Positions 1 to 32,088 of a stretch of DNA of 32,088 nt are shown here, in pieces; positions within the stretch are counted from its first letter, which is position 1; every line of letters begins with the position of its first letter. The notes under the pieces were generated by a model that searched no databases, was not told the DNA's origin, and was given only the letters and a program-made list of their open reading frames with translations. The stretch comes from a virus, in IMG/VR virus record IMGVR_UViG_3300034179_000029, positions 1 to 32,088 of that record; one strand, 5' to 3'. Both the position numbers and the translations under genes were made by a program.

Positions 1-370
1 CCATACATGAGTTACTTGGATCATGAACAACAACAAATTCTATTCCATCTATACTCATTTCAAGACTTGTATGAACAGAATGAAATCCTACATCTATATA
101 TTGGAATGGTTCTAGTTTATCATGATTTCCAAGCACTAATAATTACTTCCCCCTTATCTTATTTAGAATGTTTCTATATACGCCTAAATAACAAGAATCT
201 CTAGAACAAAAATCTCCAACATATATAATAGTATCATCATCATTTAAGCACATACTATTTTTTAATATGGCGTTATTCATTGATTCTACGCTGTCAAAGA
301 TTCCTCTTCCTGCATAGTTAAGCATATACTCATCATCAAAATGTGGATCTGCCATTAAATATAAACTCAT
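1..370 (-). pseudogene. Calcineurin-like metallophosphoesterase, interrupted by an in-frame TAA and cut by the window edge
   Basis: The start at 370 opens a reading frame with phosphoesterase motifs: a metal-binding DPHFD near residue 8, an Arg in AGRGIF, and VGDF near residue 52. A TAA at 143-145 then stops it. The same frame continues without any shift into LGNHD (positions 133-119) and later VVVHDP, the expected next motifs of the family. In relatives the segment before GNHD usually reads like GKKILVLGNHD, and the stop sits where the second Lys would be, so a nonsense change is the simplest reading. Its ATG overlaps the stop of the upstream membrane gene (ATGA), so it is the distal gene of the minus-strand operon. 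The frame is still open at base 1, so the 3' end is outside the window. It could be a true pseudogene, a readthrough gene or a sequencing error. Family assignment is fairly sure; substrate is unknown. Confidence 0.72.
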
Positions 371-648
371 TTAAGACTTCCCTTTCTTATAGCTATTAAG
401 GTAATTACTATAATGCTTATAATATAGTATCTATAGTTTAATACATTGATACCATATATTGCTGTAAACGCTCCAAGAAAGAATGCCCAGGCCCATTTTC
501 TGCTATATTCTTCTTTCTTGGCATTTTCAGATAATCTTATTAGATATTCTATTACAAGAGGGCCTATAATAACTACTTTAGATGTGAATAAGAATATAAG
601 TATTATAAAACTAAAAAAGTAACCATATTTTATCATAAAAGATTTCAT
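367..648 (-). CDS. Small membrane protein (93 aa)
   Basis: No family is recognised. The protein is hydrophobic, with one membrane-spanning stretch near residues 8-38, a polar Lys/Glu-rich middle around residues 42-52, and two further hydrophobic stretches to residue 88 ending in a short basic tail. The start ATG at 648 follows GAGGGG, which lies inside the end of the preceding gene; only three bases separate the two genes. Its TGA overlaps the next ATG, so translation is probably coupled to the phosphoesterase downstream. It is one of a run of small membrane proteins in the operon, but its N-terminus lacks the PWK-IAH pattern of the three paralogues upstream. Confidence 0.7.
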   Translation of the reverse strand: MKSFMIKYGYFFSFIILIFLFTSKVVIIGPLVIEYLIRLSENAKKEEYSRKWAWAFFLGAFTAIYGINVLNYRYYIISIIVITLIAIRKGSLK

Positions 649-651
649 TTT

Positions 652-912
652 TTACCCCTCATATAAGCTATAAGCTATAATAGCATATAACCATGTTAAT
701 ATAAAAGTTATAATTACAATTATCCATGGAATAATAAATATATAATTATTTATAATACTAATATTAAATATATAGATAAATACAAAGAATAATACTATAG
801 ATATAATAAAACAAATTAGAACTACAAAACAAAACATTAATACGCTCAATATCTCTGAGACATGAGCAATTTTCCAAGGCCAAATAAAAATATTTTTTAG
901 AAAAGTTTTCAT
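652..912 (-). CDS. Small membrane protein, member C of a local paralogous family
   Basis: The ATG at 912 is preferred over the upstream TTG at 927 because GAGGA lies at the right distance before it and because paralogues start at the equivalent Met. The N-terminus MKTFLKNIFIWPWKIAH matches the broken gene at 1270-1546 (MKRVLIKIFIFPWKLAH) and more loosely the gene at 1596-1895. After this amphipathic start come two long hydrophobic segments, roughly residues 21-48 and 53-80, as expected for a two-helix inner-membrane protein. It follows its cytoplasmic-looking partner (924-1280) by about 11 bases. Function is unknown; membrane location and paralogy come directly from the sequence. Confidence 0.72.
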   Translation of the reverse strand: MKTFLKNIFIWPWKIAHVSEILSVLMFCFVVLICFIISIVLFFVFIYIFNISIINNYIFIIPWIIVIITFILTWLYAIIAYSLYEG

Positions 913-923
913 TTTTATATTCC

Positions 924-1280
924 TCAATTTAAAAATAGTTTATATAATTTAGAAGCACTAGAGTCTTTTACTATATTCCACTTATCTTTATTTTCTAAAT
1001 AATCATCTTCTTTAATTCTATTAATCATAGCTTCTGTGGCTGATGAATGATTAGCAAACAGTTTTATAGATCTCTCCTTATCAGGATCTCCTTGATTACC
1101 ATAAAAAACAGTATCAGCAGATTTTTCATACAAATCACATCCTCTCATATCCTCCCATTTATCAATATCTTTAACTTCATATTTCCAACCATATTCAAGA
1201 AATTTTTTAGTTATAACTGGACCCCTACCTTTTCTTTGTATTTTAAAATCTCTTCCATTAGTTAGTATTCTATACTTCAT
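924..1280 (-). CDS. Unknown soluble protein (118 aa) paired with the small membrane proteins
   Basis: Start chosen at ATG 1280, where the protein begins MKYRILTNGRDF and AGGAG precedes it. A longer frame from 1316 would lack this signal. The protein is polar and charged, without membrane segments or a recognised domain; the middle contains KWEDMRGCDLYE. The start codon lies inside the last codons of the preceding membrane gene (overlap 1270-1280), so the two are probably translationally coupled. A truncated copy of its N-terminus occurs at 1543-1599 (MIKYRIITSGKFH), showing that the membrane-protein plus partner unit was duplicated. Function unknown. Confidence 0.68.
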   Translation of the reverse strand: MKYRILTNGRDFKIQRKGRGPVITKKFLEYGWKYEVKDIDKWEDMRGCDLYEKSADTVFYGNQGDPDKERSIKLFANHSSATEAMINRIKEDDYLENKDKWNIVKDSSASKLYKLFLN

Positions 1281-1546
1281 TATTCCATATCTCCTTATCA
1301 TATAATGGATCAGCAATCATCGGATATATAATCATAAAAGCGATGGATCCAATAAAACTTGAAATAAATGTTAATAATACAGATATATCTATTGGAAATA
1401 TTAATCTAAAAATCAGGTAAAATATGCATGATAATATAACGAACGCCATGAACCAAAGAGAAAAAAAATACTAAAATATCTGCTAGATTTGAGTGATGTG
1501 CTAATTTCCATGGGAATATGAAGATTTTAATTAAAACTCTTTTCAT
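1270..1546 (-). pseudogene. Frameshifted small membrane protein, member B of the local family
   Basis: From ATG 1546 (AGGAG before it) the frame starts MKRVLIKIFIFPWKLAHHSN and reaches a run of eight T on the minus strand (eight A at 1461-1468), after which it ends early. Reading the run as seven T restores an open frame to TAG at 1270-1272. The restored protein of about 91 residues has a hydrophobic C-terminal half, including FVILSCIFYLIFRLIF, and a length and layout like members A and C. The change is therefore a single-base insertion, a sequencing error in a homopolymer, or slippage-dependent expression. The restored end overlaps the start of the 924-1280 gene exactly as coupled genes do, which supports the restored reading. 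Confidence 0.75.
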
Positions 1547-1599
1547 TTTATTCTCCTTTTATGAAATTTTCCACTAGTTATTATCCTATACTTTATCAT
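1543..1599 (-). pseudogene. Truncated remnant of the 924-1280 partner gene (18 codons)
   Basis: The mini-frame starts with an ATG that overlaps the stop of the 1596-1895 gene and reads MIKYRIITSGKFHKRRIK, then stops at a TGA overlapping the ATG of the next membrane gene. Its first 12 residues match MKYRILTNGRDF of the intact partner. It occupies the same place after a paralogous membrane gene that the intact partner occupies, so it is best explained as the leftover of a duplicated module. It may still matter by coupling translation between its neighbours, because its last codons form the ribosome-binding site (AGGAGAATAAAATG) of the next gene. Confidence 0.7.
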
Positions 1600-1895
1600 T
1601 CATCTTCCTCAAACTTATCTAGATAAATTTTATGACATTTTTCTGAATATTTTCCTATTATGAAGACTGATAGAATGATATTTATAATGCTTATAATTCC
1701 AATAGGAAATTCTTTACCGATAAAATTTAATATGTAATAGCTAGGAAAGAATAAAAACATATAACATAAAAATAACATAATTGCATATACAAGTATACTA
1801 AGTATAATGGAATTACGAGAAATATCAAAAGGAAATAGAAATATTTTAATTAATATATTTTTCATTTTTAGTAAATCCTCCAATATTTTTTTCAT
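1596..1895 (-). CDS. Small membrane protein, member A of the local family
   Basis: First gene of the minus-strand operon. ATG 1895 has a strong AAGGAG site. An internal ATG at 1865, also preceded by GGAGG, would align with the starts of paralogues B and C (MKNILIKIFLFPF), so two forms differing by ten residues are possible. Two hydrophobic segments follow the amphipathic N-terminus (about residues 29-56 and 65-82), then a charged Lys/Glu/Asp tail. Its stop overlaps the ATG of the partner remnant. Probably an inner-membrane protein; function unknown. Confidence 0.7.
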   Translation of the reverse strand: MKKILEDLLKMKNILIKIFLFPFDISRNSIILSILVYAIMLFLCYMFLFFPSYYILNFIGKEFPIGIISIINIILSVFIIGKYSEKCHKIYLDKFEEDE

Positions 1896-1932
1896 GATGA
1901 TCTCCTTCTATTAAATAAATAATTTTTTATTG

Positions 1933-1956
1933 TTTAAATTTAATATATATAATAGT
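1933..1956 (-). promoter_or_regulatory. Class-B promoter-like element upstream of the left minus-strand operon
   Basis: On the minus strand this reads ACTATTATATATATTAAAT followed by TTAAA. It differs at only one of 24 bases from the element at 11401-11424 and matches 20 of 24 with that at 30021-30044. All three lie upstream of minus-strand genes that do not look structural. The first ATG is about 40 bases downstream. It contains TATTAT/TATAAT-like cores, so a host-type -10 box is possible, but no spaced -35 box is clear. The core TTAATATATAT is nearly palindromic, so an operator is an alternative. Confidence 0.5.
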
Positions 1957-1970
1957 ATATAAAATTATTG

Positions 1971-1985
1971 AGGACAAACTATAAA
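1971..1985 (+). promoter_or_regulatory. Class-A (probable late) promoter motif, copy 1
   Basis: AGGACAAACTATAAA, 21 bases before the ATG at 2006. It matches the consensus of nine copies in the window, each oriented toward the gene it precedes. It shares the divergent gap with the class-B element at 1933-1956. Confidence 0.7.
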
Positions 1986-2005
1986 AAATAGAGGGAGAAT
2001 TTATA

Positions 2006-2692
2006 ATGGGTTTTTGTCCGTATATAACATCAAATATACTTAGCTCTTCTGCAGTAGATGGAACAACTACTGATTACACATATACAGTTTCACAATATTC
2101 ATGTCCTCAGAATAATACCTGTCAAGTATGGGATACTGTAGCTGGAGATTGTGGATCAAAAAATCCAACACCAACAACCGCAGGTGCTTCCCCATCTACT
2201 TTGTTAAATGAGTTTCTAACAAAGATCGATGGTGATAGTTTAGATATGACTTCTCTAGGAGTTATTGGTTATGGTGTTTATGGCTATGATTATATGATTG
2301 ATGATCCAGATAATATACCTGTTCTTCTACAAGCAGCTCATGATCATCCTGAATTTGATGAGTCTCTTATAGTCAATAGGGTAGAGGGAACATGTTCAGT
2401 AACAATAACACAGGCAGGATGGGATAGTACCGCAGAGTGGGAATATGAAATAGTTGCAACAGATAGTACATCTGATTTTGTCACATCATTAGTTACTACA
2501 TCTATGTATATAGTATTATTAGATGGTAGTGGGAACACTGTAGCTATATATCAAATAGATTCTGTAGATGATAGTGATACTTTAAGTATAAGTGCTGGAT
2601 ATGCGGATGAACCACCAATAACAGAAGATAGTTATCCATTCATTGTAGATAAAAAAAGAATATCCTGGGAAGAATATCTAGGGTTATTTTAA
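2006..2692 (+). CDS. Probable virion (spike/baseplate-associated) protein, unrecognised family
   Basis: A 228-residue acidic protein rich in Thr, Ser, Asp and Val, typical of beta-rich phage structural proteins. The N-terminus has several Cys residues (CPY, SCPQNNTC, GDCG). The C-terminal half has Ser/Thr/Val-rich strands (TSDFVTSLVTTSMYIVLLDG). The start has GAGGGAG upstream and a class-A promoter motif directly before it. The next gene is a PAAR-like spike tip only nine bases away, with its ribosome site in the gap, so a role at the spike or central hub is plausible by context. No specific family can be named. Confidence 0.55.
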   Translation: MGFCPYITSNILSSSAVDGTTTDYTYTVSQYSCPQNNTCQVWDTVAGDCGSKNPTPTTAGASPSTLLNEFLTKIDGDSLDMTSLGVIGYGVYGYDYMIDDPDNIPVLLQAAHDHPEFDESLIVNRVEGTCSVTITQAGWDSTAEWEYEIVATDSTSDFVTSLVTTSMYIVLLDGSGNTVAIYQIDSVDDSDTLSISAGYADEPPITEDSYPFIVDKKRISWEEYLGLF

Positions 2693-2701
2693 GGAGAAAT
2701 T

Positions 2702-3007
2702 ATGGCATCTATAGGATTAGTTGCAACAAGTATTTGTGCTGGACAATGTACTGGACATTCACCAATACCGGTGCTTCCAGTTACAGGTATTATTATAAAT
2801 GGATCTGTTGATCATACTGTGGAGGGTTCTTTTGTAGCTACAGTAGGGCTTTCTTTGGTAGCTTGTAGTTGCGGTCATGTGGCTCCTATAATATCAACTT
2901 TGAATGTTACAAATTTTACGAATGGTCTTCCAAAATCATCTGTTGGGTCTGTATTTTCTGCAATACCAACAGGAACTGTTATTACTGGAAGTATAACAGC
3001 AATGTAA
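2702..3007 (+). CDS. PAAR-like spike-tip protein
   Basis: This 101-residue protein has the composition and pattern of PAAR-repeat tip proteins: a Cys/His stretch CAGQCTGHSPIP near the start, then II-NGS, V-G-FVAT-G, CSCGHVAPI, and a second NVTNFTNGLPKSSVGS unit ending in VITGSITAM. Members of this family cap the membrane-piercing spike of contractile tails and bind a metal through His/Cys. The local His and Cys residues (CTGH, CSCGH) fit this. The ATG is preceded by AAGGAGAAATT overlapping the end of the previous gene. The short length fits a single-domain tip. The assignment rests on pattern recognition rather than alignment. Confidence 0.65.
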   Translation: MASIGLVATSICAGQCTGHSPIPVLPVTGIIINGSVDHTVEGSFVATVGLSLVACSCGHVAPIISTLNVTNFTNGLPKSSVGSVFSAIPTGTVITGSITAM

Positions 3008-3078
3008 TTTTATATTTAACAAATCGTCTTTAAATAAATTATTAAATTCTTAGACGGTGAATTTAGAAAGGGAACATT

Positions 3079-3918
3079 ATGATGTTTAAAAAAGATTTTG
3101 TAGTCGTTATAAAATGTGATGGAAAAATATTAAGAGAGATAGATGACATAGTATCATTACCATTTGGTAGTGAGTATTCTATTCTTATAAAAAATCTTAA
3201 TTCTAGAAAGGCCCAAGTTTGTATCTCTATAGATGGTAAAGATATTCTAGATAATAAAAAACTAATAATACATGGGAATAAAGAACTAGAATTAGAAGGA
3301 TATCTAAAAGGGTTTAATGCTAGGAATAAATTTAAATTTATACAAAAGACAAAAGAGATATCTGATTATAGAGGCGATAGAATAGATGATGGTATAATAA
3401 GAGTTGAATATCAATTTGAGAAAAAAATAGTAACTCAGAGAATCAATACAGAATATAGTAGTAGTTGTACATATACTTATGGGACCCCTCTTATATACAA
3501 ACAGAACAATGATTTTTTTGATTCTGATATGCATATCTATAATTCTACTTCAAATACATGTTTGAATATAAAAAATAATGAAAATGGCTCTATTCAAAAT
3601 TCTTCAAATTCGTTATCATTTTCTAACAGATCTATGAGAAATTTTTGTGATACTTCAAGAGATGTTTCATTACCTTTAGATGATGAGGGTATAACTGTTC
3701 ATGGAAGTACATGTAATCAGAAATTTAGAGAAGCGTATATAGGAGAATTAGAAGAAACATCTTCAGTTATAACTCTAAAGTTAAGGGGATATAATAGAAA
3801 AAATATCCCTATAGGTAAACCAATAACAGTAAAGACAAAAATAAGATGTGAAACTTGTGGTAAATATTCAAGGTCCAACTCTAAGTTTTGTGATAGATGT
3901 GGAACATGTTTAATATGA
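3079..3918 (+). CDS. Virion-like protein with a C-terminal zinc ribbon
   Basis: The 279-residue protein begins with a region that resembles a domain seen in phage virion proteins: GSEYSILIKNLNSRKAQVCI followed by IDGKDI and, after a polar turn, FKFIQKT. The middle (about 140-215) is low-complexity, rich in Asn and Ser. The C-terminus carries a clear zinc ribbon: C257-x2-C260 and C271-x2-C274, with an extra C277. Start is ATG 3079 after AAAGGG; the following Met codon is an alternative. It lies in the spike-tip unit with no promoter motif of its own, so it is probably co-transcribed with PAAR and co-assembled. Function is unknown. Confidence 0.55.
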   Translation: MMFKKDFVVVIKCDGKILREIDDIVSLPFGSEYSILIKNLNSRKAQVCISIDGKDILDNKKLIIHGNKELELEGYLKGFNARNKFKFIQKTKEISDYRGDRIDDGIIRVEYQFEKKIVTQRINTEYSSSCTYTYGTPLIYKQNNDFFDSDMHIYNSTSNTCLNIKNNENGSIQNSSNSLSFSNRSMRNFCDTSRDVSLPLDDEGITVHGSTCNQKFREAYIGELEETSSVITLKLRGYNRKNIPIGKPITVKTKIRCETCGKYSRSNSKFCDRCGTCLI

Positions 3919-3925
3919 GGATAAT

Positions 3926-4168
3926 ATGAAACTTAAATGGGTTTATTGTGTAGATATATATGAGTCTCTTGGAAAGAATTGTTGTAATGGGTGTCATATG
4001 GAGGAGGAAGAAGGATATCCAAGCCCAATGATGGATTATCAACCTAAAAATAATGCACATAATCATCCTTCAAACATAAGAGGGTATGGGTGTTGTATTT
4101 TTCATAATTTGTCTAGAGATGATTGGGCAAAGGTTGTTAAATATAAAAGAAAAAATGATGATTTTTAA
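3926..4168 (+). CDS. Cys/His-rich small protein (80 aa), unknown
   Basis: Starts seven bases after the zinc-ribbon gene with GAGGATA before the ATG. It contains CCNGCHMEEEEG, a HNHP segment and GCCIFHNLSRDDWAK, giving six Cys (one near the N-terminus, three in CCNGC, two in GCC) and several His. A metal-binding site is possible. No family is recognised. It is the last gene of the unit that starts at the 1971 promoter and is followed by a hairpin terminator. Because it shares the unit with spike proteins it may be a virion or assembly factor, but that is inference from position only. Confidence 0.55.
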   Translation: MKLKWVYCVDIYESLGKNCCNGCHMEEEEGYPSPMMDYQPKNNAHNHPSNIRGYGCCIFHNLSRDDWAKVVKYKRKNDDF

Positions 4169-4183
4169 ATATTAAAAATTGTT

Positions 4184-4216
4184 AGGAATATTTTTAATTA
4201 ATATCCTCATTTTTTA
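4184..4216 (+). terminator. Hairpin terminator after the spike unit
   Basis: Arms AGG-A-ATATT and AATATCCT pair with one bulged A, followed by a T-rich run CATTTTTTATT. It separates the 2006-4168 unit from the class-A promoter at 4235. Confidence 0.55.
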
Positions 4217-4234
4217 TTATGATGAATTTAACTG

Positions 4235-4249
4235 AGGACATACTTTAAA
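4235..4249 (+). promoter_or_regulatory. Class-A promoter motif, copy 2 (variant)
   Basis: AGGACATACTTTAAA, one substitution from the consensus, 41 bases before the first base of the start codon at 4290. It follows directly after a terminator hairpin, as several other copies do. Confidence 0.6.
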
Positions 4250-4289
4250 AGTGGAATTTTAACTCTAAAATAATGAAAGGAGTATCATA

Positions 4290-5798
4290 ATGAGTTTTGA
4301 ATTACTTGATGATATTTTAACAAAATCTGATGATCAGAAACCTGTTGATGAAAACGTAAATAAGAATGAAGTTGAAAATAAAGATAATGATACACAAACT
4401 GTGGTTGATGAGGGAAGTAATGATAACACAGATACAAATAAAGTTGATGAAAATGTAGTGACTGAGAATAACGATGAAAATAAAGATGTAAATGATGATT
4501 CTGAGAAAGTCTTAGATGAAGGTGTTGGAAATAATACGTCTGAAACAGATGAAGGTACAGAATTACCAGAGAATTACAATGTAACAGAGTCAATAGAGAA
4601 TATTATATATTCTAATTTGGATCAATTAATAGAGAATTCTATGAGAACATCTTTGAGAAGCACTATAACAGAAAGTGCCATTTCTTCTGATGTAAAATTA
4701 AGTCAATTAAATATAGTTGAAAATGTTGTATTCACAAAGGAACAAATGACAAAATTTGTAAATGATAATGTTCACCCTATACTTGACTGTGCTGGTGTAT
4801 TTAATGGTACATATAATCTAGGAGGAAAAGAACCTGTAGCTGTATCATTACCAATTTTTGAAGCGGCCTTAATTTTACATATAGCTAATGAAGGATTGTT
4901 AGAATCTATATCTGTAGAAGATGAGTCTCCTGTAATAAAAAATTCTTTATATGAATCTATTATGGAAGATCATCGAGATAAAGAGTTAGATAAAGAAAAA
5001 TCTATAAAGATTGTTAATGAGCATTTATCTATATTATATGATAAATATAATATTGAAGATGATGCAGATAGAGAAGCTCTGTTAAATGAGTCCTTGAATA
5101 TGATTAAGACTCACGGGGCAGATAATCTTAGACCATCTTTCTATGAATTAGCAGAATGCGTATGTGAATATAATAAACTTGCAGAAGAGAAAGATGAAAG
5201 TTTATTTGGAGATGTCTTACCTAAAGACGCAGAATTATCAGAATCTGATAATGCTTTTGTAAGTGCGTATGGTAGAATAAGCAAGAGACTTTCAGAGAAC
5301 TTAATTTCTCAAACTATAAAAAATAAATTTAAAAATGTTTCTGAGTCCAAAGTTGTAGAAAATGATTCTTCTATTATATCAATAGCTAATACAGCTACCG
5401 GTATAAGTTCTATGATTGCATTTAGAGAGGGTAAATCTCAATGTGATGAATCTGATTGTTTACAAAATGCTTTTGAAGATGCTATTAATTCTGTTAAAGC
5501 TCAATCTAATATATGTAAAAATACTGGAAATATAAAAATGTGTGAATCTTGCAATAAGAAACTTGAAGAGAGTTGGAATATTGTAAACGAAGGATTGAAA
5601 GAAAAAGCTGAAAACTTTAAAAAGAAATATAAAGAGAATTATTTTAAAGGTCAGAAAGAAGCAATGGATGCAGTTATAACTGTATTTACAGATAAAAAGA
5701 AAAAATGTAAAGATGATAAATGCAGAGAAAAATGTCAAAAGGAAATAGATATAGCAAAAGAAGGATTGAAAAATCTAAAAGAAAAAATGAAAAAGTAA
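4290..5798 (+). CDS. Acidic 502-aa protein with Cys-rich C-terminus, unknown
   Basis: The first ~95 residues are low-complexity and very acidic, with repeated VDEN/VDEG units among Asn, Thr and Lys, and likely disordered. The centre (about 100-360) looks helical (for example SIENIIYSNLDQLIENSM). The C-terminal ~120 residues are basic and contain paired Cys: CDESDC, CESC, and CKDDKCREKC, then a Lys-rich helix. AAGGAG precedes the ATG and it has its own class-A promoter, and it is followed by a hairpin, so it may be made at high level alone. Charged helical proteins of this kind can be scaffold or internal head proteins, but nothing here proves that. Function is left open. Confidence 0.55.
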   Translation: MSFELLDDILTKSDDQKPVDENVNKNEVENKDNDTQTVVDEGSNDNTDTNKVDENVVTENNDENKDVNDDSEKVLDEGVGNNTSETDEGTELPENYNVTESIENIIYSNLDQLIENSMRTSLRSTITESAISSDVKLSQLNIVENVVFTKEQMTKFVNDNVHPILDCAGVFNGTYNLGGKEPVAVSLPIFEAALILHIANEGLLESISVEDESPVIKNSLYESIMEDHRDKELDKEKSIKIVNEHLSILYDKYNIEDDADREALLNESLNMIKTHGADNLRPSFYELAECVCEYNKLAEEKDESLFGDVLPKDAELSESDNAFVSAYGRISKRLSENLISQTIKNKFKNVSESKVVENDSSIISIANTATGISSMIAFREGKSQCDESDCLQNAFEDAINSVKAQSNICKNTGNIKMCESCNKKLEESWNIVNEGLKEKAENFKKKYKENYFKGQKEAMDAVITVFTDKKKKCKDDKCREKCQKEIDIAKEGLKNLKEKMKK

Positions 5799-5824
5799 TT
5801 ATATTTATACAATAGAATATTTTT

Positions 5825-5856
5825 GGGATCAGATCTCTTTTAATAGGTCTGATCCC
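5825..5856 (+). terminator. Strong hairpin without U-tract (attenuator or weak terminator)
   Basis: Arms GGGATCAGATC and GGTCTGATCCC form an 11-bp stem with one G-U pair and a 10-base loop. It is followed by TATTTAAAATAAGG rather than a T run, and no class-A motif follows, so downstream genes probably depend on transcript passing through it. Confidence 0.5.
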
Positions 5857-5878
5857 TATTTAAAATAAGGAGAAATAA

Positions 5879-6085
5879 ATGTTTTCCAAAGAATGGATTG
5901 AGTCATGTTCTTGTTCTATAGATAGTTACGAATCTCCTGCAGATGTAGACAAGAAAGATAAAAAAATATTTAAGGCAGAACACGAGAAAGATATATCATT
6001 GCTATCTGGAGAGTTATCAACCAGAGATCATGTTTTAGATATTAAAAGAATGCTTAAGAAAATGAAAGAGAGAAGAGGAGAATAA
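5879..6085 (+). CDS. Small charged protein (68 aa), unknown
   Basis: ATG with AAGGAG upstream. Polar, Lys/Glu/Asp-rich, with two close Cys (SCSCS) near residue 10 and a basic helical C-terminus (DIKRMLKKMKERR). It lies between the hairpin at 5825 and the primase-like gene, and its last codons supply the GAGGAG ribosome site of that gene. No domain is recognised. It might be a partner of the primase-like protein, but only position suggests it. Confidence 0.5.
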   Translation: MFSKEWIESCSCSIDSYESPADVDKKDKKIFKAEHEKDISLLSGELSTRDHVLDIKRMLKKMKERRGE

Positions 6086-6086
6086 A

Positions 6087-6776
6087 TTGTCCTATCCAGA
6101 ACATCCAAATACAACAGTTATACAGAATCAATATTATCCTGGTGGATTAACTGAGCTTAGAATATGGAATCACTACAAAAAATTTAAGGATAGGATAATA
6201 AATGAGATAGACGGGAATGCAGTTGCTATGTGGATATTTACAGATATTAATGATTCTATAGTTAAGAGAAAAGTGTTAGGAAGCCCTTTTACAATAAATA
6301 AGAATAATTATGATAAAGTAATTACAGGGAGAACAGTATCTTTATCTTCAGAATTAAAGTCATCTACAGACAATATAATAATAGATGTAGATCCTGGATC
6401 AAATATAAATGAATTCCAATTAAAAGAATGTATTAGAAATATATTAGATTCTTCTATATCCTCTATGAACATAATAAAGGATAGAAGAATTGTATCTACA
6501 GCAAATGGCTATCATATTTATTTCAAATTAAATAAGACAATGAATATATCATCTATAAAAAGTATCACACTTAAATATCTAACAATAGACTTTAGAGATA
6601 TGTATCTCATTAATACTAAAAATCCAAAGCCCAATGAGATAAATTTGGATTTAACGCCTATAACACCAAGAGGTCTCCATCAAACTCCTTATGCATTGTG
6701 TAGAAATGGCTTAATGGCAATGGATGTTACAGATTTTTTAACCAGTTTTAATAGAAGGAGTTCAATAATAAAATGA
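6087..6776 (+). CDS. Archaeo-eukaryotic primase-like protein resembling the LigD polymerase domain
   Basis: The family makes or extends RNA/DNA at primers or broken ends. Three expected motifs are visible. Motif I is IIIDVDPG with D100 and D102, very like the DLDPG of LigD polymerase domains. Motif II is VSTANGYHIYFKL, matching the SG-x-G-x-H pattern (G141, H143) in the right place after a helix. Motif III is INLDLTP with D188, followed by PRGLHQTPYAL (R195, H198), as in LigD and PriS proteins. At 229 residues it is a stand-alone catalytic domain, slightly short. Translation starts at TTG 6087 with GAGGAG at ideal spacing; no in-frame ATG fits. It is odd to find it between structural genes, and it overlaps the next gene by four bases. 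The alternative is a replication primase rather than a repair enzyme. Confidence 0.72.
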   Translation: MSYPEHPNTTVIQNQYYPGGLTELRIWNHYKKFKDRIINEIDGNAVAMWIFTDINDSIVKRKVLGSPFTINKNNYDKVITGRTVSLSSELKSSTDNIIIDVDPGSNINEFQLKECIRNILDSSISSMNIIKDRRIVSTANGYHIYFKLNKTMNISSIKSITLKYLTIDFRDMYLINTKNPKPNEINLDLTPITPRGLHQTPYALCRNGLMAMDVTDFLTSFNRRSSIIK

Positions 6777-7000
6777 GATATGTAAGTAATTATTTTATAG
6801 AACAAAACATGCAAAAAGAAAGATTACAATCAAAAGAGGAGGTAGCTGAAGATAAGGCTACAAATATAAAAGATTCTGCAAAAAAGAATATAGAGAAACA
6901 AAGAGAGGTAATTCGACGTGCAGATGAATCGTTAGATAAAGAAAAAGAAAGAATAGAATTAGAAAGAGATAGATTACAAACTAAAGAACAGGAAACCTAA
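6773..7000 (+). CDS. Coiled-coil protein (75 aa), unknown
   Basis: ATG overlaps the stop of the primase-like gene (ATGA), so translation is coupled. Nearly all residues from about 15 to the end are Glu, Lys, Arg, Gln, Asp and Ala with heptad-like spacing (ESLDKEKERIELERDRL), a long coiled coil. No catalytic features. It may bridge the primase-like protein to something else or be a small structural rod; neither can be decided here. Confidence 0.55.
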   Translation: MRYVSNYFIEQNMQKERLQSKEEVAEDKATNIKDSAKKNIEKQREVIRRADESLDKEKERIELERDRLQTKEQET

Positions 7001-7002
7001 TA

Positions 7003-7923
7003 ATGAGTTATAGATACATTCCAGAATTAGATTTTTATTTTGAAAGTTATTGGTCTTCAAGAGGAGAGATAACTACAGATAATATTAGTATTCCAGTAAT
7101 AGATTCTGAAAATCAAGATTTGCCATCTGGATCATTTATAGAACTTTTATTTTCCCAGACATTTGATTCTACATCATATACATATTTGTTTGAAGAGATT
7201 GAAATATCTGATTTATCAAAAACATTAGAAGAAAGATTAAAAACAAGTTACTCTACTATGGAAGTATATACATCTGTAGATTCTACCGCTACTGGAGAAA
7301 ATATATTTTCAATATCTTCAGAGAATATTATATTATTAGATAAACTTTTATCTTATAGAAGAAGTGGAAATACTAATTTATCAGATATAACATATGCAAA
7401 TTTGAATTCAACATTATCAAAATTAATATATGTGTATCTGGATCTAGTTGTTAATAACAACTATACTATATTAAATGATAATTCTGTTGCAAGTGAAGAT
7501 GATAATATTTTGGAGAATTTATTTGAGTTATATGTTGTTAACGAATCTCATAAATTAATGAAAAGTTGGACAACCCTTTTAGATGCAGATCTATTAGAAT
7601 TACGATTGGTTCATGAGGTAAAGAATATAACAAGTACTATAGAATCTGCAAAAGAAGTAAGTTTGAATGATATTGTTTATGATTATAATATAGATGTTTA
7701 TCATAACGGAGATGAGCTTACATTAAATACAGATTATACTCTTATGATAGATACAACATCTGAAGACTCAACAGCTGTTGTTACGTGGGTAGTTTGGGAG
7801 GATACTGAAACAAATATAGTTGAAGAGGATGTGCTTGTAATAGAATATTTTACAAAAGTTAATCAGAATGATACAGACACAAATGCGTTTGTAGATGGTG
7901 AAGAATTTCAAAGCGGGGGATAA
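7003..7923 (+). CDS. Probable virion/baseplate structural protein (306 aa)
   Basis: Acidic, rich in Ser, Thr, Asp and Tyr, without Cys. It starts MSYRYIPELDFYFESYW. The centre has helical stretches (LSKLIYVYLDLVV) and the end is beta-like with repeated acidic strands (TAVVTWVVWEDTETN). It sits between the coiled-coil gene and a gpI-like baseplate gene, and its final codons provide the GGGGG ribosome-binding site of that gene. The position and composition suggest a baseplate component. I do not recognise a family. Confidence 0.5.
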   Translation: MSYRYIPELDFYFESYWSSRGEITTDNISIPVIDSENQDLPSGSFIELLFSQTFDSTSYTYLFEEIEISDLSKTLEERLKTSYSTMEVYTSVDSTATGENIFSISSENIILLDKLLSYRRSGNTNLSDITYANLNSTLSKLIYVYLDLVVNNNYTILNDNSVASEDDNILENLFELYVVNESHKLMKSWTTLLDADLLELRLVHEVKNITSTIESAKEVSLNDIVYDYNIDVYHNGDELTLNTDYTLMIDTTSEDSTAVVTWVVWEDTETNIVEEDVLVIEYFTKVNQNDTDTNAFVDGEEFQSGG

Positions 7924-7926
7924 GAT

Positions 7927-9816
7927 ATGGCTTATGATACTGGAAATAAATATATAGATACATTTCTTGATCTAATGCAATGGCTAAAAGATGTAGAAGC
8001 AGATGATGATGCGCAGTTAGAAGATTGGTTGAATAGATCACCATCATTAGATTACAAACAAAAACAGATAGGATATTCTGAAAAACAAAAAATTATAGAA
8101 ATGTTCGAAACTATAATTGATCAACCTGCATTTATGTCTAATGATCACAAAAGATTCAGAAAATTAATAATTGACTGGTACTCTACACATAGAGCAACGA
8201 TAACACATACAAGACAGAGCCTCGATCCACATTCTATGACATCTGAAGCCCTAAATGAAATGATAAGATGTTTTGGATTTCCATATCCTCATAAGATAGT
8301 ATCTAGTAATCTAAAGGCACAATTTATATTAGATATAATTGAATTATATAAAAAGAAGGGAACCCCATGGGTTTTAGTACAAGCTCTTCAAACATATTTT
8401 GGTCTAAATAGTGTTGTCTTAAGTGAATGGTGGATTCATCACAATGGAGCAAATGATACATTCTATGCCAAAGCACATCCTATAATACCAAGAAGCTACA
8501 GGACAGATCCTAGATTAGCACAAGAGTTATCTTATGATGTGTTTATAAGAAATAAACCATTATGGAGATTAACAGAAAATAAACTTAGGGAATTGTATGA
8601 TGAATGTGTTATAACTCTTCCATCTATGACAACATATATATCTATGAATGGAACTTTAAATATTCTTGAAATAAATATAGCTCTTAGTATATTGAATAGA
8701 AAAATACAAGAATCATACGAATTTTGGCTTGATACAGGAACTCTCAATGAAAATGTTTATCTGTCTAAACTAACTAGTATATGCTCTTTATTAAGTCTAG
8801 TTCTTGGAATAACTTATCTTTTTAATAGCCAACATGCATCTACAGATACTAGATATCAATTTTATAATGGTTTCTTTACACCACTAGACGTTGAGGATGA
8901 TGATGGAAATAGAGATGATATAGATGATGTAGATTATAATCTTATACTGGATGAATATGATGCAATAAACATAAGACCAACAACAAAGGCTCAAAAGGAA
9001 GAATTATTAGAAACTAGATATGAGAAATTTTCTGAGGTGGCATCTACACAATCTGTTACAACAGCACTTGGCGATGCTGGAACATATCTAGAACAAATAC
9101 AACCAGATTTTAAACAGGAGTTGGATGATCTTGTTTCTGATGGTATGTCTACAGAGTCTATTTTAGAATCTTTATTATCTGATCTAGATTTTTATATGAT
9201 AAACAGTATGGAAATAATAGATTTTCCGATAAGTTATTTAGTTATAGGGGCACCTATAGAAGAACATTTAAAAGATGTTATAAACTTCTTTAAACCTTAT
9301 CATACACAACTGAGAGATTTTACTAGTATATTATCATTTGATGATCCTTTAGGGGATTCACAATTAGAATATGATGAATTTGGAACACAAGTAATAAAAC
9401 AGTGGCATGTGGAGGAAGGGAATTGGGCAGGTGAAGAATTTGATCAAGGACTAATAAAAGATGAAGTAGATACATGTATAGAACAAGAATTATTGTACTT
9501 TTATGATTCTTCTGCAGATGAAAATGTATATACAAGATTTGAATATGATGATGAGCTATATATAGATATAACACAATTACTGACAGATGAATATGCTCCA
9601 GAGGAAGAGATAGAAACAGAAATATCTCAATCATTTATAGAACATGCTACATATTTTGGGCTTGATTATGGATATTGTAAGGATGATGTTGGATCTGTAG
9701 ATCTAGTAACATACCCAAATGGAATAACAGATGGATTTGAAGTAACTATAACTGTAGATGGGATAGAAACTTCTTATAATAGTTTACCAGAAGTTATAAT
9801 ATGGAAAACACTCTAA
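7927..9816 (+). CDS. Baseplate protein with a P2 gpI-like region
   Basis: A 629-residue acidic protein. Near residues 120-160 it has KAQFILDIIELYKKKGTPWV followed by ALQTYFGL, the pattern of tail protein I/gpI (a helix, the KGT motif, then a helix before a beta strand), which connects the wedge or fibre network in contractile-tail baseplates. The rest is long, including an acidic segment around residue 320 (VEDDDGNRDDIDDVD). It is much longer than P2 gpI, so other domains are present. The ATG is three bases after the previous stop with GGGGGATAAG upstream. Likely co-transcribed with the fibre-associated gene that follows. Confidence 0.6.
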   Translation: MAYDTGNKYIDTFLDLMQWLKDVEADDDAQLEDWLNRSPSLDYKQKQIGYSEKQKIIEMFETIIDQPAFMSNDHKRFRKLIIDWYSTHRATITHTRQSLDPHSMTSEALNEMIRCFGFPYPHKIVSSNLKAQFILDIIELYKKKGTPWVLVQALQTYFGLNSVVLSEWWIHHNGANDTFYAKAHPIIPRSYRTDPRLAQELSYDVFIRNKPLWRLTENKLRELYDECVITLPSMTTYISMNGTLNILEINIALSILNRKIQESYEFWLDTGTLNENVYLSKLTSICSLLSLVLGITYLFNSQHASTDTRYQFYNGFFTPLDVEDDDGNRDDIDDVDYNLILDEYDAINIRPTTKAQKEELLETRYEKFSEVASTQSVTTALGDAGTYLEQIQPDFKQELDDLVSDGMSTESILESLLSDLDFYMINSMEIIDFPISYLVIGAPIEEHLKDVINFFKPYHTQLRDFTSILSFDDPLGDSQLEYDEFGTQVIKQWHVEEGNWAGEEFDQGLIKDEVDTCIEQELLYFYDSSADENVYTRFEYDDELYIDITQLLTDEYAPEEEIETEISQSFIEHATYFGLDYGYCKDDVGSVDLVTYPNGITDGFEVTITVDGIETSYNSLPEVIIWKTL

Positions 9817-9832
9817 AAGGGGGATTTAAACA

Positions 9833-10567
9833 ATGATAGAAAGAATTTATAAAAATGTAAATGATGATTTAAGAGGAATTAGCGATGATTTTTCAATTGG
9901 AAATCAGAAGAGGCCAAAGGGAAGAGTAAAGATATATGGGAGAACAGTTGGATCTAAAAATTATGATCTATTAGAAGATACAAATAATTTGGTTGTATAT
10001 AGAGGAAGACATTGGTTAATGCAAAGGGCTTTCTATTCTTCAGTTGGATCAAGAAACTGGAGAGATTATTATATAAACCATTTTGCAGTTGGCTCTGGTG
10101 GAGCATTAGAAACAAGTCCTTTAAGCCCCATATCTCCAGAACTTACAAACTATCAATTAGGTACACATGGGGTTATAGACAATGGGACATATGATACAAT
10201 AAGTGGAGATGAATATTTTAGATTCGATTCTGGATATCCAATATTCTTACAGGATGAAGATATAACTAATTATACTGGAGATGGTTGTTCTCATACAGAT
10301 CCTCTAAGTGTTACTGGTAACTGTGATAGAGAACTCATAGCAAAAATACAGGTTTCTATAGCATCTGATCAATGTAATGATTCAGATAATTTATCTAATC
10401 CTGGATTACCTGGAGATCCATATCAGGATCTATCAGAGGCAGGATTATTTGTAACAGATAGCGCCACTTCTCCAACAGTTGCTAAATTATTAGCAAGAGT
10501 ATCTTTTTCAACTATAAGAAAAGATCTTCATAGAGAATTAGTATTCTCGTGGTTTATATATTTCTAA
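9833..10567 (+). CDS. Tail-fibre/baseplate-associated structural protein
   Basis: 244 residues with a pattern common in phage tail proteins near the fibres: NNLVVYRGRHWLMQRAF at about 46-62, then INHFAVGSGGALETSP, a variable centre, and a C-terminus EAGLFVTDS ... LLARVSFSTIRKD ... LVFSWFIYF that resembles the end of many myovirus structural proteins. AAAAGGGGG precedes the ATG. It ends the unit and is followed by a strong hairpin at 10577. Function beyond virion structure is not known. Confidence 0.55.
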   Translation: MIERIYKNVNDDLRGISDDFSIGNQKRPKGRVKIYGRTVGSKNYDLLEDTNNLVVYRGRHWLMQRAFYSSVGSRNWRDYYINHFAVGSGGALETSPLSPISPELTNYQLGTHGVIDNGTYDTISGDEYFRFDSGYPIFLQDEDITNYTGDGCSHTDPLSVTGNCDRELIAKIQVSIASDQCNDSDNLSNPGLPGDPYQDLSEAGLFVTDSATSPTVAKLLARVSFSTIRKDLHRELVFSWFIYF

Positions 10568-10576
10568 TAAAAAAAT

Positions 10577-10608
10577 AATAAGGGGGATAGATAAATCCCC
10601 CTTATTTT
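10577..10608. terminator. Strong bidirectional terminator
   Basis: Arms AATAAGGGGGA (10577-10587) and TCCCCCTTATT (10596-10606) give an 11-bp stem with an 8-base loop, with a T run on one side and an A run on the other. It serves the plus unit ending at 10567 and the converging minus gene, whose TAA stop (10602-10604) lies in the stem. Confidence 0.8.
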
Positions 10609-11303
10609 CCGCTTCCTATTTTAAGAACAAGATTATTGTTCTCAATTATCTCTTTAATATTTTTGTCTATTCTCTTATAGTCAGAAATCACACCTTTTAT
10701 ATATTTAAAATCATTTATTGTATCTATAAAATATTTTGGATCCCATATGAATAGGGTTTCGTGTTTCAAACTATCAACAATATAGTCATAGGAATAAAAT
10801 TCTCTTTCTATATTTGCTCTATCGAAGAAATTTGAAGATGCTTCTTTTCTACTATCGCAATATCCATTATCAACTATTAAATCTATTATATCTGAATCTT
10901 CTGCAAGATATATATCACTTATATCACTCTTTTCAATTTTATTTATTAGTTCAGAAGGGGATATATGAATATTGAATTTATCTGATAAGTTTGATAAAAT
11001 ATTTATTATTCTAAATATCCTCTCCTCTTTTATATGATTAATAATACTATAAGTTCTCTTATCTTTAATATCTGGATTAATGACTACTACATCTATGCCC
11101 TCTGATGTTTTACATAAAATAGATGGTATAACCGATACATTATTTCTAACTCCAAAGTCTATTATTGGATATGATTCATACAAATCATAATCCTCATTGT
11201 TAAAAGATATAACATTATATTCATCACAAAATTTTTTACTTACATACTCTATATAAAGTTTAGCTTCTTTTAAGTTTCTTATCTTACAAAAATAATCTTC
11301 CAT
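10602..11303 (-). CDS. Unknown 233-aa protein, isolated minus-strand gene in the tail region
   Basis: Start ATG 11303 has a near-perfect GGAGGTG site. The protein is soluble, acidic-to-neutral, rich in Ile, Asp and Asn, with no membrane segment, Cys cluster or recognised motif; it ends in a basic IGSGK. It faces against its neighbours, shares a terminator with the plus unit to its left, and has the class-B element (11401-11424) about 100 bases upstream. This looks like an independently regulated accessory gene inserted between tail units, perhaps expressed earlier than them. No function can be given. Confidence 0.6.
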   Translation of the reverse strand: MEDYFCKIRNLKEAKLYIEYVSKKFCDEYNVISFNNEDYDLYESYPIIDFGVRNNVSVIPSILCKTSEGIDVVVINPDIKDKRTYSIINHIKEERIFRIINILSNLSDKFNIHISPSELINKIEKSDISDIYLAEDSDIIDLIVDNGYCDSRKEASSNFFDRANIEREFYSYDYIVDSLKHETLFIWDPKYFIDTINDFKYIKGVISDYKRIDKNIKEIIENNNLVLKIGSGK

Positions 11304-11370
11304 TATCTATACACCTCCTAAATAATTGTTTTTTAAGAATATTTATGGAAAAATCCATCCTGGAATAATT

Positions 11371-11385
11371 AGGACAAACTTTAAA
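11371..11385 (+). promoter_or_regulatory. Class-A promoter motif for the tail sheath, copy 3
   Basis: AGGACAAACTTTAAA, perfect consensus, 83 bases before the first base of the sheath start codon, the longest leader of the nine. The leader holds the class-B element of the opposite strand. Confidence 0.7.
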
Positions 11386-11400
11386 TACAAAGGACTATTA

Positions 11401-11424
11401 TTTAGATTTAATATATATAATAGT
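11401..11424 (-). promoter_or_regulatory. Class-B promoter-like element for the 10602-11303 gene
   Basis: Minus strand ACTATTATATATATTAAAT then CTAAA; 23 of 24 bases equal the element at 1933-1956. It points left, across the class-A motif at 11371, so the two promoters would fire toward each other. Confidence 0.5.
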
Positions 11425-11467
11425 TTAATAAACTATTTTTAGAAACTTTTAGAGGGAGGTAATAGAT

Positions 11468-13162
11468 ATGGCCAATGTAGCTCCTGGCGTATATACGACT
11501 ATTATAGATCTTTCTGAGTATGTTGCAGGAACACCATCAACAATTGGATTTCTGCCAATCATATGTGAACAGGGAGAGGATAACAAACTTATTTCTACAA
11601 ATTCAAGAGATTTTTATATTGACTTTGGAGAACCAAACATAAATTATGCTGGTAAAACCTATGGTCAGGGACCATATATAGCATCTTCATTTCTCAAAGA
11701 GAGTGAATCATTATATGTTGTACGATGTTTACCAACAGATGCAGATTATAGTAATCTTGTGTTATATGCAGAGCCTGGAAGTCTTTTAGGCGCAGATACA
11801 ACAGCTGATGTAACATCTGCAAGTGTTAGTAGTATCAATACTACTGGAGAGTTAGATACTCTTGTAGCTACTGACTCTACAGCATGTGTTGTATTCTATG
11901 GTGTTGGAAGAGGAGATTATTATGATAATTATCAAATAGATATTAGTAAACATTCTAATCCTCAGTTATCCGACCCAGATACTGTTGGTTCTTATGACTT
12001 AGTATATGTATTAGATATATATAAAAGACAAGAAGACGAAGATGAAGAAGGTCAACCACAATATGAAATTATAGAATCTTACGAGGTATCCTTTAATCCA
12101 GATAGATTAGATACATCTGGGGAGAGTATGTTTATCTATTATGTTCTTGATAGATATAGCAGATTTATAAAATGTAAAGTAAATGAACTTAACTGTACAA
12201 GAGCTATAAATAATCAGGCAGATTTTTCACAGCCATTTATTAGTGGTGCAATAAATTTGGATGAAGGAAGTACTGGTACATTATTCGATGCTAATGGTAT
12301 AGATGGTGATGTTGCTACTCAGATACTCGGTAAGGCTTATCAAGGAATTCTTCCAAGAACAACTTCTGGACTATATGTAGATGAGGTATTGGATACAGAT
12401 AAACATTATTTTACTATAGTATTAGATGGTGGATATCCTACAGATGTTAAAACTTCTATAAACACACTTGTTAGAACAAGAAAAGATTGTCTAGCAATTG
12501 TAGATAATGGAGATAATGCTACAACTACAGCAGCAATATCTGCCAGAGATAATGATCATACATTTAATACTAGATATATGGCATTATATGAACCATATAA
12601 TAAGATATATGATAGTTATACAGGACATGATATATGGGTATCTCCTATATATCATATGGCGAATATTATACCTTATACAGACAACATTGCAGAGGTATGG
12701 AGCGGTCCAGCTGGTACTAATAGGGCAACTATAGCTACAATAAAAGAGCTTAGATTTAGTCCAAGACTTGGAGATAGGAATTCATTCTATTTAAAACAGA
12801 TTAATCCAATAGTTAATTTTTCAACAGGAAATACAGTATATTCGCAGTTAACAACTCAAAAACGACCAACTGCATTACAAGATATCAATATTACTAGATT
12901 AGTATTATATGTAAAGAGAGCTTTAGAACAATTTTGTAAAAATTATATATTTGAATATAATGATTCTGAGACATGGAGTAAGATTTCAAACGAAATAAAT
13001 GCATTTCTTAAGATAATACAAGCTAAAAGAGGTTTGTATAGTTATAGTGTAGATGTTGGAGCAACTGAGTATGAACTTAAGGCAAAACAAATACATGTTA
13101 ACGTTACTCTTAATCCAACTAGACTTATAGAACAAATATATCTCAATTTCTTCATAGTATAA
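11468..13162 (+). CDS. Tail sheath protein
   Basis: 564 residues, in the usual range. The N-terminus MANVAPGVYTTIIDLSEYV matches the PGVY start of sheath proteins. The C-terminal third carries the conserved sheath core: GPAGTNRATI, LRFSPRLGDRNSFY, INPIVNFSTGNTVYSQLT, ITRLVLYVKRALEQFCKNYI, FEYND, and the final strand INVTLNPTRLIEQIY, whose equivalents exchange between neighbouring subunits. The protein forms the contractile outer tube. The start has GAGGGAGG. It is transcribed from the class-A motif at 11371 and ends in two stacked hairpins, so it is probably a single-gene, high-output unit. Confidence 0.93.
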   Translation: MANVAPGVYTTIIDLSEYVAGTPSTIGFLPIICEQGEDNKLISTNSRDFYIDFGEPNINYAGKTYGQGPYIASSFLKESESLYVVRCLPTDADYSNLVLYAEPGSLLGADTTADVTSASVSSINTTGELDTLVATDSTACVVFYGVGRGDYYDNYQIDISKHSNPQLSDPDTVGSYDLVYVLDIYKRQEDEDEEGQPQYEIIESYEVSFNPDRLDTSGESMFIYYVLDRYSRFIKCKVNELNCTRAINNQADFSQPFISGAINLDEGSTGTLFDANGIDGDVATQILGKAYQGILPRTTSGLYVDEVLDTDKHYFTIVLDGGYPTDVKTSINTLVRTRKDCLAIVDNGDNATTTAAISARDNDHTFNTRYMALYEPYNKIYDSYTGHDIWVSPIYHMANIIPYTDNIAEVWSGPAGTNRATIATIKELRFSPRLGDRNSFYLKQINPIVNFSTGNTVYSQLTTQKRPTALQDINITRLVLYVKRALEQFCKNYIFEYNDSETWSKISNEINAFLKIIQAKRGLYSYSVDVGATEYELKAKQIHVNVTLNPTRLIEQIYLNFFIV

Positions 13163-13167
13163 TATTG

Positions 13168-13207
13168 GATCATCTAGTAAACACAGCCCCTCACGGATGA
13201 TCTTTTT
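13168..13207 (+). terminator. First hairpin after the sheath gene
   Basis: GATCATC (13168-13174) pairs with GATGATC (13196-13202) across a 21-base loop, followed by TTTTT. Confidence 0.5.
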
Positions 13208-13208
13208 G

Positions 13209-13242
13209 GGCCAAGTAGCTTACATGTTACTTGGCCTTTTTT
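13209..13242 (+). terminator. Second, stronger terminator after the sheath gene
   Basis: GGCCAAGTA (13209-13217) pairs with TACTTGGCC (13228-13236) over a 10-base loop and is followed by six T. A textbook intrinsic terminator placed before the class-A motif at 13293. Confidence 0.85.
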
Positions 13243-13292
13243 AAAAAGTCCACATAGTATTTACAAAATGATCTTTAAAATACAATCAACTT

Positions 13293-13307
13293 AGGACAAA
13301 ATAATAA
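13293..13307 (+). promoter_or_regulatory. Class-A promoter motif for the tail tube, copy 4 (variant)
   Basis: AGGACAAAATAATAA; the first eight bases are identical to the consensus and the rest is looser. It is 25 bases before the tube start codon, between a terminator and a strong ribosome site (GGGAGG). Confidence 0.6.
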
Positions 13308-13326
13308 AAAGGGAGGATAATTATAG

Positions 13327-14055
13327 ATGGGAGCAACAAACGCATTTGCAGCTTTAAAACAAAACAGATTTTCTAGAAAGTGGGGAGGTACTACAGCAGG
13401 TAGCACAGTAGACCCATATATATCAGGCTATTTCTTTACACATTGGGCAGCAATCCCTCCACAATTGCAGAATTATTCTAGGTTAGCCACAAATTCTGGA
13501 ATTACAGATTCAGATACAATTAAACAAGTATTACATGCAGCTTGTCTAGCAGTTACTATACCAGGTGGTACTGTAAATAGTGCAGAGTTTACTGGGCTTG
13601 GTGGAGTTAAATGGTCTGCTCCAACAAATGTAGAACATGATAATACATTTACATTGAAACTTTTAGAATTTTCCACATTGCCTATATTGGCAATCATGCA
13701 TGGTTGGGTTAGATTAATAAGGGATTATAGAAGTGGTGTTACACCATTGGTTGGTGCCGATGCTTATACAAAAAGTAATTATGCTGGAACTATGTATTAT
13801 TGGACTACAAAACCGGATGGTTATACAGTAGAGTATGCCGCTTGTTTAACAGGCGTTTATCCTTTAAAGGATCCTACTGATCAATATGGTGGAGATCTAG
13901 CAACTATCGATAAACTTGAGATGGATATTGATTTCCATGTTGATTATGTATGGCATGAAGATTGGGTTATGGAACAATGTTCAACATATTCTGAACTTGC
14001 ATATGCAAATAAGGCAGCCACTGTTGAAAGATATGGAGAACTTGGAGCAAGTTAA
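13327..14055 (+). CDS. Tail tube protein
   Basis: 242 residues, directly after the sheath as in most myoviruses. It reads as a beta-barrel tube protein (T4 gp19-like): N-terminal AFAALKQNRFSRKWGG, FTLKLLEFSTLPILAIMHGW in the middle, MYYWTTKPDG, CLTGVYPLKDPTD and a final strand KLEMDIDFHVDYVWHED. The phrase LTGVYPLKDP with a following beta strand is typical of tube proteins. The protein stacks in hexamers inside the sheath. Start ATG has GGGAGG at the right distance. It has its own class-A promoter and terminator, fitting a protein needed in many copies. Confidence 0.85.
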   Translation: MGATNAFAALKQNRFSRKWGGTTAGSTVDPYISGYFFTHWAAIPPQLQNYSRLATNSGITDSDTIKQVLHAACLAVTIPGGTVNSAEFTGLGGVKWSAPTNVEHDNTFTLKLLEFSTLPILAIMHGWVRLIRDYRSGVTPLVGADAYTKSNYAGTMYYWTTKPDGYTVEYAACLTGVYPLKDPTDQYGGDLATIDKLEMDIDFHVDYVWHEDWVMEQCSTYSELAYANKAATVERYGELGAS

Positions 14056-14080
14056 TATATTTTAATATAATAAAAATGAA

Positions 14081-14109
14081 GGGAAGATATTTAATATCTT
14101 CCCTTTTTT
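14081..14109 (+). terminator. Terminator after the tail tube gene
   Basis: GGGAAGATAT (14081-14090) pairs perfectly with ATATCTTCCC (14094-14103) over a 3-base loop, followed by six T. The class-A motif of the next unit starts ten bases later. Confidence 0.88.
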
Positions 14110-14118
14110 AATATGTTA

Positions 14119-14133
14119 AGGACAAACTATAAA
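14119..14133 (+). promoter_or_regulatory. Class-A promoter motif, copy 5
   Basis: AGGACAAACTATAAA, perfect consensus, 42 bases before the first base of the ATG at 14176. Confidence 0.7.
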
Positions 14134-14175
14134 TTATAATAAATAAAATAATACTAATAAAAGAGGGGAAATTAT

Positions 14176-15258
14176 ATGGTAGGGTCTAAACGATTAAGTT
14201 ATGAGTATCCTCATTATACAGTGGTGTGTCCTCAAACTGGTTATACGTTTGATGTAAGAACACTAAATGTACGAGAGGTTAGTCAGTTAAAAGGATCTTT
14301 GATGGTTCCTTCTAAAACTCCAACTTTGATAAATAATATTATATGGGGAGCCATAGAAGATAAACCAGACGAAATAAAAGATATAGAACAGTTCAAAAAA
14401 ATGATAACATTGAGAGATAGAGAAGCAATATTATATGGTATATATTGTTCGACATTTGGAGATGAAGAAGATTTTAAAGTTACATGTAGAAAATGTGAAC
14501 ACGAAGAAAATATAAAATTATCTATGAGTAAAATATTTTCAATAAATGCTTATCCTGGAAGCGAAAGTATGATGAAATCATATCAAATAGCCAAGATATC
14601 TGGAGATGCAGACTATGATAAAGAAATAGAAAACAATATTCATAAGAGAGATGTTCAGAGTAGAGATATTCCTCCTACTGGAATGCCACCAGAGATAGCA
14701 AAACTAGATTATGATATATCATCTCCAGATGATGATGACGGAATAATAATTGGTAAGAATACCAACGATATTAAATTTGTAGAAGATGTAAAAGATCTCA
14801 AACCACAGGCAGCTGTTCCAAAAGTAGAAAAAGCAAATGATAAGTCTACATCTATATTGGATAAGAGAATAGATATAAAACTTCCTGTCTCTAAAGTACA
14901 TGCTATATTAAAACAACCAACTATATATGACGAAGAAAGTTCATTGAAATCTATGGCATTTGCTCAAAAGGCACAGATAGATCTTATTAATGAAATAATT
15001 GTCATAGAAAGATTTGAGCAATACAATCCTGGTGATAAATCACCATCTACAATAATTTCAGATAAAGAAGATATTTTATTTGAATATGAAAAACTTCCTC
15101 CTAAAGACAAAAAGGAGATATTTGATAAGTTCACAGATGAATTTGGACAATATGGAATAGATTTAAAAGCAAAATACGGTTGTTCATCTTGTAATTCATC
15201 TAACGAGCTGGAGGTAAATATTTCTATCCAGTTTTTTCGAATGGTTGCACAATACTGA
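14176..15258 (+). CDS. T4 gp26-like baseplate hub/tail assembly protein
   Basis: 360 residues. The N-terminal part has PQTGYTFDVRTLNVREVSQL, RDREAILYGIYCSTFGDEED and a zinc knuckle VTCRKCEHEENIKL; the C-terminus has a second CSSC knuckle followed by LEVNISIQFFRMV. Two CxxC pairs with a final FFR are features I associate with the T4 gp26 baseplate/assembly family, which acts during hub and tail assembly. About 130 residues between the knuckles look inserted and partly disordered (SSPDDDDGIIIGKN). AGGGGAA precedes the ATG. Its end overlaps a +1-frame reading frame (15245-15466) with no ribosome site of its own, so a frameshifted longer product of 429 residues is likely. The family name is moderately sure. 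Confidence 0.62.
   Translation: MVGSKRLSYEYPHYTVVCPQTGYTFDVRTLNVREVSQLKGSLMVPSKTPTLINNIIWGAIEDKPDEIKDIEQFKKMITLRDREAILYGIYCSTFGDEEDFKVTCRKCEHEENIKLSMSKIFSINAYPGSESMMKSYQIAKISGDADYDKEIENNIHKRDVQSRDIPPTGMPPEIAKLDYDISSPDDDDGIIIGKNTNDIKFVEDVKDLKPQAAVPKVEKANDKSTSILDKRIDIKLPVSKVHAILKQPTIYDEESSLKSMAFAQKAQIDLINEIIVIERFEQYNPGDKSPSTIISDKEDILFEYEKLPPKDKKEIFDKFTDEFGQYGIDLKAKYGCSSCNSSNELEVNISIQFFRMVAQY
15232..15240 (+). promoter_or_regulatory. Candidate +1 ribosomal frameshift site (TTT TTT CGA)
   Basis: In the gp26-like frame the codons are CAG TTT TTT CGA. Slipping one base forward lets Phe-tRNA re-pair on TTC and continues GAA TGG TTG into the downstream frame. CGA is an uncommon Arg codon here (AGA dominates), which favours pausing. 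The downstream frame is open from 15218 onward and has no good start. Confidence 0.5.
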
Positions 15259-15466
15259 TAATATTAATAAGTTTCAGGTTACTCTAGATGAAAATATAAG
15301 ATCTTTCATGGAATTATTAAAACAACCATGGGATTCTATAATGTACATGCCATATAAATTCTTTTTGGATACATTGAAATGGAAAATAGATCTTGAAAAT
15401 GAAAAAAGGTTACAAACAGAAGGCAAAGTTGGCGGATCTACCTCTACAGGATTGGTAAAAGGATAA
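15245..15466 (+). CDS. C-terminal extension of the gp26-like protein, or a gp51-like small protein
   Basis: A 73-residue frame in +1 relative to the previous gene, with a TTG as the first possible start and no Shine-Dalgarno within reach (the nearest GGAGG is about 30 bases upstream). It contains SFMELLKQPWDSIMYMPYKF then FLDTLKWKIDLENEKR, a short helical pattern seen at the end of phage tail-assembly chaperone regions. The lack of an initiation signal and the slippery TTTTTTCGA just upstream suggest it is made by frameshifting as the end of a 429-residue protein. Reinitiation at TTG, 14 bases inside the upstream gene, is the alternative. Confidence 0.6.
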   Translation: MHNTDNINKFQVTLDENIRSFMELLKQPWDSIMYMPYKFFLDTLKWKIDLENEKRLQTEGKVGGSTSTGLVKG

Positions 15467-15474
15467 AAATTATA

Positions 15475-15510
15475 ATGGATTGTGTTATTTAAATTAACGC
15501 AATCCATTTT
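15475..15510 (+). terminator. Terminator after the gp26-like unit
   Basis: ATGGATTGTGTT (15475-15486) pairs with AACGCAATCCAT (15496-15507) with one G-U pair, then a short T run. It is followed by the class-A motif at 15523. Confidence 0.75.
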
Positions 15511-15522
15511 CCATGTAAACCT

Positions 15523-15537
15523 AGGACAAACTTTAAA
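15523..15537 (+). promoter_or_regulatory. Class-A promoter motif for the baseplate unit, copy 6
   Basis: AGGACAAACTTTAAA, perfect consensus, 29 bases before the ATG of the gp25-like gene. It would drive the run of closely spaced genes to 20946. Confidence 0.7.
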
Positions 15538-15566
15538 TGTATATAATCTATATAGAGAGGTAAATT

Positions 15567-15995
15567 ATGGCAGTTGGGGGAATTGAAAATTTTTTCAAAA
15601 AAGTACCAGCAAAAAAGAATATTCCTAATGGAGTTAAACCAAAAATAACTCAGTCTGGGGATCTTCAAAGAACTGAAGGTATAGATGAGATAATCAAGAG
15701 TTTGTCCAATATATTGATGATTGCTAGAGGTACTTATTTCTTCGATTCTAAATTAGGGTCTAATTTATATAGATATGTATTTGAGCCTGTTGATGTGGCT
15801 ACAAGAACAGCTATTGAACAAGAAATATCTCAATCTATATTTGAATATGAAAATAGAGCAGAAATCAGTTACGATGTATTATTCTTTAAAAATAAAAAAG
15901 GTTTTAGAATAAATATATATGTAAAATATAGAGGAGAAAAGGGTAAAGTATCTATAGATATAGATGAGTCTCTATTGAGAACAGTTGGGAACTAA
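15567..15995 (+). CDS. Baseplate wedge protein, T4 gp25-like
   Basis: 142 residues, the usual size. It shows the gp25 fold pattern: a DEIIKSLSNILMIARGTYFF helix, DSKLGSNLYRYVFEPVDVAT in the middle, an EQEISQSIFEYENRAEI helix, and a final beta sheet (FRINIYVKYRGEKGKVSIDI). In contractile machines this protein sits at the sheath-baseplate junction and nucleates the sheath. Start ATG has AGAGAGG. It opens the baseplate operon behind the class-A motif at 15523, consistent with the usual gp25, J/gp6 order although two other genes lie between here. Confidence 0.88.
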   Translation: MAVGGIENFFKKVPAKKNIPNGVKPKITQSGDLQRTEGIDEIIKSLSNILMIARGTYFFDSKLGSNLYRYVFEPVDVATRTAIEQEISQSIFEYENRAEISYDVLFFKNKKGFRINIYVKYRGEKGKVSIDIDESLLRTVGN

Positions 15996-15999
15996 AAAT

Positions 16000-16518
16000 A
16001 TGGAAGTAAGTAAAGATTATATAGATAAAAACGCAAACGATGCTGCAACATCTCCAAAAAACAATCTCCCTGATCCTTCAGAAGTTCAGAAGAAATCTGG
16101 GAATTATAAAAAGGGACATGTTAAAATACATGGTTTAGATATAAGTATAGAAAATCCAAAAGGAAGTATAAGAAGTGGTACAGACCATACTGGAAAGGAA
16201 TGGTCCATAAAGTTAAAAAATCATTATGGATATATAAATGGTAATAACATAGGTAAGGATGGAGATCCTGTAGATATATTTATAGGCCCAAATCCAAATA
16301 GTGAAAAGATATTTATTGTTAATCAGAAAAATAAAGAAGATAATTTTGATGAACATAAAGTATTATTAGGTTGGGAAAAATTTCAAGATGCTATAGGTGG
16401 GTATCTAGATAATTATGAAAAAGGTTGGGATATGATAATGTCTGTACACCAAACAACCCTTAATAATTTTAAGAACTGGTTAAAATCTGGTAAGATTAAA
16501 ACACCATATAAGGATTAA
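16000..16518 (+). CDS. Inorganic-pyrophosphatase-like protein (phage/polyvalent InPase type)
   Basis: The 172-residue protein carries GNYKKGH (34-40), ENPKGS (51-56), HYGYI (75-79) and KDGDPVDIFIGP (86-97). DGDPVDI fits the classic soluble pyrophosphatase signature D-x-D-[PE]-x-D-x with three acidic metal ligands. DEHKVLLG (117-124) and a GWDMI ... FKNWLKSGK end are found in the stand-alone phage versions that also occur as domains of polyvalent proteins. Catalysis would be hydrolysis of pyrophosphate or a related phosphoanhydride with Mg. The ATG at 16000 is chosen; a TTG at 15985 would overlap the gp25 gene. It is unexpected between two baseplate genes and could be a virion-delivered enzyme or simply co-expressed late. 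Confidence 0.75.
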   Translation: MEVSKDYIDKNANDAATSPKNNLPDPSEVQKKSGNYKKGHVKIHGLDISIENPKGSIRSGTDHTGKEWSIKLKNHYGYINGNNIGKDGDPVDIFIGPNPNSEKIFIVNQKNKEDNFDEHKVLLGWEKFQDAIGGYLDNYEKGWDMIMSVHQTTLNNFKNWLKSGKIKTPYKD

Positions 16519-16520
16519 TA

Positions 16521-17177
16521 ATGCAACCTTGGATCAGAAGATATAACTATATTTCAGACTATTATGATACAGCATATAATATATACTCTAAAGTATATCC
16601 AGGATATCCTGTAACATATTATAGTGTAGACTGGAAGAATAGTGTTTATGATAAAAAGTTAATGGCTGGTAGCTATGAAAAAAATGGAATTGGTTCCCTC
16701 ACAGGAATAGAATTTAAAAAAATATTACTTCTACCTGTTTTTGGTATAGAACAGATAACACCTGTTAATACAGGGAGCGAGCGAGGCCTGACTATGCATG
16801 ACTCTGAAACAAGCACCGTTACATTTTCTTCAGAGTATGGTTTAAAACCTTATGAATGGGATGTAATACATTTTAGTCAAGATTTCATGTCGCCAGATAA
16901 TAATGATGATAGTCCAGTATTTGTTGTTAGGAATACTAACCCTGCTACATATGGGAACATGACTATGTGGCAATGTTCTATAAAAGTGGCTCCTTATAGA
17001 CTTGGGGATGTTAAAAAACAAATCAGTAGCGAGTATATGTTTTTGGATTTTACAAAGAGTATTCACAGATTGGATACAGCATACATATTGATTCAACTAC
17101 AACAAAGATCTAATAGTTTATCTGATAATTTAAAAGATCTTTTTCATAGTACAGGATTCTATTTGCAAGAAGTTTAA
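16521..17177 (+). CDS. Baseplate-region structural protein (218 aa)
   Basis: Begins MQPWIRRYNYISDYYDTAYNIYS and contains ILLLPVFGIEQITPVNTG, then a beta-rich part with GLKPYEWDVIHFSQDF and PVFVVRNTNPATYGNMTMWQ, ending in helices. The pattern of a LPV-(F)-x-IE strand followed by a Trp/Asp-containing fold recurs in myovirus structural proteins near the baseplate, but I cannot name the T4 counterpart. It starts two bases after the pyrophosphatase-like gene with AAGGA in the end of that gene, and the J-like gene follows, so it is almost certainly a wedge or neck component. Confidence 0.55.
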   Translation: MQPWIRRYNYISDYYDTAYNIYSKVYPGYPVTYYSVDWKNSVYDKKLMAGSYEKNGIGSLTGIEFKKILLLPVFGIEQITPVNTGSERGLTMHDSETSTVTFSSEYGLKPYEWDVIHFSQDFMSPDNNDDSPVFVVRNTNPATYGNMTMWQCSIKVAPYRLGDVKKQISSEYMFLDFTKSIHRLDTAYILIQLQQRSNSLSDNLKDLFHSTGFYLQEV

Positions 17178-17195
17178 CTTGAAGGGGAATATATA

Positions 17196-19853
17196 ATGTT
17201 TGAAGAAAGCTCTATAGAAATATTTTCAAGTAGAGATAAAATATTGGATGAGATGATCGATCAGATGAAAGATTATCTTGAATTGGAATCTTTAGATCTT
17301 AGTAAGACAGATTATTTGTCATATTTAGTAAATATATTATCTGGATTAACTGCCAATCTTTTATTCTATAATACAACAACATACAGAGAATTATTTCTAA
17401 CAAAAGCAGTTCAAAAGGATAGTGTCTTGAGTTGGTCTGCGATGCTTGGTTATAGTCCTACATGGGCAACTGCTGCAACATGTTCTGTATTAGTTGCAAT
17501 TCCATTAAAATTTACAGGAGATGTAACGTTCACTATACCAAAAGGGCACCAATATAAAGCAGGATCTATAGTATTTACTCAAGATAACCCAATTCAAATA
17601 GATATACCTAGAGATGAGCATGGAGATATTATAGATATAACTGTTACAGAAACTTTAACTGTTGGTGGATCAAGATCTTTAAAGTATGAAACAGAGACGG
17701 ATTCAAATGGAAATGTTACATTATATTTTACTGCAGATATAACTCAAAAGGAACTAGTGGAGTTTACAGAACCAATACCAACGTTGTTACCATATGAATT
17801 CTATGAATTAGATATCAACTTTGATGGTCAAATTGCTTCTATAGATGAGGTAATATCAGAAGAGTGGGAAAGATCATCTACAATACCATATTATGAATCA
17901 TTATTTCTTATACCATTTGATACAAAAGGGTATGTTTTTGAAATAACTGAGAGTGGCGCTAGAATATCTTTTGGAAATGGTGTTGTGGGACAACAACCAC
18001 CAAGCGGAAGTATAGATATAAGTCTATATACAACTGAAGGAGCCAGTGGTAATGTTATTGCTGGATCTATAAACAGAACAGATAAGTTATATGTAAAAGA
18101 TTATAATGATAGTGGTAATAGTGAAGATTCTCAGGGAAAATTTACTATGAGAACAGTTAGTATGGAAGTAGTAAATGTTGTTCCAGCTACAGGAGGTAGA
18201 GATTTTCCAACAGTTGATGAAATAAGAACATCTGCAATTGCAAATGTTACAGCTATGAATAGATTAGTATCTGAAACGGATTTTTCTAATATAGAATCTA
18301 TAGTAACTGAACTACCTGTTAATCATACTATATCTGTATTAAAACGAAGTGACCTGAAGGGTAATGAAATATCATTATTCACAGACATTATATTTGAAGA
18401 AACCATAGTTCCAACTAGGAACACTAAATGGGATGTTACAGATTCAACCTCTTCTGGATATGTGTATATACAAACTAAAGATACTATTACTATAGATGGG
18501 TCTGATTATTATAGTATGTTTAATATAGAAATAGATCCTATAAATGAAGAATGTACATATTATTATCTTGCCAGTGAATTAGAAAAATCTGTCACATTAA
18601 ACAGAACAAGATCTGGGCTTACAACAATCTTACCATCATATGCTACATTTACAGTTGTTACAACAGACAGTACATCTGGAGATCTATTATCAGTATCTGA
18701 ACAGTATGTAGATATAGAATTAAACTTTGATATATTAGAAACAGATGCTGAGGATGGCTTACAATGTATATTAGAAACCAGTTGGGATGGTACTGTATAT
18801 AATATGGTTCAGGAGGTTAATGATGATGGCAATACTGTTTTTACAATACCAACCAGTAATCCGTTATTATTATCATCGATACCTGACATGACTCAAACAT
18901 ATCTATTTAAAATGTATTATTTGGATGGTGGTGAGGTAGACCTTCCATATTTAACAGAGTCTCAAGTTAGCTTAATATTAAAACAACAATTAGACGAATT
19001 CATGTATAGCCAAGTACATGTTGACTCAACTAATTCATACAGAGTAGGAGATACAATCTCTGTATATGATGTTCCAGTAATAAAGAAAAGCTATTACGAT
19101 GGTATAGATCAAAACTCATTCGCCTTACAAATATATAATGATATATTAACACTAGATATAACAGAATATAGAATGACAAATGATTTTATAAATCTTAAAT
19201 TTAGTGATACTACAGGAGTTCTTGATAATATGAAGTATAATCAGACTACTAAGAATCCTGTTATAAGTGTGAATCCAACTGGAAGTTTATCGTCATTAGG
19301 ACATGGTTCTGGGGATGATGAAAATAGATATCTAGTTACAGATAGTGAGTATATCAGTCCATGGGGAGAAGATTCAACATATGATAAAGATGCGCCATTT
19401 ATAGCAGAATATGTAGCATCAACGGATAGCTGGATTTTTGAGAGAGTTGTAACAAATGATATAATAAATGTTACAAGTCTGAATGATAATGTTTTGTATG
19501 ATGGAAACGATGCAGTCATTCCAATTTTAACAATTCCATTTACACTTCAGTTAATTGTTTGGAGGGATACATCAGTATCAGCAACCACGGATGCGATAGT
19601 ACAGAATGTTAAAAATAATCTTATAGATGGATTATATTCAAAATTTGGATTTGATTCAAATATATATTTATCAGAAATTATAGAGATAGTTCAAAATGTA
19701 GAAGGAGTTAGAAATTGTACTATAGTGGAACCAACACATGATGTATTTTTTGATTATGATCTAAAAGAAGATTTAACTCAAGCACAATTATTAGAATATT
19801 CACCACAATTAGTATGGTTTGACAGTACAACTATATCTGTAGAAATAAGATAA
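17196..19853 (+). CDS. Baseplate J/gp6-like wedge protein
   Basis: 885 residues. The N-terminal 140 residues match the J/gp6 pattern: a helical DEMIDQMKDYLELE, DYLSYLVNILSGLTANLLFY, TYRELFLTKAVQKDSVLSWS with a LGYSPTWATAA turn, then beta domains (FTIPKGHQYKAGSIVFTQDN). Further on come ISFGNGVVGQQPPSGSIDI and VPATGGRDFPTVDEIRTSAI, which are hallmark J-like segments. The C-terminal region has a strand-rich ferredoxin-like part (VQNVKNNLIDGLYSKFGFDS) as in other J proteins. It links wedges around the hub. Its size is larger than P2 J and nearer T4 gp6. ATG follows GAAGGGG. Confidence 0.85.
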   Translation: MFEESSIEIFSSRDKILDEMIDQMKDYLELESLDLSKTDYLSYLVNILSGLTANLLFYNTTTYRELFLTKAVQKDSVLSWSAMLGYSPTWATAATCSVLVAIPLKFTGDVTFTIPKGHQYKAGSIVFTQDNPIQIDIPRDEHGDIIDITVTETLTVGGSRSLKYETETDSNGNVTLYFTADITQKELVEFTEPIPTLLPYEFYELDINFDGQIASIDEVISEEWERSSTIPYYESLFLIPFDTKGYVFEITESGARISFGNGVVGQQPPSGSIDISLYTTEGASGNVIAGSINRTDKLYVKDYNDSGNSEDSQGKFTMRTVSMEVVNVVPATGGRDFPTVDEIRTSAIANVTAMNRLVSETDFSNIESIVTELPVNHTISVLKRSDLKGNEISLFTDIIFEETIVPTRNTKWDVTDSTSSGYVYIQTKDTITIDGSDYYSMFNIEIDPINEECTYYYLASELEKSVTLNRTRSGLTTILPSYATFTVVTTDSTSGDLLSVSEQYVDIELNFDILETDAEDGLQCILETSWDGTVYNMVQEVNDDGNTVFTIPTSNPLLLSSIPDMTQTYLFKMYYLDGGEVDLPYLTESQVSLILKQQLDEFMYSQVHVDSTNSYRVGDTISVYDVPVIKKSYYDGIDQNSFALQIYNDILTLDITEYRMTNDFINLKFSDTTGVLDNMKYNQTTKNPVISVNPTGSLSSLGHGSGDDENRYLVTDSEYISPWGEDSTYDKDAPFIAEYVASTDSWIFERVVTNDIINVTSLNDNVLYDGNDAVIPILTIPFTLQLIVWRDTSVSATTDAIVQNVKNNLIDGLYSKFGFDSNIYLSEIIEIVQNVEGVRNCTIVEPTHDVFFDYDLKEDLTQAQLLEYSPQLVWFDSTTISVEIR

Positions 19854-19869
19854 AAGAAAGAAAGGTCAG

Positions 19870-20946
19870 ATGAATCTTTTAGAATTTACACAGGTAGATA
19901 TAAAACCAGAAGATGATTCTAAGGTTTATAGATATATATCTAAAATTTTGGGAAATGAACTTACGGAAACATCTAAACCATGCCATAAACCAAAATTGAT
20001 AAAATATTTTTCTGATTTACAATATATACTTGGGATTGATAACGATAAGATAAAAGAATTTGTATCTGGAATAGTTGTCCCTTATCCACACATATTTAAA
20101 ATATACAAAGATAAATTTACAGTATTATTATTGATTGCAACTATATATTATACTAGAAAAGGAAAATTTGATATAGCAAAGTCATTTTTTACATTTTTAA
20201 ATTTAAAATTTTACTCAAGTAGAATACACAAACATTTTCCGAAGTTTTGTAATGGAGATTTATGGATATTAACTTTAGATAAATTGTCTCCAAAACATTT
20301 ATTCAAAACTAAAAAAGGGATACCTAATACAATATTATATATTGCAGAATTTGATTATAATAAAAATAAAGATAAATTAAAATCTGAAAAATTACAAGAT
20401 AAAATACTTGGTGATATTGTATATGGTCTTAGAACAAAGATAGCTCAATCTGTTAAATCATTTGCTCAACTATATCATAGTATGTATGAAGCAGGATTAT
20501 CTAAAACATCATCTGGAGAAGATCAGATAGGTGGAGCGAAGTTAATAGCAGATAAAATAAGTATGACAATGTGTACATTTGGGCAAATTGATAAGGGCGC
20601 GTTGTCAAAAGCAATAATACAAAGTAGATTAAGAAAAGATTTATCTATTTCTATTGTGTCACAATTCTCAACATCGGAATATAAAGATAAAATACGGTTT
20701 ATAATTCTTCTTATAAGTAGAGTTGGGGATTTTAAAGATATATGTATAGAAACAAATAGATTAAAATTAATAAGAAGAATAAATTCTAATTATAAAATAA
20801 GTGGCCAGTATTCAATAAAAGCAGAAATAAAAAATTTATTATATTCTCTAGAATCTGGATACCAATTAAAAAATATATATGAATCACAATTAATTAATTT
20901 TTTTAGTAATTATATAACATTATTTATAGGTAGTAGAATCTGTTAA
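19870..20946 (+). CDS. Unknown protein (358 aa) at the end of the baseplate operon
   Basis: Lys- and Ile-rich, mainly helical by composition, with no recognised motif. Segments include LIKYFSDLQYILGIDNDKIK and ISMTMCTFGQIDKGALSKAI. Base composition is even more A+T-rich than the neighbouring J-like gene. The start has GAAAGG 5-10 bases upstream. The stop overlaps the stop of the converging minus gene by four bases with no hairpin between. By position it is a virion protein or assembly factor, but that is inference. Confidence 0.5.
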   Translation: MNLLEFTQVDIKPEDDSKVYRYISKILGNELTETSKPCHKPKLIKYFSDLQYILGIDNDKIKEFVSGIVVPYPHIFKIYKDKFTVLLLIATIYYTRKGKFDIAKSFFTFLNLKFYSSRIHKHFPKFCNGDLWILTLDKLSPKHLFKTKKGIPNTILYIAEFDYNKNKDKLKSEKLQDKILGDIVYGLRTKIAQSVKSFAQLYHSMYEAGLSKTSSGEDQIGGAKLIADKISMTMCTFGQIDKGALSKAIIQSRLRKDLSISIVSQFSTSEYKDKIRFIILLISRVGDFKDICIETNRLKLIRRINSNYKISGQYSIKAEIKNLLYSLESGYQLKNIYESQLINFFSNYITLFIGSRIC

Positions 20947-22283
20947 GATACTAAGTCTGTCCATAGAGTTGTAGAACTTGTTGGAACTCTAGGTGTAGGA
21001 TCATTAGTTACGGTATCTGCTGTATCTGTCTTTCCTATAGTAGCAACCTCTTCAAAACTATATTCAGAAACAGTTCCTGGACCAGCTGGTAATTCTGTAT
21101 ATGAAGATAAGTTATTTATATATTCTTTAAATATAGGTCTAAATCTATCTTTTGCAAATCCTTTTTCCAAAGAAACATCTTCTGCGATTATAGATCCATA
21201 TAAATCATTAAAAGACATTTTAACATCCACAATACCAGGACGTTGAATAAAAGATATATTATTAGCATCACCACCTTTTATTACCTCTATAGATGATACG
21301 TATGCAGCTTTTAACATGAATAAGCCTGGACATGAAATAGAACATAAAACAGGATATGTAAATGTTGATGGAGAGTCTGATAATGGCACTATAAATGCTA
21401 ATAATTTTGCTAATGGATCAACAATATATTTTTTATGTAATCCAAGATCTTTTGGATTATAATTATATAATCTTATAGATATAGAGTATGAAGGAGCATA
21501 TGAAGAACCTTTCCACATTAATGGAAAATCTATTTTACTACCAGATAATATCTTAGATATACCAGCACCACCACTTATTCCCTCAAGAGCTTTTTCTCCT
21601 AGTCCTACAAGACCACCACCAGCTTTTGTAAGAGATCCGAGGATGGTTCCCATGTTCTCACTCATTCCTTTTATAGCCTCTCCCATAGAGGCCTTTCCAG
21701 TCATGTATCTCAACTCTTCAGCAGCACTAGATGTAACATTCCCTATCTGTTCAAATTTAGATTCTCCAAATTCTGAACTAAATGATTCTGTTATACTTGC
21801 ATCATTAGTAAATGCTGCATATATACAATGATCTTGGGTACTATAGTCAACATCTGCAGAATCTAATATTAATTTATATTTTTCTCTTCCTAGTTCATAA
21901 TTTAATTTAAATGTTTGTAATCCTGCTCTATTATCATCACCATCTGGCATATCTGGATATGCAGGATATATAGCCATTATAGGCATTGAAGATAATATAA
22001 ACTCCGAATCACTGAGTGAAAGATTTCTATCAAACAGATAATTAGGAGGTAGCCCTATTACTTTATCAGGATCTATTGATTTATTGAAAGTTTCTAAAAC
22101 TGGAATACTAGATTTTACTGTATTTACTTTTTCCTGCATAACAGAAAGTCTTCTAGCCCTTTCAAGATCTGCAGCGTATTTCTTTTCTGCTTCACTTTTA
22201 GCATTATCTTTCTTTAACCATGCATCCCACTCTTCCTGAGTCATATTAGGATCTCTCCAGTTTACTAATCCTCTTTTAGGCAT
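20943..22283 (-). CDS. Tail-tube initiator/baseplate-cap-like protein
   Basis: 446 residues. The N-terminal third is charged and helical, with NMTQEEWDAWLKKDNAK and an Ala/Glu coiled segment; a Gly/Ala-rich stretch lies near 225-250. The C-terminal half contains FPLMWKGSSYAPSYSISIRL then PKDLGLHKKYIVDPLAKLLA and a following SFNDLYGSI. That pattern resembles the myovirus baseplate proteins that start the tail tube (T4 gp48/gp54-like), but the T4 equivalent is uncertain. It follows the tape measure gene by 17 bases with GGAGGAG, so both are one transcript. That pairing fits, since the tape measure interacts with tube initiation proteins. Confidence 0.55.
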   Translation of the reverse strand: MPKRGLVNWRDPNMTQEEWDAWLKKDNAKSEAEKKYAADLERARRLSVMQEKVNTVKSSIPVLETFNKSIDPDKVIGLPPNYLFDRNLSLSDSEFILSSMPIMAIYPAYPDMPDGDDNRAGLQTFKLNYELGREKYKLILDSADVDYSTQDHCIYAAFTNDASITESFSSEFGESKFEQIGNVTSSAAEELRYMTGKASMGEAIKGMSENMGTILGSLTKAGGGLVGLGEKALEGISGGAGISKILSGSKIDFPLMWKGSSYAPSYSISIRLYNYNPKDLGLHKKYIVDPLAKLLAFIVPLSDSPSTFTYPVLCSISCPGLFMLKAAYVSSIEVIKGGDANNISFIQRPGIVDVKMSFNDLYGSIIAEDVSLEKGFAKDRFRPIFKEYINNLSSYTELPAGPGTVSEYSFEEVATIGKTDTADTVTNDPTPRVPTSSTTLWTDLVS

Positions 22284-22300
22284 TTAAATACTCCTCCAAT

Positions 22301-25300
22301 CTAATTTAATCTTCCACCTAAGATTCTTTCTGTTTCTTCATCTAATTTCTGCTGTACACCATTAGTACTTATCGCAGTATTTAACGAATTAGAATTTGTG
22401 ACTTGGTTAGTTACAACATTATTGTTAATTGGATGTCTAGCAGAAAGGGCTTCCTGTAATTTTTTATTCCCTGCTAATAATCGGTCAGCTCCAGCTCTCT
22501 GTCTTGCGTGTTCTAACATTGCTTCATGTTCGGCTATAGCTTTTGGAGATGTCATTATTATATCATTTATCATTCTAGCAAATGCTGGAGCTTTATTTAA
22601 CGGGATTACCACTTCTGGTCCAGACTCTCCTAAAAAGGCTGGTGTAGGACTAGTTATAAGTCCTCCCTTTGCAAGCATTGGTGCTCCAGATAATTCTTGT
22701 TCTTTATACCATTTCCCAATGAATGGTATAGCACCTATTTTTTCTCCAAACCATGCTCTAAATTTTTGAGATATTCCAAGTATTAATTTAAATGGCCACA
22801 TAATAAAGCTCCAAATAGATGTAGCTATTTTTTTAACACCGCTCCATACGAATTGTAATCCTTTAGCTATATTTTTTCCACCTATAGCTCCAAGAATACC
22901 ACCTGCTATAGACCCTACGGCTGCCCCTATAGCAGTACCAACAACTGGAACAACACTACCAACACCTGCTCCGATAGCTGCTCCTTTTGCAACGCCCCAA
23001 GCAGTTCTTCCAGCTAGTCCTTCTCCAGTACCACCTAAAAATCCACCTATTCCAGATGTAACTTTCTGAGACAAGGATACCTTTTGACCTTCAGCAACTC
23101 CATGCCATGATCTAGCTTTAGAAACTCCTTTAAAACTATCCCACATAGCAGCAGCAACTCCAGCAACTCCAATGGCTCCAAATATATATGGTGTAATCAT
23201 TGGTAATAACTGAGGTATCATGGTTTTCATCATCTGTATTTTATTTCCAATGTCAAATCCAGGGAGTCCAAATCCAAACTGTTTTAGTAGTATTTTATAG
23301 ATACCTTTTGTATATTTTACCATTTCTGCTGGCCATTTTGCATAGATATATTTCCCATCTTGATCTACACCTATAGGTGCAGTTTTACCACCTGGTTTCA
23401 ACCACTGAATAACACCTTTGATTTTTCCTTTCAATCCTTCTTTGAATTTTAAGTATTTATCCCTGATAGATTGAAATGGTTTCATTATAAACCTACCTAT
23501 AGCCTTAAACGGGGCTGTTATTGCAGACCACATAGTACTAAGAGTCATCTTTATTGTAGATACTCCTATATCTATAGTATGTCTTAAAGCTGTAAATCCT
23601 GTTCTCATTGCAGATAACATAGTATGTCCAATATCTGCCAACATTCCTATACTTTTAGATAATCCTTTAGCAATCCCTCTTGCAACATCTGAACCTATTT
23701 GAAATGGAAGTTTTGCTAATGTTACACCTATATCTGTAATACCATGAATCAATTTTCCAAATATTCCCATAGTACCACTTATTATTTTAGATTTTTTTGT
23801 TCTGGTGCCAGGATGTCCACCTAATATTCCTATTATAGAATCTAGCCTATTAATAACCTGATCTTCAAAACCAGATACTCTTCCATATCCTAGATTAGAG
23901 AGTGCTTCAGAAAACATTCCAGATATTCTAGCTGTTGCTCTTGGGTCACTAAGAGGTAATACTGCTTCTGGTCCAGCTTCACCAACAACTATTCCTTGTG
24001 CTGCAAATATTAACCCTCCTTTTCTCATAGCTTTAGATTTTCCAGAACCTCCAACAAATGCAGCAAATTCTGTTATACTATTTTGTATATCACTAGAAAG
24101 AATTCTTATCTTTTTTCCAAGTTCTGCTATATCATCTACAAATTTACTAAGAGAATATTTTTTAATTCCTTTTCCCAACCATACTATATCGTGAAATGTA
24201 TTAGTAATTGCAGTACCAAGAGGATCAAAAGCTGCTTTAACTATTCTAAACATATATTGGAAAATACCACTAACAACACCTGGTATACCTGGTCTTTTTA
24301 TTCTAGCCTCTGTAAAATCTTTTGCTGCTGCATCCATAGCATCAAATGCATTATAAAATGAGTTGAATGATACAGAAGACCATTCTAACAATCTATCACT
24401 AATAGTTGCAAATATCTTATTCCAAGAATCTGGCAATATTCTTTCTACGATATTCTTTCTTAAATCTGAAATTATTGTTGGTATGTCTATTGCTGAAAAC
24501 TGACTTATATTTCTATGGGCATCTTCCAATGCTTTTGTAGAAGACAATAATCTATTAACTGCATTGTACAAATCTTTCCCAAGAGGTATTAGCCCTTTTA
24601 TAGCTTCCCATGTAGATGCTGGTATTGCAGATATAACACCAAGTATTTTTGTAAATGGAGATTCTCCTCTATTCCATGCAACCTCAAATGGTTTTATAAT
24701 CTTCTCACCATAATTAGATAATATATAGAATATTCTATCCATATGACGAGACATATCAGCAACGCTCTGAAAAGACACAGTTAGAATTCCTTTTATAGAT
24801 TCAAATATTTTTCCACCAGCCTCTTTAAATATTGTAGGTATAAGTGTTTGATATGCCTTTATGATTATCGATTGTATACCACTTCGTTCGCCAATTTCTC
24901 TATTAAATATTTCTTTTATGTTTCCAGCTATATTAGTTAATGACTTTTCAACTATAATTGGGAGTTCTCTTATAACATTAAATATTCCGCCAAATATAGA
25001 TTTTTTCCCTCTTTTTTCTAGCATTACTCCTCCACCGCCAGCAAGACCTGTAACTCTTGATCCCATTCCAACCCCAAATGCTGTTTGTATTTCATGCATA
25101 GCTTCTACTGCTGGTGTAAGAAAAGAAAATGTAGCTTTAAACCAATTCAATAATTCATCTAGTTTTGAAGTCATTGGTTTAAATAGTCCAGTTATCCAAT
25201 CTTTCAATCTTTTAAAGATTCCTCCACTAAACAAACTAGCAATTCCACCAAACAGACCTGAAAATAAACCACCTCTACTTGAACCAACTGTTTCCCCAGC

Positions 25301-27016
25301 ATGTAATTCTGCAGTACCAGTTTTTGTAATAACGTGAGGATGTGTAGATGCTTTCTGCAATGATATAGGTTTCGACATAGCAGAACCGCCTCTATTTAAC
25401 ATTATATCTCGCATTTCTATTAAAGTATCTCTAATATCTGTCATTAACAATAATCTTCTCGCAAGACTTGGAGAAGCTCTTAGTTCATCAGATTCCTTTT
25501 TTCTACCTTTAGCAGTAACCCAATCTCTATAGCCAGGAATCATCCCTAGTAATCCCATACCCTTTTCTTTTCCTAATCCTAAAAGATTAGAAAATAGACC
25601 CTTAGCTTTACCAGTTATAACATCTTTCATAAAAGTTAATGGGCCAGTCTCACCACTTAGTGTGTCACCAATACTTTTACCTATCCATTCAGATAAAGAT
25701 CTTGGACCAGGTTTCCATAAGGTTCCAGGTATTTCAAAACCTATTTGTAATAATCGAGCTTGTTGTAATGCTAATTTATTGCTCTCTTCAGACGCAAATC
25801 TTGTATGTACATATAACATCCCTAAAGTCTGTAACATTGCTCCAAACATACCATATCTTTTGGCATCTGGAAGTTCTGCCCTATATCCTGCTCCAAACAT
25901 TGGTAGAGCATATGCTATAGTAGATCCTATTTTAAAAACTCCTGTGAACATCCTTTTAAACAAACCTGTTCTACCACTATCTTCTAATGCAGAAGTAAGA
26001 GATTTTGTCATTATCTTTGATTGAATCTTCTCATCTGAAAGTACTCCAAGATTCTCTTTAAACTCTTCACTAGGAGAAACTACAAAATCTTCATCTTCTA
26101 CAGGCATCATTCTAAAGATACCCTTTTCTCGTGTCTCTCTTGGAAAACCAGAAACGAAATCAGCTAAATTATTAACGCCTATCTGCAAACCACCAAACCC
26201 TTTTCTAGCAAGACCTCCAGCACCAGTTGCCATTCTAGACATCATACCTGGACCGCCAGCACCTCCACCACCTCCATTTCCACCAAACAGATTTGCTGTT
26301 GCTGATTCAAGAAACATTCCAGGAACTAATCCACCGCCAGCTGCTGCCAATCCTGTTCCCAATGCTTTTTTATACTGTGACCATAGATCTGTTCTGACAT
26401 TACCTAACACTTCAGTTGCTGCAGCTTCTGGTATATCTAAGTATGCTTTTCCCAATCCAACACCAGCTCTTATTGGAGCTGTTGCTACTCTAGCACCTGT
26501 TCTTCCAACACCTCTAATAGCTTTATACCCTAAATATCCTGCTCCAGCTGCCCCGCCAATAGCTGCCCATTTTCCAAATTTTTTCATATGGTCGCCAAGA
26601 TATTTCAGTTGTTCCATATTTTTATTTGTAACGTCTACAATATCATCCATGGATGAACTTAGCTTCTTATTAGATGCTGATAATTCTTTAGCAGATGCTT
26701 GGAATTTTTTACTTGATGAGTCTAATTTATATGTAGCATCAGATAGCCCTTTAACAGTCTTCTCAAGTTTATCTGATTTTAACTCTACTTCTTTTTGTAT
26801 AGTTCCACTTTTAAGTTTATTTGTAGCTATGTGAAGTTCTTTTGCATGATCTCTCATTGCTTTAATATTCATCATACCACTCTTATTCATAAGATTTGTC
26901 TGGGTAGATATTTGAGACTTTAATTTTGTATTTGCATTAGTAATAGTATCATTTAGCAATCCAAGATTCTTGGTAAAGTCGTCTCTTTGCTGTGAAAAAT
27001 CATTTTTTGGTGGCAA
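22301..27016 (-). CDS. Tail tape measure protein
   Basis: 1,571 residues, the longest gene here. The start is set at TTG 27016 because GAGGAG precedes it at 8-bp spacing, as at TTG 6087; the GTG at 27031 has no site and an ATG at 27034 runs straight into a stop. The first ~150 residues are coiled coil. A Gly-rich hinge (GGNGGGGGAGGPGMM) is near residue 250. Two phage-typical GEAGPEAVLPL and GESGPEVVIPL motifs lie near residues 1005 and 1455, and hydrophobic Gly/Ala helices (IGAAVGSIAGGILGAIGG) near 1360 could insert in the host membrane. By the common ~0.15 nm per residue rule the tail would be about 230 nm long. It sets tail length and probably helps DNA entry. Confidence 0.9.
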   Translation of the reverse strand: MPPKNDFSQQRDDFTKNLGLLNDTITNANTKLKSQISTQTNLMNKSGMMNIKAMRDHAKELHIATNKLKSGTIQKEVELKSDKLEKTVKGLSDATYKLDSSSKKFQASAKELSASNKKLSSSMDDIVDVTNKNMEQLKYLGDHMKKFGKWAAIGGAAGAGYLGYKAIRGVGRTGARVATAPIRAGVGLGKAYLDIPEAAATEVLGNVRTDLWSQYKKALGTGLAAAGGGLVPGMFLESATANLFGGNGGGGGAGGPGMMSRMATGAGGLARKGFGGLQIGVNNLADFVSGFPRETREKGIFRMMPVEDEDFVVSPSEEFKENLGVLSDEKIQSKIMTKSLTSALEDSGRTGLFKRMFTGVFKIGSTIAYALPMFGAGYRAELPDAKRYGMFGAMLQTLGMLYVHTRFASEESNKLALQQARLLQIGFEIPGTLWKPGPRSLSEWIGKSIGDTLSGETGPLTFMKDVITGKAKGLFSNLLGLGKEKGMGLLGMIPGYRDWVTAKGRKKESDELRASPSLARRLLLMTDIRDTLIEMRDIMLNRGGSAMSKPISLQKASTHPHVITKTGTAELHAGETVGSSRGGLFSGLFGGIASLFSGGIFKRLKDWITGLFKPMTSKLDELLNWFKATFSFLTPAVEAMHEIQTAFGVGMGSRVTGLAGGGGVMLEKRGKKSIFGGIFNVIRELPIIVEKSLTNIAGNIKEIFNREIGERSGIQSIIIKAYQTLIPTIFKEAGGKIFESIKGILTVSFQSVADMSRHMDRIFYILSNYGEKIIKPFEVAWNRGESPFTKILGVISAIPASTWEAIKGLIPLGKDLYNAVNRLLSSTKALEDAHRNISQFSAIDIPTIISDLRKNIVERILPDSWNKIFATISDRLLEWSSVSFNSFYNAFDAMDAAAKDFTEARIKRPGIPGVVSGIFQYMFRIVKAAFDPLGTAITNTFHDIVWLGKGIKKYSLSKFVDDIAELGKKIRILSSDIQNSITEFAAFVGGSGKSKAMRKGGLIFAAQGIVVGEAGPEAVLPLSDPRATARISGMFSEALSNLGYGRVSGFEDQVINRLDSIIGILGGHPGTRTKKSKIISGTMGIFGKLIHGITDIGVTLAKLPFQIGSDVARGIAKGLSKSIGMLADIGHTMLSAMRTGFTALRHTIDIGVSTIKMTLSTMWSAITAPFKAIGRFIMKPFQSIRDKYLKFKEGLKGKIKGVIQWLKPGGKTAPIGVDQDGKYIYAKWPAEMVKYTKGIYKILLKQFGFGLPGFDIGNKIQMMKTMIPQLLPMITPYIFGAIGVAGVAAAMWDSFKGVSKARSWHGVAEGQKVSLSQKVTSGIGGFLGGTGEGLAGRTAWGVAKGAAIGAGVGSVVPVVGTAIGAAVGSIAGGILGAIGGKNIAKGLQFVWSGVKKIATSIWSFIMWPFKLILGISQKFRAWFGEKIGAIPFIGKWYKEQELSGAPMLAKGGLITSPTPAFLGESGPEVVIPLNKAPAFARMINDIIMTSPKAIAEHEAMLEHARQRAGADRLLAGNKKLQEALSARHPINNNVVTNQVTNSNSLNTAISTNGVQQKLDEETERILGGRLN

Positions 27017-27042
27017 TTTATTTCTCCTCACATAATTTCGTT

Positions 27043-27057
27043 TTTAAAGTTTGTCCT
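27043..27057 (-). promoter_or_regulatory. Class-A promoter motif for the tape measure unit, copy 7
   Basis: Minus strand AGGACAAACTTTAAA, perfect consensus, 26 bases before the TTG start, immediately downstream of the terminator for the 27123-28798 unit. Confidence 0.7.
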
Positions 27058-27069
27058 ATATATAAAGAA

Positions 27070-27095
27070 ATGGGTAGAATACTAATTCTACCCAT
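27070..27095 (-). terminator. Terminator between the ligase unit and the tape measure unit
   Basis: ATGGGTAGAAT and ATTCTACCCAT form an 11-bp perfect stem with a 4-base loop; on the minus strand it is followed by TTTCTTTATA. Confidence 0.7.
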
Positions 27096-27122
27096 ATATC
27101 TATATTAAAAGATAATAAAAAA

Positions 27123-27449
27123 TTATTTTATTTCTTTTCCAGATTTTCTCTGTTTTTCTACCCATGTTGATAATTTCTCTTGCATTTTATCTGCCCAAGA
27201 AGATAATGGTTTATTTTTATCTTTATTCCAAACCTTTAAATTTACCAAAGCTTTAGAGATGTCTTCCCATCCTTTTTTCTTTATCAAGCCCTGAAAATGA
27301 CTCTCTGGCATATCTTCAACATTTTTGCCTTCTGGAACTTCTAGTTTTCCAGGTTCTTCTACAGGTATTTTTACCTTTTGTTCTTCTAAAGTTGTCTCTG
27401 TATCTACCGATTCTAATAAATTTGTTAAAAATCCTTTACATGTTCTCAT
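27123..27449 (-). CDS. Small charged protein (108 aa) behind the ligase
   Basis: Starts 20 bases after the ligase stop with AAGGAG before the ATG. The N-terminus (MRTCKGFLTNLLESVD) is followed by a Glu/Pro-rich linker (VPEGKNVEDMPESHF) and a basic helical C-terminus ending KQRKSGKEIK, with three Trp residues in the second half (GWEDISKALVNLKVW, SSWADKM). No family is recognised. Being in one transcript with the ligase and followed by a terminator, it may be a ligase partner or an unrelated virion protein. Confidence 0.5.
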   Translation of the reverse strand: MRTCKGFLTNLLESVDTETTLEEQKVKIPVEEPGKLEVPEGKNVEDMPESHFQGLIKKKGWEDISKALVNLKVWNKDKNKPLSSWADKMQEKLSTWVEKQRKSGKEIK

Positions 27450-27469
27450 AAATCTTACTCCTTTTAATA

Positions 27470-28798
27470 TTATCTTAAATCTATAGGTATTTGTCTAAAC
27501 CCAATATCAAATACACTTACCTTTTTATCATTCCTAAGTCCTATTAGACTGGATTGCATTAATGAATATCCAAATTTATCTCCAATATACTTATACCCCC
27601 TACCAGGAATATATTTATATGTTGGCATATTGGTATTTCTTATTCTTAACCATCTTGTTTCAACAACAGTTGTAGGTTTAACCCATATCTCATTGTTTTT
27701 CTCTTCAATCTTATTTTTCTGTGCCCAATTGAATAAATCTTCTCTAAATTTTGTTGTAAATCCAGTACCAATATTTGTTGCTAATATAAACTCCCCTGGT
27801 TCATTCATAAATGCAACCTTCAAATATGATATCTGTCCTCTGCTCCAACTCTTCATATTTGTATTACCAACAGCAACAATTGCTAAGTCAAAGCTAAAGG
27901 ATTTTTTTATTTTAAAATTCTTTCCATTTCTAGCAACCAATCCTTCTACACCAAATGTAGTTAAGAATCTATCCCAAGCTCTATTTAAATCTCCTTTTAT
28001 ATACCTTATTGGATGTATGCGTTTAGATCCTTTAAATAAATTTCTTATAATATTAACTCTTGACTCCCAATTCCCTGTATATCTTTTTCCATTAATTGAA
28101 AATATATCAAATGGATGATGATGATACATATTATCATTCTCTGAATTCTTATAGGCAGTCTTTAATATACTCTGTATCTGGTTGAATGGTAATATTACAC
28201 CATTTCTAATTGCTGTCCCTTCACCCATAATAACAATAGAAGAAAAATTAGATCTATCTAAAATATTTTTGTATTCATCCAACACTAATAGATCTGTTCT
28301 CATCATATCACTTCTAGTAATAAATGATATATCTGAATCCCTCTCATACATAAGACAATTTAATTCACCATCTATTTTTTCTAGAAAATAATATCTCTTT
28401 ATCCAATCTATAGGAAAATCTTCTTTTGAGATACTAGTTAGATTCATTTCTTTTTTCCATATAGCTATTGGATTTTTAGAACTATCTATCTTTACTGGTT
28501 TCCTTTTCTGTCTTTTCCATGGTAGTAAAGAATGATTTAAAGTAAGCTCTTCTCCTTTATATATTAACCTGTTTGTTATCAAATAATATTTCCATAGAAC
28601 AGTTTTAAAAAACAAATTTGGTGTTTGAGAATTACTTATTAACTTTCCTAATTTTGTTTCAACATAATCTTTTGTTGGGTCTCCAGTCTTCTTTATTTTT
28701 AAAAATCCTGGACCAAGATTTGTAGATGGGGGTATATCCATAGATGCAAATACACCGTTTGGTCTAATATCTATATATTGTAGTTGTATACCTGGCAT
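27470..28798 (-). CDS. SET-like domain fused to an ATP-dependent DNA ligase
   Basis: 442 residues. Residues about 12-95 look like a SET domain: GVFASMDIPP (15-24), LGKLISNSQTPN (50-61) in place of the usual NHS-xx-PN, then LIYKGEELTLNH (78-89) where SET proteins have GEELT-x-DY. Residues ~135-360 carry the DNA ligase motifs: EKIDGEL with nucleotidyl Lys K141, GEGTAI (motif III, E193), FDIFSINGKRY, EGLVARNG (motif IV, E285), FKIKKSFSFDLAIVAVG (motif V), then an OB-fold-like LKVAF ... IGTGFTTK. The ligase seals nicks using ATP. The SET-like part may be catalytically changed because the Asn-His and Tyr are altered. The class-A motif at 28834 lies 26 bases upstream, and the ATG has GAGGA. Start and ligase call are firm; the SET call is moderate. 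Confidence 0.8.
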   Translation of the reverse strand: MPGIQLQYIDIRPNGVFASMDIPPSTNLGPGFLKIKKTGDPTKDYVETKLGKLISNSQTPNLFFKTVLWKYYLITNRLIYKGEELTLNHSLLPWKRQKRKPVKIDSSKNPIAIWKKEMNLTSISKEDFPIDWIKRYYFLEKIDGELNCLMYERDSDISFITRSDMMRTDLLVLDEYKNILDRSNFSSIVIMGEGTAIRNGVILPFNQIQSILKTAYKNSENDNMYHHHPFDIFSINGKRYTGNWESRVNIIRNLFKGSKRIHPIRYIKGDLNRAWDRFLTTFGVEGLVARNGKNFKIKKSFSFDLAIVAVGNTNMKSWSRGQISYLKVAFMNEPGEFILATNIGTGFTTKFREDLFNWAQKNKIEEKNNEIWVKPTTVVETRWLRIRNTNMPTYKYIPGRGYKYIGDKFGYSLMQSSLIGLRNDKKVSVFDIGFRQIPIDLR

Positions 28799-28819
28799 TA
28801 ATAAAATCCTCGATTAACT

Positions 28820-28834
28820 TTTATAGTTTGTCCT
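28820..28834 (-). promoter_or_regulatory. Class-A promoter motif for the ligase unit, copy 8
   Basis: Minus strand AGGACAAACTATAAA, perfect consensus, 36 bases from its first base to the ligase ATG. It lies right after the terminator of the upstream minus-strand gene. Confidence 0.7.
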
Positions 28835-28856
28835 AATATTTTATAAAAAAATAAAA

Positions 28857-28878
28857 GGAGGGTTTTTAATAGCCCTCC
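28857..28878 (-). terminator. Terminator of the 28887-29150 gene
   Basis: GGAGGG and CCCTCC form a 6-bp G+C stem; on the minus strand the hairpin is followed by a long T-rich run (28841-28856). Confidence 0.7.
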
Positions 28879-28886
28879 AATTATAG

Positions 28887-29150
28887 TCATCTTTCTATAT
28901 TCTTAATATTTTTTAACATTAGAAAACCTATGGCACCAAGTTGTATCAAAGATATTCCAGTTAGAAATATTATAAAATGATTTCCTATAGGATTTCCTAA
29001 AAGATTATAAAATCCAGTATATTCCACATAGACAATATATAGGAATACAGGGATTGTCCACCAGCTATATCTTTCTGATTTTATTAAATCTTTTATTATA
29101 ACACATAACATCATTATTAAGAATATTTGATAAAAAACCGATTGAGGCAT
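28887..29150 (-). CDS. Small membrane protein (87 aa)
   Basis: ATG 29150 is chosen because GGAG stands six bases before it; the ATG at 29162 has no ribosome site. Three hydrophobic segments (FYQIFLIMMLCVII, TIPVFLYIVYVEYTGFYNLL, HFIIFLTGISLIQLGAIGFL) fit a three-helix membrane protein with a basic end. It is divergent from the 29198 gene with a gap of less than 50 bases, and its own promoter is not obvious; a TATAAAT on the minus strand near 29190 is possible. Function unknown. Confidence 0.6.
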   Translation of the reverse strand: MPQSVFYQIFLIMMLCVIIKDLIKSERYSWWTIPVFLYIVYVEYTGFYNLLGNPIGNHFIIFLTGISLIQLGAIGFLMLKNIKNIER

Positions 29151-29171
29151 AAAAATCTCCATTTATATTAA

Positions 29172-29186
29172 AGGACAAACTAAAAA
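29172..29186 (+). promoter_or_regulatory. Class-A promoter motif, copy 9
   Basis: AGGACAAACTAAAAA, ten-base core identical to the consensus, 17 bases after which the ATG at 29198 begins shortly downstream of AAAAGGAA. The only copy driving a lone small gene in the right-hand region. Confidence 0.65.
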
Positions 29187-29197
29187 AGGAATTTATA

Positions 29198-29533
29198 ATG
29201 AATGAAGAAGTAAATAACATTTTAAGAAATGCAACACTATCTGTGGCTAAAGAACAAGAGATTGTTACTAGAGTTTGTGGAAAGGGGATTCTGTATAAGT
29301 TAATAGCAAGGTTTAGCAAAAAAACATTTTTAGAATATCAGATATGTATGAATATAGGGATATTAAAATCTTTTGATATTGGTATAGAAATATTGGAAAA
29401 TGGTAAAAAACAATTTATAGATGATCCTTATGCTATAAAAGAATTAGATAGTGGTATATTATTATTCGTAGATTTAAAAGACCAATGGCAAAAAAATTTA
29501 AGACGATTAAAAGTACATAAAAATACGTTATAA
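29198..29533 (+). CDS. Small protein (111 aa), unknown, with its own late-type promoter
   Basis: Polar, with a short hydrophobic patch (GKGILYKLIARF) and QICMNIGILKSFDIGIEILE in the middle. No recognised domain. AAAGGAA precedes the ATG. It has a class-A motif 26 bases upstream and ends in a strong hairpin, so it is a single-gene unit. If the class-A motif is a late promoter, this may be a small virion, assembly or lysis-stage protein, but nothing in the protein itself settles that. Confidence 0.55.
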   Translation: MNEEVNNILRNATLSVAKEQEIVTRVCGKGILYKLIARFSKKTFLEYQICMNIGILKSFDIGIEILENGKKQFIDDPYAIKELDSGILLFVDLKDQWQKNLRRLKVHKNTL

Positions 29534-29539
29534 TAGTTT

Positions 29540-29576
29540 GGGGATAGGATTATGATATCCTATCCCCTTATACTTT
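29540..29576. terminator. Bidirectional terminator between converging genes
   Basis: GGGGATAGGAT (29540-29550) pairs perfectly with ATCCTATCCCC (29557-29567) over a 6-base loop, followed by a T-rich tail (TTATACTTTTTTA). It separates the plus gene at 29198 from the minus gene ending at 29578. Confidence 0.85.
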
Positions 29577-29577
29577 T

Positions 29578-29976
29578 TTATTTGCTGGCAATTTTTACCT
29601 TATCCACGATGAAGACAAGCTTATCATTCTCAACATATAGGTTATCAAACACATCCATTGTCTTCTCTTCTTTTGGTGAAAGAATTGTATAGAACTTTTT
29701 GGATCTTATGTCTCCACATTTGAAATGAAATGTAACAGCAGCCGGTTTTGATAATTTATTTTTCAAAGTAATATTTATTTTTGATCCTTCTACAGGAGTT
29801 GGATCTGAAGTTGGTGATGTGTGGGCACAGTTAGGTGTTACATCGTTAACAGTTATCAATATTCTCTTTTTAAACTTTTTATAAACTACTACACCAACGA
29901 TAACAACACCAACTACTGCCAACCCTACTGGTCCAAAACTCTTTGCTGTTTCTAATACTGTATCAAATGACTTCAT
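29578..29976 (-). CDS. Membrane-anchored protein with a soluble beta-rich domain (132 aa)
   Basis: After a short start (MKSFDTVLETAKSFGP) comes one membrane helix, VGLAVVGVVIVGVVVYKKF, with a basic stop-transfer KKFKKR; the rest (about 40-132) is polar and probably beta-rich (SKINITLKNKLSKPAAVTFH), with two Cys (NCAH, KCGD). Positive residues directly after the helix suggest the soluble part is on the cytoplasmic side, but the orientation is uncertain. GGAAGGGG lies before the ATG. The class-B element at 30021-30044 lies upstream. Codon use is slightly less A+T-rich than its neighbours. Function is unknown. Confidence 0.6.
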   Translation of the reverse strand: MKSFDTVLETAKSFGPVGLAVVGVVIVGVVVYKKFKKRILITVNDVTPNCAHTSPTSDPTPVEGSKINITLKNKLSKPAAVTFHFKCGDIRSKKFYTILSPKEEKTMDVFDNLYVENDKLVFIVDKVKIASK

Positions 29977-30020
29977 TTTATGTACCCCTTCCAGTTAAAA
30001 AGTTAATAAATATGTTATCA

Positions 30021-30044
30021 TTTAATATTAATATATATAGTAGA
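30021..30044 (-). promoter_or_regulatory. Class-B promoter-like element upstream of the membrane-anchored protein gene
   Basis: Minus strand TCTACTATATATATTAAT then ATTAAA; 20 of 24 bases match the copy at 1933-1956. It lies about 45 bases before the ATG at 29976, just after the end of the thioredoxin gene. Confidence 0.45.
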
Positions 30045-30045
30045 G

Positions 30046-30354
30046 CTATCTAAGTTTGTTAATACTCTTTATAAATTCCATTACAAGAGACAGATTTTGA
30101 TTACCTACAAACCTTTTTATCTCAACACCATTGTTTAATATTACCATTGTTGGTATAGCCTTAACATTAAATTTAACAGCTAGTGACTGTTCAATATCTA
30201 TATTAACTTTTCCTATCTTTATTACTTTATCAAAAGTTTTTCTCAATATTGGTTCTAATGCTTTACATGGTGAACACCATGCGGCCCAGAAATCCAGTAA
30301 TACCAATCCATCCTTTGTCTCATCTTTAAAATTATCTTTAGTTAAATCTATCAC
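30046..30354 (-). CDS. Thioredoxin
   Basis: 102 residues, the family's normal size. The active site is DFWAAWCSPCK with C27 and C30 (WCSPC instead of the common WCGPC), and the cis-proline loop is KAIPTM with P68. The end, VILNNGVEIKRFVGNQN, matches the last strands. It reduces protein disulfides or supplies electrons, for example to ribonucleotide reductase. Translation starts at GTG 30354 with AGGAG six bases before it; no ATG fits. The Ser in the active site may change the redox potential. It lies 15 bases after the 30370-30696 gene in the minus-strand run. Confidence 0.92.
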   Translation of the reverse strand: MIDLTKDNFKDETKDGLVLLDFWAAWCSPCKALEPILRKTFDKVIKIGKVNIDIEQSLAVKFNVKAIPTMVILNNGVEIKRFVGNQNLSLVMEFIKSINKLR

Positions 30355-30369
30355 TTAATACTCCTAACC

Positions 30370-30696
30370 CTAATCAAATGTTTTATGTAAAACATCAATA
30401 TATTCATCTATTTCTTTATACTCCCATTTATTAGCTCTCAACAGACTTATAACCCACCCATTTCCGTATTTAGATATCAGTTGAAAATAATCTTTGTCTG
30501 GGAATTTATATTTTCTAATTATTTTATTGGCTATATCAGATCCAGTTCTAGAAGATCTTTCTTTTAGAAATTTAGATATAGAGCTAAATCTACCATTAAT
30601 TCTCATATCTTCTTTAATTTTATTCATCTTTGAATATGAGATAACAACTAACTTTTTATCTATTATAAACAGATGAAATAATTTTAAAATTCTCAT
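30370..30696 (-). CDS. Basic small protein (108 aa), unknown
   Basis: Begins MRILKLFHLFIIDKKLVVIS, hydrophobic then basic, and continues with a Lys/Arg/Ser-rich centre (SISKFLKERSSRTGSD) and a Trp-containing helix (WVISLLRANKWEYKEIDEYI). The whole is strongly positive, which is consistent with nucleic-acid binding but proves nothing. GAGGTG precedes the ATG, inside the end of the small gene upstream. Fourth of a co-directional run ahead of thioredoxin. No recognised family. Confidence 0.5.
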   Translation of the reverse strand: MRILKLFHLFIIDKKLVVISYSKMNKIKEDMRINGRFSSISKFLKERSSRTGSDIANKIIRKYKFPDKDYFQLISKYGNGWVISLLRANKWEYKEIDEYIDVLHKTFD

Positions 30697-30699
30697 TTT

Positions 30700-30852
30700 T
30701 TAAACACCTCTATTAGAAGATGTTTCCAATAAATCTTTAAGATGTTTCAAATATAAAGAATCATCATGTTTTTGTTTCAGAGTATATATCTTTTCAGATA
30801 ATTCTTTTTTAGATAGTTTATTTAACTTTTTCTTTTTTATTTCCTTTTTCAT
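30700..30852 (-). CDS. Small basic protein (50 aa)
   Basis: ATG 30852 with AGGAG seven bases before it (AGGAGATAGATTATG), overlapping the tail of the 30818-31123 gene by 35 bases. It reads MKKEIKKKKLNKLSKKELSE and goes on with helical, basic sequence to NRGV. Its last codons contain the GAGGTG ribosome site of the next gene (start 30696), so it fills the gap between the two genes exactly as coupled genes do. Lys-rich, helical; function unknown. Confidence 0.55.
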   Translation of the reverse strand: MKKEIKKKKLNKLSKKELSEKIYTLKQKHDDSLYLKHLKDLLETSSNRGV

Positions 30853-31123
30853 AATCTATCTCCTTATAAACATCGCCGTTGCTTGTCTTTTTAAAATCTT
30901 CATACGGAGAAGTAATTCTCCTATAATTTTCTAATATGACAAATAATACTGTACCAGCTATTTTTGCCATATTTTCGAATTTGACCCCTCCATTATTTAA
31001 CATAAATTTCTCACATATTTGAGTTATACAATAATCAAGATCCCCAACGTTCTCAATCTCTTCTACTAATTCATCTATAAGATCATAAAATTTCCACCTT
31101 TTATCATTTTTTATATATGGCAC
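30818..31123 (-). CDS. DUF6899-like phage protein (101 aa)
   Basis: MPYIKNDKRWKFYDLIDELV, then NVGDLDYCITQICEKFM, and finally YRRITSPYEDFKKTSNGDVY. This is the pattern of a small widespread phage family whose members start MPYI and end ENGDVY, with the GDLNY and YRR-x4-PYED motifs in the same order and spacing. Function is not known to me. Translation begins at GTG 31123 after GGGAGG. The Lys-rich tail after NGDVY (residues ~88-101) is longer than usual and overlaps the start of the 50-residue gene. Confidence 0.72.
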   Translation of the reverse strand: MPYIKNDKRWKFYDLIDELVEEIENVGDLDYCITQICEKFMLNNGGVKFENMAKIAGTVLFVILENYRRITSPYEDFKKTSNGDVYKEIDYEKGNKKEKVK

Positions 31124-31141
31124 TATAACCTCCCATTCAAA

Positions 31142-31567
31142 TTATCTCAATGTTTTCTCTATATATTTATATATAGTAAAATCTTCTAAACATAATTTTT
31201 TTGAAAATCTTTTAAGTTTTTCCAATGGTTCTTTATCGTATGAAACTAGGTCTATTGGAAAACTTCCTTTGTCTTCTGTATTTATAAATGTTCTATCTAA
31301 ACCTTTTATAATTCCTTTTAAATAATAAAAATAAATCTCATCTGGACAAATTTTAAATGCACTGTAATATCTATGGATGATATGAACTTTTATATGTTCA
31401 TCATTATAGATATAATTTTTTAGAGATATTACAAGTGCTTCCTCAGTATAAAAAGGAACGCTACTTATTGATGCGTCCAGAAAATTAGAAATCTTTCTAT
31501 TTATTATCTTTGGATATCTACAACCACTTTCTAAATCCAATATATATACATTATCTCCTACTGTCAT
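31142..31567 (-). CDS. Unknown protein (141 aa)
   Basis: Starts MTVGDNVYILDLESGCRYPK, without membrane segments. A central region has IKVHIIHRYYSAFKICPDEIY and the C-terminus is Lys-rich and helical. A weak AAGGA lies about eight bases before the ATG. The start overlaps the end of the upstream membrane gene by 17 bases, so translation is probably coupled. The DUF6899-like gene follows 18 bases on. No family is recognised. Confidence 0.5.
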   Translation of the reverse strand: MTVGDNVYILDLESGCRYPKIINRKISNFLDASISSVPFYTEEALVISLKNYIYNDEHIKVHIIHRYYSAFKICPDEIYFYYLKGIIKGLDRTFINTEDKGSFPIDLVSYDKEPLEKLKRFSKKLCLEDFTIYKYIEKTLR

Positions 31568-31868
31568 TATAAATCCTTATCGTATCTAGTGTAAATTTCT
31601 TTCTAGAACATTTTTCAATAGTTGGTATTATCAAATCTTTTAAATAACTAACGTGCTCCTCATCATCCCCAACAAGTAATATAAACAACATAGAAAATAA
31701 ATATGCAAACATAGATATACCTATAGCTATATTATGAGAAAACCTGATAAATAACAACGGGATCCAGAAAAATGGATTAATTATTGATACTATAGATGTA
31801 ACTAGAAAATACATAGATATAACAATAATAGCTTTTGAGATATAAAATTTTCTTTTATAGATTCTCAT
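31551..31868 (-). CDS. Small membrane protein (105 aa)
   Basis: Two hydrophobic stretches (IVISMYFLVTSIVSIINPFFWIP region and ISMFAYLFSMLFILLVG) after a basic start MRIYKRKFYISK, with a polar C-terminal tail (VSYLKDLIIPTIEKCSRKK). ATG 31868 follows the TAG of the upstream gene with no gap. Likely an inner-membrane protein with a cytoplasmic tail. Function unknown. Confidence 0.55.
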   Translation of the reverse strand: MRIYKRKFYISKAIIVISMYFLVTSIVSIINPFFWIPLLFIRFSHNIAIGISMFAYLFSMLFILLVGDDEEHVSYLKDLIIPTIEKCSRKKFTLDTIRIYNDSRR

Positions 31869-32060
31869 CTAAATACCTTTCTTTTTTATCTCACTTGTAA
31901 GACTTTTAATAGAAACGTCTAGATTCCCAATATCATAATAGAAATCATTTAAACCATTAGTCAATAATATTGCAGATATCAATAATATGCAAACGATTGT
32001 TATTCCTGCTATTAAACATAACCATATATTAATCCCAGGATATGATAGACATTTATACAT
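31869..32060 (-). CDS. Small single-pass membrane protein (63 aa)
   Basis: One long hydrophobic segment (IWLCLIAGITIVCILLISAI) near residues 12-31 and a polar C-terminus (YDIGNLDVSIKSLTSEIKKK). AGGAATA lies upstream. It ends in TAG, showing that TAG is a normal stop here. It is directly followed by the next membrane gene, so the two may act together. Function unknown. Confidence 0.5.
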   Translation of the reverse strand: MYKCLSYPGINIWLCLIAGITIVCILLISAILLTNGLNDFYYDIGNLDVSIKSLTSEIKKKGI

Positions 32061-32088
32061 AAAAAATATTCCTATGATTCCTTGTATC

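Follow-up and report, generated by a model that had tools for sequence, protein, structure and literature searches.

SET domains have been studied as lysine methyltransferases. The minimal viral form of the fold, vSET of chlorella virus PBCV-1 (105 aa; 3kma), is an active histone methyltransferase, and the chloroviruses have a DNA ligase too, encoded as a protein of its own. In phages, the SET domain of phrog_28741/Kolga gp27 (QLF88473.1) is a stand-alone protein of ~100 aa with intact NHS and Tyr residues. The T4, archaeal and LigD ligases combine nucleotidyltransferase and OB domains that carry motifs I-VI; their N-terminal part is a helical DNA-binding domain, another domain or nothing, and no SET domain was found among the top matches.

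Here we analysed a whole IMG/VR-type record of an uncultivated phage, itself a fragment, of 32,088 bases (hereafter the window), in which one gene joins a SET-like part to an ATP-dependent DNA ligase. The SET part is a minimal fold like vSET and is homologous to Kolga gp27, from which it differs in being fused and in having lost active-site residues, while the ligase part has the domains and motifs of the T4, archaeal and LigD enzymes. Polyvalent proteins, the injected multidomain proteins of phages, are defined by two or more unlike domains in one polypeptide and by carriage in the virion. The window protein has two domains, and the main text of PMC5512222 does not name SET or ligase among those of polyvalent proteins. 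Both vSET/SET and DNA ligase are mentioned in passages of PMC7019647. The initial annotation had called a fusion of SET to a ligase something not known, and we likewise found no SET-ligase protein described in the open-licence literature; an earlier report elsewhere is possible.

A comparable arrangement is found in viral DHH-SET proteins (L071-L073, L078, L083, L114, L117), where a homologous SET domain is also joined to a nucleic-acid-type enzyme (Pfam DHH 1.1e-4, below the cut-off; SET 5e-10). Unlike in the window, the partner is a DHH phosphoesterase, which precedes the SET domain, and the SET domain has kept its active site. These proteins are ~660-730 aa long, with a further conserved tail.

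The reading that we favour, and to which we give about an even chance, is that the window gene encodes a late-expressed protein in which a short basic linker connects a catalytically dead SET-fold domain to an ATP-dependent DNA ligase, with the SET fold serving as a binding or targeting module.

The SET-ligase gene and its two halves

The gene occupies 27470..28798 on the minus strand, a strand that the initial annotation had left unstated, and forms a single frame of 442 aa plus stop (ATG at 28798, stop at 27472-27470). That one frame joins both parts was thus borne out, and the quoted motifs all lie at the relative positions given for them: GVFASMDIPP at residues 15-24, LGKLISNSQTPN at 50-61, GEELT at 82-86, and K141. 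Profile and fold evidence place the SET-fold domain at residues 1-94 (28517..28798, minus strand). It is followed by a basic linker, KRQKRKPVKIDSSKNPIAIWKKE, at residues 95-117 (28448..28516, minus strand), with 9 K/R and 2 D/E in 23 residues, and then by the ligase core at residues 118-442 (27473..28447, minus strand).

The N-terminal part belongs firmly to the SET family by homology. Residues 1-104 scored 61 bits against a phage SET profile from which the window's own clade had been excluded, whereas 2000 shuffles of the same residues reached at most 6.7 bits. Against Pfam SET (PF00856) the N-terminus alone scored 19.7 bits, below the cut-off of 22.4; the sister L164, 62% identical to the window SET, exceeds this cut-off (35.8 bits). 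A tblastn search of phages matched Pelagibacter phage Kolga gp27 (36% identity over residues 4-91, E=2e-5), which, like its cyanophage P-RSM6 homologue, clears Pfam SET with 40-45 bits, and phrog_28741 was matched with E=0.0034. A sequence search of the PDB with the N-terminus returned no match. Its AlphaFold model, built with 19 related sequences, had a pLDDT of 84, and the 50 PDB matches listed by Foldseek were all SET/PR domains or complexes holding one (TM 0.5-0.66), the best of these 50 being vSET 3kma (E=2.5e-4, prob 1.00). What had been an inference, that the first part is truly SET, now holds by both profiles and predicted fold. Fold and profile rule out a non-SET N-terminus; nor is it a known ligase domain, as other phage ligases begin with DNA-binding or WGR-like parts that bear no likeness to it. 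Neither of the refuting conditions set by the initial annotation was therefore fulfilled by the data.

The proposal of a full ligase motif set around a nucleotidyl lysine found support in profiles, motif alignment and fold. TIGR02779, the LigD-type ligase domain, matched with E=2.9e-11, DNA_ligase_A_C (PF04679) matched over residues 320-425 slightly below its cut-off (E=2.1e-5), and a PDB sequence search returned archaeal ligases. The codon of K141, the lysine of motif I (EKIDGELN), lies at 28376..28378 (minus strand), and motifs Ia, III, IIIa, IV, V and VI align with those of phage ligases (R162, E193, F230-D231, E285, K296/K298 and RNDK at 422-425). Motif VI, GLRNDK (residues 420-425; 27524..27541, minus strand), sits in the C-terminal OB domain, which rules out an RNA ligase. 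A model of residues 131-427 matched archaeal, T4, LigD and human ligase 1 structures (best E=1.3e-13); the full-length model was unreliable over residues 1-130 and too weak to describe a domain interface. In motif I, the Lys and DG of the consensus KxDGxR are present and the Arg is absent (KIDGELN), as it is in the Campylobacter phage PC5 ligase (KLDGQFC), so that ligase activity could be altered. The N-terminus of related phage ligases is a different domain, whose aligned sequence is unrelated to that of the window. An alignment that mixed SET with ligase sequences placed ligase rows wrongly on SET and was set aside.

SET active site and the wider phage family

SET domains had been described as rare in phages, a statement that did not survive the search: the collected loci included 144 open frames with a SET hit, nearly all viral, and such frames are common in marine viral contigs. 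Relatives also occur in Saccharibacteria and Woesearchaeota genome contigs (L146, L147). Among the sampled neighbours no fixed gene neighbourhood was found; they include primase-helicase, DNA polymerase, exonuclease, DNA methyltransferase, terminase and gp25-like baseplate genes. In L003, L004 (cyanophage P-RSM6) and L040, a stand-alone SET gene adjoins a gp25-like baseplate wedge gene, that of L003 being judged by sequence alone. Four further loci (L092, L094, L098, L108) encode proteins of 1067-1482 aa with GNAT, DUF5661 and one or two SET domains, plus an M23 peptidase in L092. Their KES/xTEL repeats resemble T4 prohead-protease sites, and these proteins might by analogy be packaged and cleaved.

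The window SET carries six active-site losses with respect to the family: G13P, H32F, N55S, H56N, C62L and Y89H. In 106 non-redundant relatives, G13 is found in 93, H32 in 96, N55 in 104, H56 in all, C62 in 98 and Y89 in 104, and the exceptions at positions 55 and 89 are L088 and L165, both of the window's clade. Since the search patterns took in positions 15-22 and 79-86 and thus left out 55, 56 and 89, conservation at these three sites is not a search artefact. The changes pointed out by the initial annotation (NHS to SNS at 55-57, and the Tyr after GEELT to His at 89) are real. SET methyltransferases are recognised by their cofactor motifs, GxG and NH, and by a catalytic Tyr, none of which is intact in the window. 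Structural residues are retained (G15, F17, A18, G29, T48, L50, G51, N61, G82, E83, E84).

The window, L088, L164 and L165 SET domains form one clade (support 100/98). Within it the loss of the active site is graded, since L164 keeps N55, H56 and Y89; L165 has Q, H and F at these positions, L088 has G, H and H, and the window S, N and H. Comparison of the window and L088 domains gave dN=0.25 and dS=1.54, and the resulting dN/dS of about 0.16, a rough ratio as dS is near saturation, indicates that the SET domain is maintained under purifying selection. The earlier suggestion that it may bind rather than methylate is strengthened, as nearly invariant positions are lost in the window and partly in its sisters; the binding role itself is an inference.

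Sister loci, expression signals and rival readings

Within what could be searched, the fusion was seen in one contig only, that of the window. No relative was found in viral contigs searched with the whole protein, with the ligase part alone or with a ligase alignment headed by the window, nor did phage records match the whole protein, so the same two-domain order did not turn up elsewhere in these collections. A narrow three-sequence ligase profile detected no ligase in the fetched flanks of any SET locus.

Collinearity between the window and the 22 kb contig of L088 extends from the tail sheath up to the right end of the window; protein identities are mostly 65-87%, and 29-48% for some small proteins. 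Its SET protein is unfused (100 aa, 67% identical to the window's) and stops directly after LPWKKIRQI, the point at which the window linker begins. An unrelated 115-aa gene follows, then a homologue of the next window gene (27123..27449, minus strand; 108 aa), and the L088 contig gave no ligase match. This 108-aa protein is homologous to the small protein into which the SET frame of L164 and L165 runs on, with no extra gene between; the L165 link was read from its sequence. In L164 a gene-start motif precedes the internal ATG, so two products are possible from that frame. The slot behind SET thus varies, with a ligase in the window, a 115-aa gene in L088 and a run-on frame in L164 and L165. 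The SET loci of the window and its relatives lie just upstream of the tape-measure gene (22301..27031, minus strand; phrog_167, E=5.5e-13), in the relatives by homology, and the ligase resembles a cargo gene that occupies a variable slot close to it, either gained in the window lineage or lost elsewhere. The small neighbours at 27123-27449 in the window and at 2817-3164, 3164-3472 and 3518-4132 in L088 have in common an N-terminal KGFLxxLLxE-like stretch, which resembles a capsid-targeting propeptide.

Upstream of the SET-ligase gene, a TTAGGACAAAC motif, a probable late promoter element of the phage group, lies at 28826..28836 (minus strand), ~28 nt before the start codon, and a putative ribosome-binding site, GAGG, at 28808..28811 (minus strand), within cgaggattttattaATG. 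Each of the eight window copies of AGGACAAA lies on the coding strand shortly ahead of a gene start, as do those of the L088 contig and L164. In its longer form, TWAGGACAAACTwTAAA, the motif occurs in the window at 1971, 11371, 13293, 14119, 15523 and 29172 (plus strand) and at 27057 and 28834 (minus strand), always on the coding strand and a short distance upstream of gene starts, also in L088 and L164. It is a likely late promoter of this myovirus group. The window has this motif ahead of SET, and none was found between SET and ligase.

The main rival to a dead SET fold acting as targeting module is a passive fusion, in which the ligase landed in the cargo slot behind SET, the stop was lost and SET does nothing for the ligase. 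We regard this as quite possible, if somewhat short of probable. It would explain the variable slot, and M118, 23 residues ahead of K141, occupies a position similar to that of the PML with which the ligase core of relatives starts, so a core of normal size could start separately there. However, the linker has no in-frame GTG or TTG that would offer another start before M118, only a weak purine run rather than a good ribosome site precedes it, and the gene-start motif is absent at M118, though present before the small gene in L164. An assembly or base-call artefact, with separate SET and ligase genes and a misread or misassembled stop, is a still slighter prospect that we consider highly improbable: the fusion does come from a single contig and L088 has its stop at the domain border, but both parts share one frame with continuous composition (GC 29% in each), an independent ligase gene would lack any start ahead of M118, and a chimera would need its join exactly at that border inside a collinear region.

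It is also unlikely, by a wide measure, that the SET domain has remained a methyltransferase, working by a changed chemistry on the ligase or on a host protein. Its predicted fold is intact, the domain is under selection and the L164 sister has its key residues, yet the general catalytic Tyr, the NH pair and the first Gly of GxG, kept in nearly all 106 relatives, are replaced. For the dead, binding SET fold we counted the SET homology and fold, the lost positions, the clade support, the selection on the domain, the ligase evidence, the differing N-termini of related ligases, the unfused SET of the collinear sister, with a different gene in the ligase slot, and the gene-start motif upstream of SET only; against it we counted the single fused sequence, the unreliable full-length model over residues 1-130, motif I without Arg, M118 as a possible separate start and the intact positions 55, 56 and 89 of L164.

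A possible role for the SET fold

If the SET fold is indeed a binding module, the phage would express the protein late, its ligase part would seal DNA nicks, and the SET fold, no longer methylating, would bind a protein or DNA partner or localise the ligase. It may thereby stand in for the N-terminal domain, DNA-binding or WGR, of other phage ligases. The basic linker and the basic SET part (pI 9.4) would suit either DNA or a negatively charged protein as the partner. More speculatively, and in our view less likely than not, phages may have put the SET fold to new use as a non-catalytic adaptor: the clade would have lost methyltransferase activity while the domain stayed selected, and a ligase would then have been added so that nicks are sealed at a particular site, virion DNA or the tail for instance.

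The open-licence literature has hardly touched the wider phage SET family, whose stand-alone, DHH-fused and GNAT/M23-fused members occur in marine and groundwater phages. Within this family, the graded series of L164, L165, L088 and the window provides a ready set of proteins for timing the loss of activity and its replacement. Should our reading be true, the window would encode a natural SET pseudoenzyme with a new job, its clade having retained the fold without the active site and joined it to a DNA enzyme.
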